A DNA stretch of 64,000 nucleotides from Terriglobales bacterium (GTDB lineage: Bacteria > Acidobacteriota > Terriglobia > Terriglobales > Acidobacteriaceae), in contig DATMAB010000017.1 of the NCBI GenBank assembly GCA_035573675.1, forward strand, positions 62,001 to 126,000, read 5' to 3'. The notes beneath the pieces are model-generated. The model saw only the letters and a list, made by a program, of their open reading frames with translations. It was not told the origin of the DNA and searched no databases. This document shows, piece after piece, positions 1 to 64,000 of the stretch. The position numbers and the translations under genes were made by a program. The first letter of the stretch is position 1. Each line of letters begins with the position of its first letter.

Positions 1-31
1 GCAAACTCCGCCCGTACGTCGTTGATTAACA

Positions 32-104
32 CCGGACTTTACGGTGGGAGAGCGGAGCTTCAGCCCCGCGCCAAGCGCCGCGCACCCTGGGCTTTAGCCC
101 TGGA
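32..104. repeat. Dispersed palindromic repeat, copy 1 (GCTTCAGCC/GGGCTTTAGCCC family)
   Basis: The stretch holds CGGTGGGAGAGCGG, an imperfect palindrome at 52-69 around GCTTCAGCC, and the perfect palindrome GGGCTTTAGCCC at 89-100 followed by TGGA. The same order of motifs recurs at 45221-45299, so this is a dispersed intergenic repeat. Function unknown; REP-like behaviour is an inference. Confidence 0.75.
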
Positions 105-141
105 AGTCAGACTGACCGCTAGCTACTGGCCACTGCAGTTA

Positions 142-218
142 AATGGGCCCGCGGCCAAGAAGCGGTGACAATTCCTTGGCTACAGGCCCATTCGATCCTG
201 AAACGGATCGGAGGTGAT
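142..218 (+). promoter_or_regulatory. Structured RNA leader ahead of the ATP synthase operon
   Basis: Direct reading shows an 8-bp stem pairing 142-149 with 185-192, an inner 6-bp stem pairing 154-159 with 175-180 around a 15-nt loop, and a second hairpin pairing 193-198 with 205-210 (loop TGAAAC). Immediately after lies GGAGGTGAT (210-218), fully complementary to the 16S anti-Shine-Dalgarno, with its first G inside the second hairpin. This layout suits a cis-regulatory leader controlling ribosome access. I do not recognise it as a known riboswitch class. The 1-418 region holds no other clear gene besides the small ORF at 225-347. Confidence 0.45.
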
Positions 219-224
219 GCTTTT

Positions 225-347
225 ATGTTAACCCTGTCCGCCCCAAAGTCAAGGATTGTTTGGCCCGGAAAACCCTTCGCGGAACAGGCTTCCGCGGGTG
301 CGGCGTCAGTCGTGCCCCTTCAGACGGGCGGTTTTTCGTTGCGTTGA
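225..347 (+). CDS. Candidate 40-residue small protein or leader peptide upstream of atpF
   Basis: An ATG at 225 lies 6 nt after the perfect ribosome binding site GGAGGTGAT. It opens a 40-codon frame (begins MLTLSAPKSR, ends GGFSLR) that closes 71 nt before atpF. No transmembrane segment or known domain is visible. A GCCC/GGGC hairpin followed by five T (about 314-336) lies within its last codons, as in an attenuator. The ribosome binding site is the main support; the sequence matches nothing I recognise. It could be a leader peptide, a small protein, or chance. Confidence 0.4.
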   Translation: MLTLSAPKSRIVWPGKPFAEQASAGAASVVPLQTGGFSLR

Positions 348-418
348 CCGTTCCCTGTGCCGGATGTTAGTTTGTAAGGTTGGGCGCGCTCCGAACCTCC
401 TGTTCGTAAGCTTCAGGC

Positions 419-886
419 ATGGAAGAAACCCTCAAGCAAGTGGGCGGATTACTGCTCGCGGCCATCCCCACGGTGGTCCTGTTCCTGATTGTTTTCCTCT
501 CCTACCTGACCCTGGTGCACCGCCCGCTCACCCGCGTGCTGGAGGAGCGCCACGCCCGCGGCGAGGGCGCCATCGAGAAGGCGCGCGCTGATATCGCCCG
601 GGCCGACGCCCGCACCGCCGAGTACGAGCAGAAGATTCGCGACGCCCGTTTGGCCATCTTCAAGGCGGCGGAAGAACGCCGCAAGAAGTCGCTGGAGGCC
701 CGCGCCGCCGCCATCGCCGAGGCCCGCGCCCGCGCCGAAGACCTGGTCCACCAGGCCCGCATGACGCTGGAATCGGAAGCCGTCAGCGCCCGCCGCACCC
801 TCGAGGCCGAATCCGAGCGCCTCGCCGATCAGATTATCCAGACCATCCTCCGGCCCGCCGCCGTGGCTGCAGAAAGGCAGGCATGA
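419..886 (+). CDS. atpF: F0F1 ATP synthase subunit b (first copy)
   Basis: 155 residues. A single hydrophobic segment near residues 12-32 is followed by a long, highly charged Ala/Glu/Arg coiled coil, the architecture of the peripheral-stalk b subunit that ties the membrane a subunit to the F1 head through delta. Usual length for the family is about 155-170. The stop overlaps the next gene by 4 nt (ATGA), so the two b-type genes are translationally coupled. Two b-like genes in tandem suggest a b/b' heterodimer. No strong ribosome binding site precedes the ATG. The a and c subunit genes are not in the 418 bases upstream. Confidence 0.88.
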   Translation: MEETLKQVGGLLLAAIPTVVLFLIVFLSYLTLVHRPLTRVLEERHARGEGAIEKARADIARADARTAEYEQKIRDARLAIFKAAEERRKKSLEARAAAIAEARARAEDLVHQARMTLESEAVSARRTLEAESERLADQIIQTILRPAAVAAERQA

Positions 887-1569
887 CCGCCCGCCTCGCT
901 CTTCTCGCGGTGCTGTTCGCCGGTCTGGTCCTGGCCGCGGCCGCGTTCGCCCAGGAACACCAGCCCGCCGCACAACCCGGCCACGAAGCCTCCGACAGCA
1001 GTCAGGCCGCCGGCGAGCACGAGGGCGACGCGCACGCAGAATTCAAGTATTCGCCCTCGGTCAGGAAGATCGCCGAATGGACCGGGATGAGCGTCGAGAG
1101 CGCCTACTGGGTCAGCGTCATCCTGAATTTCGTGGCGGTCGTGGTGGTGTTGTGGGTCGTGCTCCGGCCGGTCATCGGCAAAGCCTTCGCAGACCGCAAC
1201 GTCGCCATCCGCCAGTCCATCGACGAGGCGCGCAAGGCCAGCGAGGAAGCGCAAAAACGTCTGGCCGATATCGAAGCCCGCCTCGCCCGCATCAGCACCG
1301 AGATCGCCGATCTGCGCTCCGCTGCGGAAGCCGACGTCGCCGCCGAGGAGGCCCGCCTGCGCGCCGCCGCCGAAGAAGACAAGGCCGCCATCCTGCGCGC
1401 TGCCGAGGAAGAGATCAGCGCCGCTGCCCGCCTGGCGCGCAAGGACCTGAAGGCTTACGCGGCCGAGCTTGCGGTGTCTCTCGCGGAAAAACGCATCCAG
1501 GTCAGCGAGCAGGCGGACCAGCAGATGGTGCGCAGCTTCCTGGAACAGCTTTCCCGGGACGGGAGGTAG
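883..1569 (+). CDS. atpF: F0F1 ATP synthase subunit b' with N-terminal signal-like extension
   Basis: 228 residues, well above the usual 160. It begins with a signal-peptide-like hydrophobic stretch (residues 3-23, ending AFAQ), then about 50 polar residues rich in His and Glu, then a second hydrophobic segment (about 77-98), then a long coiled coil. If the signal is cleaved, the periplasmic segment followed by a single membrane pass leaves the coiled coil in the cytoplasm, as required of a stator. The extension may be lineage-specific. It overlaps the first b gene by 4 nt and ends 3 nt before atpH. Confidence 0.85.
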   Translation: MTARLALLAVLFAGLVLAAAAFAQEHQPAAQPGHEASDSSQAAGEHEGDAHAEFKYSPSVRKIAEWTGMSVESAYWVSVILNFVAVVVVLWVVLRPVIGKAFADRNVAIRQSIDEARKASEEAQKRLADIEARLARISTEIADLRSAAEADVAAEEARLRAAAEEDKAAILRAAEEEISAAARLARKDLKAYAAELAVSLAEKRIQVSEQADQQMVRSFLEQLSRDGR

Positions 1570-1572
1570 CCG

Positions 1573-2112
1573 ATGGCCGCCGTCGTCAGCCGCTACGCTC
1601 GCGCCCTCGCCGACCTGGCGATCGAGAAGCATCTCGATCCCGCCCGCACCGTCGCCGAGCTCAACGCGCTGGCCGAAGTCATCGCCCAGCACCACGAACT
1701 GCGCACCGTGCTGGAGAATCCCTCCGTGCCCGCGCGCCAGAAGCTGGCCGTGCTCGACGCCATTGTGGCCCGTCTCGGCGTCTCCCGCTACTTGCGCAAT
1801 TTCGCCGCCGTGGTGATGGATCACCGCCGCATCGCGGCGCTGCCGGAGATCGCCCGCCAGTTCGCGCTCGAGCTGGATTCGCGCCTGGGCTTCGCCGAGG
1901 CGGAGATCACCTCCGCCCGCGAGCTCGCAGAAGACGAAAAACGTGATCTCACTGCGCGCCTGGAGAAGCTCACCGGCAAAAAGATCCGCCCGCGCTACCG
2001 CCAGGATCCGCAGGTGCTGGGCGGCGCGGTCATCCGCATCGGCTCTACCGTCTATGACGGTACCGTGCGCGGCCAGCTCCAGCGCCTCAAAGAGCAACTC
2101 GCCGGCACCTGA
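1573..2112 (+). CDS. atpH: F0F1 ATP synthase subunit delta
   Basis: 179 residues, normal for the delta/OSCP family. It opens with the typical VSRYARALADLAIEK-type helix of the N-terminal bundle and closes with the conserved GSTVYDGTVRGQLQRLK segment that contacts the stalk. It caps the alpha3beta3 head and joins it to the b subunits. It starts 3 nt after b'. A 7-nt tandem array fills the gap to atpA, so this is the last tightly packed junction in the operon. Confidence 0.93.
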   Translation: MAAVVSRYARALADLAIEKHLDPARTVAELNALAEVIAQHHELRTVLENPSVPARQKLAVLDAIVARLGVSRYLRNFAAVVMDHRRIAALPEIARQFALELDSRLGFAEAEITSARELAEDEKRDLTARLEKLTGKKIRPRYRQDPQVLGGAVIRIGSTVYDGTVRGQLQRLKEQLAGT

Positions 2113-2157
2113 CTGAGAACTGAGAACCGAGAACTGAGAACTAACTGACAACTGACC
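2110..2157 (+). repeat. Heptanucleotide array (CTGAGAA units), atpH-atpA junction
   Basis: Four units read CTGAGAA, CTGAGAA, CCGAGAA, CTGAGAA, followed by degenerate CTGACAA-type units up to the atpA start. The same order with the C variant in third place recurs at the atpA-atpG, atpG-atpD and atpD-atpC junctions; the copy at atpD-atpC is identical over 32 nt. Confidence 0.92.
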
Positions 2158-2159
2158 CC

Positions 2160-3695
<1,536 letters not shown>

Positions 3696-3698
3696 TCT

Positions 3699-3756
3699 CT
3701 GAGAACTGAGAACCGAGAACGGAGAACTAACCGGCACCGGCAACTGGCAACTGAGC
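3699..3756 (+). repeat. Heptanucleotide array, atpA-atpG junction
   Basis: Units CTGAGAA, CTGAGAA, CCGAGAA, CGGAGAA are followed by looser CAACTGG/CAACTGA units ending directly at the atpG ATG. One base differs from the atpH-atpA copy within the four-unit core; the C variant is again in third position. Confidence 0.9.
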
Positions 3757-3757
3757 A

Positions 3758-4831
<1,074 letters not shown>

Positions 4832-4904
4832 TCATCTGGGGATTGTCGTAGTCGCCCTGGGCTTGCGAAGTTGCCTGGGATCTGCAGTTGAGGTTACGAA
4901 GCTA

Positions 4905-6461
<1,557 letters not shown>

Positions 6462-6463
6462 TC

Positions 6464-6494
6464 ACTGAGAACTGAGAACCGAGAACTGAGAACT
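6464..6494 (+). repeat. Heptanucleotide array, atpD-atpC junction
   Basis: Units CTGAGAA, CTGAGAA, CCGAGAA, CTGAGAA then CTA. The sequence is identical to the atpH-atpA copy over 32 nt, although the two sites are 4.3 kb apart. Confidence 0.92.
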
Positions 6495-6499
6495 AGGTC

Positions 6500-6904
6500 G
6501 TGTCTGCCACTTTCAAACTCGAGATCGTCACTCCCGATCGCCAGGTCGTCGACGACCGCGCCGAAGAGATGCAGATTCCCGGTCGCAACGGCTACCTGGG
6601 CATCCTGCCCGGCCACGCTCCCCTGATCACCGAACTGGAGGTCGGCGAGATCAGCTACCGGCACGGCCAGAAGACCCGCTACCTGGCCGTGGCCTGGGGC
6701 TTCGCCGAGGTGTTGCCCGACCGCGTCATCATCCTGGCGGAAACCGCCGAGCGCGCCGAGGAGATCGATGTGGAGCGCGCCCGCCGGGCCGTTGAGAAGG
6801 CCGAGCAGCATCTTCGCCGCACTGATCCTGATGTCGACTTCCGCCGCGCTGAGGTCGCCCTCAAGCGCGCCCTCATCCGGCTGCAGGTAGCCGGCAAGCA
6901 ATAG
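6500..6904 (+). CDS. atpC: F0F1 ATP synthase subunit epsilon
   Basis: 134 residues, normal for the family. An N-terminal beta-sandwich (LEIVTPDRQVVDDRAEEMQIP, then GYLGILPGHAPLIT) is followed by a C-terminal helical hairpin (residues 85-134) that can inhibit ATP hydrolysis. The start is GTG at 6500, with AGG a few bases upstream; no better ATG exists in frame. It is the last gene of the operon, and two GC-rich hairpins follow. Confidence 0.93.
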   Translation: MSATFKLEIVTPDRQVVDDRAEEMQIPGRNGYLGILPGHAPLITELEVGEISYRHGQKTRYLAVAWGFAEVLPDRVIILAETAERAEEIDVERARRAVEKAEQHLRRTDPDVDFRRAEVALKRALIRLQVAGKQ

Positions 6905-6911
6905 CGCCGTT

Positions 6912-6958
6912 CCCGGCAGACTGCCGGGGAAAGTGAGGGGCCGCCGTGGAGGCGGCCC
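6912..6958. terminator. Two hairpins closing the ATP synthase operon
   Basis: CCCGGCA/TGCCGGG (6912-6928) and GGGCCGCC/GGCGGCCC with loop GTGGA (6938-6958) lie between atpC and the convergent gene ending at 6983. Neither has a T-run, so termination may be bidirectional or Rho-assisted; this is an inference from position. Confidence 0.45.
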
Positions 6959-6982
6959 GTCCACTTCGGACGCTGCTCAGCG

Positions 6983-7564
6983 CTAGTGGCTGGAGTAGCC
7001 CTGTCGATAGCCCTCCAGGTAGCCTTGCCGGTACATGTGCCGGTAGGTATCGCGGCTGCCGTAATCGCCGTAATAGCCGCGATCCGCATCGCGGTACCAG
7101 CTATTGTTATACGGGCTGTAGCTCTTGCCTTCCTGCACCTCATCGCGGCCCGCGATCACGCCATCCCGGAAGCCGTTGGCATACGCTACGTCTCCCGATG
7201 CGGGCGTCCGTACGATGACGGCGTCGTCATAAGTGCTGGTCACGCTTGCGGAGCGTCCGAAAAAGGCGTCGTCATAGCCCACCCGATAGCCGTCGCGGTA
7301 GCCCTGGCGGAACTGTCCGAGGGGGCCCATCCAGCTTGCGTAGCCCCGGTCGGCCTGTTGGAAGTTGGCGTCGCGGTAGTCGTAGCTTGCGCCGTCACTG
7401 CGGTCCGCCACGCCGTGGCGGAAGCCGTCGTGGTAGCCGCGATCGTACCCGTACTGCTGGGCCTGATACGGTTGGCGGCCGGGCGGGTCGTGCGCCAGCG
7501 TCGTGCCCGCCAGTGCCAGCACGATTGCAAGCGCGAGGATTGCCGCTTTCGTCTTGACCACCAT
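6983..7564 (-). CDS. Secreted Tyr/Gly-repeat protein of unknown function
   Basis: 193 residues from the ATG at 7564, chosen because GGAGG lies just upstream (7570-7574) and a signal peptide follows at once (MVVKTKAAILALAIVLALAG...LAH). The mature part contains at least four degenerate copies of a [Y/F]xxG[Y/F]xDGxxxG module (YDRGYHDGFRHG, FRQGYRDGYRVG, YANGFRDGVIAG, YRQGYLEGYRQG). Regular aromatic and glycine spacing suggests an extended or self-associating exported protein. I do not recognise a named family. It converges with atpC and is divergent from the PP2C gene. Confidence 0.7.
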   Translation of the reverse strand: MVVKTKAAILALAIVLALAGTTLAHDPPGRQPYQAQQYGYDRGYHDGFRHGVADRSDGASYDYRDANFQQADRGYASWMGPLGQFRQGYRDGYRVGYDDAFFGRSASVTSTYDDAVIVRTPASGDVAYANGFRDGVIAGRDEVQEGKSYSPYNNSWYRDADRGYYGDYGSRDTYRHMYRQGYLEGYRQGYSSH

Positions 7565-7928
7565 GTTCACCTCCGGGACGCAGGTAAGATTTGCCCTTCG
7601 TGCGGGCACTTTCTGCGCCCACTCTAAGTGAGATGCCCTGACCGGAGATCGCCGCTGCCCCTACTCCGCCTTGCTGACTGTGGCCAAAAAGCCACAGTCG
7701 GGCAACCTTTCCCATATCTGCCGCGTCCGCAAGTCCTTGCTCTGATAACGCTTCGGTAAACAACGCTCTTGTTTCGTCTCTGCACACCCGATACAATCCG
7801 CCCAACATCTCCCGGGAAGTTCCCCGGAAGGGCTGGCCTTCGCACGCTTGCACGCGAGAGGGCAGGCCTGCGCAGAGCGCGCAGAGAGGCGAAGTTGGGG
7901 TAGGATTGCGCGGCAGTCGTCCCATTCC
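7565..7928. other. Intergenic region with a candidate promoter and nonamer-like repeat
   Basis: 364 bases between divergent genes. It holds the candidate promoter at 7769-7797 and, at about 7866-7890, a CGCAGAG-rich purine tract related to the 9-nt arrays at 9539-9570. No coding sequence is supported. Confidence 0.6.
7769..7797 (+). promoter_or_regulatory. Candidate sigma-70 promoter for the PP2C/FHA operon
   Basis: TTGTTT (7769-7774), a 17-nt spacer and TACAAT (7792-7797) match the housekeeping consensus at 9 of 12 positions (5 of 6 in the -10), 131 nt upstream of the phosphatase ATG. Confidence 0.4.
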
Positions 7929-8750
7929 ATGAATGTTTCGGTCGAAGTCGTCGGCAAGAGCGATGTTGGCTGCGTGCGCACCAACAACGAGGACAACTTC
8001 GGCTACGACACCCGCTACGGCATCTTCCTGGTCTGTGACGGCATGGGCGGCATGGCCGCCGGCGAGGTCGCCAGCAAGATGGGCGTCGACACGGTGATGG
8101 AATACTTCCGCAAGGCGGCCGCCAACGGCAACTATCCCTCCCACGGCCGCACCTACGAGGACCTTTCGCAGATGGCCAACGCTCTGGCCAGTGCCATCCA
8201 GCTGGCTAACGACGTCATCTACCAGGCGGCATCCTCCGACGCTTCCCATCACGGCATGGGCTCCACCATCGTAGCGGCCATGCTGAAAGGCAATTTCCTC
8301 TCCATTGCGCACGTGGGCGACAGCCGCATCTACCGCATCCGCCACGGGCAGATCGAGCAATTGACCGAGGACCATTCCCTGGTGGCGGAGCAGGTTCGCC
8401 GCGGCCTCATCAGCCAGGAAGAGGCCGACCGCTCCGACATCCAGAACATCATCTTCCGCGCCCTCGGGGCCGATGCCACCGTCGAGCCCGACCTCGAGGA
8501 CCTGGTGGCGCAGCCCGGCGACATCCTGCTGCTCACCACCGACGGGCTTACCAAGTACATCAAGGAGCCGCGTCTGCTGGAAATTATCCAGTCCTCGTCC
8601 TCGCTGCAGCAGGGCTGCGACCGCCTGATCCAGGCCGCCAAGGAAGCCGGCGGCGACGACAACATCACCTGCGTACTCATCAAGATCATCAAGGAACCCT
8701 GGTATCGCCGCTGGTTCGGAGGAGGCCACAAATGGCAAAACTCTATCTGA
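7929..8750 (+). CDS. PP2C-family serine/threonine protein phosphatase
   Basis: 273 residues from the ATG at 7929. The metal-binding and catalytic motifs of PP2C phosphatases are present in order: TNNEDNFG, CDGMGGMAAGE, HVGDSRIYRIR, LTTDGLT and GGDDNITCVLI. It should dephosphorylate Ser/Thr-phosphorylated proteins in the cytoplasm using Mn/Mg, as the PrpC/Stp enzymes do. No receptor or membrane domain is visible. Its 3' end overlaps the FHA-protein start by 19 nt, so the eraser and a phosphothreonine reader are co-produced. No partner kinase gene lies in the window. Confidence 0.92.
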   Translation: MNVSVEVVGKSDVGCVRTNNEDNFGYDTRYGIFLVCDGMGGMAAGEVASKMGVDTVMEYFRKAAANGNYPSHGRTYEDLSQMANALASAIQLANDVIYQAASSDASHHGMGSTIVAAMLKGNFLSIAHVGDSRIYRIRHGQIEQLTEDHSLVAEQVRRGLISQEEADRSDIQNIIFRALGADATVEPDLEDLVAQPGDILLLTTDGLTKYIKEPRLLEIIQSSSSLQQGCDRLIQAAKEAGGDDNITCVLIKIIKEPWYRRWFGGGHKWQNSI

Positions 8751-9529
8751 TGTTCGAAGGCGCCACCCTGAAAGAGTTCACGCTGGCCCAGGGCGGCACG
8801 GCCACCATCGGCCGCCTGCCCGATAACCTCATCCAGGTGGATAACCTCGCCGTCAGCGGCCACCATGCCAAGATCTACTGGGAAGACGATCATTACGTCG
8901 TCGAGGACAACGAAAGCCTCAACGGCACCTTCGTCAACAAGCAGCGCATCACCAAAGCCTCGCTCAACGACGGCGACGAGGTGCTGATCGGCAAGCACAC
9001 CATCCAGTTCAAGGACACGTGGCACGAGGATGAGACCGCCGCCGATACCGTGCAGGCCATTCCGCCTCTGCCCAAGCTCGAGGCCACGGTCGTCCTCGAT
9101 ACCAAGAAAGCCAAGGAGATGATGGCTGCGGCCCTGGCCGGCAAGGCGCCGGGCGCGCCGCCGCCCGCCGCCGCTCCCACTCCCCCGGGCCACAAGACGG
9201 CCACCATGCCGCCGGCGGCTCCTCCGCCGCGCGAGCGCACTGCCACGCTCACCATCCTGGCGGGCAAGACCGACCAGTCGCAGTACATCCTCTCCAGCAA
9301 GCTCACCGTCATCGGCAAGAGCGACATGGCCACGGTGCGCCTGAAAGGCTGGTTCGCGCCCAACGTCGCGGCCACCATCACCAAGCGCGACAACAAGTAC
9401 ATCATCGCGCCCGCCGAACGCTCCATCCACGTCACCGTCAACGGCGCCCACATCGTCGGCCCCACCGAGCTGACCGAGGGCTCCATGATCGAGGTCAAGG
9501 GCGTGAAAATGAGCTTCGACCTGCAGTAA
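8732..9529 (+). CDS. FHA-domain protein (two FHA-like modules)
   Basis: 265 residues. An N-terminal FHA domain (about 20-95) has the hallmark GRLPDN, SGHHAKI and NGTFVNKQRI motifs that bind phosphothreonine peptides. A Pro/Ala-rich linker (about 135-170) leads to a second, more degenerate FHA-like fold (about 175-265) beginning VIGKSD and lacking a clear SxxH motif. The start is set by the strong GGAGGAGG inside the end of the phosphatase gene. It is probably an adaptor in Ser/Thr phosphorylation signalling together with the overlapping PP2C enzyme. Confidence 0.85.
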   Translation: MAKLYLMFEGATLKEFTLAQGGTATIGRLPDNLIQVDNLAVSGHHAKIYWEDDHYVVEDNESLNGTFVNKQRITKASLNDGDEVLIGKHTIQFKDTWHEDETAADTVQAIPPLPKLEATVVLDTKKAKEMMAAALAGKAPGAPPPAAAPTPPGHKTATMPPAAPPPRERTATLTILAGKTDQSQYILSSKLTVIGKSDMATVRLKGWFAPNVAATITKRDNKYIIAPAERSIHVTVNGAHIVGPTELTEGSMIEVKGVKMSFDLQ

Positions 9530-9895
9530 CCGCATTTCACCGCCGAGAGCGCAGAGAGCGCCGAGAAACTCGGGTTGCATTGCATCGTCTCTTCGGCTGC
9601 TTTGCGCTTCCCGCCATGGGCTCTACGTTTCCTCACTTGCTGCTGACAGCGACTGCAGGCTGCCAATCAGCGGCTCAAGCCCGTGCCATGCGAGATGTGA
9701 CGGCACGGCTGACGTCGTGCCCTGCTACGAATCACTCTCGTAATCTCTGCGTTCTCCGCGTTCTCGGCGGTGAAACGCTGTTACTGCAAATTCCTCTTTC
9801 TTCCTTTGATTCTTGACCTTGCCTTCCTGGGCGCTCTCGGCGCTCTCAGCGGTGAGTGCTTTTGATACACTCCTGAGCTTCCACGAGAGGCAATC
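9530..9895. repeat. Repeat-filled spacer: three nonamer arrays around a palindromic repeat
   Basis: 366 bases without a gene. At 9539-9570 are 9-nt units CGCCGAGAG, CGCAGAGAG, CGCCGAGAA. At about 9742-9775 the same type appears in reverse orientation (TTCTCCGCG, TTCTCGGCG). At about 9829-9855 are GGCGCTCTC twice and then AGCGGTGAG. Between them lies the 64-bp palindromic repeat at 9668-9731. Confidence 0.8.
9668..9731 (+). repeat. 64-bp palindromic repeat, copy A
   Basis: It starts CAGCGGCT and ends with an imperfect GGCACGGCT/GTCGTGCC arm plus the tail CCTGCTACGAA. It has exactly the same length as the copy at 14528-14591 and shares both ends, with a divergent middle. A third copy lies at 34152-34217. 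Confidence 0.75.
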
Positions 9896-10744
9896 ATGGC
9901 TATTCACACTGTCGGCGTCATCGGCGCCGGGACCATGGGCAACGGCATCGCGCACGTGTTCGCGCGCCACGGCTATAGCGTCCTGCTGTGCGACGTGGAG
10001 CGCCGCTTCCTCGACCGCGCGCTCGAGACCATCGCTAGGAACCTCGACCGCGAAGTCGCCAAGAACAAGCTCAGTGCCGACGAAAGCAAGGCCGCGCTGA
10101 GCCGCATCGAGCCCACCGTCGAGCGCGCCGTGCTTGCCGGTTGCGACTTTGTGGTGGAGGCCGCTACCGAGAAACTCGAGATCAAGGCCGATCTCTTCCG
10201 CGAACTCGATCAGGTCTGCCGGCCTGAGGTCATCCTCGCCTCGAACACTTCGTCCATCTCCATCACGCGCCTGGCGGCCCTGACCCAGCGTCCCGACCGG
10301 GTCATCGGCATGCACTTTTTTAACCCCGTACCGGTGATGAAGCTGGTGGAGGTCATCCGCGGCCTGGCCACGTCGGATGAAACCTTTCAGACCGTCAAGG
10401 CGCTGGCCGAGAAGCTGGAGAAGACGCCGGTGGAAGTGAACGATGCTCCCGGCTTCGTCTCCAACCGCGTGTTGATGCCGCTATTGAACGAAGCCATGTA
10501 CGCGGTGATGGAAGGCGTGGCCACGCCCGCCGCCGTGGACGAAGTCTTCCGCCTGGGCATGGCCCATCCCATGGGTCCGCTCGAACTGGCCGACTTCATC
10601 GGCTTGGACGTCTGCCTGGACATCATGCGCGTCCTGCAGGAAGGCCTCGGCGACCCCAAGTACCGTCCCTGCCCGCTGCTCATCAAGATGGTCCACGCCG
10701 GACGTCTGGGCCGGAAGACGGGGCAGGGGTTTTACAAGTACTGA
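9896..10744 (+). CDS. 3-hydroxybutyryl-CoA (3-hydroxyacyl-CoA) dehydrogenase
   Basis: 282 residues, the standard length for the short monofunctional enzyme. The NAD-binding motif [13 protein letters not shown] is at residues 6-18; conserved [24 protein letters not shown] and the C-terminal helical domain ending [11 protein letters not shown] follow. It oxidises L-3-hydroxyacyl-CoA to 3-ketoacyl-CoA with NAD+, in fatty-acid or butyrate metabolism. GAGAGG lies just before the ATG. It stands alone; the repeat-rich flanks show no operon partner. Confidence 0.93.
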
Positions 10745-10749
10745 GAGGC

Positions 10750-10826
10750 AGTGGTCAGTTCTCAGTTGTCAGTTCTCAGTTGTCAGTTCTCAGTTCTCAG
10801 TTCTCAGTTCTCAGTTCTCATTCCTC
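10750..10826 (-). repeat. Heptanucleotide array, about 12 units, inverted relative to the atp copies
   Basis: Read on the minus strand the units are CTGAGAA with interspersed CTGACAA and a terminal CTGACCA. It is the longest array of the family in the window and contains no CCGAGAA variant, unlike the four atp copies. Confidence 0.92.
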
Positions 10827-10836
10827 CTCCTTGGCC

Positions 10837-10912
10837 GTCATCCTGAGCGAGGGAGGGGTCCCAAGCGCTTTTCTCCAGCGTGGGAAACCCGAGCGAAGGA
10901 TCTTGGGGTTGC
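10837..10912 (+). repeat. Dispersed repeat of the GTCATCCTGAGCGA...AAGGATCTTGGG type
   Basis: It begins CGTCATCCTGAGCGAGG and ends GAGCGAAGGATCTTGGG. Related copies with the same opening words are at about 13967-14045 and 45098-45165. From memory, similar sequences are frequent between genes in acidobacteria; that cannot be verified here. Confidence 0.65.
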
Positions 10913-11159
10913 CCTTCTGGAGTTTCGATCGCTTCGTTTTCGGGGCCAGCATGATCTTCGGAGTTGTGCCTCCTGGAGCGAGGCTGGCGGGGGAGTTCAC
11001 GGACCACGGTTTCCCACCAGGGGCTGAAGTTGACCGGCTTGAGGTTGTATGAGGCGGTCTGAAGGATATAGGCGAGCAGGCCGGAAAGGACTTACCGGAC
11101 GGGCTCCGGGGAAGTCTTTGGGCCCAAAGGGGTTAAGGCCCCGGTCTTTGGGCACAAAG

Positions 11160-11221
11160 GAGTTATTACCTCCTGTCAATCACATCCTCAGTAATTATAG
11201 CAAACTAGGAGATGTTGTCAA
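11160..11221 (-). promoter_or_regulatory. Consensus sigma-70 promoter with TAACTCC leader motif, minus strand
   Basis: On the minus strand, TTGACA (11216-11221), a 16-nt spacer and TATAAT (11194-11199) form a perfect consensus promoter. Downstream, the transcript would carry GGAGGT and then TAACTCCTTTGTG (the complement of GAGTTA at 11160-11165), followed by a second copy TTAACCCCTTTGGG. The same order of motifs precedes the zinc-knuckle gene at 61492-61812. No convincing gene follows here; a GTG frame after the GGAGGT codes about 52 residues with no recognisable domain. Confidence 0.6.
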
Positions 11222-11456
11222 GAGAAAAATATTTTCCGGATGACGATTTCTGGTCTTGGAACAAGAATTGGTGAGTCTAGGAACAGGGCCCCTCGCGGGG
11301 ATGGGCGTAAGTTTCACAGTATCAATGAGATGGAGGCCACGGGTTTCTGCGAGTTCCGTTTCCGGAACAAGTCCGGCCCCGAAAGGGCGTTTGGCAGTGG
11401 CCGTGGTAAGTGGGGGACGTGCAAGAACAGTTCAACGCTTCACAAGGAGCCACGAC

Positions 11457-11906
11457 ATGAATTCCGTATTGGGTGTCGTGTTTATGGTGATCCTGGTTCT
11501 GCTCGGCAGCAAATCAGGTTTTGGCGCTTGTTTCACCGTTGAGGACACGTGGATACGGTGCGCCGATCCTGACACGGGATGTTCGGACCAGATCCCGCGA
11601 AGCACCTGTGTAATCGGAGGTTCGAGCTATTGCTGGGGCAATCAAGCTTGGGGGCTGTGCTGCAACTCCGTTCAATACTCATCTGATGGGCTGTTCGGCG
11701 ACTGCGAGAGGAACGTAGGACCCAGGCCACCGCAGGGGAAACTGCTCTTCGAAGAACCTGTGATAACCGTCGTGGTGTATGCGCCTGGCTGCCAGGGACG
11801 GTTTGATGTAGTAGAAGTGCCTATGCTCTTTCTGCAAGACGCGTTCAAGCCAAGCTCCGTTGCCGTGAGGCAACGAGGCACGGATCCAATCGGCGTAGGG
11901 AGCTGA
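11457..11906 (+). CDS. Secreted cysteine-rich protein, unknown function
   Basis: 149 residues from the ATG at 11457, supported by AAGGAG 9 nt upstream. The signal peptide is MNSVLGVVFMVILVLLG... with cleavage expected near FGA-C. The mature N-terminal half holds nine cysteines, spaced as in a disulfide-rich module (ACF, RCA, GCS, TCV, YCW, LCC, DCE), and one more lies further on (APGCQG). Codon use is less GC-biased than in the neighbours. It is 11 nt upstream of the next secreted protein, so the two are probably co-transcribed. I do not recognise the family. Confidence 0.7.
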   Translation: MNSVLGVVFMVILVLLGSKSGFGACFTVEDTWIRCADPDTGCSDQIPRSTCVIGGSSYCWGNQAWGLCCNSVQYSSDGLFGDCERNVGPRPPQGKLLFEEPVITVVVYAPGCQGRFDVVEVPMLFLQDAFKPSSVAVRQRGTDPIGVGS

Positions 11907-11917
11907 GGTGGAGTCGT

Positions 11918-12976
11918 ATGCGGTACATGGCTGGATTGCTGGGAGTCTCTTGCTTGGCCGGAGTCTTGCTCTCCAGAGCACAGTCACCGGTTTCGCCTGT
12001 GGTCCCAATTGCCTCTCAGGCTGCGCCACTGAAGCTGGAGATCGTGGAGACCAGCCTGGTCGAGTCGCAACTCGGGGGGATCATGATGGACCCGCTTCAA
12101 TGTGACGGTGACGGGAATATCTACATTCGCTTTTATCAGGAGGGCGAGCGACGCGCGCCCATCAAGAAATTCGACACCCAAGGGAATCGGCAGGCGACCT
12201 TTTCGCTTGAAGCTGTTACCGAATGGGATGCGAGCGAACTTACGGCGATGTACTTTTCCGTGAACGCCAGAGGCGAGCTGCATCAGATTGCATGGTCGGA
12301 AGACTTGTACGTGCTTACGTTCAACAAGGATGGCAGCTACAAGCGAAGGGCAAAGATCGAGCCTCTGATCATACCGGCTCAAGTCGCCGAATTTGCATCG
12401 GGAGAATTCCTGATTACCGGTCGCAAATATGAAGGGAAGAGAGAGGATGGAACGAATCTCATCGAGCCCTTTACGGGCATTTTCGACAGCAGCGGGAAGC
12501 TGATCAAGCGACTCACGTTCCAGGACGACCAGGAAATTCAGAAGGCAGTGGAGCGAGGCGACAGTAACTTTGTAAACCCACTGATCCCGGGCACCAATAG
12601 GGCAATCTCCATGGGAATGGCGGTTACAGGTGAGGATGGCAACGTTTACGTGATGCGGCGGACGGTGCCAGCAGTGATCTATGCAGTGTCTTCAGCGGGG
12701 GAGGTGGTTCGGAAGCTGGCCGTGGATCCCGGAGACCCCGGGATGATGCCGTCCATCATGCAGTTGTCAAAGGGGCGGGTGGCTATTCTGTTCCGGAGCG
12801 ATGCAACGAAAGAGCAAATCGTCAAGGTTGTGGATTCACAGAGTGGAGAGGAGCTAGTTACCTACGATGCAAACTCGCTAGGGCCTACGCTTGCCTGCTA
12901 TTCCGGCGGGCAACGGTTCACCTTCTTGAGTACCCGCAAAGGACATCTATCGCTCGATCACGCCGAGCCGCGCTGA
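11918..12976 (+). CDS. Secreted beta-propeller-like protein, unknown function
   Basis: 352 residues. An N-terminal hydrophobic stretch (about 5-22) looks like a signal peptide, and the mature chain has repeated strand blocks of the type GDGNIYIRFY, NKDGSYKRR, SSGKLIKRL, EDGNVYVMRR and SAGEVVRKL, as in NHL or six-bladed propellers. No catalytic motif stands out. It follows the cysteine-rich gene by 11 nt. Base composition is lower in GC than the flanking housekeeping genes, so the pair could be a transferred unit. Confidence 0.65.
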   Translation: MRYMAGLLGVSCLAGVLLSRAQSPVSPVVPIASQAAPLKLEIVETSLVESQLGGIMMDPLQCDGDGNIYIRFYQEGERRAPIKKFDTQGNRQATFSLEAVTEWDASELTAMYFSVNARGELHQIAWSEDLYVLTFNKDGSYKRRAKIEPLIIPAQVAEFASGEFLITGRKYEGKREDGTNLIEPFTGIFDSSGKLIKRLTFQDDQEIQKAVERGDSNFVNPLIPGTNRAISMGMAVTGEDGNVYVMRRTVPAVIYAVSSAGEVVRKLAVDPGDPGMMPSIMQLSKGRVAILFRSDATKEQIVKVVDSQSGEELVTYDANSLGPTLACYSGGQRFTFLSTRKGHLSLDHAEPR

Positions 12977-13107
12977 ATTCAGGTGTCAGGTTTCAGGCTT
13001 CGAGAAGAGAAAAAGGTCGAGTCCGCGGCCTCGCAGTTCCGGGGTCGGCCGACCCTTAATCGACTTATTACTCCCACCAATGGCAGGTTTCCGGCTATCC
13101 TCGCCCC

Positions 13108-13908
13108 ATGGGCGTGCGGGTCGCGGTGCTGGCCAGCGGGAGCCGGGGGAATGCGGCGGTGGTGGCCAGCGCCCGGACCACTATCCTGGTGGACGCGGGC
13201 CTCTCCTGCCGCGAGACCTGCAAGCGCCTGCGCTCCATAGGCGAAGAGCCGGAGAAGCTGGACGCCATCCTGATCTCGCACGAACACTGCGACCACGTGG
13301 CGGGCCTGGAGGTGCTGGCGCGGAAGCTCAAGGCGCCGGTGTTCATGACCGAGATGACGCGCTCGGCGTGGCGGAGGGAGCAACGCGCGCGCGGAGGAGA
13401 GACGGAACTGGAGCGCTGGGAGCCGTTCCCGGCGGGCGCGACCTTCCACATCGGCGATATCGCCGTCACCGCCTTCACCACGCCCCATGACGCCGCCGAT
13501 CCAGTGGGCTTCACGTTTCGTATGGAAGGTATAAAAGTCGGGCTGGTGACCGATCTGGGATATGTCCCTTCCAGCGTCCGGCAGCATCTAAAGGGGTGCG
13601 ACGTGCTGCTGATGGAGTCCAATCACGACCTGGAGATGCTGCGCACGGGGCCCTATCCCTGGAGCGTGAAGCAGCGGGTGATGAGCCGGGTGGGGCACCT
13701 GTCGAATGACGCCCTCGCGGAATTCTTTGCCGGCGACTATGATGGAAGCGCCGCCTTCCTGGTGCTGGCGCATCTTTCGGAGCAGAACAACCACCCGGAA
13801 ATCGCCCGCGGGGCGGCGGAACAGGCGTTGGGTCCCCGTCGTAACCTGTTGCTGAACCGGGTGCTGCTGGCGCAGCAGGACCGGGCGATGGAGCCGATAC
13901 GGTTGTAG
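13108..13908 (+). CDS. MBL-fold metallo-hydrolase, YycJ/WalJ-like
   Basis: 266 residues. It begins with the family-typical VAVLASGSRGNAAVV followed by LVDAGLSCRE and the zinc-binding motif SHEHCDHVAG (HxHxDH). Later HDAADPVGF and ESNHD resemble the YycJ/RNase-like branch of the metallo-beta-lactamase superfamily, which includes 5'-3' exonucleases. Cytoplasmic, with no signal peptide. The first 131 nt upstream hold no clear gene. The exact substrate is unknown. Confidence 0.82.
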   Translation: MGVRVAVLASGSRGNAAVVASARTTILVDAGLSCRETCKRLRSIGEEPEKLDAILISHEHCDHVAGLEVLARKLKAPVFMTEMTRSAWRREQRARGGETELERWEPFPAGATFHIGDIAVTAFTTPHDAADPVGFTFRMEGIKVGLVTDLGYVPSSVRQHLKGCDVLLMESNHDLEMLRTGPYPWSVKQRVMSRVGHLSNDALAEFFAGDYDGSAAFLVLAHLSEQNNHPEIARGAAEQALGPRRNLLLNRVLLAQQDRAMEPIRL

Positions 13909-13966
13909 AGATTGTCGCCCTTGGGAGCGATGGGTACTTGCCGACGCCGGTGTCACGGAAGCCGAT

Positions 13967-14045
13967 TGTCATGCTGAGCGAAGCGAAGCACCCCTATGCC
14001 CAGGCGGTTCATTCCGGGGCAGGGATTCCTCGCTGCGCTCGGAAT
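13967..14045 (+). repeat. Dispersed GTCATxCTGAGCGA-type repeat, second copy
   Basis: It reads TTGTCATGCTGAGCGAAGCGA, then a variable middle, then ATTCCTCGCTGCGCTCGGAATGA. The opening words match the copy at 10837. It sits in the 172-nt gap between the metallo-hydrolase and the next gene. Confidence 0.6.
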
Positions 14046-14080
14046 GAAGCAACACCAGTGGTGGACGTGGCTGTGGACGT

Positions 14081-14518
14081 ATGAGCCAATGCACGGACCG
14101 GGTGATCGGCGAGATCCTGGCAGGCTGGAGGTATGACATCTCCGGCCTGGCGGCGGAGATGCGCGGCGACTACGAGCAGCACCTGGCCGAATGCGCGCGC
14201 TGCCGCAAGCGTCAGAAGCTGCACCGCATGATTGACGTGGGGCTGATCGTGGTGGCCACGGTCTCGGCGGTGATGTTCCTGGCGGCCTTCGGGGCCATCC
14301 GGTATTTTTCGCCGCGGCATGCCATGCTGCTGGAGATCGCGGCCTTGGCGGGCTTCGCCTTCTCGGGCATCATGTGGGTGGCGGTGGCCGTTACTACGCC
14401 GGCGCCGCTGGTGATGGTGGACGCGGCCAAGCTGGGCGCGCGCCGCCTACACGAGCGCCTGCCGGAAGAGATCCGCAGCCGGCTGCCGGAAGAACTGGAG
14501 ATGAAGCTGAAGGGGTGA
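14081..14518 (+). CDS. Small membrane protein with zf-HC2-like Cys/His motif
   Basis: 145 residues. The N-terminal part carries HLAECARCRKR (H-x3-C-x2-C), as in zinc-binding anti-sigma-like domains. Two hydrophobic segments follow at about 50-72 and 83-105, then an amphipathic charged tail (RRLHERLPEEIRSRLPEELEMKLKG). The layout resembles membrane-anchored anti-sigma factors, but no sigma-factor gene is adjacent. Identity uncertain. Confidence 0.6.
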   Translation: MSQCTDRVIGEILAGWRYDISGLAAEMRGDYEQHLAECARCRKRQKLHRMIDVGLIVVATVSAVMFLAAFGAIRYFSPRHAMLLEIAALAGFAFSGIMWVAVAVTTPAPLVMVDAAKLGARRLHERLPEEIRSRLPEELEMKLKG

Positions 14519-14527
14519 AGGTTTCTG

Positions 14528-14591
14528 CAGCGGCTAAAGCCGCTCCTTGTACGTGCCCAACGGCACGGCTAAAGCCGTGCCCTGATACGAA
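14528..14591 (+). repeat. 64-bp palindromic repeat, copy B
   Basis: Two perfect palindromes, AGCGGCTAAAGCCGCT and GGCACGGCTAAAGCCGTGCC, are joined by 17 nt and end CCTGATACGAA. It is exactly the length of copy A at 9668-9731. It lies 9 nt after the preceding stop and 13 nt before the next gene. Confidence 0.8.
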
Positions 14592-14603
14592 GCAGAGGAA
14601 CAA

Positions 14604-15005
14604 ATGATTGGTCGCGCGGCTCTTCCCACGGTGGCGGTTTTCGCGGCGGCCATGGTCCTGCTGAGCGGGACGATGGCGACCGCGGCCGCATGCCAGGCGT
14701 GGTGCGCACGGGCGGCGCAGCCCCCCGCTGCGATGCATCACGGCGGCATGGACCATCAGCACGACACGATGTCGGCAGATCTGGCGAGGTGCGCGGGCAT
14801 GTCCGCCGGGGAGTGCGCGGCGCAGATGGACGCGCGGCTGCAGCGCCGCGGTACCAGCCTGCCCGAGCCGCGCGCGGTTTCGGCCGCCCTTGCGGCGGCA
14901 GCCATTCCCCAGTCCACTCCTGCGGCGAGCGCCCAACGGGTGGCGGTCGCCGCCAGTCCACCTGACCTCGAAGGTTCTTCCACCGCTATTCCTCTGCGCA
15001 TCTAG
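14604..15005 (+). CDS. Small secreted Met/His-rich protein, probably metal-binding
   Basis: 133 residues. A signal peptide (about 1-27) is followed by Cys pairs (ACQAWCARA) and a compact Met/His cluster MHHGGMDHQHDTM, a composition that binds Cu(I)/Cu(II) in periplasmic chaperones. The rest is Ala-rich and of low complexity. It sits 97 nt upstream of a multicopper oxidase, which supports a role in copper handling. It is not a recognisable CusF or CopC; the function is inferred from composition and context. Confidence 0.6.
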   Translation: MIGRAALPTVAVFAAAMVLLSGTMATAAACQAWCARAAQPPAAMHHGGMDHQHDTMSADLARCAGMSAGECAAQMDARLQRRGTSLPEPRAVSAALAAAAIPQSTPAASAQRVAVAASPPDLEGSSTAIPLRI

Positions 15006-15101
15006 TCCGGTTTTTCTCCTTTCTTGCCGCTCGAGCCGTGGACGGTGAGCGTCCGCGGTTCTGAGTTGCTTTTCAGTTTCAGCGATCCAAGGAGCGTGGA
15101 T

Positions 15102-16505
15102 ATGAACAGCCGACGCAATTTCCTGCGCGCGGCACTGGCGCTGGGCGCCGGAGCCGCTGCCACCGCCCAAGCATTCGGGCAGCAACATCAACGTGAGGAT
15201 TCGAAAGCGCAGCCGTGGGGCACGCCACCGTCGCGGCGTGCCGCGGGCGTGCCGTTGCCGGTCGAGACGCCGGACGTGCCGCAGCTCGAGTGGAAGCTCG
15301 AGAACGGTGTGAAGGTCTTCCATCTCGTCGCCGAAGTGGTGAAGCGTGAGATCTATCCCGGGAAAGTGGTGGACCTGTGGGGCTACAACGGCAGCGTGCC
15401 CGGTCCCACCATCCAGGTGACCGAGGGCGACCGCGTGCGGCTCGTGGTGGAAAACCGCTTGCCCGAGCCCACCTCGATGCACTGGCACGGGTTCGAGATC
15501 CCGGTGGAAATGGACGGCATGCCTGGCATCAGCCAGCCGCTGATCCATCCCGGAGAGACGTTCGTGTACGAGTTCACGCTGCGCCAGGCGGGAACCTTCT
15601 TCTACCACTCGCACATGAGCATGCAGGAAATGATGGGCATGATCGGGCTGTTCATCATGCATCCGAAGGAGGCGTGGCGGCCGCGGGTGGACCGCGACTT
15701 CGGCTTCGTGCTGCAGGAGTTCGCCATCCTGCCCAACGCGACCGTGCCCAACTCGCTGTCGATGGAGTTCAACTGGCTGACCATGAACGGCAAGGCGGCG
15801 CCGGCGACCACGCCTATCCTGGTGAAGCGCGGAGAGCGCGTGCGGCTGCGTTTCGTGAACCTGGGCATGGACCATCACCCCATCCACGTGCACGGACACA
15901 CGTTCGTGGTGACGGGCTCGGAAGCGGGCCGGCAGCCGGAATCGCTCTGGGGCCCGAAGAACACCACGCTGGTGGGCGTGGCCGAAGCCACCGACGTGGA
16001 GTTCGTCGCGGACAATCCCGGCGACTGGATGGTGCACTGCCACCTGCCGCACCACATGATGAACCAGATGGCGTCCATGACCGGGCCGCTGTGGACGTTC
16101 AACGGCATGGCCGCGGGGCTGAGCATGGAAGACGGCATGGGCCTGCTGCGCCAGGGACATGCTACGTCGGAGAGCTTCGGTCCCAGCCTGGGACGCGGCA
16201 TGGGCTTCGGCTCGGACCACGAGCGCGCCACTACCGACCTGCCCTTGCAGCAGGCGCACGCGCATCACGGCGGCGGACTGTGGAAGGTGGCGCCGGGCGC
16301 GAACCAGGTGCCGGGATTCCCGCAGGACCACTTTCCGGTGCTCGACGAGCTGGTGGCCAAGCCCGAAACCTACGGGCTGGCGAAAGGGTGGTCGGGCGCC
16401 ATGATGGGCATGATGACGCTGCTGCGCGTGCTCGAGCCGGAAATGTACGACAAGATCCAGGCGCTCAAGCGCGAACCGGCGCGTGAAGAACACAAGCACG
16501 GATGA
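15102..16505 (+). CDS. Two-domain multicopper oxidase, Tat-exported
   Basis: 467 residues from the ATG at 15102 (AAGGAG 7 nt upstream). A Tat signal SRRNFLRAAL opens the protein. Copper ligands are HWHG (127-130), HSH (169-171), HPIHVHGH (259-266) and HCHLPHHMMNQM (312-323). Only about 90 residues separate the first and second pairs, so there appear to be two cupredoxin domains, not the three of CopA/CueO. The last ~140 residues are a Met/His-rich extension. It is likely a periplasmic cuprous oxidase or laccase, grouped with a Met/His protein and a TolC-like channel. Confidence 0.85.
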   Translation: MNSRRNFLRAALALGAGAAATAQAFGQQHQREDSKAQPWGTPPSRRAAGVPLPVETPDVPQLEWKLENGVKVFHLVAEVVKREIYPGKVVDLWGYNGSVPGPTIQVTEGDRVRLVVENRLPEPTSMHWHGFEIPVEMDGMPGISQPLIHPGETFVYEFTLRQAGTFFYHSHMSMQEMMGMIGLFIMHPKEAWRPRVDRDFGFVLQEFAILPNATVPNSLSMEFNWLTMNGKAAPATTPILVKRGERVRLRFVNLGMDHHPIHVHGHTFVVTGSEAGRQPESLWGPKNTTLVGVAEATDVEFVADNPGDWMVHCHLPHHMMNQMASMTGPLWTFNGMAAGLSMEDGMGLLRQGHATSESFGPSLGRGMGFGSDHERATTDLPLQQAHAHHGGGLWKVAPGANQVPGFPQDHFPVLDELVAKPETYGLAKGWSGAMMGMMTLLRVLEPEMYDKIQALKREPAREEHKHG

Positions 16506-16518
16506 GGCGGCGTTTCCA

Positions 16519-16573
16519 GCAAACGGAGGCGAGACGCCTCCGCGACAGCCGGCGAGGACGCCGGCGCTACGAG
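16519..16573 (+). repeat. GC-rich dispersed palindromic repeat
   Basis: Between the oxidase and TolC-like genes lie GGAGGCGAGACGCCTCC (inverted repeat) and GCCGGCGAGGACGCCGGCGC (second inverted repeat), a double-hairpin layout like the other REP-type repeats here. It occupies the 79-nt gap and could also attenuate transcription. Confidence 0.55.
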
Positions 16574-16584
16574 AAGAGGAAGCC

Positions 16585-18000
16585 ATGAGAGAGAACACTT
16601 TGTTTCGAGTCCTGCTGGTGGCGGTGATGGCCTTGCCCGCCGGAGTTCGCGCCCAGGAACCCGCTCCGGCGGGACAGCATGCACGGCATCAGCCCAGCGC
16701 GCCGAAGGCGACGCAGGCGCCGGAGGCGGAAGAAAGCGGTCCGGCGCTGACGCTGGAAGAACTGGAGCGCATGGCGCTGGCCAACAATCCCACGCTCAAG
16801 CAGGCGAGTGCTGAAGTGCGCGTGGCTGCGGGACGCGCGAAACAGGCGGGCCTGTATCCCAACCCGACCGTGGGATATCTCGGGGAGGAGATTCGCGGCG
16901 GGCGCTCGCGTGGCGGCCAGCAGGGATTCTTCATCGAGCAGCCTATCGTGCTGGGCGGCAAGCTGAAGCGGAGTCGCCAGGTCTTCGAGCAGGAGCGCGT
17001 GCAGGCGGAGGCTGAGTCGGAAGAACAGCGTCTGCGAGTGATGAACGCGGTGCGCATGCTGTATTTCCACTCGCTGGCGGCGCAGGAGTCCGTGGCCGTG
17101 CGCCGCAAGCTGGCGCGGCTGGCGGCGGAGGCGGTAGAGGTCTCGCGGCAACTGCATAACGTGGGCCAGGCCGACCAGCCGGACGTCCTGCAGGCGGAGA
17201 TTGAGGCGCAGCGGGCCGAACTGATGCTGATCGAGACGGAAAACCGGCGCCAGCATGCGTGGACGGCGCTGGCCGCGGTGGCGGGCAATCCGCAGCTTCC
17301 GCTTGCGCGGCTGGCCGGACGGCTGGAGGAAAACCTGCCGGACATCGCGCCCGAGCAGTACATCGAAGACCTGGTGCGCAACAGCCCGGCGGTGCGCATC
17401 GCGGAGGCGGGCGTGAGGCGCGCGGAGCTGGCGGTGGGGCGCGCGCGACGGGAGGCGGTACCGGACCTGGTCCTGCGCGGCGGGCTGCAGCAGAACCGCG
17501 AGTTGCTGGAGGCTACGGGACGTCCGGTCGGCCTGCAGGGATTCGCGGAGATCGGCGTGCAGTTGAAGCTGTTCGACCGCAACCAGGGCGGCGTGGAGTC
17601 GGCGCGCGCGGAACTGGAACGCGCGCAGGCCGAAGCGCGGCGCGTGGAGCTGGTGCTGCGCGAACGCTCGGCCGCACTGCTGCGCAGCTACCGAGATGCC
17701 CGCGCGATGGCGGAGCGCTACCGGGCGCAGATGATCCCGCGGGCGCAGCGAGCGTACGAGCTGTACCTGGCCAAGTACCAGGAGGTGGCAGCGGCGTATC
17801 CGCAGGTGCTGATCGCGCAACGGACGCTCTTCCAGTTGCAGACCGATTACATCGAGGCGCTGGAGGCGCTGCAGACCAGCTCGATCGCGCTGCGCGGGTA
17901 TCTGCTGACCGACGGACTGGAAGCTCCGGCGCGGGCGGGCGAGATGGACCTGCCGGTACGCGAGATCAACATCCCGATGGCAAGGCCGATGGAAAAGTAG
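16585..18000 (+). CDS. TolC-family outer-membrane efflux protein
   Basis: 471 residues from the ATG at 16585, which begins a signal peptide (LFRVLLVAVMALPAGVRA). The mature part has the outer-membrane factor pattern: LTLEELERMALANNPTLKQASAEV near the start, YPNPTVGY, then long helical repeats with VGQADQPDVLQAEIEAQRAELML. Two such halves form the trimeric channel of tripartite efflux systems. Placement next to a multicopper oxidase suggests a CusC-like metal efflux role, yet no RND pump or membrane-fusion protein lies in the window. Confidence 0.83.
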   Translation: MRENTLFRVLLVAVMALPAGVRAQEPAPAGQHARHQPSAPKATQAPEAEESGPALTLEELERMALANNPTLKQASAEVRVAAGRAKQAGLYPNPTVGYLGEEIRGGRSRGGQQGFFIEQPIVLGGKLKRSRQVFEQERVQAEAESEEQRLRVMNAVRMLYFHSLAAQESVAVRRKLARLAAEAVEVSRQLHNVGQADQPDVLQAEIEAQRAELMLIETENRRQHAWTALAAVAGNPQLPLARLAGRLEENLPDIAPEQYIEDLVRNSPAVRIAEAGVRRAELAVGRARREAVPDLVLRGGLQQNRELLEATGRPVGLQGFAEIGVQLKLFDRNQGGVESARAELERAQAEARRVELVLRERSAALLRSYRDARAMAERYRAQMIPRAQRAYELYLAKYQEVAAAYPQVLIAQRTLFQLQTDYIEALEALQTSSIALRGYLLTDGLEAPARAGEMDLPVREINIPMARPMEK

Positions 18001-18045
18001 CAATCAGCACGCAGCGTTCAGCAGTCGGCAGTCAGCAGAGGAACT
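18001..18045 (+). repeat. Heptanucleotide array of TCAGCAG units
   Basis: Units read TCAGCAC, GCAGCGT, TCAGCAG, TCGGCAG, TCAGCAG. It starts directly after the TolC-like stop codon and ends just before the ribosome binding site of the next gene. Same 7-nt period as the atp arrays, different unit. Confidence 0.8.
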
Positions 18046-18061
18046 CAGGAGGAGAGGGAGA

Positions 18062-18517
18062 ATGCGAAAAGTACTGTTGCTGGCAGTTCTGACCCTGAAT
18101 GGGTTGGCGTGGGCGGAGAAAACGCCTGAGCCGGAAGTCCGCGCGGTCATCGAGCAGTTCGAGCGCGGACTGGCCGAGCGCGACCTGGCGAAGATCGAGC
18201 CGTTGATGGCGGAGGATCTGGTGGCGTTTGAGAACGGCCACCGTAATGACGGCTGGGCGGACTTCCGCGACCATCATTTGGTGCCGGAGATGAAGGAGCC
18301 GGCGCCGCCGATGAAAAGCGAACTCGTGCGTCTGGCGGGGACGCCGCAGATGGGATGGGGCTATACCAGGACCACGATGACGCTCACACGCAAGTCGGGG
18401 GAGAAGGTCGAGGCAACGCTGTGGTCCGTATATGTGCTCGAAAAGAGAGGAGGCGGATGGAAGATCGTCGCGCTCGACTGGAGCTTCTGGGCGCCGCGAC
18501 CGTCCTCTTCCAAGTAG
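18062..18517 (+). CDS. Secreted SnoaL/DUF4440-like protein
   Basis: 151 residues with a short signal peptide (KVLLLAVLTLNGLAWA). The mature part follows the NTF2-like pattern of DUF4440: a long N-terminal helix (VRAVIEQFERGLAERDLAKIEPLMAEDLV), a middle block WADFRDHHLVPEM, then strands ending RGGGWKIVALDWSFW. Such domains often act as small-molecule pockets; no catalytic role is evident. GGAGAGGGAGA provides the ribosome binding site. It belongs to the copper-type cluster by position only. Confidence 0.72.
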   Translation: MRKVLLLAVLTLNGLAWAEKTPEPEVRAVIEQFERGLAERDLAKIEPLMAEDLVAFENGHRNDGWADFRDHHLVPEMKEPAPPMKSELVRLAGTPQMGWGYTRTTMTLTRKSGEKVEATLWSVYVLEKRGGGWKIVALDWSFWAPRPSSSK

Positions 18518-18575
18518 CGGAAGCGCGGCGCGAGAGATGGCCGGGCACGATGCCGCGCGACGCAGGAGGACCGAC

Positions 18576-18995
18576 ATGATCGGCCAGTATCGGGAAGTGC
18601 TCTATGGCCTCGCCTTCGGCCTGGGTGCTTCGGCCATCGACATCGCCATGCACGTTCACCTTGAGAGCCATTCGGTTCAGGAAGAAGTCACGGGCCCGCA
18701 CGCCTGGATCACGCTGGCGTACCGCGGGATGTTCATCGTGTTCGGGCTGGCAGTGGGCTGGCTGCTGTGGAAGAAGAGCCAGCGCGAACGTGAGTTCCGG
18801 AACTTGTCCGAGCTGCTGAAGCGCTTGCGGCGGGAAGTCGGCGCGCCTGCCGTGTTAATGCACGCGAACCTGCAACTCCTGCTCACGCGCGACGACCTGC
18901 GTCCGTCCGGCGAAGCAGAAAAGATCGTGCGCTTTCTTTACGAGCAGTCGCAGCATATCCAGTCCGCCATCAAGGGCGCGCCCGAGGTCGGATAA
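18576..18995 (+). CDS. Small two-pass membrane protein, unknown function
   Basis: 139 residues from the ATG at 18576, chosen for the strong GCAGGAGGA 5 nt upstream. Hydrophobic segments lie near residues 7-27 and 45-68, followed by a cytoplasmic, helix-rich tail with many charged residues. No family recognised. It ends 2 nt before the convergent pyrD stop, so both transcripts must terminate within or beyond each other's genes. Confidence 0.65.
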   Translation: MIGQYREVLYGLAFGLGASAIDIAMHVHLESHSVQEEVTGPHAWITLAYRGMFIVFGLAVGWLLWKKSQREREFRNLSELLKRLRREVGAPAVLMHANLQLLLTRDDLRPSGEAEKIVRFLYEQSQHIQSAIKGAPEVG

Positions 18996-18997
18996 AG

Positions 18998-19948
18998 TCA
19001 GTCCGTGATGAGCCCGCCGATTAGGTCGTTGAGTCGAGCCACGCGGTGCTCCATGCACCAGCGTTCGAGCGCGTTGACGATGTTCTCCGTAGCGCAGGGA
19101 TCCCAGTAATTGGCCGTGCCCACCTGGACGGCGGCGGCGCCCGCGAGCAGGAATTCGACCACGTCGGCGGCGGTCGTGATGCCGCCGATGCCGATCACCG
19201 GGATGTCCACCGCATGCGCGGCTTCGTAGACCATGCGCAGAGCGATGGGCTTGATGGCAGGACCAGAGAGCCCGGCGGTGATGTTGGAGATGCGCGGGCG
19301 GCGGGTTTCGGCGTCGATGGCCATGGCCACGAAGGTGTTGACCAGGGAAAGAGCGTCGGCGCCGGCGTTTTCCGCCGCGCGCGCCATCTGCGGGATGCTG
19401 GTGACGTTGGGCGAGAGCTTGACGATCAGCGGGCGCGTGGCCGCGCCCTTCGCCGACGCCACCACTTCCTCGAGCAGCACCGGGTCGCTGCCGAAGCTGA
19501 TGCCTCCGCGCTTCGTGTTGGGGCAGGAGACATTCAGCTCGTAGGCCGCGATGCCTTCGCCCTGGTTCAGAATGCGGATGGTGGCTTCGTAGTCCTCGAC
19601 CGTGAAGCCGAAGACGTTGGCGATAACGACGATGTCTTTTTTCTTGCGCAGCAGCGGGAGCTTTTCTTCGACGAAGGCGGGCGCCCCGATGTTCTGCAGC
19701 CCGATGGAGTTGAGCATGCCCGCTGCACTCTCGAAGATGCGCGGCGGCGGATTGCCGGCCATGGGTTCGCGCGAGAGCCCTTTCACCACGAAGCCGCCCA
19801 GCCGGGGCAGCGACACGATGTCCTCGAATTCCAGGCCGTAGCCGAAGGTGCCGCTGGCGGCGATGACCGGGTTCTTGAAACGGATGCCGCAGAAGGTGAC
19901 GCTCAGGTCGGGCGGCTGCGGCGGCCCGGCAGGATGCGTGGTGCTCAC
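18998..19948 (-). CDS. pyrD: Dihydroorotate dehydrogenase, class 1B type
   Basis: 316 residues. FMN-binding TIM barrel with KNPVIAASGTFGYG near the start and the catalytic-loop Cys at residue 142 (NVSCPNTKRG), which marks class 1 rather than the Ser-using class 2 enzymes. Length and the GIGGITTAADVVEFLLAGAAAVQVGTA region fit the PyrD catalytic subunit that pairs with the iron-sulfur subunit PyrK. It converts dihydroorotate to orotate in pyrimidine synthesis. No pyrK is in the window. Its start overlaps the stop of the upstream phosphodiesterase gene by 4 nt. Confidence 0.92.
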   Translation of the reverse strand: MSTTHPAGPPQPPDLSVTFCGIRFKNPVIAASGTFGYGLEFEDIVSLPRLGGFVVKGLSREPMAGNPPPRIFESAAGMLNSIGLQNIGAPAFVEEKLPLLRKKKDIVVIANVFGFTVEDYEATIRILNQGEGIAAYELNVSCPNTKRGGISFGSDPVLLEEVVASAKGAATRPLIVKLSPNVTSIPQMARAAENAGADALSLVNTFVAMAIDAETRRPRISNITAGLSGPAIKPIALRMVYEAAHAVDIPVIGIGGITTAADVVEFLLAGAAAVQVGTANYWDPCATENIVNALERWCMEHRVARLNDLIGGLITD

Positions 19949-21513
19949 GGTTTGCCTCCGTCGGCCAGGGCTTCACTGAGCACGCGCCCCACGCTGTGCG
20001 ACGGCGGCGTGATGCCGAGCAGCGAAGCCAGGGTCGGCGCGAGGTCCACGGGCTCGACGCTCTGGCGGTAGACGCCAGGGCGGAACGGCAAACCGTAGAA
20101 CAACAGAGGAACGTGAGTGTCGTAAGACCACGGGGAGCCGTGGTGAGTGCCGCGCGACATCCCGGCGGCGTAGCGTTCCGGCAGTCCGATCACATACCAG
20201 CCACCGTAGGGCGAGAAGCTGTGAGCCACGCGGCGGCCGAGCGCGGTCGGTGGCAGGACGCCGTTCTCGATCTGATATCGGGTGAAGAAGCCGGTCCAGC
20301 CGCCTGCTTTCTGCAGCGCCTCGCCGGCCGCTTTCTCGGCTTCAGCTTCGCTGAGGTGGGTTGCGGCAAAGGCATCCGGCGAGAGGTAGGCGACGGGCCA
20401 GTCGATGCCGGCAATGAAGTCGGCGCGGACACCGAAGCGGGCGGCGAGCGCGGCATTGGCCTGGTTGCGGAAGGCGCTGACATCCACGTTGCGTCCCGGT
20501 AGACGCAATCCGGCAGCGGTGGCGGGCAGCGGAGCCGTGCCATGGTCAGAGGTGAAGACCAGCCACAGATTGGCCAGGCCGAACTGCCGTGCCAGATAGG
20601 CGAAGAACTCGCTGAGCTGGCGATCGAGCGCGAGGATCATGGCCGCCATTTCCGGCGAATCCGGACCGGCATCATGTCCCAGGTAGTCGGGCGCGGACAG
20701 GGAAAGGATAAGCAGGTCGGTGGCGGGGCCGGAGCCGAGTTTCTCTTCCTGGATGAGCTGGCGGGTGAACTCGAGCTGGTACTCGGTGGCGAACGGGGTT
20801 TCGCCGATGGAATCCTTGAACTTGCCGGATGCGGAGGGCGGGCGAAGGACGTTTCCGGCACCATCCTTCCATTCCAGGCTGCGATATTTGTCCAGCCGGC
20901 CGCCGGCATTGAAGGTTTTCACCCACTCGGGCGGATCCTTCATGTAGTAGGACGAGGTGACGAAAGAACCCTCGGAATCTGCGGCCCAATAGGCCGCGTC
21001 CGCAGCGCGTCCGGCGGGAAGGATGGCGGCACGTCGCTTAAGCGATACGGCGAAGACGCGTGACTTGCCACCGGTGGCCAGTTTCAATTCGTCGCCGAGC
21101 GTAGAGGCGAGCATGCGCCAGGGCGAGCCGCCGGCCCGGGTACCGACGCCCGTGGTGGCGTCATCCTGCTCGGCAGGCACCATCTGCTTCAGTTTCGGGT
21201 CCCAAAGATTGTTGCTCTGGATGCCGTGTCCGTCGGCGTAGGCGCCGGTCAGCAGGGTAGTGTAGCTGGGCGCGGTCAGAGAAACGGCGTGGTCGTAGCG
21301 ACAGTCTGCGAACACGGCGCCGCGCTCAAGAAAGGTGTTGAAGCCGCCGGCGCCGAAACCGGCGCGGTGGCGCTCCAGAAAGTCGGCGCGGAACCCGTCC
21401 GCGATGATGATGACGACCAGCCGAGGCCGGGCATCGTAGGCGGAAGCGAAGGCGAGCGAAGAGAAACACAACAGCGACAGCAGTCCGGCCGCGCGCAGGA
21501 AGCGGATTCTCAT
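19945..21513 (-). CDS. Secreted alkaline-phosphatase-superfamily phosphodiesterase/phosphatase
   Basis: 522 residues with a signal peptide (LLSLLCFSSLAFA). Superfamily metal and nucleophile motifs are present: IIADGFRADFL, SLTAPSYTTLLTGAYADGHGI (Thr nucleophile region), SAPDYLGHDAG, FTSDHGTAPLP and GTHHGSPWSYDTHVPLLFYG. This pattern fits type I phosphodiesterase/nucleotide pyrophosphatase or PafA-like phosphatases acting in the periplasm. Its stop overlaps pyrD, and it lies 46 nt after the carrier/HEAT gene, so the four minus-strand genes look like one operon. Confidence 0.87.
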   Translation of the reverse strand: MRIRFLRAAGLLSLLCFSSLAFASAYDARPRLVVIIIADGFRADFLERHRAGFGAGGFNTFLERGAVFADCRYDHAVSLTAPSYTTLLTGAYADGHGIQSNNLWDPKLKQMVPAEQDDATTGVGTRAGGSPWRMLASTLGDELKLATGGKSRVFAVSLKRRAAILPAGRAADAAYWAADSEGSFVTSSYYMKDPPEWVKTFNAGGRLDKYRSLEWKDGAGNVLRPPSASGKFKDSIGETPFATEYQLEFTRQLIQEEKLGSGPATDLLILSLSAPDYLGHDAGPDSPEMAAMILALDRQLSEFFAYLARQFGLANLWLVFTSDHGTAPLPATAAGLRLPGRNVDVSAFRNQANAALAARFGVRADFIAGIDWPVAYLSPDAFAATHLSEAEAEKAAGEALQKAGGWTGFFTRYQIENGVLPPTALGRRVAHSFSPYGGWYVIGLPERYAAGMSRGTHHGSPWSYDTHVPLLFYGLPFRPGVYRQSVEPVDLAPTLASLLGITPPSHSVGRVLSEALADGGKP

Positions 21514-21559
21514 TCGTTTCTAGTGTACGACAGGGCGGGCGGCGGTCAGTGGCTTCCGG

Positions 21560-24325
21560 TCAGTCCGCGGCGGGGGCGCCGCTCTGCGCTGAAAGGCGGA
21601 CCTTGGCCTGGCGCGCGGTCTCGCGCAGCAGCGGATCGGGATGGTTCAGGCAGCTTTCAAGCTGCGCCACCAGCGAAGTGAGGCGGAGCGTGCCGATGGC
21701 GTAAGCGCCGCAGGCCTTGAGCCATGGGTCATCGCTGGAAACCAGCTCGGCGACCGCGGCTTCGCGGGTTTCCACCCCTGCGTGACACAAGCGGGCGCCC
21801 AGGCTGGCGCGCTCGGCGACGGAGACCTCGCTGTCGAGCAACGGCACCAGGGTGTTCCGCAGGGCGGGCTTGAGCACGTTGTCCAGGAATTCGAGGGCGT
21901 TGTCATGCACCACGGCGTTCGAAGACTGAAGGCCAACGTAGGCGCTGTGGAAGTCGTAACCGGGATGCAGCAGGGTCAGAAGGCGGAAGATGCGCTCCAC
22001 TTCCTGGCGCATGGATTCGCGCAGAGCGCTGGAGACGGCGTCGCGGTCATCCAGGTTTTCGCCCAGCGTGTTCAGAATCTGGTAGGAGCGATAGTGACCC
22101 ATGATCTCGGCGGCGAGGACGCTCTCCAGCAGGAGCGTATCCAGCTCCAGGCCGGGATGAGCGTCGCGCAGCTTGTTCAAGGAGCTGAGGATGAGGAAGC
22201 GCAGGTTGGTTTCGCGTTCGAGCAGGTTTTCCATCAGGGCGCGGCCGGCGGCGGGCGTACCGATGCGCGCCAGGGCATGCGCGATGGAGGCGCGCAGCTC
22301 GGTGCTTTGCGCGGGATCTCCGAGGTAATCGCGCAGGGTTCCGACGATGCTGTCGCCGAACAGGGCGAGAGCTTCGGCGGCATCGTTGGAGAGAGCCGGA
22401 TCCGTCAGGCGTTCGATCACGGTGGGAAGCAACCGGCGGCAACGCTGGCGCCCGATCGCGCGCAGCGCGTGGCGCCGGACGTCGGCGTCGGAATCTTTCA
22501 CGAGCCGCTCCAGGTGCGCGTCGAACGGACCCTCGACCACCTGCAACAGGCGGGCGGCCTCGCGCCGCGAACGCGCACCCTGCGTCCCCGGCTCGTCGAT
22601 CATGGCGTCGAGAATGCGGGTGGCAGCCTCCAGGTTCTGGGTGTCGCCGGGGCGCGCGAGAAACGCCGCCATGGCCGAGCGGATGGAGAAATCGGGAAAG
22701 TCGCCCAGCTCTTCGATCTTGTGCAGCGGATCGATGTGCGCATGATGAGCCAGGTAGAGCAAAGCTTCGGTGCGGACCTCGAAGTCCGGGTCCCGCAACA
22801 GGCCTTCGACCTCGGGCACCACCAGGCGGTCGCCGGCCTCGGCCTGCAGGGCCAGGGCCTTGCGCCGCACCTCGGCAGCCGGGTGATAGAGCAGCCCGCG
22901 CACGGCGGGATGCACGCGGCGGCGTCGCTCGGCCTCAAACAGGCTCAGCGCATAGAGGATCTCCTTGGGGTCGGTGGAAACAAAGCGGTCGGAGAAAATC
23001 TCTGCGGTCGAGCGGTCGAGCACGGGGGTGTCGATGTGCTCGACGTCCATGCGGTGCCGGCGGATGCTGTCGCGCAGGGTGTGGACATACTGTTTGCGCG
23101 CGAAGAACGCGGCCACCAGCCATCCGCCGATGAAGACCAAATTTACCCAGCCGACCTCGCGTGCGCCGAAGCGCAGGCGGTCGGCAAACAGCACCAGGGT
23201 GAGCGCTGCGAGCCCGTCTCCCAGCCTCCAGATGAAGGTGTCAATGAAGGATTTCACGCGCAGCTTCAAGTCGGCGGCCAGCGGCAGGTAGAGCAGCTCG
23301 ACAGAGGACTTGTCGATGGAATAGCGCAGGACCTGGTCGCTGCCTTTCAGCAGCACGGCCGCCACGAGCGTTCCGAACGCCAGCACACCGATGGTGCCGC
23401 CGAGCAGCGCGACCGGCACAACGTACAAGGTGAACCCCAGGCCGAAGCGGCGCAGGGCGCGGGAAGTGAGCAGCATCTGGGTGAGGAGACAGGCGATGCC
23501 GGCGATGAAATTGAAGTCGCTGAAGAAGAGTGCCAGGGCGTCCTTCTGCGGGACGAACTGTTTGGCGATGGCCTTGAACTGCCAACCTGCGAAGGTGGTG
23601 ACGAACGAAGACATGCAGATCACGGCGGCGATGGCGATCAAGTAGGGCGAAGCCGCGATCTGGCGAAGGCTTTCGAGGACGGTAGGCTGCGCCTCGGCTT
23701 CATGGGTTCCGGACTCCAGCGGATTGAGCTGCTTCCGCCGCCAGATGGGCACCACCAGGCCGGCACAGATGGCCAGGCAGACCGCCATGCCCATCAGCAG
23801 GCCTTCCGTGCCATAGGCCTTCACCGTCACCCGGGAGGCGAAGCCTCCGAAAATCCATCCCGAGATGGCGCCGGCGCCGACCAGGCCGAAAATACGCTTG
23901 GCTTCGCGCGTGGTGAGGACGAAGTTGGCGAGCTTCCACACCTGCATGGGCGCGAGCACGCCGAAGATGCCCACCCAGATGTAGAAGACCGGAAACAGCC
24001 AGGGCTGCTGGTGGAAGTGTACGAGGTACCAGAACAGGACGCAGGTGGCGGAGTAGAGGAACAAGCAGCCGACGAGCAGATTGCGGAGAGTGACGCGGCG
24101 CGCCACGGCGAGGTAGCCGGCCACGACCACGCCGACCAGAAGAGCGCTGGCGAGGTCGGCCATGGGGAGCTTGACGGCATCGAAGCGATCGAGGAAAAGA
24201 GCGTCGCGAGCGACCTTGCCGATGGTGTAGGACGCAATGACCAGGAACAGGTAGAGGTACAGCAGAACGCCGCGGCCCAGGTCGCCCGGGCGCAGCGTCA
24301 GGACCCGTTCCAGGTAGGCGATCAT
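21560..24325 (-). CDS. NTT-type (ATP/ADP translocase-like) carrier fused to HEAT repeats
   Basis: 921 residues. The first ~430 form about 12 hydrophobic segments resembling the nucleotide-transporter (TlcC/NTT) branch of the major facilitator superfamily, including the start [20 protein letters not shown]. From about 450 onward come repeated helical pairs with alternating Asp/Arg anchors (for example [47 protein letters not shown]), typical HEAT repeats, predicted to be cytoplasmic. The fusion suggests a regulated or scaffolded carrier. Which residues define transport substrate is not clear, so nucleotide transport is an inference. Confidence 0.75.
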
Positions 24326-24355
24326 CGCAGCACACGCCGTGGGGAACCGGGGCCG

Positions 24356-26485
24356 TCAGCGTTGCGCATCGATGGGCTCCAGGTTGAACAGCACCATGGT
24401 TTCGCCGCGCTCGCGGATGAGCTTGTCGAAATGCTCGATGATCTTGCGGCGCCGTACGAACAGGGCATCGATCTCCGCGGAGCGCAAATACTTTTTCATC
24501 TTCTCGCGAACCAGGCCTTCGTCCAGGTTGCGCAGGCGCTCCAGAAAACCGCGGTCGCATTGAACAAGCAGGTCGGGTGTGCGCAGGTTCTCCTGGCGGC
24601 GGAAGGCGCGGGTGTGGTCGATGAGCCACAGGCGCCAGTGCTTGTCGATGAGCATGTTCCCCTGGTTGCGGTCGGTGTTGTAGACCAGGTTGTCGAACAC
24701 GCGCATGACGTGGAGCTGCTTGCTCCAGCGGACGCGGTCGGGGGGCTCGATCTTCTTCTTCTGGATATCGGTGTACTGGGTGACGCCTTCCAGCCATATC
24801 TGCATGGAGCCGTCGGTTCCGCCGTAGCCGCGCTTGATGGCGGGCGGCACCCAGGGCAGGCCGAGCAACTGGCTGAGTTCGTAGGCGGCAGGCTCGAAGG
24901 TGGCGTCGTCACGGAAGAACATCTCGGTTTGCCCGCCGGCCATAGTGGTGTAGGTCTTTTCCTCGCCGACGTTGCGGTAGACGGCGTTGGCCACGATGCC
25001 GTCTTTCACCAGCTTCATCTTCTTGGGATTGGTGATGCCGGTGCCGATGTCCTTGATGCCGCGCACCTTCGCCGTGCGCAGGAACTCGAGCAGTTCGGCA
25101 TCGCTCTTGAAGGGGAGTGGCTGGCCGTCGGGCCCGATCCACTGGTGGGGCAGCGGCTCGGTGGATGCCGCAGGCGCGGCCGATTCAGATTCGGCGTCTG
25201 CATATTCGGCGAGCGAGCCGCCGCCCGGGGCCGCAGCCGGCCGGGACGGAACCGGAGTTACCGGACCGTTGAGCAGCACGATGCGTTCATCGTGATAGAC
25301 GGCGGTGAACTTGGGGCTGGAAATCTCCAGCGCGGAAGCGCGGCCCTGGGGCAGGTAGCCGGTGAGCATGCCGGTGTCGATGAGAAAGACGCGGCCGCCG
25401 AAGCGAACGCGCACGCGTCCATCCGCCTGGGGCGTGTGGCCCACCACCAGGTTGGTGGCGCCAAGCGAGGCCAGCAGCGCCGCTACTTTGGGCGTGCCTT
25501 CCGCCTCGGTCCACTCCGCGTAGCCGCGGAACCAGACCGGTCCGTCAGGATGGATGCTGTACCAGCGGTTATAGGCGAGGAATTCCTCCAGCGTCTTGCG
25601 GCGGCGGTCGTCGGTCTCCGAGGGCTTCCAGGACTTGCCTTCCGCCTGAGCCGCGGCGGTTCGGGTGGCGGCGTCCGCCTTCAGCCGGTCCAGTTCGGCC
25701 TGTGCGGCCTCGGTGGCCTCCTGCAGAGTGAAGAAGGGAAGCGCAATCTTTTCCTGCGCGAGCCAGGTGCGAAAGGCGTCCATGGCCTGAAGTTCGTCGC
25801 GCACCCGCTTGTTGATGCGCTCGGGATCGGTATCGGGCAGGGCCGGATTGATGCCGCCGTGCACGAACAGCACACCGTCCAGGCGGGCGATCACGGGCTT
25901 TTCACGCAGCCAGCGGCCATACTTGCCGTCGGGAGCGAAGGCCTCGCGGTGCTCGAGGAAGCCCGGCGGGTGGGCGTCCATCCATTGTTTCTCGAGGTCG
26001 GCGCCCGAGATCGTGGATGCGGTCGGCGGGGCGCGGTCCTTGCGCCAGTCCAGATATTGTTCGAAGGCCTTGCGGCGACGCTTCTCGGAGTCCGGGCTGG
26101 CGAAGGTGGCGTAGCTGCGTACGTAGCGCAGGTCGCCGGTCATGTTCATGATCTCGTGGTTGCCCAGCAAAACCGTGACGCGGCCCTTCTTGCGCGGCGC
26201 CTCTTTCTCGAGCGCCATCATCAGGTCGAGCACGGCGCGGTCGGCGGGGCCGCGGTCGATCATGTCGCCGGTCTGGACCAGCGTGGTCGGGCCGCCGGTC
26301 CAGCGACGGTTGGCGTCGATGAGCCCCGCATCACGCAAGATGCCGGTGAGCGCTTCGATGTCGCCGTGGGCGTCGCCGATCGCCACCACGCGCTCGGAGG
26401 CGCCGAGCGGGACGGCAGTGGACGGCAGAAGCAGCAGGACCGCGGCCACGGCCGACCAGCGCCGGATCTTGGAAACCGAAGTCAT
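24356..26485 (-). CDS. Exported metallophosphoesterase fused to a kinase-like C-terminal domain
   Basis: 709 residues. A signal peptide (about 8-30) precedes a calcineurin-type phosphoesterase with GDAHGD (37-42), GDMIDRG (73-79), GNHE (108-111) and a later VVGHTP. After a Pro/Ala-rich linker at about 410-450, residues 460-709 look like a second domain. Its segment 598-628 contains [10 protein letters not shown] and LIDHTRAF, which resemble the catalytic D-x4-N loop and metal-binding Asp of PI3/4-kinase-like or HipA-type kinases. Phosphatase and kinase-like modules in one exported chain are unusual. It is first in the minus-strand operon. Confidence 0.72.
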
Positions 26486-26611
26486 GGCATCTTCCTGAAC
26501 CCTTGGATGCTGCGCCGGCGGGCGCCGCCATGGGTCCAGCCCCGAATCGCTTTAGTGTACGCCATCGCCGGTTTCTTTTGGCGGCGGCTTTCCGGTAGAT
26601 TTAAGGATTCC

Positions 26612-27898
26612 ATGCTCGACCTTGCCTTCGTCCGGGAGAACCTCGCGCTGGTGGAAGAAAAGCTGCGGCAGCGCGGGCTGGATCCCGCCGCGCTGCTGGG
26701 CGACTTCCATGCCCTGGACGCGGAGCGCCGGCGCCTGATCACCGAAGCGGAGACGCTGCAGGCGGAACGCAACCGCAAGTCGGAAGAGATTGCGCGGCTC
26801 AAGCGCGAGAAGCAGGATGCAGCCGCGCTGATCGCCGAAACCAAGGTGCTCCGTGAGCGGGCGGAGGAGAAGCAGAAGCGGGCGGAAGAAAAAGAGACCG
26901 CACTGCGCGCGCTGCTGGCCTCGATCCCGAACCTGCCGCACGTGAGCGTTCCCGTGGGCTCGGGGCCCGAGCAGAACCGCGAAGAGCGCCGCTGGGGCGC
27001 TCCGCCCAAGTTCGATTTCGCGCCCAGGCCGCACTGGGAGCTGGGCGAGCAGTTGGGCATCCTCGACCTGCCGCGGGCGGCCAAGCTTTCCGGAGCGCGC
27101 TTCGCCGTCTACTGGGACGTGGGCGCGCGGCTGGAACGGGCCCTGGCCAACTTCATGCTCGATGTGCATACGCGGGAGCACGGCTACACCGAAGTGCTGC
27201 CCCCGTTCCTGGTGAACTCCGATTCGCTGTACGGGACGGGCCAACTGCCCAAGTTCGCCGGCGACCTGTTCAAGTGCGAGAACGCCGACCTGTGGCTGGT
27301 GCCCACGGCCGAAGTCCCGGTGACCAACCTGTACCGCGACGAGGTCCTGGAGGCGGCGCAGCTTCCGCTCTCGCTCACCGCCTACACGCCCTGCTTCCGC
27401 AGCGAGGCCGGGTCGTACGGCAAGGACGTGCGGGGCATCATCCGCCAACACCAGTTCCAGAAGGTGGAGCTGGTGAAGTTCGCGCATCCGGAAAAGTCCT
27501 ATGACGAGCTGGAGAAGCTGACGCGCGACGCAGCCACGGTGCTGGAAAAGCTGGGGCTGCACTACCGGGTGGTGACCTTGTCCACCGGCGACATGGGCTT
27601 CGCCGCCGCCAAGACCTACGACATCGAGGTATGGCTGGCCGGGCAGCAGGTGTTCCGCGAGATCTCGTCCTGCTCGAACTTCGAAGCTTTTCAGGCGCGG
27701 CGCGCCAACATCCGCTTCCGCCGCGAAGGCAAAGGCAAGAGCGAGTTCGTGCACACGCTGAACGGGAGCGGACTGGCCATCGGGCGCACCTGGGTGGCGC
27801 TCATCGAGCACTACCAGCAGGCCGACGGTTCGGTGATGATTCCGGAAGCGCTGCGGCCGTACGTGGGCGCGGAACGCATCGCACCGCGCAGACTGTAG
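26612..27898 (+). CDS. serS: Seryl-tRNA synthetase
   Basis: 428 residues from the ATG at 26612, with TAAGGA 5 nt upstream. The N-terminal antiparallel coiled coil (residues 1-110) is followed by class II motifs: motif 2 [21 protein letters not shown] and motif 3 [19 protein letters not shown]...PEALRPYVG. It charges tRNA-Ser (and tRNA-Sec). The reading frame stays open about 5 kb upstream through the antisense of the minus-strand operon; that extension is a GC-bias artefact, and length plus ribosome binding site support this start. A divergent promoter region of 126 nt lies upstream. Confidence 0.96.
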
Positions 27899-27982
27899 CG
27901 GCATCGTTGCCAAAGCCTGCCGTGCCATCTAGACTGAAATCACCGGCAGTTTTTCCGCTCCGAGGGACCTGTTTCCGTCAAC

Positions 27983-28357
27983 ATGGGCCGTGTTTGGCAG
28001 ACAATCCGCAGCTTTATCCTGTGGGAGTATGCGCGCGGAAGCTGGCAGTACGACGTGATGGTGACGCTGATCGTCCTGTTCGTGCTGTTTTCGCCGTACT
28101 GGATCAACTTCAACGACAAACCGGTGGAGCGCGCCCCGCATCCAAGTGAGGTGACCGTCCGGCCCGACGGGCAGGGCGGTTTTGTGTATCGGGTGGAGGC
28201 GGCCGCCGTTCCGCATGGCGATGCCAAGGCGGTGGAGGCCGGGCTGCTCCGGGTGATCGAGCCGATGGCCGGCGAAGTCACTATCGTGCGGTACGTACCC
28301 GTGAGGGACGCCAGTGGCAAGGTGACGGCTTACGATGCGTGGGTGCAAAGGCAGTAG
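27983..28357 (+). CDS. Small membrane-anchored protein, unknown function
   Basis: 124 residues. One transmembrane helix (about 25-41, VMVTLIVLFVLFSPYWI) follows a short basic/aromatic N-terminus; the remaining 80 residues form a soluble alpha/beta domain with strands around VTVRPDGQGGFVYRVEA and EVTIVRYVPVRD. It resembles an ExbD-like membrane plus small periplasmic domain in layout only. It lies between serS and the LolA-like gene on the same strand. Confidence 0.65.
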   Translation: MGRVWQTIRSFILWEYARGSWQYDVMVTLIVLFVLFSPYWINFNDKPVERAPHPSEVTVRPDGQGGFVYRVEAAAVPHGDAKAVEAGLLRVIEPMAGEVTIVRYVPVRDASGKVTAYDAWVQRQ

Positions 28358-28375
28358 AAGAGAAGGGAATCCCCG

Positions 28376-29071
28376 ATGATTCGCTTTCCAATTACAGCCA
28401 TTGCTCTGGTGATGGCGCTGGCGGCCCAGGTAGCGGCTGGGCCCGCGCCGCCTTCCGAACTGGAGGCGGTGCTGGATCGCATGGACGCGGCCGCGGCATC
28501 GTTCCGCACGGCCGAGGCCGACTTCGTGTGGGACCAGTACCAGCGCGTGGTGCAGGAGACCGACACGCAGAAGGGCAAGGTTTTCTTCCGCCGGCGCGGC
28601 CAGGAAACGCAGATGGCCGCCGAGATCGCCGTCCCTGACAAGAAATACGTGCTGTTCACCGAGGGCAAGGTGCGCCTGTACCAGCCGCGCATCGACCAGG
28701 TCACCGAGTATTCCACCGGCAAGAACAAGGGCGAGGTGGAGAGTTTCCTGGTGCTGGGGTTCGGCGGCCGTGGCCACGACCTGCTGAAGTCGTTCGAGGT
28801 GCGTTATGCCGGCAGCGAAGCCATTGGGGGCGTGAAGACGGCGCGCCTCGAACTGCAGCCCAAGACGCTAAAGATGCGGGGCGTGTTCGAACGCATCGTG
28901 CTGTGGATCGATTGGGAGCGCGGCGTCTCGCTCCAGCAGCAGTTCTTCGAGCCCTCCGGCGATTACCGGCTGGCCCAGTACACCAATATCCGCCTGAACC
29001 AGCAGGTCGCCGACGACGTTTTCCGCCTGAAGACCACCAGCAAGACCAAGTTCGTAAATCCTCAGGGTTAA
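28376..29071 (+). CDS. LolA-like outer-membrane lipoprotein carrier protein
   Basis: 231 residues with a signal peptide (IAIALVMALAAQVAAG type). The chain shows the LolA/LppX fold pattern: an N-terminal helix with LDRMDAAAASFRTAEADFVW, then alternating strands such as GKVFFRRRGQ, KYVLFTEGKVRLYQP, FVLKT-like C-terminal strands. LolA proteins carry lipoproteins or lipids across the periplasm. It starts 18 nt after the preceding small gene, suggesting co-transcription. Confidence 0.75.
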   Translation: MIRFPITAIALVMALAAQVAAGPAPPSELEAVLDRMDAAAASFRTAEADFVWDQYQRVVQETDTQKGKVFFRRRGQETQMAAEIAVPDKKYVLFTEGKVRLYQPRIDQVTEYSTGKNKGEVESFLVLGFGGRGHDLLKSFEVRYAGSEAIGGVKTARLELQPKTLKMRGVFERIVLWIDWERGVSLQQQFFEPSGDYRLAQYTNIRLNQQVADDVFRLKTTSKTKFVNPQG

Positions 29072-29164
29072 CTTTCGGCGCGGCCTGCGTTCCCCCGAGA
29101 GTCGCATGCTATCCAGCTTGTTTTCTTGGGGTTAGGGATTCTTCCGAATTTCATCAGAAAGTTC

Positions 29165-29193
29165 TTTGTGCGGCGAGGTGAGACAGCTATACT
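29165..29193 (+). promoter_or_regulatory. Candidate sigma-70 promoter
   Basis: TTTGTG (29165-29170), a 17-nt spacer and TATACT (29188-29193) lie 72 nt upstream of the small gene at 29265. The -10 is near consensus, the -35 weak. Confidence 0.35.
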
Positions 29194-29264
29194 CCGGCTT
29201 ATTCATAAAATCTGCCGGAGGGCGGAGTGTTTTCTTCTGCGACCTTGGCAGGAAGCAGGCAATC

Positions 29265-29477
29265 ATGGCAAGAGTTTTTACGCTTCCCGCGAATCCTTCC
29301 CCGCGCCACAAGCGACAACGCAATTCCGACCCGCGGTTTCTCGAAGGTCAGAGGATGATCGCGGAGGCCATTCGCTACCTGGCGCAGTCAGATCCGCACA
29401 AGAACCAGCCCGCTATCTTTCTGCTGTCGGAGCACTTCCGCACGCAGTTCCGCATGAGCGACCTGCCGCCGCGATAG
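29265..29477 (+). CDS. Small basic conserved-looking protein, unknown function
   Basis: 70 residues from the ATG at 29265. A basic N-terminus (SPRHKRQRNSDPRF) precedes a helix-rich part (EGQRMIAEAIRYLAQSDPHKNQPAIFLLSEHFRTQFRMSDLPPR). An upstream GTG in the same frame would add 33 residues, but the ATG follows a plausible promoter and gives a compact protein. It has no signal or membrane segment. Family not recognised. Confidence 0.5.
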   Translation: MARVFTLPANPSPRHKRQRNSDPRFLEGQRMIAEAIRYLAQSDPHKNQPAIFLLSEHFRTQFRMSDLPPR

Positions 29478-29561
29478 GCCGGATGGCATCCCGCCGGCAG
29501 ATGCTAAAATGAAGTTTCTGGTACTCATTCCCCGCTCCCGGGAATCATAGAGAGGTGTCTG

Positions 29562-31154
29562 ATGGCCGTCGCAATCGCCCGTCCTTCGCTCCGCGTGCCG
29601 GAGGGACCATTCCGCAACGAACCGCCGATCGACTTCACCAAGGATGAAAAAGCCTTACGCGCGATGCACGCCGGCGTCGAGAAAGTGCGCGCCGAACTGG
29701 GCCGCGAGTATGACCTGGTGATCGGCGGGCAGCGCATCCGCACTAAGGACAAGATCACTTCCATCAATCCGGCCCGGCCTTCGCAGGTCGTGGGCATTCA
29801 CCAGAAGGCGGGCCGCGAGCATGCCGCCCCCGCGGTGGAAGCGGCGCTCGCGGCGTTCGAGCGCTGGAGCCGGACGCCGGTGGAACAGCGCGCCTCCATC
29901 GTGCTGCGCGCCGGCGACATCCTGCGCGCGCGCAAGTTCGAATACATGGCCTGGCTGGTGTTCGAAGTGGGCAAGAACTTTGCCGAAGCCGACGGCGACG
30001 TGGGCGAGACCATCGACTTCTGCGAGTACTACAGCCGCGAGGCGCTGCGCCTCTCCGAGATCGTGATGCCGGTGCAGCTCCCGGGCGAGCGCGACGTGCT
30101 GCGCTACATCCCGTTGGGCGTCGGGGCGGTGATTCCGCCCTGGAACTTCCCTTCGGCCATCATGGCGGGGATGACGCTGGCCTCGATCGTCAGCGGCAAC
30201 ACGGTGGTGCTCAAGCCTTCGAGCGATTCGCCCACCATCGCGGCGAAGTTCCACGAGATCCTGCTGGAGGCCGGGCTGCCGGACGGCGTGGTGAACTTCT
30301 GCCCCGGCTCGGGCGCCAGCTTCGGCAACGCTCTGGTGGAGCATCCCAAGACGCGCTACATCGCCTTCACCGGCTCGAAGGAAGTGGGGTTGGACATTCA
30401 TCAGCGCGCCGCAACACCGCGGCCCGGGCAGATATGGATCAAGCGCACCATCCTGGAAATGGGCGGGAAAGACGCCATCATCGTGGACGCCGACGCCAAC
30501 CTCGACGCCGCGGTCGAAGGCGTAGCGGTTTCCGCGTTCGGCTTCTCGGGGCAGAAGTGCTCGGCGTGCTCACGGGCCATTGTGGATGAGCGCATCTATG
30601 ACGTCTTCCTCGAGCGCCTGAAGGAACGCGTCGAAAAGATTCAGGTCGGCGACCCCACCGAGAACAAGGCCATGGGCCCGGTGGTGAACGAAGCGGCGAT
30701 GAAGTCCATCCAGGAGTACATCGAGATCGGCAAGAAGGAAGGGCGGCTGATCACCGGCGGCGGCCGCGCCGCCGAGGCCGGCGAAGGGTTCTACCTGCAG
30801 CCCACCGTGATTGCCGACGTCGCACCGACGGCGCGCCTGGCGCAGGAAGAAGTGTTCGGGCCGGTGCTGGCGGTGATCAAGGCGAAGGATTTCGACGATG
30901 CGCTGGCCATCGCCAATAACACGGAGTTCGGCCTGACGGGCGCTGTCTACACCACGTCGAAAGAGAAGATCGAGCGCGCCAAGAACGAATTCCACGTCGG
31001 CAACCTGTACATCAACCGCAAGTGCACAGGGGCCATCTGCGGCGTGCATCCCTTCGGCGGCTTCAATATGTCCGGCACCGATTCCAAGTCCGGCGGCCCC
31101 GACTACCTGTACCTGTTCACGCAGGGGAAGTCGATCGGGGAAAAGCTGACGTAG
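29562..31154 (+). CDS. pruA: Delta-1-pyrroline-5-carboxylate dehydrogenase
   Basis: 530 residues, the length of the monofunctional P5C dehydrogenase (RocA/PruA type). Aldehyde-dehydrogenase motifs are intact: PPWNFPSAI, LKPSSDSP, GSKEVG, the general base Glu in LEMGGKD and the catalytic Cys in SGQKCSACSR. The N-terminal RPSLRVPEGPFRNEPPIDF arm is typical of this subfamily. It oxidises glutamate semialdehyde to glutamate with NAD+ in proline degradation. GAGAGG precedes the ATG. Proline dehydrogenase (putA/prodh) is not in the window. Confidence 0.93.
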   Translation: MAVAIARPSLRVPEGPFRNEPPIDFTKDEKALRAMHAGVEKVRAELGREYDLVIGGQRIRTKDKITSINPARPSQVVGIHQKAGREHAAPAVEAALAAFERWSRTPVEQRASIVLRAGDILRARKFEYMAWLVFEVGKNFAEADGDVGETIDFCEYYSREALRLSEIVMPVQLPGERDVLRYIPLGVGAVIPPWNFPSAIMAGMTLASIVSGNTVVLKPSSDSPTIAAKFHEILLEAGLPDGVVNFCPGSGASFGNALVEHPKTRYIAFTGSKEVGLDIHQRAATPRPGQIWIKRTILEMGGKDAIIVDADANLDAAVEGVAVSAFGFSGQKCSACSRAIVDERIYDVFLERLKERVEKIQVGDPTENKAMGPVVNEAAMKSIQEYIEIGKKEGRLITGGGRAAEAGEGFYLQPTVIADVAPTARLAQEEVFGPVLAVIKAKDFDDALAIANNTEFGLTGAVYTTSKEKIERAKNEFHVGNLYINRKCTGAICGVHPFGGFNMSGTDSKSGGPDYLYLFTQGKSIGEKLT

Positions 31155-31174
31155 CCTAGAACGCGGCAGGGAAG

Positions 31175-31200
31175 AACGCGCGGCGAAGGCCCGCGTTTCT
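31175..31200 (+). terminator. Hairpin after pruA
   Basis: AACGCG pairs with CGCGTT, with an inner GGC/GCC stem around GAAG, followed by TCTTAC. It is a plausible intrinsic terminator 20 nt after the stop. Confidence 0.5.
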
Positions 31201-31283
31201 TACACCCCCAGCGCGCGGCACCTCCGCACGTACCGCGCGTTCAGCATCCTTTTTCTTTGGCGAGTCGAGGAACACGCCTGCGG

Positions 31284-31961
31284 TCATCTTAGCTTGCTAT
31301 TCAGATAGTGGAGCAGTGTTCTCACGGCGTGGGCCGTCAACAGTGCCTCTGGTTCGTCCAGCAACTCTTCATTCGGGTGAGCCATGCTCTTCCGGTTTCG
31401 CACTGGATTTAGGGCGTCAACAATCCGCGCTAGTCCACGTAGCATCCGCTGGGCTTCCACACCCGGTGGGTGTTTCTGCAGTTTAGGGTGTTGATGTCGA
31501 ATCAGCCCAAAGAGCGCGGTGACATCCGCCTCATCAGAGTATTGGATATCCTCCTGGTTACAGACTGCTCTAAGATACCCATGCAATGCTGTATGTATCC
31601 GATCTACGCCGCTTACCGCCCCTCCCTTCGAATGTAGTAGCGCTTCAAAATCGCTCAAGGCACGCTCGACAACCGCTGAAGTGACCTCTAACTGGGGCGT
31701 GGGTACACCTTGAACGCCCTCCATGAGCACGTCCACCGCAATGAAGCGGATTGGATTGTTAATCTGCTCCATGGCATGAGCAATTCTCTTGTAACGCGAT
31801 TTGGCGATCTCTGTGTCAGCTTCCAACTCGAGCTCAAGGTACTTGTCAACTGTCGTCGTGGCGTAGAGCAATTCGAACGCATCACCGAAGCTATTCGTTC
31901 CCTCCCACAATTCGAAGGGCATGTCCTCCAAAATCTGTGCGCAATCTGTGTCGAAATTCAA
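31284..31961 (-). CDS. Abi_C-like protein (abortive-infection C-terminal domain family)
   Basis: 225 residues. The C-terminal half contains the sequence pattern I associate with the Abi_C family: VDRIHTALHGYLRAVC, DVTALFGLIRHQHPKL, RGLARIVDALNPVRNRKSMAHPNEELL and a final AVRTLLHYLNSKLR. Such domains occur in phage abortive-infection proteins and look like HEPN-type helical bundles with an RNxxxxAH core (here RNRKSMAH). The GC and codon bias are lower than in the neighbours, so it is probably acquired. It is divergent from the membrane-protein gene at 32222; a defence role is an inference. Confidence 0.7.
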   Translation of the reverse strand: MNFDTDCAQILEDMPFELWEGTNSFGDAFELLYATTTVDKYLELELEADTEIAKSRYKRIAHAMEQINNPIRFIAVDVLMEGVQGVPTPQLEVTSAVVERALSDFEALLHSKGGAVSGVDRIHTALHGYLRAVCNQEDIQYSDEADVTALFGLIRHQHPKLQKHPPGVEAQRMLRGLARIVDALNPVRNRKSMAHPNEELLDEPEALLTAHAVRTLLHYLNSKLR

Positions 31962-32221
31962 TTGAAGGTACCGCAGAGCATTGCGCTTAAGGAGTCCCCA
32001 GATGGTTGGGTCGTGCTGCTCAAGAGCTGTACTTCTGCCGAGCCACCGCCGGAGTATAAGAGCAACATCGTCCTTTCGAGTCTAGCACTGCAATGCTACA
32101 GTTACTCGCGACGACCAGCGGCCTAGTGTGGGCGTCGAGTGGAAGCCGACCCCGCCCTAGAGTGCGCACTGCACTCATTGCAGTGACTAGCATCCGCGGT
32201 CCTTACAGAAGGTTTCGGCCC
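31962..32221. other. Divergent intergenic region between accessory genes
   Basis: 260 bases separating the Abi_C-like gene and the membrane protein. Base composition is atypical for the window. I see no repeat, tRNA or clear promoter. Confidence 0.5.
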
Positions 32222-33016
32222 ATGGATTTAGCTGCCATCGTAGTATCAGGCATTGGTGCGGGGCTAGCGGCTGCCCTAGCCTTGCTTGTCGTCCGTAGAC
32301 CGGATCAGAACAAGTGGCTCTTCAGCGCAATCGTGTTTCTAGGGATGTTTGGTTTTCGAGGCCTTGTGATGCCGCACGTGCGAGCGTGGCAGATCGATCG
32401 GGAGACACAGAAAGCGCTGCAAGGCCTTCGGTTCTACCGGGCTCTAAAAGAGAGCGATCCCGAGACATACGCACGGATTCAGCGCAAAGTGCGCGATGGC
32501 TTAGCCCTAGGTGAAAGCCCGGACATCGTAGCCAGTCGGGTGAGCCCAATTGTCAGCGAAGTTTTGCCAAAGTACTTGGTTCGGACCTCCAATGGAGCTG
32601 CAGTGAGATTCCTAGAGGCAACAAATCGCGCGATTAGCGAGGTAGACGAAGGCTCGTGCTTTGCCCTCCTGTTGCCGAAGAAGGCGGGCGGTAACCAGCG
32701 AGCGCTACAAGCGGTGAAGACCGAAACCCAAGCGGAATTGCTTGATGCCATGGCTGAAGTAATCGAGACAGCCATACAGTCGCCTCAACCGCCGCCGGAC
32801 CAGGTACGCGGCGAGAAGTTGATGGGCCAAGTGCTCGAGCGGCTTCCGACGGAAGCTGCAAGCGACTTCCAGGTGTGGAACCAGAGTGAGTTTAGTGCCG
32901 CCGATCAGCGGACAGTATGCAGGACAGGCAGGCTTCTGTTGAGTCAGATCTTGCTGCTTCCAAGGGATGATGGCGGCATGCTAACTCGGCATCTCATTGG
33001 TGCCGAATCACAATAA
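32222..33016 (+). CDS. Membrane-anchored protein, unknown function (accessory region)
   Basis: 264 residues from the ATG at 32222; an in-frame upstream start would add 43 residues of low quality. Two N-terminal hydrophobic segments (about 3-25 and 33-50) are followed by a soluble helix-rich domain with ALKESDPETYARIQRKVRDGLALGE and a final segment LLLSQILLLPRDDGGMLTRHL. No domain recognised. It is divergent from the Abi_C-like gene and shares its lower GC, so the two may have arrived together. Confidence 0.55.
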   Translation: MDLAAIVVSGIGAGLAAALALLVVRRPDQNKWLFSAIVFLGMFGFRGLVMPHVRAWQIDRETQKALQGLRFYRALKESDPETYARIQRKVRDGLALGESPDIVASRVSPIVSEVLPKYLVRTSNGAAVRFLEATNRAISEVDEGSCFALLLPKKAGGNQRALQAVKTETQAELLDAMAEVIETAIQSPQPPPDQVRGEKLMGQVLERLPTEAASDFQVWNQSEFSAADQRTVCRTGRLLLSQILLLPRDDGGMLTRHLIGAESQ

Positions 33017-33043
33017 GAAGTAAGACACCTAGCTTGGCCGGTC

Positions 33044-33691
33044 CTATTGTTTGTCTTCGGCAATCGCTGCGGCGGCTTCAGCCAGGATGCGGTGGTGGAT
33101 AGTGAACAGGGCCAGCTCCAGGCGGTCGGAGACGCCCACTTTGTCATAGACGTTGCGCAGGTAGTTTTTGATCACCTGCTCGGTGGTGCCCAGGCGGCTG
33201 GCGATCTCCTTGTTCTTGAAGCCCTGCACGATGAGCGCGACCACGTGCAGTTCGCGCGGGGTCAGGCGGTCGCGGACGCGGGCTCCCACCATATCATTCT
33301 CGGCGGCGATGGCGGCGGCCTTGGTGTCCTGCACCCAGGTGCCGCCCTTGGCCACGGTGCGCACGCATTGCGAGAGCGACTCGCCGGTGATGCTGCGGTA
33401 AACGACGCCGTGCACGCCCTGCGCCAGGAAGGGCTTGGTCTCTTCGCCATTCTCGATCACCAGGATGATGCGGGTGCGCGTACGGCCGGTGTCTCTGACC
33501 AGCGCCGCCAGGTCGCTGGCGAACTCCGAGGCGCAGACCAGTACCTGCGGGCGGAAGCGCTCCAGCGCCATCTGCATCTGCTCGGCGGTCTGGGCCTGGG
33601 CGACGATGCGCAGGTCGTCCTCGACCGCCAGCACCTTGGCGGCCCCGGTGCGGAAGATAGCCTGGTTGTCGGCGAGGATGACTTTCAGCAT
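33044..33691 (-). CDS. LuxR/NarL-type regulator with degenerate receiver domain
   Basis: 215 residues. The C-terminal HTH (about 142-200) is canonical: LTPRELHVVALIVQGFKNKEIASRLGTTEQVIKNYLRNVYDKVGV. The N-terminal receiver fold starts VILADNQAIFRTG, but the phosphoacceptor position lacks Asp (VLVCASE where VLLDLxMP is expected), and the conserved Thr and Lys are also altered (VIENGE, YRSIT). It may act without phosphorylation or bind another ligand. It is 2 nt downstream of the PilZ gene, so c-di-GMP sensing and transcription control may be linked. Confidence 0.85.
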   Translation of the reverse strand: MLKVILADNQAIFRTGAAKVLAVEDDLRIVAQAQTAEQMQMALERFRPQVLVCASEFASDLAALVRDTGRTRTRIILVIENGEETKPFLAQGVHGVVYRSITGESLSQCVRTVAKGGTWVQDTKAAAIAAENDMVGARVRDRLTPRELHVVALIVQGFKNKEIASRLGTTEQVIKNYLRNVYDKVGVSDRLELALFTIHHRILAEAAAAIAEDKQ

Positions 33692-33693
33692 GG

Positions 33694-34089
33694 TTACTTC
33701 CGCCGGATGAACCTGTATTGATCGATGACGCAGGCCAGTCCGGACTTTGCTTTTCCTTTCTTCTTTCCTTTGCTGCGGCGGGAACCGGCCTCAGAGCGCA
33801 CCACGCGCCCGCGGCACAGCAACTCCACATCGCGAGCCACTCCGATGACCTTGCCGGGCAGCTTGATTTCGAACTCGATGCGCGAGCCCACGCGCAACGG
33901 CGCGCCGCCCTGGATGGAAACGCCGGCGGCGCTCAGGTCCTTGGTGAGCGCGCGGTGCCGCCGCGACGACTTCACGTCGCGGATGGTGATGGGCAGCTTG
34001 ATGGGGAAGCGCTTGCCGGTGCGCGATTCTGCCAATCGAGCCTCCTGCGCGGCATCGCTGCAAAGCAGCGAGGAAAGACCGCGAGCCAA
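33694..34089 (-). CDS. PilZ-domain protein (putative c-di-GMP receptor)
   Basis: 131 residues. It shows the two PilZ c-di-GMP motifs in simplified form: a basic RTGKRFPI segment near residue 23 (RxxxR) and KDLSAAGVSIQ (D/N-x-S-x-x-G) at about residue 50, followed by the beta-barrel strands GSRIEFEIKLPG and VARDVELLCRGRVVR. A Lys-rich linker SKGKKKGKAKSG precedes the last strand. It is likely cytoplasmic and is translated just before the LuxR-type regulator. Confidence 0.75.
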   Translation of the reverse strand: MARGLSSLLCSDAAQEARLAESRTGKRFPIKLPITIRDVKSSRRHRALTKDLSAAGVSIQGGAPLRVGSRIEFEIKLPGKVIGVARDVELLCRGRVVRSEAGSRRSKGKKKGKAKSGLACVIDQYRFIRRK

Positions 34090-34151
34090 CGCTTATACCA
34101 CGAAGCCCGTGGGGGAGCATAGAGACGCGGCGGGTACGCGCGGCTCTATCT

Positions 34152-34217
34152 CCGCGGCTAAATCCCCTCGATTTTTCCGAATCCATTCGGCACGGCGAAG
34201 CCGTGCCCTGGTAGGAA
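34152..34217 (+). repeat. 64-66 bp palindromic repeat, copy C
   Basis: It starts CCGCGGCTAAA and ends GGCACGGCGAAGCCGTGCC plus CTGGTAGGAA, matching the ends of the copies at 9668 and 14528, with a divergent centre. Confidence 0.7.
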
Positions 34218-34319
34218 CCAAATCCGAATGCCGCCGCAAAGCGTACAGGGAATGAAGGCGGAGAGCGCGCCGGAGGTTCCGGTGGCTCCGGCGCCTTCCA
34301 TCTTCTTGTGAGGATTCCC

Positions 34320-35945
34320 ATGACGAAACCGGCAGTTCGCTCTTTCACCGCCTTGCTTCTGGCGGTGCTCCTGATGGTTCCGCAGGGACTCCTGGCAGCC
34401 AACCACCGCGAGGCGCCGATCACCGCGATCGACCGCCTGGCAGACATCACGGATTTCTACGCGTTCGTGAGCTACGACAATCCGGACAAGGTGACGTTTA
34501 TCCTGGACGTGGACCCGCTGCTGGAGCCCTCCAACGGCCCCAACTACTTCCCATTCGATCCCAACATCACCTACGCCATCCGCGTAGACAACAACCATGA
34601 CGGCATCGAGGACATCGTCTTCGAGTTCCGCTTCCAGACCGAGTACCGGCTCCCCGGCGTGTTCACGGCGCATGTAGGCGCGGGCGACGGCATTCCCGCC
34701 GGGCCCAGCTCGCCGCCGCCGGTAGCTCCCGGCTCGCCGCTGATTCCCCCGGCGGTGACGGCGCTCGACGGCTGCGAACCCGGTAACTGCTCCACCGGCC
34801 TGGGCCTGCGCCAGACCTACACCGTCACCATGGTGCGGAACAACCTGCGCACCGTGTTGAACGGCGGGCAGAAGCTGATCGCGGTGCCATCGAACGTCGG
34901 CCCGCGCACCATGCCCAACTGGGCCGATCTGTACCAGGAGGGTATCTACACCCTGGGCAACGGCATCAAAGTATGGGCGGGCACGGCCGATGATCCCTTC
35001 TGGATCGATCTGGGCGCGTTCTTCGACTCGGCAAACTTCCGCGCCTCCGGCTTCATCCTGCCGGGCGTGCTGACCGACGCGCAGGAAGCCGACGACCGGA
35101 ACAACTTCGCCGCCGATGACGTTTCCGGCTTCAACGTGAACGCCATCGCCATCGAAGTGCCCATCACCATGCTGACCAGCGACGGCCAGAAGCACCCGGC
35201 CAGCGATCCGCGGGCCACCATCGGCTCCTGGGGCACGACGTCCCGCCCGCAGGTCACCGTCCTGCAGAAGCCCCTTAAAGGCCGCGTCAGGAGCACGGTT
35301 ACTTCCACTTCGCTGCGCCAGGTGCAGCGCATGGGCAACGCGCTGTTCAACGAGCTGATCATCGGCACCGGCTCCAAGGACCGCTTCAGCATGGATCAGC
35401 CGAAGAACGACGCGCAGTTCGCGGCCTTCGCCCTCGATCCGCTGCTGGCGCGAGTGATCAACGCCGTGTATCCGGCGGCCTTCGGGGTGGATGTGCCCAT
35501 CCCGGCGCCTCCGCGCGCGGACCTGCTGCCCCTGGTGCAATACTCGAATCACGGAGCGCTGGTGGCGGCAGTAGGCGGGTTCGCCAATCCCAACCTGCCG
35601 GCCGGCCCGGTGGCCGACATTTTGCGCCTGAACACCGGCGTGCCTCCCACCCCGCAGAACCAGATCAAGCGCATGGGCCTGCTGGCGGGCGACGCGGCCG
35701 GGTATCCCAACGGACGCCGTCTGGAAGATGACGTCACGGATATCTCCGCGCGCGCAGTTGCCGGCATCCTGGTGTTCGGCCTCAACACGTTCCCGTACAA
35801 CCGCATCGGGGACGGCGTGAATGCCAACGACACCAGCTACCAGCCCAGCTTCCCGTACCTGGGATACGCGTGGGACGGCCGCAACAGCCGCCACGTCGAC
35901 CCCGGCGAAGATGGCTGCAACGGTGGCGCCTGCACGGTGAACTAG
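34320..35945 (+). CDS. Secreted DUF4331 family protein
   Basis: 541 residues from the ATG at 34320 (AGGA nearby; a GTG 12 nt upstream is also possible). Signal peptide FTALLLAVLLMVPQGLLA. The mature start NHREAPITAIDRLADITDFYAFVSYDNPDKV is diagnostic of DUF4331, followed by DPNITYAIRVDNNHDGIEDIVFEFRF. The family is exported and of unknown biochemical role. It is followed by a TPR protein 67 nt downstream, a pairing that may mark a functional unit. Confidence 0.88.
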   Translation: MTKPAVRSFTALLLAVLLMVPQGLLAANHREAPITAIDRLADITDFYAFVSYDNPDKVTFILDVDPLLEPSNGPNYFPFDPNITYAIRVDNNHDGIEDIVFEFRFQTEYRLPGVFTAHVGAGDGIPAGPSSPPPVAPGSPLIPPAVTALDGCEPGNCSTGLGLRQTYTVTMVRNNLRTVLNGGQKLIAVPSNVGPRTMPNWADLYQEGIYTLGNGIKVWAGTADDPFWIDLGAFFDSANFRASGFILPGVLTDAQEADDRNNFAADDVSGFNVNAIAIEVPITMLTSDGQKHPASDPRATIGSWGTTSRPQVTVLQKPLKGRVRSTVTSTSLRQVQRMGNALFNELIIGTGSKDRFSMDQPKNDAQFAAFALDPLLARVINAVYPAAFGVDVPIPAPPRADLLPLVQYSNHGALVAAVGGFANPNLPAGPVADILRLNTGVPPTPQNQIKRMGLLAGDAAGYPNGRRLEDDVTDISARAVAGILVFGLNTFPYNRIGDGVNANDTSYQPSFPYLGYAWDGRNSRHVDPGEDGCNGGACTVN

Positions 35946-36012
35946 CCCAGCTTCGTGGCTGTGCCGGAAGGACATCCGGTGCAGCCGCGAACTCTTTTTG
36001 GTGAGGATAGAG

Positions 36013-37248
36013 ATGACACGGCTCTTCGCTCTGGTGATACTCGGCCTGCTGGCTTCCACTGCCGCAGCGGCGCAGCCAGCCCCCGCCCTCGAGGCGCGCA
36101 CGCCTGCGGAACTGCGCATTGCGGCTGCGGAACGCGCCCTGGCCGCGAAACCCACGAACTACGAGGCCTACAACGACCTGGCCCTGGGGCTGGCGCGGCG
36201 CGCGCGCGAAACTTCCGACACGACGTTCTACGTCAAAGCTGAGGCGGCGCTGGGCAAGTCGCTGGAGCTGCAGCCGGACAACTTCGAGGCGCTGAAGCTT
36301 CAGGTCTGGCTGCTGCTCGGGCGGCATGAGTTCGCGCAGGCGCTGGAGAAGGCGAAGGCGCTGAACCGGCGCGCGCCGGACGACGTGCAGGTCTACGGCT
36401 TCCTGGCGGACGCCAGCGCCGAGCTGGGCAGGTACCAGGAAGCCATTGACGCTGCGCAATGGATGCTGAACCTGCGTCCGGGGAACGTCCCCGGCCTGAC
36501 CCGCGCCGCCTACCTGCGCGAGCTGACCGGCGACATCGAGGGCGCGCTTGAGCTGATGGAGATGGCGCTACAGAGCACGCCGCCGAATGAGACGGAAGAC
36601 CTGGCGTGGCTCCACACGCAGATGGCACATCTCGAACTCATGCGCGGAGACGCGGGCGCCGCCGAAGCCCGCCTCAACGAGGCCCTGAGCTTCTTCCCCG
36701 ATTACCACTACGCGCTGGCAGGGCTGGCGCGCGTGCGCGCAGCCCAGGGAAAGCATGCCGAGGCAGCCGAGTTGCTGCGCCGCCGGTATGAAGCCGCGCC
36801 GCACGCGGAAAATCTCTACGACCTGGCCGAAGCGCTCGAGCGCGCGGGGCGTCTCGCCGAAGCCCGCCGCATGTTCGCCGAGTTCGAGACCAAGGCCCTG
36901 CAGGAAAGCGAGAAATGGGACAACGCCAACCGCGAGCTCATCTTCTATTACGCCGACCATGCGCGGAAGCCGGCCGAGGCGTTGCGGGTAGCCAGGCTCG
37001 AATCTTCGCGGCGGCAGGACGTCCACACGCTCGATGCCTGCGCCTGGGCGCTCCATCGCAATGGCCGGCATCGGGAGGCACGCCGCCAGATCGAGGAAGC
37101 GCTCAAGGTGGGCATCCGCGACTTGCGCATCTTCCAGCATGCCGCGAGCATCGCAAGCGCGGCCGGGGATCGATCTGCGGCGGTGAGGTATCGTCGGGAG
37201 GCAATGGAGCTGAGTCCGAACCGGGAGCTCGCCAGGGCCGGGCACTAG
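36013..37248 (+). CDS. Secreted TPR-repeat protein
   Basis: 411 residues from the ATG at 36013 after GAGGAT. A signal peptide (ALVILGLLASTAAAA) is followed by about eight TPR-like helix pairs (for example NYEAYNDLALGLARRA, PDDVQVYGFLADASAELGRYQEAIDAAQWML, FPDYHYALAGLARVRAAQGKHAEAAELL). TPR arrays mediate protein-protein contacts; here probably in the periplasm with the preceding DUF4331 protein, judging by gene order. Confidence 0.82.
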   Translation: MTRLFALVILGLLASTAAAAQPAPALEARTPAELRIAAAERALAAKPTNYEAYNDLALGLARRARETSDTTFYVKAEAALGKSLELQPDNFEALKLQVWLLLGRHEFAQALEKAKALNRRAPDDVQVYGFLADASAELGRYQEAIDAAQWMLNLRPGNVPGLTRAAYLRELTGDIEGALELMEMALQSTPPNETEDLAWLHTQMAHLELMRGDAGAAEARLNEALSFFPDYHYALAGLARVRAAQGKHAEAAELLRRRYEAAPHAENLYDLAEALERAGRLAEARRMFAEFETKALQESEKWDNANRELIFYYADHARKPAEALRVARLESSRRQDVHTLDACAWALHRNGRHREARRQIEEALKVGIRDLRIFQHAASIASAAGDRSAAVRYRREAMELSPNRELARAGH

Positions 37249-37289
37249 AGGTCCCGGTACGGTCCGCGTTCATCCACGCGAATCCGCGG

Positions 37290-37850
37290 TCAGCCCTGGA
37301 ATCTGACCTCCGCGGGCTGGCGTTCGGCGGTGGTCGCGACTTCGAAAAAGGCCCGTGTCGGGAAGCTGAACACGGCGGCCACCAGGTTGGTGGGGAAGCT
37401 CTGCACCGCGGTATTCAGGTCGCGGACCACGGCGTTGTAGTAGCGGCGCGCGTTCTGCAGGGCGTCCTCCACTTCACTGAGCGTGTTCTGCAGCGACAGG
37501 AAGTTCTCTGAGGCGCGCAGTTGCGGGTAGCCTTCGGCGACCGCGAACAGTCCGCGCAAGGCGGCGGTGAGCTGGCCCTCGGCCACCGCGCGCTGTGCCG
37601 GCCCCGTGGCCTCCATGGCTTGCGCGCGCATGCGGGTGACGTTTTCGAAGGTGGCCGACTCGTGCGTCGCATATCCCTTCACCACCGAAACCAGGTTGGG
37701 AATCAGGTCGTGGCGGCGCTTGAGCTGCACGTCGATATCGGCCCAGGCGGAATCGGTGCGCACGCTGAGCTTGACCAGCCGGTTGTACACGGCCGCCACC
37801 ATCACCAGCAGCACCACCACCGACATGCCGAACACGACCAGCAGCGTCAT
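37290..37850 (-). CDS. LemA family protein
   Basis: 186 residues from the ATG at 37850, with GGGAGG just upstream. An N-terminal membrane segment (TLLVVFGMSVVVLLVMVAAVY) leads to the LemA helical bundle: YNRLVKLSVRTDSAWADIDVQLKRRHDLIPNLVSVVKGYATHE is the defining signature. LemA proteins are membrane-anchored, often paired with DUF2207 or TPM proteins; here the DUF2207 gene is 19 kb away. It is divergent from the MscS gene. Confidence 0.9.
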   Translation of the reverse strand: MTLLVVFGMSVVVLLVMVAAVYNRLVKLSVRTDSAWADIDVQLKRRHDLIPNLVSVVKGYATHESATFENVTRMRAQAMEATGPAQRAVAEGQLTAALRGLFAVAEGYPQLRASENFLSLQNTLSEVEDALQNARRYYNAVVRDLNTAVQSFPTNLVAAVFSFPTRAFFEVATTAERQPAEVRFQG

Positions 37851-37951
37851 CGCGCCTCCCGCCACGGCGGGCGGAAAGTATCACAGCGAAGCAGGGTGCG
37901 CAATGCCGCGCGCCTCCGGCCGCAGCCCGGAATCGTGGTAAAACCTAAGAG

Positions 37952-39154
37952 ATGCTCCCGCTCTCCTATCGCGAGCTGCTTCCAGCGCTCATCTCGCTCG
38001 GCGGCCTGTTGCTGCTGCTTTGGCTGCTGCTGTGGCTGGCCGTGCGCGGCGTGCGGCGCTGGGCCCAGGCCATGGGCAGGGAAGACCTGGCCAACCGGGA
38101 AGCGATCGGGCAGTGGGAGAAACAGCTCAACAAGGTACTGCGAAGGACCATCGCGGCCGTCGCCATGGTGGCTACGGCCATGCTCCTGCTGCGGGGATTC
38201 GGCCTGCACGGCCTGAAACGCCTGGGCTGGGAAGAGGTGGAGGGCTGGGCGACCGGTCCTGGGCTGCGCATCCTGATGATCGCGGTCGGCGCCTACGCGT
38301 TGAACCGCGTGTTGCGCCTTTCGATCGAACACTTGTCCAGCCTCATGGTTCCGGCGGAGGGAACACGAATCGCGATCGTGGAGCGGGAGAAGCGGGCGCA
38401 AACCCTGAGCCGTACCTTGGGCAAACTGGTTACGGCGCTGTTGTTCGGCATTGCTGGCCTCATGATGCTGCGTGAACTGCGCGTAGACATCATGCCCATC
38501 CTCACCGGCGCGGGCATCGTGGGTCTGGCTGTGGGCTTCGGAGCGCAGCACCTGGTGCGCGATGTCATTTCCGGGTTCTTCATCATCCTGGAAAACCAGA
38601 TCCGCGTCGGCGACATTGTGAACATCAACGGCAAGGGCGGGCTGGTGGAAGCCATCCGCCTGCGCACCACCGTGATCCGCAGCTTCGACGGCACCGTGCA
38701 CATCTTTCCCAACGGCGCCATCACCGAGGTCTCCAACCTTACCAAGGACTATTCCTTCGCCGTGCTCGACCTGGGCGTGGCCTACAAGGAGAACGTGGAC
38801 CGCGTGATGGAGGTGTTGCGGGAGATTGGCAACCAGTTGGAAACCGACGCAGAGTGGCGGGAGAAGATCCTCGAGCCGCTGGAGATCGCCGGCGTGGATC
38901 GCTTCGCCGATTCCGCCGTGATCATCAAGATGCGCATCAAGACGCTGCCGCAGGAGCAGTTCAACGTGGGCCGCGAGCTGCGCCGGCGCATCAAGAACCG
39001 CTTCGACGCGCTGGGCATCGAGATCCCGTATCCGCACGTCTCAGTCTATTTCGGTGAAGCCAGCCGCCCTTTCGCCGTGGATATGGCGGACCGCATGCGC
39101 GCCTTCGAGCCGCAGGAACGTCCAGCGAGCAAGAGTGCAGAGCGCACCGACTAG
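37952..39154 (+). CDS. MscS-family mechanosensitive ion channel
   Basis: 400 residues. Hydrophobic segments at about 10-30, 65-83, 100-120 and 150-170 lead into the pore helix region GAGIVGLAVGFGAQHLVRDVISGFFIILENQIRVGDIVNI, the hallmark Gly/Ala-packed TM3 and start of the MscS beta domain. FPNGAITEVSNLTKDY and the C-terminal alpha/beta domain follow. It acts as a tension-gated safety valve in osmotic downshock. Its 3' end overlaps the convergent TPR gene by 4 nt. Confidence 0.92.
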   Translation: MLPLSYRELLPALISLGGLLLLLWLLLWLAVRGVRRWAQAMGREDLANREAIGQWEKQLNKVLRRTIAAVAMVATAMLLLRGFGLHGLKRLGWEEVEGWATGPGLRILMIAVGAYALNRVLRLSIEHLSSLMVPAEGTRIAIVEREKRAQTLSRTLGKLVTALLFGIAGLMMLRELRVDIMPILTGAGIVGLAVGFGAQHLVRDVISGFFIILENQIRVGDIVNINGKGGLVEAIRLRTTVIRSFDGTVHIFPNGAITEVSNLTKDYSFAVLDLGVAYKENVDRVMEVLREIGNQLETDAEWREKILEPLEIAGVDRFADSAVIIKMRIKTLPQEQFNVGRELRRRIKNRFDALGIEIPYPHVSVYFGEASRPFAVDMADRMRAFEPQERPASKSAERTD

Positions 39155-40803
39155 AAGCGCGACGCCGTCAGCACGACATCCGCCCGCTTCCACGCCTGCT
39201 GGAAGCGCTTTTCAGCCTCGGCGGCCTCCGCAGCCTTGCCTTGCGCCTTCAAGCTCTGCATCAGGCCGAAGAGCGACCAGCCGTTCTCGCGGTGGATGCG
39301 CAAGTCTTGGCGGTAGACCGCTTCCGCCTCAGCGGCACGGCCAGCTTCAAGCAACGCTGCGCCCAGCCAGTGACGCGCCGGATAAGGCCAGTCGGCGGGT
39401 TCGTTGTAGGTGAGGGCGTCTTCGCCGGCCACCGCCTTTTTCAGGTGGTCGATAGCGGCATCCCACTTGCCCTGGCGCGCGGCAATCTCACCGGCCAGCG
39501 AGTGGCTGGCGATGTCGGCGACTTGAACCGCCTTGTTGTTGCCGACGGCGAAGTTCTTCAGCTCCGCCTTGGCGGAAAGGGCGTTGAGCTGCGCCAGCTC
39601 CTTTTCCGCTTCCGGCAACTGCTTCTTACCGGCATGAGCCATGCCGCGCGCGTAGTGCCAGATGGCCTCAAGGAACGGCGTCTTGCCGGGAAGCGGTTCC
39701 TTCAGGATGTCGTCCCACAGGCCGAAGCGCACCATGGTGAAAAGCGGCGTGACGGCGATACTCTGCGCGAACGAAGGCGCCGTGCTCATGTCCTCCGGCA
39801 GCGTAGTGGCCCCCTTGCGCGCCGAGGAGAGTGCCCGCCGGCTGCGTCCCTCGAATAGCGTCGCGTAGTTCAAGAAGTGGATGTTGTGCGGGTAGTAGCC
39901 GACGAAATACAGGCCCTTTTCTCCGCTGCGCGCGAAATAGGCTTCATCGGCCAGCGTGCCCCATTCGTTGGCCGTGGCGGCGTCCTGGTAGCGACCCACG
40001 CGGATCCATATGTGGCCGGGCATGTGCACCAGGTGGCCGGCCTCCGGCGCCAGCAGCGCGAGCCGCTCAGCACTGGGTACGGCGCGGTCCGGATCTTTCG
40101 CCTCCAGGATGTGGATGTGGTAGTGGTTGGCGCCAGCATGGTCGAGGTGCCTGGCAAGCACACTCTCGAGCACGCGAATCGCGTCCTCCGTTCCGGGGTG
40201 CGGCTGCCCATCCTTGGACCAGTAGTTCCAGGGCATGGCCTCCATAAGCGCGGCGGCGTAGAGGACCAATGCGTCGGCATCATCGGGATAGCGCGCCGCC
40301 ACCTTGGCCATGACTTCCGCGTACTTCTTGTTGAGTTCGGCCTGGTCGGCGTCCTTGTCCGCGGAAAAACGCACCGCCAGCGCTTCGATATAGGCGCGCT
40401 CCGCTTCCGTGGCACCGGCGGTCAGCGCCCGCGCCTTCTCGAGGGCTTGATGGGCGGCCAGATTGCGCTCCCTGTCCCCGGGGTCGTTGATGTTCGGGCC
40501 CAGGGCCAGCGCCTCGCCCCAGAAAGCCATGGCCAGCTTGGGGTCGTGCTTCTGCGCCTCGCGGAAGCTGCGAATGGCTTCGGCATGGTTGAAGGCATAG
40601 ACCAGGTTCAGTCCCTGGTCGAAGTACCGCTGCGCCGTCGCCGACTGCGTGCTCACTCGGTGATGCCAGTCGCCCACCGCGTCGAACAGCAGCGCGGGCT
40701 GGTCGGTGCGTTTGGGATTCTCCACCGGGTGCTGGTGCTGGGCCAGGGCCGAGACAGCCAGCCAGCACAGCAGTGCAATCGCAAAAGCACGCAAAAGAGA
40801 CAT
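39151..40803 (-). CDS. Secreted TPR-rich protein
   Basis: 550 residues with a signal peptide (AIALLCWLAVSALA). It contains TPR-type segments (YFDQGLNLVYAFNHAEAIRSFREAQKHDPKLAMAFWGEALALGPN, then EAELEK and AEAVYRQDLRIHRENG near the end). Conserved His-containing runs such as GANHYHIHILEAKDPDRAVPSAERLALLAPEAGHLVHMPGHIWIRVGRYQDA are typical of a large acidobacterial and proteobacterial family of unknown activity. Convergent with mscS. Confidence 0.82.
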   Translation of the reverse strand: MSLLRAFAIALLCWLAVSALAQHQHPVENPKRTDQPALLFDAVGDWHHRVSTQSATAQRYFDQGLNLVYAFNHAEAIRSFREAQKHDPKLAMAFWGEALALGPNINDPGDRERNLAAHQALEKARALTAGATEAERAYIEALAVRFSADKDADQAELNKKYAEVMAKVAARYPDDADALVLYAAALMEAMPWNYWSKDGQPHPGTEDAIRVLESVLARHLDHAGANHYHIHILEAKDPDRAVPSAERLALLAPEAGHLVHMPGHIWIRVGRYQDAATANEWGTLADEAYFARSGEKGLYFVGYYPHNIHFLNYATLFEGRSRRALSSARKGATTLPEDMSTAPSFAQSIAVTPLFTMVRFGLWDDILKEPLPGKTPFLEAIWHYARGMAHAGKKQLPEAEKELAQLNALSAKAELKNFAVGNNKAVQVADIASHSLAGEIAARQGKWDAAIDHLKKAVAGEDALTYNEPADWPYPARHWLGAALLEAGRAAEAEAVYRQDLRIHRENGWSLFGLMQSLKAQGKAAEAAEAEKRFQQAWKRADVVLTASRF

Positions 40804-40908
40804 CGCTCACCTCGGGGATTGTCGTGCGACGTTGAAGAAAAAAATTCTAGCATCGCAGGCGGCGGGGAGCGAACAGCCGCCGCAGGATTCGCTAGAATCT
40901 GATCCGGG

Positions 40909-41352
40909 ATGACCGAGCCGATGCCCACGTGCGAGTTCGATGCCGGCAAGTTGCTGGTGCGCCTGAATGTGACCTTCTCGGCGGAGATGAGCGCCATCGA
41001 CGGCGTCACCGAGGGCGTGATGGCCGTGGCGCGGGAGATGGAATGCGCCAAGGGCAAGGAATTCGAGGTGGAGACTGCCCTGCGTGAAGCACTGGCCAAC
41101 GCCATCGTGCACGGCGCCGGCGGCGATCCCGCAAAGCAGATCCAGTGCTGCGTCGCCTGCGACGAAGCCCGCGGCATGCTCCTCGTGGTGCGCGACCCGG
41201 GCGAAGGCTTCGACCCGGCCTCCATCCCCAGCCCCGTCGTCGGCCAGAACGTCTACCGCAGCCACGGCCGCGGCATCTACCTCATCAACCAGCTCATGGA
41301 CAAAGTCGAATTCGCCGCCAACGGGACCGAGATCCGCATGGTCAAACGCTGA
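40909..41352 (+). CDS. RsbW/SpoIIAB-like serine kinase-type ATPase (anti-sigma factor family)
   Basis: 147 residues. GHKL ATPase motifs are present: N-box EALANAIVHG, G1 box VRDPGEGFDP and GRGIYLINQLMD. The family comprises small kinases that bind sigma factors or phosphorylate STAS antagonists; here no STAS, sigma or PP2C gene is adjacent (the PP2C gene is 33 kb away). Soluble, cytoplasmic. Start is ATG at 40909; a second ATG is four codons later. Confidence 0.85.
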   Translation: MTEPMPTCEFDAGKLLVRLNVTFSAEMSAIDGVTEGVMAVAREMECAKGKEFEVETALREALANAIVHGAGGDPAKQIQCCVACDEARGMLLVVRDPGEGFDPASIPSPVVGQNVYRSHGRGIYLINQLMDKVEFAANGTEIRMVKR

Positions 41353-41422
41353 GCCTGGCGCAAGGATCCGGCGCCTTCAGGCAATCGCTCCCCGCCCCCG
41401 TGCTAACCTGTAAAGGAACTGC

Positions 41423-41509
41423 GCCGGGATGGCGGAACTGGCAGACGCAGCGGACTCAAAATCCGCCGGGCTTCGGCCCTTGGGGGTTCGATTCCCCCTC
41501 CCGGCACCA
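41423..41509 (+). tRNA. tRNA-Leu (anticodon CAA)
   Basis: The acceptor stem GCCGGGA pairs with TCCCGGC, the T arm reads GGGGGTTCGATTCCCCC, and the anticodon loop CTCAAAA gives anticodon CAA. The long variable arm (CGGGCTTCGGCCCTTG) marks a class II tRNA. The CCA end is encoded. 87 nt including CCA. Confidence 0.95.
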
Positions 41510-41736
41510 GGAGCAGTTAGAGGCGGTGGCAGAGGCAGTGGCCAGCCGTCGGTGGTCCGTGGTCAGGGTCGCAAGCGACGGCGTGAAGACCGCCGCCCGC
41601 TAACGGACCCGAGCGTGGAGCGTCCAATTCTCCGATCCCCAAGGAACCAGCCAAAGGAAAGCTGCGTACTCGTGCTCGTGCCCTGGAACGTAACGTCCCA
41701 CACTCTCTCTACCCCCATTCCAAGGAGTCAATTTCC

Positions 41737-43545
41737 ATGCGTTCTTTCTGTGTGCTGATTCTGGCGGTTTGTCTGCTGCCGCTGAGTGCGGTGGCGGCGC
41801 CGCCTGATGCCAAGACCGACCTGGAAGCGCGGCGCAAGGCGCTCAACGACCTGATCCAGGAGCAGTGGGAATACACGCTGCGCACCAACCCGGAATTCGC
41901 TTCCATCCTGGGCGACAAGCGCTACAACGACAAGGTCAGCGACCTCTCGCTGAAGGCCATCGAAGACGACCTGGCTGAGACGAAAAAGTTCCTCGCCCGC
42001 TTCGAGGCCATCGATACCACCGGCTTCCCACCGCAGGAAGCGCTGAACAAGCAGCTCATGGTGCGCGACCTCCGCAACCGGCTGGAGGACGCCCAGTGGA
42101 AGGAATGGGAGATGCCCATCACGCAGATCTCCGGCATCCACCTGGAGGCGCCGCAACTGGTGCACTTGTTCCCTTTTGACACGGTGAAGGACTACGAGGA
42201 CTTCATCGCGCGCATGCGGCAATTTCCCAAGGCCATGGACCAGACCATGGAGCACATGCGGGCCGGCATGCGGGACAACCTGATGCCGCCGAAGTTCCTG
42301 TTGGAAAAAGTGGTGACGCAGGCGGAGAACCTGGCCGGCCAGAAGCCGGAGGAAAGTCCCTTCGCGCAGCCGCTCTCAAAGTTCCCCAAGAACTTTTCCG
42401 AAGCCGACCAGGCCCGCCTGCGCGCCGAGTTCCTGGAGGTGATCGGTAGCACGGTGCTTCCGGCCTACGCGCGATTCGCCAAGTTCGTGAAGGAGGAGTA
42501 CGCGCCGCGCGGCCGCACCGAGCCGGGCATGTGGTCGCTGCCGGACGGAGCCGAGCGCTACGCCCGGCGTGCGAAACGCAGCACGACGACCGATCTGACG
42601 CCGGAAGAGATCCACCAGATCGGCCTGCGCGAAGTGGCCCGCATCGAGGGTGAACAGCTCGCTATCGCCAAGAAGCTCGGCTATCCGGACCTGAAGAGCT
42701 TCCGCGAGCACGTGAAGAACGACCGCAACCTGTACGCCAAGTCGCGCCAGCAGATCCTCGACCTCTACCAGAAGTACACCGACCAGATGCAGGCCAAGCT
42801 GCCGGAACTCTTCGGGCGGCTGCCCAAGGGCGGGATGAAGATCATGCCGGTGGAGGAGTTCCGCGAGAAGGAAGCGCCAGGCGCCCAGTACCAGCAGGGC
42901 ACGCCCGACGGCTCACGTCCCGGCCTGGTGCAGGTGAACACCTTTGAACCGGAGAAGCGCCAGACCATCAGCATGGAGTCTACGGCCTACCACGAGGGTC
43001 TGCCGGGCCACCATCTGCAAGTCGCCATCGGGCAGGAGCTGCCGGCGCTGCCGCCCTTCCGCCAGCAGGCCTTCTACGGTGCGTTCGTCGAGGGCTGGGC
43101 GCTGTACTCGGAACGTTTGGGCAAGGAGGTGGGCTTCTACCAGGACCCCTACAACGACTTCGGCCGCCTGGAGGACGAGATGCTCCGCGCCATCCGCCTG
43201 GTGGTGGACACCGGCTTCCACTACAAGAAGTGGACGCGCGACCAGGTGGTGCAGTTCTTCCACGACCACTCCGCCATCGACGAAGTGAACGTGCAGAGCG
43301 AGACCGACCGCTACATCGTGTGGCCGGGCCAGGCGCTCAGCTACAAGATCGGGCAACTGACCATCCTGAAGCTGCGCGAAGAGGCCAAGAAAGAGCTGGG
43401 CCCGAAGTTCGACATCCGCAAGTTCCACGACGCGGTGCTGGGCTCGAGCGCGCTGCCCATGGATGTACTGGAGTCGGAAATCCACCGCTGGATCGCGCAG
43501 GAGAAATCGGCGGCGGGGATGACCTCGGCCGGCGCGCCCAGGTAA
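41737..43545 (+). CDS. Secreted DUF885 family hydrolase (putative metallopeptidase)
   Basis: 602 residues with a signal peptide (FCVLILAVCLLPLSAVAA) and AAGGAG upstream of the ATG at 41737. DUF885 hallmarks are the zinc-binding HEGLPGHH (residues 419-426) and the EGWALYSERLGKE motif about 30 residues later; RYIVWPGQALSYKIGQ near the C-terminus is also typical. The fold is related to M32-type carboxypeptidases. Substrate unknown; probably periplasmic peptide turnover. Confidence 0.88.
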   Translation: MRSFCVLILAVCLLPLSAVAAPPDAKTDLEARRKALNDLIQEQWEYTLRTNPEFASILGDKRYNDKVSDLSLKAIEDDLAETKKFLARFEAIDTTGFPPQEALNKQLMVRDLRNRLEDAQWKEWEMPITQISGIHLEAPQLVHLFPFDTVKDYEDFIARMRQFPKAMDQTMEHMRAGMRDNLMPPKFLLEKVVTQAENLAGQKPEESPFAQPLSKFPKNFSEADQARLRAEFLEVIGSTVLPAYARFAKFVKEEYAPRGRTEPGMWSLPDGAERYARRAKRSTTTDLTPEEIHQIGLREVARIEGEQLAIAKKLGYPDLKSFREHVKNDRNLYAKSRQQILDLYQKYTDQMQAKLPELFGRLPKGGMKIMPVEEFREKEAPGAQYQQGTPDGSRPGLVQVNTFEPEKRQTISMESTAYHEGLPGHHLQVAIGQELPALPPFRQQAFYGAFVEGWALYSERLGKEVGFYQDPYNDFGRLEDEMLRAIRLVVDTGFHYKKWTRDQVVQFFHDHSAIDEVNVQSETDRYIVWPGQALSYKIGQLTILKLREEAKKELGPKFDIRKFHDAVLGSSALPMDVLESEIHRWIAQEKSAAGMTSAGAPR

Positions 43546-43633
43546 GCTCGTCGAAGAAAGCTGGGAGAGGGTGGCGCGAGCCGCCCTCGTCTTTTTTCGA
43601 TTTTGGTTGCCGTTCGGCCATAATAGCGGCTCC

Positions 43634-44581
43634 ATGAGGCTTTTAGCTTGTCTCCGCCTGCTCGCTTTGTTCGCCGTGTTGACGATGCAGGCGGCCGCCC
43701 AGACCGAACCCCTGCGCCCGGAATGGTGCCGGCAGCTGCCGCGCGCGCAGTACGCGACGCTGGAACGCGTGAAGTCGGCCGATGACTGGTTCGAGGTCTA
43801 TCGCGTTCGCCCGGGCGTCTTTGCCATCTATGAACCCAGGCAGTTCGAAGAGGTCATCTCGTATCTCATCGTGGGCTCGAAGCGCGCGCTGCTGTTCGAC
43901 ACCGGGCTGGGCGTGGGCCGCATCTCCGAGGTCGCGCGCAAGCTGACCCGGCTGCCGGTCACGGTCCTCAACTCGCACACTCACTTCGACCATACCGGCG
44001 GGAACGCCGAGTTCCGGAACATCCTGGGGATGGACACCGACTATACGCGCCGCAGCGCGGAAGGAGGGTTGGATCCGTTTGCTCGCGACCTGCTTGCGCC
44101 CGAGCGCCTGTGCGGCAACCTGCCCCAGGGAGTCAAGGGTCCGGTGCCGACGCGGGCCTTCCACATCACTCGCTTCATACGCGACGGGGAGAGAATCGAC
44201 TTGGGCGACCGTGTGGTCGAGGTGGTGGCAACACCCGGCCACACGCCGGACTCGCTCTGCCTGCTCGACCGCAAGAACCGCCTGCTGTTCACCGGCGACA
44301 CGTTCTACCTGGGGCCCATCTACCTGTTCACGGAAGAGACCGATTTCGAAGCCTATGCGAAATCGGTGGAGCGGCTGGCGGAGCTTGTGCCTGCGCTTGA
44401 CGCCGTGCTCACCGCACACAACGTCCCGGTAGCGAAGCCAGGACAGCTCACACAGCTGGCGGAGGCGGTGAGCAACGTCCGGTCCGGGCAGGCGCAGGCG
44501 AAGACGACGGAGGGAAGGCGCGAATACGACTTCGGCGACTTCTCGCTGTTGCTGGGCCCGGATTCAGGCCAAAGCAAGTAG
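43634..44581 (+). CDS. Secreted MBL-fold metallo-hydrolase
   Basis: 315 residues from the ATG at 43634 with a signal peptide (LLALFAVLTMQAAAQ). Metallo-beta-lactamase motifs: NSHTHFDHTGGNAEF (HxHxDH), TPGHTPDSLCLLD and FTGDTFYLGP, with a last His in LTAHNVPV. The substrate cannot be read from the sequence; class B beta-lactamase-like, glyoxalase-II-like and other activities are possible. Same strand as the DUF885 gene, 88 nt downstream. Confidence 0.85.
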   Translation: MRLLACLRLLALFAVLTMQAAAQTEPLRPEWCRQLPRAQYATLERVKSADDWFEVYRVRPGVFAIYEPRQFEEVISYLIVGSKRALLFDTGLGVGRISEVARKLTRLPVTVLNSHTHFDHTGGNAEFRNILGMDTDYTRRSAEGGLDPFARDLLAPERLCGNLPQGVKGPVPTRAFHITRFIRDGERIDLGDRVVEVVATPGHTPDSLCLLDRKNRLLFTGDTFYLGPIYLFTEETDFEAYAKSVERLAELVPALDAVLTAHNVPVAKPGQLTQLAEAVSNVRSGQAQAKTTEGRREYDFGDFSLLLGPDSGQSK

Positions 44582-44608
44582 AGCGCGGAAAAATAGTGCG
44601 GAAATGCA

Positions 44609-44632
44609 GAAGGCGACCCAAAGGCCGCCTTC
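44609..44632. terminator. Bidirectional hairpin between the MBL and cold-shock genes
   Basis: GAAGGCG pairs with CGCCTTC around a 10-nt loop. It lies 28 nt after the MBL stop and 19 nt after the convergent cold-shock stop. No strong T-run on either strand. Confidence 0.5.
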
Positions 44633-44650
44633 GCGGTTACGGCTGAGAAA

Positions 44651-44851
44651 TTAGAGAGGTTGCACGTTCTCTGCCTGCCAGCCCTTCGGTCCCTTCACGA
44701 CGTTGAACTGCACGGCCTGGCCTTCCTGCAGGCTGCGGAAACCGTTCGCCTGGATGGCCGAAAAGTGCACGAAGACGTCCTCGCCACTCTGCCGGCTGAT
44801 GAAGCCATAGCCTTTCGCGTCGTTGAACCACTTCACTGTTCCTTGTTCCAT
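44651..44851 (-). CDS. Cold-shock protein (CspA family)
   Basis: 66 residues, the usual length. RNA-binding motifs RNP1 KGYGFI and RNP2 VFVHF are intact, with the start [15 protein letters not shown]. It is a single-stranded nucleic-acid chaperone. The gene is preceded by a long gap to the repeat cluster at 45.0 kb, leaving room for the long 5' leader typical of csp mRNAs; a TATAGT -10-like element lies about 120 nt upstream on the minus strand. Confidence 0.95.
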
Positions 44852-45097
44852 TGTGTTCTTACACCACTTCCTTCATTGGATTTACGCTGAGCTGAACCGG
44901 AGGATACTGCAGAGGCAGGAACTGCTGAGCAGTGCTGCTTCACAACCGTTTCGAATTCGACGTTGTATTTACTATACACGGGTTTGCCGGTTCTGGCTAC
45001 CGGGCAGACCTTGTCTAGAATCTGTCCGGCTCTGTTGGACATCCTGTCTTGAAAGGGCGCGGCTTCAGCCGCGCCGGAGCGGCCCCCCAAATGAATT

Positions 45098-45165
45098 GTC
45101 ATCCCGAGGGCCCGCGAGGGAGCGACGCGGACCGAGCGGGCCCGAGGGACCTTGGTTTTTCCGCC
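45098..45165 (+). repeat. GTCATCCCGAGGG-type dispersed repeat, third copy
   Basis: It opens TTGTCATCCCGAGGGCCCGC, has a middle with mirrored GAGCGGGCCCGAGGG and ends GACCTTGGTTTTT. Related to the copies at 10837 and 13967. Confidence 0.55.
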
Positions 45166-45201
45166 ATTTTGTGCCAAGACCGCTCTTGAGGATGTCAAGC
45201 C

Positions 45202-45331
45202 AAGCCGTCTCATAAATGTGCACTGGACCGATTTTCGGTGGGAGAGCGGGGCTTCAGCCCCGCGTTGGAGGCTGCATCTAGATGGGCTTTAGCCCTGGAC
45301 AGCTCGACTCACGACATTTGTGAGACGGCTT
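45202..45331. mobile_element. 130-bp MITE-like element with 18-bp inverted ends
   Basis: The left end AAGCCGTCTCATAAATGT (45202-45219) and the right end ACATTTGTGAGACGGCTT (45314-45331) are inverted repeats with one mismatch in 18. Inside lies the second copy of the GCTTCAGCC/GGGCTTTAGCCC repeat (45221-45299) also present at 32-104, which lacks such ends. There is no coding capacity. Non-autonomous transposable element or composite hairpin are both possible; no target-site duplication is obvious. Confidence 0.5.
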
Positions 45332-45339
45332 CCAGCCGT

Positions 45340-45828
45340 TCAGCCTTCGGTCCACGTTCCCAACAAGCGCCGCAGCAGTACCAACTGTCCCAGATGATAG
45401 GCGTTGTGGTCCGCCACCAACAGCGCCTCCCTCAGGAGGGTCTGGCCATCGCCCCAGGGGATGCGGGCGAACAGATCGGTCCTGGGGTTGCGCACCAGCG
45501 CTTGCATGGCTTTGAGGTCTCTGCGGAACGCGGCCACGGAGCGGTTCCAAGCGGCGCCACTGGGCGGCGCGGCCGTGGCGGGCCAGTATCCTTCGGGAAA
45601 CTTGGGCGAGACGTGCTTGCGGTTGCGGCTGAACTCCAGGATGTCCCACTGCGCGATGCGGAGGTGTTCGAGCAGTTGCCAGGCCGTGTGTGGCGCGCCC
45701 TTCGCCTTCACGCCCCGCAGGCGGGCGGGGAAACGGGCAATAGCTTCGTCAAATGGCAGATGCGCGTGCCCGCCGCGCAGCAGATCGTAAAGGTGTTGGC
45801 GCAAGGCCTGGGTGGCTTGATCTCGCAT
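45340..45828 (-). CDS. DinB family protein
   Basis: 162 residues. Four-helix DinB pattern with metal-site histidines in [17 protein letters not shown] and [21 protein letters not shown]. DinB-like proteins are related to bacillithiol/mycothiol-dependent transferases; the exact substrate is unknown. The gene ends 8 nt from the right end of the inverted-repeat element. Confidence 0.82.
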
Positions 45829-45930
45829 GGTGCATCTCCTTTTCCAAATCTTACGTCGCTCCTTTATAGCAATGGGCGGCGCGCACCGGCTTGCATTTCC
45901 TTGCGGTCTTTTCTATCGTGCGCAACGGCC

Positions 45931-47106
45931 ATGCGCCGACCGTTTCCCGCCTGTGACCCGGTGTCGCGCCGGGAGTTTTTGCGCACCAGCCTGCTCGCTG
46001 GAGGAGCATTGGCTCTGGGCGCAGGCGGGCTGCAAGCGGCCCCGCTCCCCGGCAAGCGGCACATGCTGGTGCGCTCCCTGCGCTTCCTCGACCTGGAAAT
46101 GCCGATGGACCGCCTGGGAGCGTGGATCACGCCGGTGGAGCTTTTCTTTGTCCGCAACCACATGGCGGAGCCTTACGGGCTGGATCCCGATGAGTGGCGG
46201 CTGCGTGTGGCCGGCGAGGTGGAGCGCCCGCTGGTCCTCACCTATGCCGACCTCGCAAAGCTGGAACCGGCCACCGTGGTCAACACTTTGGAGTGTGCCG
46301 GCAACGGCCGCGGGTTCTTCCGGCCGCAGGTCCCGGGAGTCCAGTGGGAGCGCGGCGCAGTGGGCAATGCGCGATGGAGCGGCGTGCGTCTGCGCGATGT
46401 GCTGACCCACGCGGGTCTCAAGCGAAACGCACGTCATGTTGCATTTCGCGGCATGGACGAGCCGCCCGGCAAGGTGCCGGCGTTCGTTCGCAGCATCCCC
46501 ATCGAGAAGGCAATGCATGCGGACACGCTGCTGGCCACGCGCATGAATGGCACGCCGCTGACCAAACACCACGGCGCACCTCTGCGCGCGGTGGTCCCGG
46601 GCTGGGTGGCGGCGGCGTCGGTGAAGTGGCTGGCGGAGATCCAGGTGCTCGACCGCGAATTCGAAGGGAACTTCATGAACCCGGGCTACCGCATTCCGCG
46701 GCGTCCCGTGCAGCCGGGCCAGGCGGTGAATCACAACGACACTGATCCGGTGACGGCGTTGTCGGTCAAGTCCATCATCGCGCAGCCGGCCGAAGGTGCA
46801 ATCCTCCCTTTGGCGCCGGTGCGCATCCACGGTGCCGCCTGGGCCGGGGAGCACGACGTCACGCGCGTCGAGGTCTCGATCGACGGTGGAAGGACGTGGC
46901 AGCCGGCGCAGCTCGGGCGCCAGCAGGCGCGCTACGCGTGGCGGCTGTGGGAGTTCGCCTGGCAGCCGAAATCGCGCGGGGAGTACGCGCTGCGGTCGCG
47001 CGCGACGGACAGCGCAGGACGCACCCAGCCGCTCGCGCCCACGTGGAATCCGGGCGGCTATCTGTGGAACGTTGCCGACGAGGTGAAAGTCCGTGTCGAA
47101 GGCTAG
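45931..47106 (+). CDS. Sulfite-oxidase-like molybdopterin enzyme, Tat-exported
   Basis: 391 residues from the ATG at 45931 (the open frame extends further upstream without a good start). A Tat signal SRREFLRTSLLAGG is followed by the sulfite-oxidase Moco domain: FFVRNH, and the Mo-ligand Cys in NTLECAGNGRGF; RYAWRLWEFAW and the Ig-like dimerisation domain form the C-terminus. It probably oxidises sulfite or a related substrate in the periplasm. It overlaps by 14 nt a gene for a c-type cytochrome, the expected electron acceptor, as in SorAB. Confidence 0.88.
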   Translation: MRRPFPACDPVSRREFLRTSLLAGGALALGAGGLQAAPLPGKRHMLVRSLRFLDLEMPMDRLGAWITPVELFFVRNHMAEPYGLDPDEWRLRVAGEVERPLVLTYADLAKLEPATVVNTLECAGNGRGFFRPQVPGVQWERGAVGNARWSGVRLRDVLTHAGLKRNARHVAFRGMDEPPGKVPAFVRSIPIEKAMHADTLLATRMNGTPLTKHHGAPLRAVVPGWVAAASVKWLAEIQVLDREFEGNFMNPGYRIPRRPVQPGQAVNHNDTDPVTALSVKSIIAQPAEGAILPLAPVRIHGAAWAGEHDVTRVEVSIDGGRTWQPAQLGRQQARYAWRLWEFAWQPKSRGEYALRSRATDSAGRTQPLAPTWNPGGYLWNVADEVKVRVEG

Positions 47107-47587
47107 CCGGCTCGCCGCCCTTCTTCTGGCGCTGGCCGCGGCCAGCGCGGGGCAGTCGCCCGATCTGCCGCCTGGACCCATGCAAGCAAAGGCGCGGACG
47201 GCATGCCTGGAGTGCCACGACGCGCACATCATCTTGCAACAGCGTCTGGACCGCAGCGCCTGGCGCAAGGAAATCGAGAAGATGGTGCGCTGGGGCGCGC
47301 TGGTCGAGCCCGCTGACGTCGACCCGCTGACCGACTACTTCTTCAAGAATTTCAATCCGTCCGTTCCACCCCTGGCGCCCGGTGCGCCGCAGAAGGGTGG
47401 GAAGTCTGGCCGCGGCAAGATCAGCGTGTCGGGAGGTCAACTGCGCAGCAGGGAGACGAGGTCGGCGATTCGCCGCCCGCGCGGCAGGAAGGGATGGGCG
47501 CTGATCTGGCCCTGGAACTCCGACGCCCAGCGGCCGGGAATCTGGGTGTGGCACTTCGGGCAAGCGCCGTCGGACGTCAGGTGGTAA
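47093..47587 (+). CDS. Small c-type cytochrome, partner of the sulfite-oxidase-like enzyme
   Basis: 164 residues from a GTG at 47093, overlapping the oxidase stop by 14 nt. Signal peptide (RLAALLLALAAASAG), then one haem-binding motif CLECH at residues 38-42. The cytochrome-like part ends near residue 85-100 (DPLTDYFFKNF...). The remaining ~60 residues are basic and low in pattern and overlap the convergent amrS by 151 nt, so the native stop was probably lost or the tail is a read-through. It likely takes electrons from the oxidase. Confidence 0.7.
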   Translation: MSKASRLAALLLALAAASAGQSPDLPPGPMQAKARTACLECHDAHIILQQRLDRSAWRKEIEKMVRWGALVEPADVDPLTDYFFKNFNPSVPPLAPGAPQKGGKSGRGKISVSGGQLRSRETRSAIRRPRGRKGWALIWPWNSDAQRPGIWVWHFGQAPSDVRW

Positions 47588-48570
47588 CCGAGGATCATGT
47601 AGCCGTAGCGTTCGATGAGCAGCTCACGGCAGTTGTGGCAGCGGGTGTTCTCCCAGTCGCCCACCTGCCCCGGAAGATTGCCGGGATAGATGTAGCGCAG
47701 CCCGGCGGCGCGTCCGATCTCGGCGGCGCGCAGCAGCGTTTCCGCCGAGGTGTTCGCCGGCCCGGTCATCTTGTAGTCCTGGTGGAAGGCAGTGCAGTGC
47801 CAGGGGATGAAGGGTGACACACCGGCGACGAATTCCGTCAGGCGCTTCAATTCGTCATCGGAGTCATTGAAGCCGGGGATGACGAGCGTGACGATCTCCA
47901 GCCAGAATCCCATCTGGTAGAGCCGCTTGATGGTGTCGAGGATGGGCTCGAGCCGCCCACCCAACTGCCGATAGTGCGGGTCGTCAAAACTCTTGAGGTC
48001 GACCTTGTAGAGATCGACCCATGGCCGGATGTATTCCAGGACTTCGGGCGTGCCGTTGCCGTTGGAGACGAATCCGGTCTTCAGTCCCGCGGCGCGCGCC
48101 TTCTTGAAGATGGCCACCGCCCACTCCGCAGTGATGAGCGGTTCGTTGTAGGTGCTGACCAGCACCTTGGCGCCCTGCTGCAAGGCGTCTTCGACCATCT
48201 GGTCGGGCGTCATGCTGAGCGGCGGTGAGACCGCGGTGGGATCGCGCAGCGCCTGCGACGTCACCCAATTCTGACAGTAGGCGCAGTGCAGGTCGCAGCC
48301 CAGCATGCCGAAGCTGTAGGCCAGCGCTCCGGGATAAGCGTGAAAGAAGGGCTTCTTCTCGATGGGGTCGCACTGCACGCCCCCCACGTAGCCCCAGGGG
48401 ACGTAGAGCGTCCCGCCGCGGTTGAAGCGCACTTTGCAGACGCCCGGCTGGCCTTCGGGGATGGGGCAGCGATGCCCGCAGGCGAAGCAGCGCACGCGGT
48501 TGCGGTCGAGCTTCTCGTAGAGCTCGCCTTCACGCACCTGCTCGTACAGGACGTCCTTCAGGGTGGGCAT
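47437..48570 (-). CDS. amrS: AmmeMemoRadiSam-system radical SAM enzyme (AmrS)
   Basis: 377 residues. N-terminal Cys cluster (C28, C31, C35, C45) and the radical SAM motif C92-x3-C96-x2-C99 (GCDLHCAYC); SNGNGTPEVLEYIRPWVDLYKVDLKSF and VIPGFNDSDDEL are family-typical. Additional Cys pairs in TRCHNCRELL and GACPKCH form a C-terminal zinc-like site. AmrS works with AmmeMemoRadiSam partners (AmrA, AmrB) absent from this window. It is divergent from the ferritin-like gene with only a 40-nt gap. Confidence 0.88.
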   Translation of the reverse strand: MPTLKDVLYEQVREGELYEKLDRNRVRCFACGHRCPIPEGQPGVCKVRFNRGGTLYVPWGYVGGVQCDPIEKKPFFHAYPGALAYSFGMLGCDLHCAYCQNWVTSQALRDPTAVSPPLSMTPDQMVEDALQQGAKVLVSTYNEPLITAEWAVAIFKKARAAGLKTGFVSNGNGTPEVLEYIRPWVDLYKVDLKSFDDPHYRQLGGRLEPILDTIKRLYQMGFWLEIVTLVIPGFNDSDDELKRLTEFVAGVSPFIPWHCTAFHQDYKMTGPANTSAETLLRAAEIGRAAGLRYIYPGNLPGQVGDWENTRCHNCRELLIERYGYMILGYHLTSDGACPKCHTQIPGRWASEFQGQISAHPFLPRGRRIADLVSLLRS

Positions 48571-48610
48571 ACCGCAACTTCCTTACTGGTATTCTACTCC
48601 CGGTGCGGAG

Positions 48611-49252
48611 ATGGATGGCGCGGCGTTCGTCGAACAACTGAAAGCGGAGAACGAAACCATCCTGCACAAGCTGGACGCCGAGCCCGAGGGTTCAGCCGGC
48701 GACCTGGGCGCGCTGCTCAAGATGGCGCTGAAGAACGAGGCGGAGGCGTTCGCCATCGCGGCGGAGTGGGTGGCATCGACGCCCGAGCTTTCCGCCAAGC
48801 TGGTCCTGGCTCGCCATGCCGGCGACGAGGCGCGCCACTACCAGCTTCTCGAAGATGCAGCCCGGGCGATGGGCGTGAGCCTGGCCGGATTCCATCCGCT
48901 CGAGCCTCCGAGTCCGGTGCTGGAGTACCTGCGCACGCTTTCCACTACGGAGGAACGCATCGCTGCCGCCCTGGTGGCGCGTGAAGCCATGGGCGGCCGC
49001 CGCAATGCCCAGTTCCTGAAGTTCCTGGAACGCGCGGGGCACAAGGATCTGGCGGCGTTGTACCGCGACGTCATCAATCCCGACGAAGACCGGCATCACC
49101 GCGCCGGCTGCTGTGTGCTGGCGGAACTGGCGAAGACGTCTGAGGCCCAGGAGCGCGCCCGGCGCGCCGCGGCGCGATTGCTCGAGATCGGCGACCGTGT
49201 GCGCTCTACCGTAATGGAGAAGACGGGCGCGGCGTGCGTGCCGGGCTGCTAG
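48611..49252 (+). CDS. Ferritin-like (rubrerythrin-type) di-iron protein
   Basis: 213 residues from the ATG at 48611; an upstream GTG at 48563 would overlap amrS. Helical bundle with the di-iron signatures NEAEAFAIAAEW, RHAGDEARHYQLLEDAARAM (E-x2-H) and NPDEDRHHRAGCCVL. Two C-terminal Cys (AACVPGC) may add a metal or redox site. Related proteins handle iron storage or peroxide; the substrate is not determined. Confidence 0.7.
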   Translation: MDGAAFVEQLKAENETILHKLDAEPEGSAGDLGALLKMALKNEAEAFAIAAEWVASTPELSAKLVLARHAGDEARHYQLLEDAARAMGVSLAGFHPLEPPSPVLEYLRTLSTTEERIAAALVAREAMGGRRNAQFLKFLERAGHKDLAALYRDVINPDEDRHHRAGCCVLAELAKTSEAQERARRAAARLLEIGDRVRSTVMEKTGAACVPGC

Positions 49253-49293
49253 CTTCCGTAGCGGTAGAATAGACGCTCATTCGGAGGCCGCAC

Positions 49294-49623
49294 ATGCCCG
49301 ATCTCGCCGCCAAGACCTGCGTTCCGTGCAAGGGTGGAGTGCCGCCGCTGCGGGGCGACGAACTGAAGCAGCTCACCCGCGAGGTCCCGCGCTGGACGGT
49401 CATCAACGAACACCACATCACCCGCCAGTTCGATTTCCCCGACTTCAAGAGCGCGCTCGCGTTTACCAACAAGGTCGGCGCTCTGGCCGAGGAGCAGGGG
49501 CATCATCCGGATATCTACCTGGCTTGGGGCAAGGTGGAAGTCACCCTGTGGACGCACAAGGTGAACGGCCTGACCGAGAGCGACTTCATCATGGCCGCCA
49601 AGATCGACCAGTTGAAAACGTAG
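49294..49623 (+). CDS. phhB: Pterin-4a-carbinolamine dehydratase
   Basis: 109 residues, full length. The active-site signature EEQGHHPDIYLAWGKVEVTLWTHKVNGLTESDF is intact (two adjacent His plus the WTHKV strand). It dehydrates 4a-hydroxytetrahydrobiopterin during recycling of the pterin cofactor of phenylalanine hydroxylase, and may also act in molybdopterin metabolism. No phhA gene is adjacent. The N-terminal CVPCKGG extension with two Cys is a frequent variant. Confidence 0.92.
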   Translation: MPDLAAKTCVPCKGGVPPLRGDELKQLTREVPRWTVINEHHITRQFDFPDFKSALAFTNKVGALAEEQGHHPDIYLAWGKVEVTLWTHKVNGLTESDFIMAAKIDQLKT

Positions 49624-49679
49624 TCCGGCTCCTGTTGACTGCGCGGCGCCGTCGGTGCGCCTGGGGGGGGCCAGCCATA

Positions 49680-50090
49680 TCAATCGCGCCGATAATCCAT
49701 CGACGTGAAGTGCTCCGGCTGGATCTTGTAAAGCACGCGCACTTCGCCCGGGGCGCGGCCGGGATACCGGTCCACGCCGAGGTATTTTTTGGCTTGTTTG
49801 TCGATGTGCTCGTCGGCGCCCTTCTCCGTGATTTCCACCACACGGCCGCGCACCTCGAGGTAACGATAGGGATTGGCGGGGTCGGCGACGCTCAAGGCTA
49901 CGCGCGGATCGCGGCGCACGTTGCGGTCCTTCTTGCGCCCCTTGGCCGAGTTCACCAGGATGAGGTCGCCTTCGATATCCAGCCAGACGGGTGTCACCTG
50001 CGGGCTGCCGTCGGCGTTGAGAGTGGCCAGGTGGCCGAACGCGGGCTTCTCGAACAAGTCGCGGAATTTCTCCGGAATCGCTTGCGGCAT
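49680..50090 (-). CDS. PPOX-class flavoprotein oxidoreductase (F420- or FMN-type)
   Basis: 136 residues from the ATG at 50090, set by GAGGAG 6 nt upstream. Split beta-barrel of the pyridoxamine-5'-phosphate-oxidase-like fold: FGHLATLNADGSPQVTPVWLDIEGDLILVNSAKGRKKDRNVRRDPRVAL is the F420/FMN-binding region, followed by RYLEVRGRVVEI. Which deazaflavin or flavin it uses cannot be decided from sequence. Single gene on the minus strand. Confidence 0.82.
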   Translation of the reverse strand: MPQAIPEKFRDLFEKPAFGHLATLNADGSPQVTPVWLDIEGDLILVNSAKGRKKDRNVRRDPRVALSVADPANPYRYLEVRGRVVEITEKGADEHIDKQAKKYLGVDRYPGRAPGEVRVLYKIQPEHFTSMDYRRD

Positions 50091-50204
50091 CAGGTTCTCC
50101 TCTGGATCCGTCCGATAAGATGACCGGCTTGTGTTTGTGGATGCAGCCACCTAACCTAGCACGGGCCGGACGCCGCCCAAGCGGCTGTGCTCCGAAACTC
50201 CGCC

Positions 50205-51317
50205 ATGAGCCCCACCCTGGAGTTGCGCATCGGGATGACGGTATCGCTGACCGGACGCCATTGGCGGCAGGCACGGCAGGCGCTCGACGGGCTGCGCACT
50301 TGGGCGGCGTGGATGGACCAGCAGGGCGGCTTCCGCATGGGCGACCTGGTGCGCCGCGTGCGCGTCATTTATTACGACGACGAAGACCGCGCCGACTTGG
50401 CGCGCGAGAACGTCGCGCGCCTTCTGGATAAGGACCGTGTGCACGCCCTCTTCGGCCCGTACTCCAGCTTCCTCACCGAAGCGGTGGCGCCCGTGGCCGA
50501 GGAGCGCGGCCGCATCCTGTGGAGTCACGGCGGCAATTGCGACAGCCTCTATCGCTACGGTCGCCGCGGCGTGGTCAGCATCTCGAGTCCGGCCAGCCGC
50601 TATCTCACCGACCTCCCCACATGGCTGGAGAAGGAAGCGCCGGAGCTGCGCACCATCTGCGTGGTGTACGAAGCGCAAGGTGCCTACGCCTTCGAAATCG
50701 CCGACGGGCTGCTGGAGACGGCCATGGGTCGCGCCAGCCATCAGACCAGCATGATGCCCGCCGGCGCGCTCTCCCAGCACATCGGCTCTCTGGTGCGCGA
50801 GCTGGGGACGCGGCGTCCGCAGGTCGTGGTGCTGGCGGCGGCATTCGACGACGAAGTGCAGTTGCTGCGGACGCGCGCGGACTGGCCGGATTCGGTAAGG
50901 AAGGTGGTGGCGGTGGCCGGCGGCTTCCTGGACCTGCGGGAGGAACTCGAGCGCAGCACCGAAGGGATCATCGGCCCCAGCCAGTGGGAACCGGAGCTGC
51001 GCTTTCCGGATGCACTCGGCCCGGACACAGACTGGTTCCTGGCCCACTTTGAAGACCGGTTTCGCCGGCCGCCGGACTATCCTGCCGCGGCGGCGCTGGC
51101 GGCCGCGGTCATTTTCGGTGAGTGTGTCGCACGCACGGGCACGTTCCGGGACGCGGCGCTGCGCGAAGCGGCGGACGCGCTCGATTGCCATACCCTGTTC
51201 GGCCGCTTCCGCGTGGACGACCGCGGGCAGCAAATCGGCCATCGTGTGGTGCTGGTGGAGTGGCGGGGCGGCGCCAAGGCCGTCATCGCCGGCGCACCGC
51301 GGGCGGCCGTTTGCTAG
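50205..51317 (+). CDS. Type-1 periplasmic-binding-protein-like receptor without signal peptide
   Basis: 370 residues from the ATG at 50205 (a GTG 18 nt upstream is possible). The sequence follows Leu/Ile/Val-type binding proteins: LRIGMTVSLTGRHWRQARQALDGLRTWAAWMDQQGGF, then YYDDEDRADLARENVARLL, HALFGPYSSFLTEAVAPVAEE and a second lobe from RTICVVYEAQGAYAFEIADGL. No signal peptide or lipobox is visible, and there are no ABC permease or ATPase genes near. It may be a cytoplasmic ligand sensor or a diverged receptor. Confidence 0.72.
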   Translation: MSPTLELRIGMTVSLTGRHWRQARQALDGLRTWAAWMDQQGGFRMGDLVRRVRVIYYDDEDRADLARENVARLLDKDRVHALFGPYSSFLTEAVAPVAEERGRILWSHGGNCDSLYRYGRRGVVSISSPASRYLTDLPTWLEKEAPELRTICVVYEAQGAYAFEIADGLLETAMGRASHQTSMMPAGALSQHIGSLVRELGTRRPQVVVLAAAFDDEVQLLRTRADWPDSVRKVVAVAGGFLDLREELERSTEGIIGPSQWEPELRFPDALGPDTDWFLAHFEDRFRRPPDYPAAAALAAAVIFGECVARTGTFRDAALREAADALDCHTLFGRFRVDDRGQQIGHRVVLVEWRGGAKAVIAGAPRAAVC

Positions 51318-51373
51318 AATGCCGCCGCTGCCGCCGGTCGGCCGCAATTCATTCCGAGACCTCGAGGGGCTCC

Positions 51374-53437
51374 ATGTCGCACAACCGCAGAGTTGCCGTT
51401 TGTCTCCACGTTGCGTTGGTCGCACTTCTCTCGACCGAGGTGCTGGCAGCCGAGCCCAAGCCGGTCACGCCCGAGAGCTTCCATACGCTCACCTGGGTCG
51501 GCGATCCGCAGTGGTCTCCGGCCGACGACCGCGTCGTGTTCACCACCAGCCGCTCGAACGACAAGCGCGACGGCTACGACAGCAATCTGTGGATGGTGCG
51601 CGCGGACGGCAGCGGGCTCCGGCAACTCACCTTCCTGCCCGGCGCCGACAGTTCCCCGCGCTGGAGCGAAGACGGCCGCGAGATCCTGTTCGTCTCCACG
51701 CGTAACGGTTCGGCGCAGGCCTGCATCCTGCCCGGCGACGGCGGGGAAGCGCGTTGCGTGACTTCCTTTGAACTGGACGTCAGCGATGCACGCTGGATCC
51801 CGGGGACGCGCGCCATCAGCTTTGTCGTGCGCGTGCCGTCCGACTGGAAACCCGGCGTGCGTGATGCCAGGGAGATGGTCAAGCAGAAGAATCCGGACCT
51901 GGAGAAGGGAGTCCGGGTCGTCCGGCAGGCCATCTATCGCGCGGGCAAGGCCTACTTCAACAACCTGCGGCCTCACCTGTTCACCCTCGATCTGGAGAGC
52001 GGCGAACTGCGCCAGTTGACCGGCGGCCCGGCGGATGTGGCGGGCTACAGTTTCGCCTCCGATGGCAAGCGCATCGCCGTGACTTTCAGTCACCTGGGCG
52101 ACGATGAAACCGATATCGGGCTGGCCCGCGTTCACCTGCTGGCGCGCGATGGCTCGCTGATCCGTGAACTCACCAGCAAGCCCGGCTACTACGGTGCGCC
52201 GGTCTGGCGTCCGGCGAGTGCGCAAGTGCTGGTGGAACAGAGCAGCCCGGAGGGATTCAACGACAAGGTCTTTCTTGTGGATGTTGAGAGCGCCGCTTGG
52301 AACAAGATGGAGCATGGCTTCGACGGCAACTTCTCCGCCTGGCGCTGGAGCCGCGATGGCAAGAAGCTGTTCGCCCTCGCCGAAGAGAAGGGCGACATCC
52401 ACGTCTGGACGTTCGACCCCGAGAGCTGGCGCGCGCAGCGCCTTACCTCCGGGCGGCGGCAACTGGGCATCCATTCGCAGATGTTCGCCACCCCGGGTCT
52501 GAGCTTCTCGGCCGATGCCGCGCGCTTCGTCGCTTCTGAAACCGTTTCCGATCGGCCCGAAGAGCTGGTCATCGGCACGGTCGCTGATGGCGCCACGCGC
52601 CCACTCACCGACCTCAACAAGGACTGGCGTGCCGCGCACAAGCTCGTCCCGGCGGAGAAGTTCACCTTCAACGCGCGCGACGGACATCCCCTCGACGCCT
52701 GGATCATTCCACCGGCCTGGCTCAAGGCCGGCGAGAAGCGCCCCCTGGTGCTGGAGATCCACGGCGGCCCGCGCACCCAGTATGGCGAGCACTTCATGCA
52801 GGAGTTCCAGATGCTCGCGGGGATGAACTACGGCGTGTTGTACGTGAATCCGCGTGGCTCCACCGGCTACGGGGAGGCGTCCACACGCGCCACCATCGAC
52901 AACTGGGGCGGCACACCCTATGAAGACTTGATGGACGCGGTGGACGCCGCCATCGCCCGCTACCCCTGGGTGGACAAGGACCGCCTGGGCGTGGGCGGCG
53001 GCAGCTATGGCGGATACATGACCGCGTGGATCATCGGCCACACCACTCGCTTCAAGGCCGCGGTGCCCATGCGCGGTGTCTACAACTTCTACAGCTTCCC
53101 GCTCACCACCGATATCCCGCACTTTACCGAGGTCGAGTTCGGCGGGCTGCTCTGGAGCGACCCCGCGAAATACTGGAAGTATTCACCCCTGGCGTACGCC
53201 GACGTCGTCAAGACTCCCACGCTCATCATCCACAGCGAGAACGATTTTCGCGCGCCCCTGCCGGATGCGGAGCAGTTCTACGCCGCGCTGCGGCTGCACG
53301 GCGTGCCGGCGGAGTTCGTCCGCTACGCCGACGAAGGGCACGAACTGTCGCGCTCCGGCCGTCCCGACCGCCGCGTCGACCGGCTGGAGCGCATCGCGGC
53401 CTGGTTCAAGCGCTGGCTGGAGCCGGAAGGAAAGTAG
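51374..53437 (+). CDS. Secreted S9-family prolyl oligopeptidase/dipeptidyl peptidase
   Basis: 687 residues from the ATG at 51374, which begins a signal peptide (VCLHVALVALLSTEVLAA). The N-terminal two thirds form a beta-propeller (repeats like PQWSPADDRVVFTTSR, PRWSEDGREILFVSTR). The C-terminal alpha/beta-hydrolase has the nucleophile Ser544 in GGGSYGGYMTAW, Asp in SENDFRAP and His in DEGHELSR. It cleaves short, often Pro-containing peptides in the periplasm. The larger open frame upstream of 51374 lacks a good start. Confidence 0.9.
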   Translation: MSHNRRVAVCLHVALVALLSTEVLAAEPKPVTPESFHTLTWVGDPQWSPADDRVVFTTSRSNDKRDGYDSNLWMVRADGSGLRQLTFLPGADSSPRWSEDGREILFVSTRNGSAQACILPGDGGEARCVTSFELDVSDARWIPGTRAISFVVRVPSDWKPGVRDAREMVKQKNPDLEKGVRVVRQAIYRAGKAYFNNLRPHLFTLDLESGELRQLTGGPADVAGYSFASDGKRIAVTFSHLGDDETDIGLARVHLLARDGSLIRELTSKPGYYGAPVWRPASAQVLVEQSSPEGFNDKVFLVDVESAAWNKMEHGFDGNFSAWRWSRDGKKLFALAEEKGDIHVWTFDPESWRAQRLTSGRRQLGIHSQMFATPGLSFSADAARFVASETVSDRPEELVIGTVADGATRPLTDLNKDWRAAHKLVPAEKFTFNARDGHPLDAWIIPPAWLKAGEKRPLVLEIHGGPRTQYGEHFMQEFQMLAGMNYGVLYVNPRGSTGYGEASTRATIDNWGGTPYEDLMDAVDAAIARYPWVDKDRLGVGGGSYGGYMTAWIIGHTTRFKAAVPMRGVYNFYSFPLTTDIPHFTEVEFGGLLWSDPAKYWKYSPLAYADVVKTPTLIIHSENDFRAPLPDAEQFYAALRLHGVPAEFVRYADEGHELSRSGRPDRRVDRLERIAAWFKRWLEPEGK

Positions 53438-53559
53438 CAATCGGGTGTGCTGAACGCATTGCCGGTCCGGCGCGCCCGTCGTCACAGCCGCCAGGGACGC
53501 CAGCTCGAAGCTCCGTACTATAATCCGCGAACCGTTTCCTCGAGGGCCAAGGAGGAACC

Positions 53560-55077
53560 ATGAGCAATCCCAAGACCACAGGCTCAGCCCCCCCTCCCGC
53601 ACTGCGCGAAGGCTGGGTCCGCGCCTCGGATTTGGACGAATTTCTGGGACGCAATCTTCCTGTTCCCACCCGCGTCATTTCCAATGAGGAGTTCTTTCCG
53701 TTGCCGCAGACGCCCGAGCAGTGCGCGGTGGAACACCACCTGCTGGCCACCGCCTCCGACGCCGCGCGGCGCCTCGGCATGACGCGCCGCCGCTTTCTCC
53801 AAACCTCGTGTGGCATGGCGGCCGCGTTCGCGGCGCTGAACAGCGTTTTCGGCCCCTTCTTCACCGTGGATGCGGCGGAATTGTTCGAGCCCGCTGCCGC
53901 AGCCGAGAAAAAAGCCGGCTACTTCATCTTCGACGTGCAGACCCACCATGTCGCCACTGAGCGCGAAGCGCCCGCCGCAAGCAAGGAATTCCTCCAATAC
54001 CTCTTCAACCTGCGCAGCGGCTTTGCCACCAAGCTCAACCCGGAACTGGCCAAGCGCGAACAAGCGATGGCCGATCTGCAACTGGAGAACTACATCAAGG
54101 AGGTGTTCCTGGACAGTGAGACCGAAGTGGCCGTGCTCAGCGGCCTGCCTGCTGAGAGCGAAGCCGTCGACGTGATTCCAGCCGAAGTGATGGCCCGCAC
54201 GCGGGCCGCCGTCAACGAACTGGCGAAGTCGCGCCGGCTGATCATCCATGGGAGGTTCTCACCTGACCTGGGAGCGCGCAACCGCGAAGTGATGCAGCAG
54301 CAGGCGGAGTCGCTGAAGATCGAAGCCTGGAAAGGCTACACCGGCCAGTCCATGGTGAAGGGCGAACCCGGCTGGTGGCTGGACGATGAAAAGCGCAGCT
54401 ATCCGGCGCTGGAATACACCCGCAAGTTGGGCATCCGCAACATCTGCCTGCACAAAGGCCTGCCGCTGTTTCCCGGCAACGACGAGTACTGGAGCCCGCG
54501 CGACGTCATGAAGGCCGCCCAGGATTTTCCCGACCTGAACTTCCTGCTCTATCACTCCGGCTTTAAGGGGCTGCAGGACTCCCTGCCGGCGGCCCAGGAT
54601 GGCTTCCAGATGACGGCCTACGTCCCCTGGGTCTCCGACCTGTGTGAGTGGCGGCGCAAGAACCCGAAGATAGGCAACGTCTACATGGAACTGGGCAGCA
54701 CCTTCGGCCTGATGGTGGCTACCAATCCGCTACTGTGCTGCCACGTGCTCGGGATGATTCTGCAGGCCTTCGGGGAGGATCATGTGCTTTGGGGTACGGA
54801 CTCGATCTGGTGGGGATCCCCGCAATGGCAGATTGAAGCTTTCCGGCGGCTCCAGATGCCGGAAGACCTGATGAAGCGCTTCGGCTACAAACCGCTCACC
54901 GTCGAGGTCAAACGCAAGATCTTCGGACTGAACGGCGCGCGGCTCTATGGCATCGACCCCAAGGCGAAGCGCAACCCCATACCGGGCGACTATGTGGACT
55001 GGCTGCGCAAACAGTACCGCGAGTCGGGACTGGCCGCGCCAAGCAACACCCAATACGGCTGGATACGCGTGGCATGA
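53560..55077 (+). CDS. Amidohydrolase-family protein with internal Tat motif
   Basis: 505 residues; AAGGAGGAACC precedes the ATG at 53560. A Tat-like motif RRRFLQTSCG occurs at residues 76-85, after an unusual 75-residue hydrophilic prefix. The rest is an amidohydrolase_2 TIM barrel (IFDVQTHHVA, ICLHKGLP, NFLLYHSGFKG, VLWGTDSIWWGSPQWQIEAF). Metal ligands His/Asp are visible in these runs. The reaction is not known; decarboxylases and hydrolases share this fold. The stop overlaps the Kelch gene by 4 nt. Confidence 0.82.
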   Translation: MSNPKTTGSAPPPALREGWVRASDLDEFLGRNLPVPTRVISNEEFFPLPQTPEQCAVEHHLLATASDAARRLGMTRRRFLQTSCGMAAAFAALNSVFGPFFTVDAAELFEPAAAAEKKAGYFIFDVQTHHVATEREAPAASKEFLQYLFNLRSGFATKLNPELAKREQAMADLQLENYIKEVFLDSETEVAVLSGLPAESEAVDVIPAEVMARTRAAVNELAKSRRLIIHGRFSPDLGARNREVMQQQAESLKIEAWKGYTGQSMVKGEPGWWLDDEKRSYPALEYTRKLGIRNICLHKGLPLFPGNDEYWSPRDVMKAAQDFPDLNFLLYHSGFKGLQDSLPAAQDGFQMTAYVPWVSDLCEWRRKNPKIGNVYMELGSTFGLMVATNPLLCCHVLGMILQAFGEDHVLWGTDSIWWGSPQWQIEAFRRLQMPEDLMKRFGYKPLTVEVKRKIFGLNGARLYGIDPKAKRNPIPGDYVDWLRKQYRESGLAAPSNTQYGWIRVA

Positions 55078-56150
55078 GGAAGCGCCGTCTCGCGATCAGC
55101 TTGTGGCTGCTGTTCGTCGCCGGCGGAGCCGCACAACAGGCGCAGGCTCCTGCCGGCCTTGGCACGTGGAGTTCGCTCAAGCCCCTCTACGAGCCGGTTT
55201 CCAACAACGCGGTCGCCTCGCTGCATCAGGGCAAGCGCACCTTCCTGTTCTCCTTCCTCGGGATCGGTCCGAAGAAGACATGGGACGCCATTACCGCCGA
55301 AGCCTCGTCGTTCGACACGCTCTCCGGCGAATGGGCCCGCCTGCCTCCCGTGCCCGGGCAGGCCGGGCGTCTGGCGGCGGCCGCCGCCGGCGTGAACGAC
55401 CGCGTGTATCTCTTCGGAGGCTACACCGTGGACGCACAGGGCGACGAGGTTTCGCTTCCCAACGTGGATATCTTCGACCTCAAAGCCCGCGGCTGGCGGC
55501 GGGGAGAAGATATCCCCGTGCCCGTGGACGACATGGTGGTCGGCGTCTACCGCAATCGCTACGTCTACCTGGTCAGCGGGTGGTCGCAGAAGGACAGCGT
55601 GCGCAACGTCCAGGTCTACGACACGGAGAAGAACCGCTGGCTCGAGGCCACGCCCATCCCCGGCACGCCCGTCTTCGGGCATGCCGGCGCCCTGGCCGGG
55701 GATACCATCGTGTACGTGGGTGGAGCTTTCAGGAATCCCGGGGGGACGAATCCTCGTTACGTGCCTTCCCACGAAGCCTGGATGGGGAAGATCGATCCCA
55801 AGGACCTTACCCGCATCACCTGGACCAAGATTCCGGGGCCGCCCACCCGGGCCCGCTATCGCATCGCCGCCGGAGCCTTCGGCCACCGCATTGTGTTCTC
55901 CGGCGGCACCGACAATCCCTACAACTATGACGGCCGCGGCTATGATGGCCGGCCCTCCGAGCCTGTCGCCACAACCTTCGCCTGGAACCTGGACTCCGGC
56001 GGCTGGGAACTGCTGCCCGACAATCCCTTTCCCGCCATGGACCACCGCGGCCTGGCAACCACCCGCGAAGGCCTCGCTCTGGTCGGCGGCATGGAAGCGG
56101 GCCAGAAAGTCTCTAACCGCTTGAGCCTTTTACGCATTACCGCACGGTGA
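55074..56150 (+). CDS. Secreted Kelch-repeat beta-propeller protein
   Basis: 358 residues with an N-terminal signal (LAISLWLLFVAGGAAQQ). Kelch-type blades such as DRVYLFGGYTVDAQGDEVSLPNVDIFDLKARGWRRG, YVYLVSGWSQKDSVRNVQVYDTEKNRWLEA and GLALVGGMEAGQKVSNRL are spaced about 50 residues apart. It starts within the amidohydrolase stop (ATGA), so the two are translationally coupled and probably act on one substrate or in one complex. Confidence 0.83.
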   Translation: MRKRRLAISLWLLFVAGGAAQQAQAPAGLGTWSSLKPLYEPVSNNAVASLHQGKRTFLFSFLGIGPKKTWDAITAEASSFDTLSGEWARLPPVPGQAGRLAAAAAGVNDRVYLFGGYTVDAQGDEVSLPNVDIFDLKARGWRRGEDIPVPVDDMVVGVYRNRYVYLVSGWSQKDSVRNVQVYDTEKNRWLEATPIPGTPVFGHAGALAGDTIVYVGGAFRNPGGTNPRYVPSHEAWMGKIDPKDLTRITWTKIPGPPTRARYRIAAGAFGHRIVFSGGTDNPYNYDGRGYDGRPSEPVATTFAWNLDSGGWELLPDNPFPAMDHRGLATTREGLALVGGMEAGQKVSNRLSLLRITAR

Positions 56151-56572
56151 CCTTGCATTACTTCGCGGTTACTCTCGTGACGTTTACAGTCCGGGAAAAC
56201 GACCCTAATGTGGTAGGCGATTGGCAGTTCTGGGGGAGGGCTGCCGTCGGGCGTCCGCGAGCTAACCGCTCTCGGGCGCCTCTAACTTTTTGTAGCCACT
56301 TCGGCAAGCACTGCCGACGAACCACGTTTCGGCCTTGTTTTGGAAAGCGCGGCTTGGTAGGTCGGGCTTCCAGCCCGACTCGCGAAGCGACCGCGCCCTA
56401 GATGGCTCCCAATCCTCCCGCCTTTAGGCCCTGAGGAACGTGGTTTCCCGCGCTTTCTGCTACTCTTGAAACCCCTGCGCATCTAATCCAGTGAGTGGTA
56501 CCATGAAAACACGGTACGTTTTGGACCGCGAATCAACCTCGGCGGTCCTGCGCTCATACTTTCGGAGGCGAA
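56151..56572. other. Intergenic region with a palindrome and a possible upstream ORF
   Basis: 422 bases between the Kelch gene and trxA. It contains GTCGGGCT-TCC-AGCCCGAC (56361-56379), of the same style as the other palindromes in the window, and a 26-codon ORF at 56503-56583 that overlaps the trxA start. No other gene is supported. Confidence 0.55.
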
Positions 56573-56583
56573 ATGGCTGGTAA
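56503..56583 (+). CDS. Candidate 26-residue upstream ORF overlapping trxA
   Basis: ATG at 56503 opens MKTRYVLDRESTSAVLRSYF..., closing at a TAA 11 nt inside trxA. Its stop would let ribosomes reinitiate at the trxA ATG. The ribosome binding site is weak, so it may be chance. Confidence 0.25.
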   Translation: MKTRYVLDRESTSAVLRSYFRRRNGW

Positions 56584-56905
56584 CGGGATTTTGGAATTAA
56601 CCGACGCAACATTCGACCAGGACGTGCTCAAGAGCGAGCAGCCGGTGCTGGTGGATTTCTGGGCCGCGTGGTGCGGCCCCTGTCGCGCAATCGCGCCCAT
56701 CGTGGACGAGGTCGCGCAGAGCTACCGGGGTCGCGTCAAGGTCGCCAAGATGGACGTCGACCGCAGCCCGGCCACGCCGCAACGCTACGGCGTCCGCGGC
56801 ATCCCTACGCTGCTGGTGTTCAAGGGCGGGCAGGTGAAGGAGCAGATCGTCGGCTTCGTCGACCGCGCCACCATCGAGAAGGCGCTCGACAAACACCTTT
56901 CCTAG
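56573..56905 (+). CDS. trxA: Thioredoxin
   Basis: 110 residues, canonical. Active-site WCGPC at residues 33-37, then the conserved cis-Pro loop VRGIPTLLVFKGG and the GFVDRATIEKAL C-terminal helix. It is the general cytoplasmic disulfide reductase, recycled by thioredoxin reductase (not in window). CGGAGG is 4 nt before the ATG. Confidence 0.96.
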   Translation: MAGNGILELTDATFDQDVLKSEQPVLVDFWAAWCGPCRAIAPIVDEVAQSYRGRVKVAKMDVDRSPATPQRYGVRGIPTLLVFKGGQVKEQIVGFVDRATIEKALDKHLS

Positions 56906-56922
56906 GTTCCATCGGATGGTTC

Positions 56923-56946
56923 AGCCCGGCTTCGGCCGGGCTTTCC
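56923..56946 (+). terminator. Intrinsic terminator after trxA
   Basis: An 8-bp stem AGCCCGGC/GCCGGGCT with a TTCG tetraloop (56923-56942) is followed by TTCC, 18 nt after the trxA stop. Good stem, modest T-tract. Confidence 0.65.
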
Positions 56947-57006
56947 GCTTTCAGGCCAACATCCCTCTTGTAGTTTTGCCCGCTTCCGGGGAGAATCGCG
57001 TCCGCC

Positions 57007-58983
57007 ATGTCGCGGCTCGCTCTACTGCTCGCGTGCCTGCTCTCTCTCTCTACAGTTGCGCAGGACCTGCCGGAGATGCCGCCCGACGCCGCGGCAGAAG
57101 AACTGGCTGCCGCCGCCGAAGAACGTATCCTCTCCTTCCACAGCGACATTACCGTCTATCCGGACGCTTCCATGCTGGTGCGCGAGACCATCAAGGTGCG
57201 TTCCACCGGCGAGCAGATCAGGCGGGGCATCTACCGCGACTTTCCCACCCGCTACGAGGACAAGTTCGGCAACGCCTACCGCGTCGGCTTCGACATCGAC
57301 GAGGTCCTGCGCGACGGCCGCCACGACGACTATCACACCGAGAGCCTGGAGAACGGCGTCCGCGTCTACATCGGCAACAAGGACGTCTTCCTCGATCCGG
57401 GCGAATACACTTACACTCTGGCCTACCGGACGCACCGCCAGCTCGGCTTCTTCCCCGACCACGACGAACTCTACTGGAACGTCACCGGCAACGGCTGGGG
57501 CTTCGCCATCGACAACGCTTCGGCCACCGTAACGCTGCCGCCTGGCATCGCGCGCGGCGACCTGAAGCTCGAAGGCTACACCGGCTACCAGGGTGCGACC
57601 GATCAGGACTACACCGCCGAGGTTTCCGAGGACGGCACGGCGCACTTCGCCACTACCAAAATGCTCGCTCCCAACCAGGGGCTGACCATCGTCGTCTCGT
57701 TTCCCAAAGGCGTCATCCCCGAGCCCACCCGCGACCAGAAGATCGCCTGGTTCCTGGCGGACAACCGTCCCGCGCTGGCGGCCGCCCTGGGCCTGTTGCT
57801 GGTGCTGGGCTACTACGTGGTCATCTGGCACCGCGTCGGGCGCGACCCGGATCCCGGCGCCATCATGCCGCTCTACGAGCCGCCGCAGCATCTCTCTCCC
57901 GCCGCCATGCGCCACCTGGTGAACATGGGATTCGACGACAAGACCTTCGCCGCCGCCGTCCTCAACATGGCGGTGAAGAAATACCTGACCATCCGCGAGG
58001 AGGGCGGCGACTACACGCTGGAACGCGCCACCGCCCAGGCCGGCCTCAGCGCTGACGAGAAGGCGGCCGCTACGCGCCTGCTGGATTCGCGCAAGTCCAT
58101 CGAGCTCAAGACCCAAAACCACGCCGCCATTCGCAGCGCCATCGAAGGTCTGAAGGATTCGCTCAAGAACAGCCAGGAGACCGTCTATTTCCTCACCAAC
58201 AAGCGTTATCTGATCCCGGGGCTCGTGATCTCCGCGCTCACACTGCTGGCGCAGGTGGTGGCGGCCGAGGGCGTCGAGCGCAAGATGCTCGCCGGCTTCA
58301 TGACCATCTGGCTTACCGGCTGGTCGTTCGGCGTCTTTTTTCTGCTGATGGCCGTGTTCCGCGCGTGGAAGGCCGTGATGTTCGGCGGCGTCGTCAATCG
58401 CGTTGTGAGCCTAGTGGGAGCGCTGTTCATCACCGCCTTCGCCGTGCCCTTTGTAGGCGGCGAGGGATTCGGCATCTACATGTATTCGCAGGCGACTTCC
58501 CCGGTCTCGGTGGCCGTGCTGCTGACCATTGTGGCCGTGAACGTCCTGTTCCACTATCTGCTGAAGGCGCCCACCAGCGCCGGCCGCGCGCTGCTCGACA
58601 AGGTGGAAGGCTTCAAGATGTTCCTGACCGCCGTGGACAGCGACCGCCTGCGCCGCTTCGAGGGTCCGGCGCGCACGCCGGAGCTGTTCGAGAAGTATCT
58701 TCCGTACGCGCTCGCTCTCGATTGCGAACAGCAGTGGGCTGACCAGTTCACCGACGTCCTGGCCAAGGCCGCCGAGGCGGAACAGGCCTCTGCGTACTCT
58801 CCTTCCTGGTACCGGGGCTCGAACTGGAATGCCTTCAACCCCGGAGGATTCGCGTCCTCGTTCGGAAGCTCGTTCTCCAGCGCCGTGTCTTCTTCCTCGA
58901 CACCTCCCGGCCGAAGCTCGGGCTCAAGCGGTGGCGGTTCTTCGGGAGGCGGCGGCGGCGGAGGCGGAGGCGGCGGCTGGTGA
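57007..58983 (+). CDS. DUF2207-family membrane protein with Gly-rich tail
   Basis: 658 residues. A signal peptide (1-18) precedes the extracytoplasmic DUF2207 domain (about 40-250: DITVYPDASMLVRETIKVRSTGEQIRRGIYRDFPTRY, YTYTLAYRTHRQLGFFPDHDELYWNVTGNGW). Then come a transmembrane helix (about 260-277), a cytoplasmic domain, two to three more hydrophobic segments (about 400-530), and a Ser/Gly-rich C-terminus ending in a run of Gly then Trp. Such proteins are often partnered with LemA. Function unknown. Confidence 0.85.
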   Translation: MSRLALLLACLLSLSTVAQDLPEMPPDAAAEELAAAAEERILSFHSDITVYPDASMLVRETIKVRSTGEQIRRGIYRDFPTRYEDKFGNAYRVGFDIDEVLRDGRHDDYHTESLENGVRVYIGNKDVFLDPGEYTYTLAYRTHRQLGFFPDHDELYWNVTGNGWGFAIDNASATVTLPPGIARGDLKLEGYTGYQGATDQDYTAEVSEDGTAHFATTKMLAPNQGLTIVVSFPKGVIPEPTRDQKIAWFLADNRPALAAALGLLLVLGYYVVIWHRVGRDPDPGAIMPLYEPPQHLSPAAMRHLVNMGFDDKTFAAAVLNMAVKKYLTIREEGGDYTLERATAQAGLSADEKAAATRLLDSRKSIELKTQNHAAIRSAIEGLKDSLKNSQETVYFLTNKRYLIPGLVISALTLLAQVVAAEGVERKMLAGFMTIWLTGWSFGVFFLLMAVFRAWKAVMFGGVVNRVVSLVGALFITAFAVPFVGGEGFGIYMYSQATSPVSVAVLLTIVAVNVLFHYLLKAPTSAGRALLDKVEGFKMFLTAVDSDRLRRFEGPARTPELFEKYLPYALALDCEQQWADQFTDVLAKAAEAEQASAYSPSWYRGSNWNAFNPGGFASSFGSSFSSAVSSSSTPPGRSSGSSGGGSSGGGGGGGGGGGW

Positions 58984-59031
58984 GGTTTAGGTTTCTGGCC
59001 ACTGGCCACTAGCCACTGACCACTGACTTTC
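58984..59031 (+). repeat. Heptanucleotide array of TGGCCAC units
   Basis: Units TGGCCAC, TGGCCAC, TAGCCAC, TGACCAC, TGACTTT lie between the DUF2207 and lexA stops, filling the 46-nt gap between convergent genes. Confidence 0.85.
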
Positions 59032-59644
59032 AGTACTTGCGCAGCACTCCGATCACCCGCCCCTGAATCTGCACCGAGGCGGCGGGCACGGTGATGGGCT
59101 GCATGGCGGCGTTCGACGGCTGCAGGCGGACGTAATCCCCTTCGCGGTAGATGCGCTTCAGCGTGGTCTCGGCGCCGTCCACCAGCGCCACCACCAGTTC
59201 GCCGTTCACCGCCACCTGGGTCTTCTCCACCAGGATGTAGTCACCCTCGACGATGTGTTCGTCCTGCATGGAATCGCCGCTGACCTCGAGCACGTAGACG
59301 TCCTTCGAGCGGGTGAAATCGGAGAAGTTAATGGTCTCCGGGTTCTCCACTCCTTCGATTGGCCGTCCCGCGGCGATTCTGCCCATCAGGGGCAGCGTCA
59401 CGGGCGCGGCCAGCGCCTGCCGCATCTTGCCCCGCGGCGGCAGCAGGTCGATGGAGCGGCTGCGGTTGTAGCCCCGCTTCAGAAGTCCTTTCTTCTCCAG
59501 GTTGGTCACGTGCTTGTGCACTGTGGCCAGCGAGTTCAGCCCCAGACCCTCGCGGATCTCTTCGAAGGAAGGCGAATAGCCGTTCTGCTGGACGAAGCCG
59601 GCAATGAAATCGTAGAGTTGGCGTTGCCTCCGGGTCAGTGCCAT
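59030..59644 (-). CDS. lexA: LexA repressor
   Basis: 204 residues. N-terminal winged helix (QLYDFIAGFVQQNGYSPSFEEI...GLNSLATVHKHVTNLEKKGLLKR) and C-terminal S24-type latent protease with self-cleavage site Ala92-Gly93, Ser125 (SGDSMQD) and Lys163 (ETTLKRI). It represses SOS genes until RecA-stimulated autocleavage. The promoter at 59651-59679 places its own start very close to the ATG; no textbook LexA box is obvious, so its operator may be of a lineage-specific type. Confidence 0.95.
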   Translation of the reverse strand: MALTRRQRQLYDFIAGFVQQNGYSPSFEEIREGLGLNSLATVHKHVTNLEKKGLLKRGYNRSRSIDLLPPRGKMRQALAAPVTLPLMGRIAAGRPIEGVENPETINFSDFTRSKDVYVLEVSGDSMQDEHIVEGDYILVEKTQVAVNGELVVALVDGAETTLKRIYREGDYVRLQPSNAAMQPITVPAASVQIQGRVIGVLRKY

Positions 59645-59650
59645 GCCCCA

Positions 59651-59679
59651 AGCTTAGGGGAAGAAAAGGCGAATGTCAA
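59651..59679 (-). promoter_or_regulatory. Consensus-like promoter for lexA
   Basis: On the minus strand TTGACA (59674-59679), 17-nt spacer and TAAGCT (59651-59656) lie only 6 nt upstream of the lexA ATG, implying a leaderless or very short-leader transcript. Confidence 0.55.
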
Positions 59680-59771
59680 GCCGGAACCTCCTGGCTAATG
59701 ATTCGTGCGGTTTCGGGTAAGAAGCACGTAGAACGGTTGCGGCTGGCAAGACCTTTACGAGAGGGCGCCCT

Positions 59772-60167
59772 ATGATTCGCACGCTGCTTCTGATTTCGAT
59801 TGTCACGCTACTGGCGGCCTTCGCTTCCGGCGATGAGCCGGCCAGGAAAGCAGAACTGCAATTCCTCTACCGCATCCAGCCGACTCGCGCCGCCCTGCTT
59901 ACCAGCGGTCCCACGCCGGAGGAACAGGCCATAGTCCTGGAACACTTCAACTACCTGAAGGACCTGGCCGCCAGGGGCGTGGTGATCCTCGCCGGGCGCA
60001 CGCTGAACACCGATGAGTCCTCATTCGGCATCGTGATCTTCCGGGCCGAGAATGAAGAAGCCGCGCGCCGCATCATGAACGGCGACCCGGCGGTGGCCAG
60101 GGGCGTGATGAAGGCCACGCTGTTTCCCTATCGCGTGGCGCTAATGGAAGGCAAGCCCATTCCGTAA
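59772..60167 (+). CDS. Exported YCII-domain protein
   Basis: 131 residues with a signal peptide (TLLLISIVTLLAAFASG). The mature part is a YCII-like alpha/beta barrel (LQFLYRIQPTRAAL, EHFNYLKDLAARGVVILAGRTLNTDESSFGIVIFRAENEEAARRIMNGDPAV, VMKATLFPYRVAL), a fold found as a small dimeric or fused domain with His/Asp in a shallow pocket. Most YCII proteins are cytoplasmic; the export signal is unusual. Confidence 0.78.
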   Translation: MIRTLLLISIVTLLAAFASGDEPARKAELQFLYRIQPTRAALLTSGPTPEEQAIVLEHFNYLKDLAARGVVILAGRTLNTDESSFGIVIFRAENEEAARRIMNGDPAVARGVMKATLFPYRVALMEGKPIP

Positions 60168-60181
60168 ATCTGACAGGACGC

Positions 60182-61372
60182 CTAGCGCGCGGCCACGCCC
60201 ATTTCGCTCAGGATCTGCTCCACCGCGGCAATGGCCGTGTCCAGTTCCTCATCCTTGTTATAGAAGTGCGGCGACATGCGCACCCCCGCCTTGGGGCGCC
60301 AGTCCACCAGGATGTCGCGTTTCAGCAATTGCGCGCACACTTCCCTGGAATTGGGCATGTCGATGGAGACAGTGCCGCCGCGCCGCTCGGGGTCGCGCGG
60401 CGTGTTCACCTTCCAGCCGCGTTCCTCGGCCATGCGGATGAGCCGCGCCGTCTGCCGCAGGGATTTTTCGCGGATGCGCTCCACGCCCACCTCGCGGATG
60501 ATTTTCAGCCCCGGCCGGCAGGCGTAGAGTGCGGGCAGGTGCGTGGTGCCGTTCATGAAGCGCATCGGCGGGTCCGCGTAGCGGATGGGGCCGATCTCGA
60601 AGGCGAATGAATCCTGGTGCGCGAACCATCCTGTAATGGTCGGCTCGAGCTTGCGGCCCAGCTCGGGGCGCACGTAGAGATAACCCACGCCGGCGCCACC
60701 GCACAGCCACTTCAGCACGCCCCCGGTGCAGAAATCGACGTCGAGCTTCTGCACGTCCACTGGCACCGTGCCCAGGGACTGGAACGTGTCCAGCAGCACC
60801 AGCGCTCCGACCTTGTGGGCCTTCTCGACGATGGCCGGCACGTCCTTGATGAACGAGCTGCGGAAGACGACGTGCGAGATGGGCACCAGCAACGTTTCTT
60901 CGTCGATAGCGTCCAGCAGGCGCTCGGTGGGCACGGTGATGCCGTCGTCCGTCTTCACCATGTGGACGCGCGCGCCGCGCCGCTGCTGCGCGTACCAGAA
61001 ATAGACCACCGAGGGGAAATTCATGTCGCTGAAGACGATCTTGTTGCGCTTGCCCGCGAAGTCGAAGCAGGAGGCCACCGTCGCCTGGCACAGGCTGACG
61101 TTCTGATGGGTCGAGACCGAACCCTTGGGGGCGTTCATCAATTCGCCGATCTCGTCGCCGACTTCGGTCTCCAGTCCCCACCATCCTTCTTCCCAGGCGC
61201 GCACGCCGCGCGTGGCCCAGGCGTCGGCGTAGGAGCGCAGCGCGTCATAGACGCCGCGGGGCATGGCGCCGAGCGAGTTACTGATCATGTAGGTGGTGGT
61301 GTCGAGGATGGGAAACTCGCTGCGCCAGCGCAGCAGAGGGTCGTGAGCGGAGTCGGTCGGCATGGGCTTCAT
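60182..61372 (-). CDS. Class V aminotransferase (kynureninase/cysteine-desulfurase-like)
   Basis: 396 residues from the ATG at 61372, with another ATG three codons later; neither has a clear ribosome binding site. The PLP fold includes YMISNSLGAMPRG, STHQNVSLCQATVASC, LVLLDTFQSLGTVPVD, and the Schiff-base Lys in GGVLKWLCGGAGVGYLYV, followed by FMNGTTHLPALYA. Candidate activities are kynureninase or a related desulfurase/aminotransferase; context gives no decision. The start lies next to octamer repeats. Confidence 0.8.
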   Translation of the reverse strand: MKPMPTDSAHDPLLRWRSEFPILDTTTYMISNSLGAMPRGVYDALRSYADAWATRGVRAWEEGWWGLETEVGDEIGELMNAPKGSVSTHQNVSLCQATVASCFDFAGKRNKIVFSDMNFPSVVYFWYAQQRRGARVHMVKTDDGITVPTERLLDAIDEETLLVPISHVVFRSSFIKDVPAIVEKAHKVGALVLLDTFQSLGTVPVDVQKLDVDFCTGGVLKWLCGGAGVGYLYVRPELGRKLEPTITGWFAHQDSFAFEIGPIRYADPPMRFMNGTTHLPALYACRPGLKIIREVGVERIREKSLRQTARLIRMAEERGWKVNTPRDPERRGGTVSIDMPNSREVCAQLLKRDILVDWRPKAGVRMSPHFYNKDEELDTAIAAVEQILSEMGVAAR

Positions 61373-61383
61373 TCTAGCAGTTG

Positions 61384-61452
61384 GCCACAGAGGCACGGAG
61401 ACGCAGAGCAATTGAATCATTGAATCATCGGATCATTGAATCATTGAAAATC
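61384..61452 (+). repeat. Two octamer arrays
   Basis: CACAGAGG, CACGGAGA, CGCAGAGC at 61386-61409 are followed by ATTGAATC, ATTGAATC, ATCGGATC, ATTGAATC, ATTGAAAA (61412-61451). The period is 8, unlike the 7-nt arrays in the atp operon. Confidence 0.85.
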
Positions 61453-61491
61453 GTTCATTCGGCGTGCTCGGCATCTCGGCGGTGAAGCAAG

Positions 61492-61812
61492 TCATTTGTG
61501 TTCGGAATCCTGCTTACCGTTCAAGGTGGACTTGGCGATCTGCAGCGACCAGAGGAGCAGGGACGCAGTGCGCGGGTCGAGGGACTGCTCCGTCAGGGCG
61601 CGGGCGACCTGCATGGCGGCGCAGGCCACGGCCTCGTCGTCCCTGAGGGCGGGGAACAGGCCGTTTTTCTGCGGATATCGGGCCCGAAGGTGGGCGAAAC
61701 AGAGGCGTTTTCCCTTGATGGCGGGCGAGCCGCAGCGGGCGCCGTCGGGCTTGAAGTGGTTACAGCGCGGGGCCTTACGGGCCAGATCGAGTTTAGCGAT
61801 AGGGTCGTTCAT
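61492..61812 (-). CDS. Small zinc-knuckle-like protein, multi-copy acidobacterial family
   Basis: 106 residues. N-terminal Cys/His pattern C17-x9-C27-x10-C38-x2-H41 (CNHFKPDGARCGSPAIKGKRLCFAH) looks zinc-binding. The C-terminal helix DPRTASLLLWSLQIAKSTLN is also characteristic. From memory, similar proteins recur many times in single acidobacterial genomes with no known role; I cannot check this here. The gene is driven by a consensus promoter and a 140-nt leader with three GAGTTA-complement motifs and a long G-tract right before the start. Confidence 0.72.
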   Translation of the reverse strand: MNDPIAKLDLARKAPRCNHFKPDGARCGSPAIKGKRLCFAHLRARYPQKNGLFPALRDDEAVACAAMQVARALTEQSLDPRTASLLLWSLQIAKSTLNGKQDSEHK

Positions 61813-61817
61813 GGATA

Positions 61818-61834
61818 CCCCCTCCCCCCTCCCC
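61818..61834 (-). promoter_or_regulatory. G-tract immediately upstream of the zinc-knuckle start
   Basis: On the minus strand the runs are GGGG, GGGGGG and GGGGG separated by single A, ending 5 nt before the ATG. It may act as a strong purine-rich ribosome binding site or fold as a G-quadruplex; both are inference. Confidence 0.45.
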
Positions 61835-61952
61835 TCTGAATAGAATCAACGAGTTAGGGTGGGGAAGTCCCGGGTGATCCCCGGAAACAAAGGAGTTAGA
61901 GGTAAGTTCCCCGTAAATAAGGAGTTATATTCACAAAGTCAATACTGCACGT

Positions 61953-61981
61953 AGAATATATCAAATAGATGCAAATGTCAA
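61953..61981 (-). promoter_or_regulatory. Sigma-70 promoter of the zinc-knuckle gene
   Basis: Minus-strand TTGACA (61976-61981), 17-nt spacer, TATTCT (61953-61958). Downstream the leader carries TAACTCC (complement of 61922-61927), TAACTCCTTTGTTTCCGGGG (61882-61898) and TAACTCG (61851-61856), the motif series also found after the promoter at 11194-11221. Confidence 0.65.
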
Positions 61982-62263
61982 GCGAAAAGTTGCAGGACCA
62001 GAGAAGAATCTGGGGCAGAGATTGCGGAGATCTCTCGGGTTCGAAGGGGTTGAGTCGGAGTGTCGGGAAATCGGGTTCTCCTCCGTCAAACCATAGCTAT
62101 CTCAAATTGGGAATTGCACAAGCGCATGTTTTTCAGTGGGTTGTGTATTGGCTGGGGATATGCAGTGCTGGGACGTCGCAAGGCCGTGCCGCCTGAGGGT
62201 CGGGCGAATTCTTGGGACATAAACCGAGTGCAGCTTCATCCAAAGACCTAATAGGAGTGGCCC

Positions 62264-62902
62264 TTGTCGGAGCGTTGCGAAAAGTACCCAAGCATGGAGC
62301 GCAGGTACTGCGCCCACTGTCAAGGCCCGACACTCGGCACGGCGGAGAACCCTAGGTTCTCAATGAATGCAGACTTTGATGAAGTTCACGGCTACCCAGT
62401 GGTTGAGATCCTGAAGAACGGAGGGCCGATACACCAGTACGATAGCCACTTCAGGTTTGGACGCCACAAGGCAGAGCTGCTGCTAGCGTGCTTACCGGCC
62501 CTAAGAGAGTTCGGCTGGTCTTCGGACGAGGAGAGGTTGCGATTTCAGCCGCGAACCTTTGACAAAAGGGAACTTGGCGTCAGCGTGAAAGTATTCGTCG
62601 AAATGCACCCCCATTTTGAGTGGTCTACGGGAGAGTTAATAGAGGAACCTTGGCTTCGGCTACAGGCCATATTTCCTGACCAATCTCATCTGGGTCTGGG
62701 CGTGATGAAATGTCGTGCGGTGTGGTCGGTGCAGGACGATCTTCGGGATTGGGTATGCCGGGTCAGGACACAAGCCAGCTTGGGCGAAATGTCCGAGGAG
62801 GAACTGATGGCTGAACTGAAGCGCCGCCTGAAGGCCAAGCATTCCCGTTGGGCCAACGAGACCGAAACAGACAAGCGGGACGCGCTTTTGAATCGCGATT
62901 GA
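62264..62902 (+). CDS. Hypothetical protein with N-terminal Cys pair
   Basis: 212 residues from a TTG at 62264, chosen because AGGAG lies 6 nt upstream; an ATG at 62294 is the alternative. CAHC near residue 16 suggests a metal-binding knuckle, and the C-terminus is a charged helix (SEEELMAELKRRLKAKHSRWANETETDKRD). Codon use is weaker in GC than the housekeeping genes. No family recognised. Confidence 0.55.
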   Translation: MSERCEKYPSMERRYCAHCQGPTLGTAENPRFSMNADFDEVHGYPVVEILKNGGPIHQYDSHFRFGRHKAELLLACLPALREFGWSSDEERLRFQPRTFDKRELGVSVKVFVEMHPHFEWSTGELIEEPWLRLQAIFPDQSHLGLGVMKCRAVWSVQDDLRDWVCRVRTQASLGEMSEEELMAELKRRLKAKHSRWANETETDKRDALLNRD

Positions 62903-62985
62903 GGACGCAGTCATGCTTGACTGCTCTGCCGCGGAAGCCTAGAGTTGTTGCCACCCTAAACAAACCTGTTCCTTAGGAGGTCTCC

Positions 62986-64000
62986 ATGGGCCTCTTCGGG
63001 TTTCGGCTCATTGTTATTGCTCTCGCGTGCACTTCAGTATACGGCCAAGACCTCGACATCCAAGGAATCTGGCGAGCAACAATGGCTGACTCCGTCTCAA
63101 CCCAGACGGGGACCATTAGGCTGGATCGTAAAGATGGCAAGTCAGTTTCGGGCACGTTTACTTTGCAGGGTAGCGAACCGGGACTAGCAGGAGGACAGCT
63201 TCAAGGCAATACGCTCCATTTCAACTTCACGCTGCCAGACAGGGCTTGTCCCTCTTCGTACGCAGGCATTCTGAAGTTCGAGCAGGGGAAGGCCAGCGGG
63301 AACTACACCGGCAATAGCTGCAGGGGCTGGCACGCAGACGGCATGATTTCGCTAATCCGAGATGATAGCCAAACTGAGCGCATGAAGTTTGAATCTCCGC
63401 GTGCACCTTCGGATTCCGCAGCACCTTCGAACTGCAAGGATGTTCCACTTTTTGCGGCTAAGTGTATTCAACCCGCCGTCGGGTCGTCGAACGGAGCTAC
63501 ACAGGTAGTCGAGAACAAGCCGGCTAACCCCAAGAGCGGTTATGTCGATTGCTTTTCCCTTGGGACGGTCGTTCGCGATTCTGCTGATGGGGCTGATCCG
63601 GTTGAACTGAAGTGTGGTGAGCCGATAGAGGTCACTGGAGAGACGAACACCCGTTTGATAGTTCAGACAGCTTCTGGCAAGAGGGCTCTGCTTGAGAAGA
63701 CCATGGTGTCCCCTACTCCACCGCAGGTTGTCGAGAAGTCTGGGTCGGCCGGTCCTGTCTTCTCCCAGCAGTCCAACCCAAACCCTACTGGCTTGGCGCC
63801 ATCCACGTTCTTTGCAGTGGCCTATCGGGTGCTCCCACAGCAAACAACTTCATACGCTACGTTTGGGGACTATTCGAGTTCTTCGTCCTGCTATGGACAG
63901 GGTCAGGTGCTCACTGATTCACTCGCAAAGTTGTCCGTGAACTGTGATACGACATATTTGAGCCCAACTCAGATTCCGATTACCTGGACGGTTGCTGATG
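62986..64000 (+). CDS. Secreted protein, partial (runs off the window end)
   Basis: ATG at 62986 follows TTAGGAGG (62973-62980) by 5 nt; the frame stays open for 338 codons to the window end with no stop. N-terminal signal peptide LIVIALACTSVYGQ, then a strand-rich first part (IWRATMAD, TIRLDRKDGKSVSGTFTLQG, LKFEQGKASGNYTGNSCRGW) like a small beta-barrel, then Ser/Pro-rich linkers and a possible SH3-like segment (PVELKCGEPIEVTGETNTRLIV). Codon bias is weak. No enzyme motif visible; the 3' part is missing. Confidence 0.7.
   Translation, partial: MGLFGFRLIVIALACTSVYGQDLDIQGIWRATMADSVSTQTGTIRLDRKDGKSVSGTFTLQGSEPGLAGGQLQGNTLHFNFTLPDRACPSSYAGILKFEQGKASGNYTGNSCRGWHADGMISLIRDDSQTERMKFESPRAPSDSAAPSNCKDVPLFAAKCIQPAVGSSNGATQVVENKPANPKSGYVDCFSLGTVVRDSADGADPVELKCGEPIEVTGETNTRLIVQTASGKRALLEKTMVSPTPPQVVEKSGSAGPVFSQQSNPNPTGLAPSTFFAVAYRVLPQQTTSYATFGDYSSSSSCYGQGQVLTDSLAKLSVNCDTTYLSPTQIPITWTVAD

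Follow-up and report, generated by a model that had tools for sequence, protein, structure and literature searches.

Two copies of a promoter and leader in the window

The window, that is, the whole stretch of 64,000 nucleotides that was analysed, carries two copies of a promoter followed by a repeated leader, one near 11 kb and the other near 61 kb (Table 1). Direct reading of the minus strand gives the promoters and the leader motifs at both sites as the original prediction had described them. In the 61-kb copy, the leader has three TAACTC heads, with steps of 29 and 42 nt, plus CCTTTGTTTCCGGGG; a TATATT at a spacer of 15 overlaps the -10 box TATTCT. Behind this leader lies a G tract, which had gone unmentioned, and it is followed by a small zinc-knuckle gene.

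Table 1. Features of the two copies, numbered from the first letter of the window
Feature	Position	Strand	Remarks
-35 box TTGACA, 11-kb copy	11216..11221	(-)	direct reading
-10 box TATAAT, 11-kb copy	11194..11199	(-)	16-nt spacer; direct reading
Leader, 11-kb copy (R1 match, 55.1 bits)	11085..11166	(-)	heads at 11165, 11135, 11094
-35 box TTGACA, 61-kb copy	61976..61981	(-)	direct reading
-10 box TATTCT, 61-kb copy	61953..61958	(-)	17-nt spacer; direct reading
Leader, 61-kb copy (R1 match, 72.4 bits)	61840..61928	(-)	heads at 61927, 61898, 61856
G tract GGGGAGGGGGGAGGGGG, 61-kb copy	61818..61834	(-)	ends 5 nt ahead of ATG
Zinc-knuckle gene, 106 aa	61492..61812	(-)	C-x9-C-x10-C-x2-H finger

The 11-kb copy reads, on the minus strand, TAACTCCTTTGTG from 11165 and TTAACCCCTTTGGG from 11136. 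A partial third unit, TAAGTCCTTTCC, absent from the earlier description, is present at 11094-11083, and the head-to-head steps are 30 and then 41 nt. On direct reading, unit 3 is incomplete and no G tract is found behind the leader. The copy thus looks decayed: its third unit lacks its end, and it has no G tract. It is a gene-less form, as most other copies are, and is truncated in addition. It is also possible that it gives a non-coding RNA. In the neighbourhood, short tandem TCAGTTCTCAG/TCAGTTGTCAG repeats occupy 10750-10830, directly 3' of a 3-hydroxyacyl-CoA dehydrogenase gene, and CAGT-like letters also occur at the equivalent place in a same-genus genome.

A dispersed family in the genome

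Within the window, TAACYCCTTTG with at most one mismatch occurs 3 times against 0.54 expected; as 2 of 100 shuffles also reach 3, the case from the window alone is modest. In the whole genome, the exact pattern has 11 matches and its reversed control 1. DNA searches and this exact pattern led to 18 aligned copies, from which a sequence-only model, R1, was built. In the 3.16-Mb genome, R1 gave at least 46 matches at E≤1 and 37 at E≤1e-5, with 150 of 345 candidates scored. The 46 matches represent 40 sites, six of them being second matches at sites already matched. The genome-wide search that had been proposed for the leader motifs therefore finds them well beyond the two window sites. A second, partial array is present at three sites (L139, L148 and L150).

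The unit head is TAASYCNTTTG. It occurs three times per copy at rigid steps, 29-30 nt and then about 41 nt. Among 34 anchored copies, 26 have a step of 29 nt from unit 1 to unit 2 and 7 a step of 30 nt; this list omits six copies of this genome with an uncertain unit 1. A TTGACA/TATAAT promoter of the sigma-70 type, with at most two mismatches to the consensus, precedes 33 of the 40 sites, as against 0.75 of 40 in shuffles. The -10 box stands 23-27 nt from unit 1 in 24 of the 34 sites having at most three promoter mismatches. The G tract is present in 35 of 37 copies, a count that leaves out two near-duplicates and the window's 11-kb copy, and in six copies it lies 1-20 nt 5' of a start codon. 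A copy starts near AWTTTTYYC-TTGACA, the columns 5' of TTGACA being strongly conserved for only about 9 nt, and ends with the G tract. The median identity between copies is 55%; the promoter, the spacing and the unit heads are nevertheless kept. The copies fall into four sequence classes, with gene-bearing copies in all four and gene-less ones in three.

No zinc-knuckle gene follows the leader at 30 of the 40 sites. Counted from the promoter survey, a promoter with at most two mismatches is found at 24 of these 30 sites and at 9 of the 10 gene-bearing ones, so the absence of the gene is the common state. The original prediction had taken the 11-kb copy to be orphaned or decayed because no matching gene remains there. 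This is partly right: the copy does look decayed, on the evidence of unit 3 and the G tract, but a missing gene is the usual condition of a copy. With gene neighbours called by a simple custom gene caller, 15 of the 30 gene-less copies have a next gene that points the same way as they do, and the other 15 have a convergent one. Gene-less copies, therefore, do not behave as leaders of particular genes, whereas the 10 gene-bearing copies lie consistently upstream of their gene and in its direction.

The zinc-knuckle partner protein

A BLAST-level search with the protein of the 61-kb copy returned 11 rows, which represent 10 loci in the window's genome. Each of the 10 is directly preceded by a copy in the same orientation, that at C10:175629 being a weak match (E 0.008). 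For a given gene, a start in the 300 nt downstream of any of the 40 copies, in the same orientation, has a chance probability of about 0.2%. The statement that the 61-kb copy drives its zinc-knuckle gene is thus supported as far as position goes. Two rows come in with a larger profile: a fragment at C10:178366, before which no copy is listed, and a remote relative at C15:13347, before which none was seen, giving 10 of 12 at that depth. The partial zinc-knuckle genes at C10:175883 and C10:178363 (L303) are some 2.5 kb apart and overlap in content.

Among 19 genomes of the family, element and protein occur together in 10, the element only in 1, the protein only in 0 and neither in 8 (Fisher p 1.2e-4). 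Further, 60 regions upstream of zinc-knuckle genes were chosen by hand from 21 other genomes, three of them clipped by contig ends; rows from the window genome, the weak ones of G041 and others that were partial or weak were left out. A model match at E≤0.01 is present in 29 of the 60 (R1 26, with a second model, R2, adding 3), always on the gene strand. A strict unit head was found on the forward strand in 18 of the 60 and on the reverse strand in 1, with 1 of 52 in the control. Neither a G tract nor a strict head was found in 15 of the 60, though 4 of those have a model match, which leaves 11 of the 60 without any of the three signals. Several model-negative regions, among the part inspected by eye, keep the last unit and the G tract before the gene. 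The G tract alone is a weak upstream marker, since C runs are common on the opposite strand (42 of 60 forward and 31 of 60 reverse; 11 and 8 of 52 in the control).

In the protein itself, the C, C, C and H are invariant across 49 aligned members. No Pfam or NCBIfam entry reaches its cut-off. The ligand spacing is that of the WRC zinc finger (PF08879), but of six proteins tested, one matches this family below threshold (E 0.0015, 18.7 bits against a cut-off of 28.6) and two others more weakly still, and the finger is here joined to a helical half. In the predicted structure of one member, a relative, a helical hairpin comes after the zinc finger (pLDDT 83.8, pTM 0.55). Fold searches gave nothing at E≤0.001, the best solved structure being at E 2.5. 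The best PADLOC match of the zinc-knuckle protein is a CARF profile (E 0.0072), and neither family nor fold searches matched it to a ToxN-like endoribonuclease. By eye, more similar zinc-knuckle proteins follow leaders of the same class; simple linkage predicts likewise.

Distribution among relatives

A two-unit pattern was found in 44 stretches of named genomes, 43 of them named as Acidobacteriota: Edaphobacter, Granulicella, Acidobacteriaceae or Acidobacteria MAGs and one Korobacter-labelled MAG. The other, in a 'Bacteroidetes'-named MAG (L122), was judged a chance hit and excluded from later work. At E≤0.01, R1 finds a match in 11 of 31 relatives. All 11 are among the 19 that belong to the window's family, and none of the 12 from the order's other family has one. 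Across 297 genomes of the phylum, with at most 14 candidates scored per genome, R2 at E≤1e-5 matches 16, all in the window's family, and the protein profile 23, 22 of them in that family. Both are found in 15 genomes, the R2 match only in 1 and the protein only in 8. A viral origin was also considered; the pattern scan gave two contigs with one shared sequence, without unit 3 or a G tract, and this was judged chance. At five loci (L089, L093, L102, L116 and L121), the Edaphobacter/Granulicella model matches both strands, it seems because the third unit repeats an earlier one in inverted form.

Boundaries and turnover of the cassette

The extent of the shared element was examined by local matches in 18 pairs of similar copies. 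The match begins 35-110 nt 5' of unit 1 in 12 of the 18, covers the leader only in 4 and the promoter region only in one (L136/L154). In 10 of the 18 pairs it ends close to where the G tract does, at about +107 to +128; in 3 it goes on to +144 to +152, and in 4 to roughly where the zinc-knuckle gene stops (+406 to +462). Between the gene-bearing L131 and the gene-less L138, similarity stops at +110, which is the end of the G tract. L131, L133 and L134 have unrelated flanks, and the long form common to them stops about where the zinc-knuckle gene ends; thus, no transposase travels with it. The promoter and leader are shared by copies whose surroundings are unrelated, in agreement with the earlier suggestion that they travel as a cassette. 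The L132 (C24) and L142 (C18) copies share a stretch, at 81% identity, that reaches about 580 nt 5' of unit 1, as if a longer segment had been duplicated.

For turnover, 16 right flanks were searched in one same-genus genome and 15 were located. The copy is present at 2 of these sites, a different, diverged copy stands at 1, a 3' remnant is found at 2 and no copy at 8, and the left flank is unaligned at the remaining 2. Sites are therefore filled in one species and empty in the other, with gain and loss indistinguishable per site. At the window's own 11-kb site, the same-genus genome carries a copy that points the other way. No terminal inverted repeats or mutual complementarity of the copy ends were seen by eye. 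No target-site duplication was seen by eye either, the flanks at the 8 empty sites being too diverged to place junctions. The copies are dispersed and variable in occupancy as MITEs are, but the terminal inverted repeats of these were not seen in them.

Structure of the leader

With 18 copies, RNAalifold gave no pairs and no family-wide structure, and single-copy folds are mostly ordinary. Rfam covariance models do not match at the elements, and none reaches E≤0.5 in 13 loci. A pairing test was then applied to 25 named Edaphobacter/Granulicella copies chosen from the 43 Acidobacteriota loci. Within-copy pairing exceeds between-copy pairing for the 5' hairpin (0 of 500 permutations) and likewise for unit 2 with unit 3 (0 of 500), while the other 10 region pairs are not significant. 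This 5' hairpin resembles an intrinsic terminator and is perhaps unconnected with the leader. Among 34 copies of the window's genome (the six with an uncertain unit 1 again omitted), the only pairings to stand out in 12 uncorrected tests are those of unit 2 with itself (3 of 500) and of unit 1 with itself (20 of 500). A local 5' hairpin is better than in shuffles (p≤0.05) in 13 of 34. The support for structure is lineage-specific, and the evidence on RNA versus DNA is mixed. Conservation is found in the promoter, in the unit heads and the distances between them, and in the G tract.

Two other ideas about the units were considered. The head as an anti-Shine-Dalgarno mimic (CUCCUUU, compared with the 16S end) was set aside because GUCC and GCUC heads are, by eye, frequent. 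DNA binding at whole helical turns is unsupported, as a step of 29 nt does not amount to complete turns.

Proposed function and alternatives

With the family, its rigid spacing, its promoter, its gene linkage and the differences in occupancy between species demonstrated at the level of sequence, the copies may be viewed as dispersed promoter-leader cassettes of variable copy number, in which the nucleic-acid-binding protein of the long form would control the leader. We give this reading about an even chance. The short form (~180 bp) would consist of a sigma-70 promoter, three spaced TAASYCNTTTG units and the terminal G tract. The long form (~500 bp) would run on into the small zinc-knuckle gene, with the G tract at the position of a ribosome-binding site. 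Every copy would be transcribed from about 20 nt 5' of unit 1. The zinc-knuckle protein would bind the repeated units, as RNA or, less likely, as DNA, and so control its own leader. The gene-less copies would then be its targets or decoys, spreading with or alongside the long form.

The zinc-knuckle protein probably recognises the leader units, and a cassette that encodes a protein recognising its own heads is the most economical account. Such recognition would explain why the zinc-knuckle gene stands behind the leader, why the more similar proteins go with leaders of one class and why copies lacking the gene have persisted in three of the four classes.

The main rival is mobility without regulation, which is possible though somewhat doubtful. 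On this view, the promoter and leader of a small, interspersed mobile repeat would serve mobility only, with the zinc-knuckle protein as a helper or cargo. The dispersal into unrelated surroundings, the variable occupancy between same-genus species, the oppositely oriented copy that the same-genus genome has at the window's site and the random orientation of the genes next to gene-less copies would all be expected of it. Against it, the copies have diverged and yet keep their promoter, spacing and heads, and neither terminal inverted repeats nor target duplications nor a transposase travelling with them were seen. A search with one query protein likewise found no relative in the plasmid, phage and viral collections. 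A selfish pair of RNA and protein, whose complex would regulate the long form and also drive the spread of RNA-only copies free of any transposase, is considered unlikely.

A cis-acting leader, attenuator- or riboswitch-like, that controls whichever gene stands behind it is quite improbable. Most copies are promoter-proximal, the G tract precedes a start codon closely in six of them and the Edaphobacter/Granulicella copies have their excess of within-copy pairing in the 5' hairpin and units 2/3. But a convergent gene faces half of the gene-less copies (15 of 30), no structure is conserved family-wide, and the genes behind other copies, viewed by eye and without systematic annotation, have no common theme. 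Type III toxin-antitoxin systems have the order promoter, short repeat RNA, small protein gene. A pair of this kind, in which the repeat RNA neutralises the protein encoded behind it, matches in order and would make copies with RNA only harmless, but it is very improbable, given a modelled zinc finger with a helical hairpin whose best solved-structure match is at E 2.5, a best PADLOC match to a CARF profile, and units that are heads in a variable context and not near-identical repeats.

Relation to known elements

Correia elements are small, promoter-bearing intergenic repeats. CsrA/CsrB is a system of an RNA-binding protein with decoy RNAs. A cassette with short motifs repeated in several RNAs and a small binding protein would act like the latter, but its motif and putative binding protein differ, and the protein gene lies behind the RNA. 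Correia elements and the enterobacterial RU/ERIC repeats are, like the cassette, short, dispersed and intergenic, with a non-coding short form, and vary between relatives. The cassette differs from them in having three rigidly spaced heads and a fixed protein partner in a quarter of copies, with no terminal inverted repeats or target duplication seen.

In Acidobacteria, REP elements are described as palindromes of 20-40 bp, and tyrosine transposase genes flanked by inverted repeats are described as well (Di Nocera 2013, PMC3733652). These REP/TIR elements are dispersed in the same phylum, whereas the cassette is of about 180 bp and without a transposase. Acido-1 RNA (RF01686) is reported as a candidate non-coding RNA of Acidobacteria (Weinberg 2010, PMC2864571); at E≤0.5, neither it nor any other Rfam family matches in the 13 loci. 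The family and its protein are described by neither Rfam nor Pfam. No description of the family was found among the literature matches listed, which come from open-licence papers, so that its absence there is weak evidence.

If the reading as protein-controlled cassettes is right, an abundant soil-bacterial lineage would carry up to dozens of putatively transcribed cassettes per genome together with a dedicated protein. As each copy would be a ready-made intergenic promoter, the family would shape both expression and genome change. The hypothesis is testable, since Edaphobacter and Granulicella strains with the family are named. One Edaphobacter copy has a cobalamin riboswitch (L104:7474-7665) about 6.5 kb away in the same 8-kb stretch.
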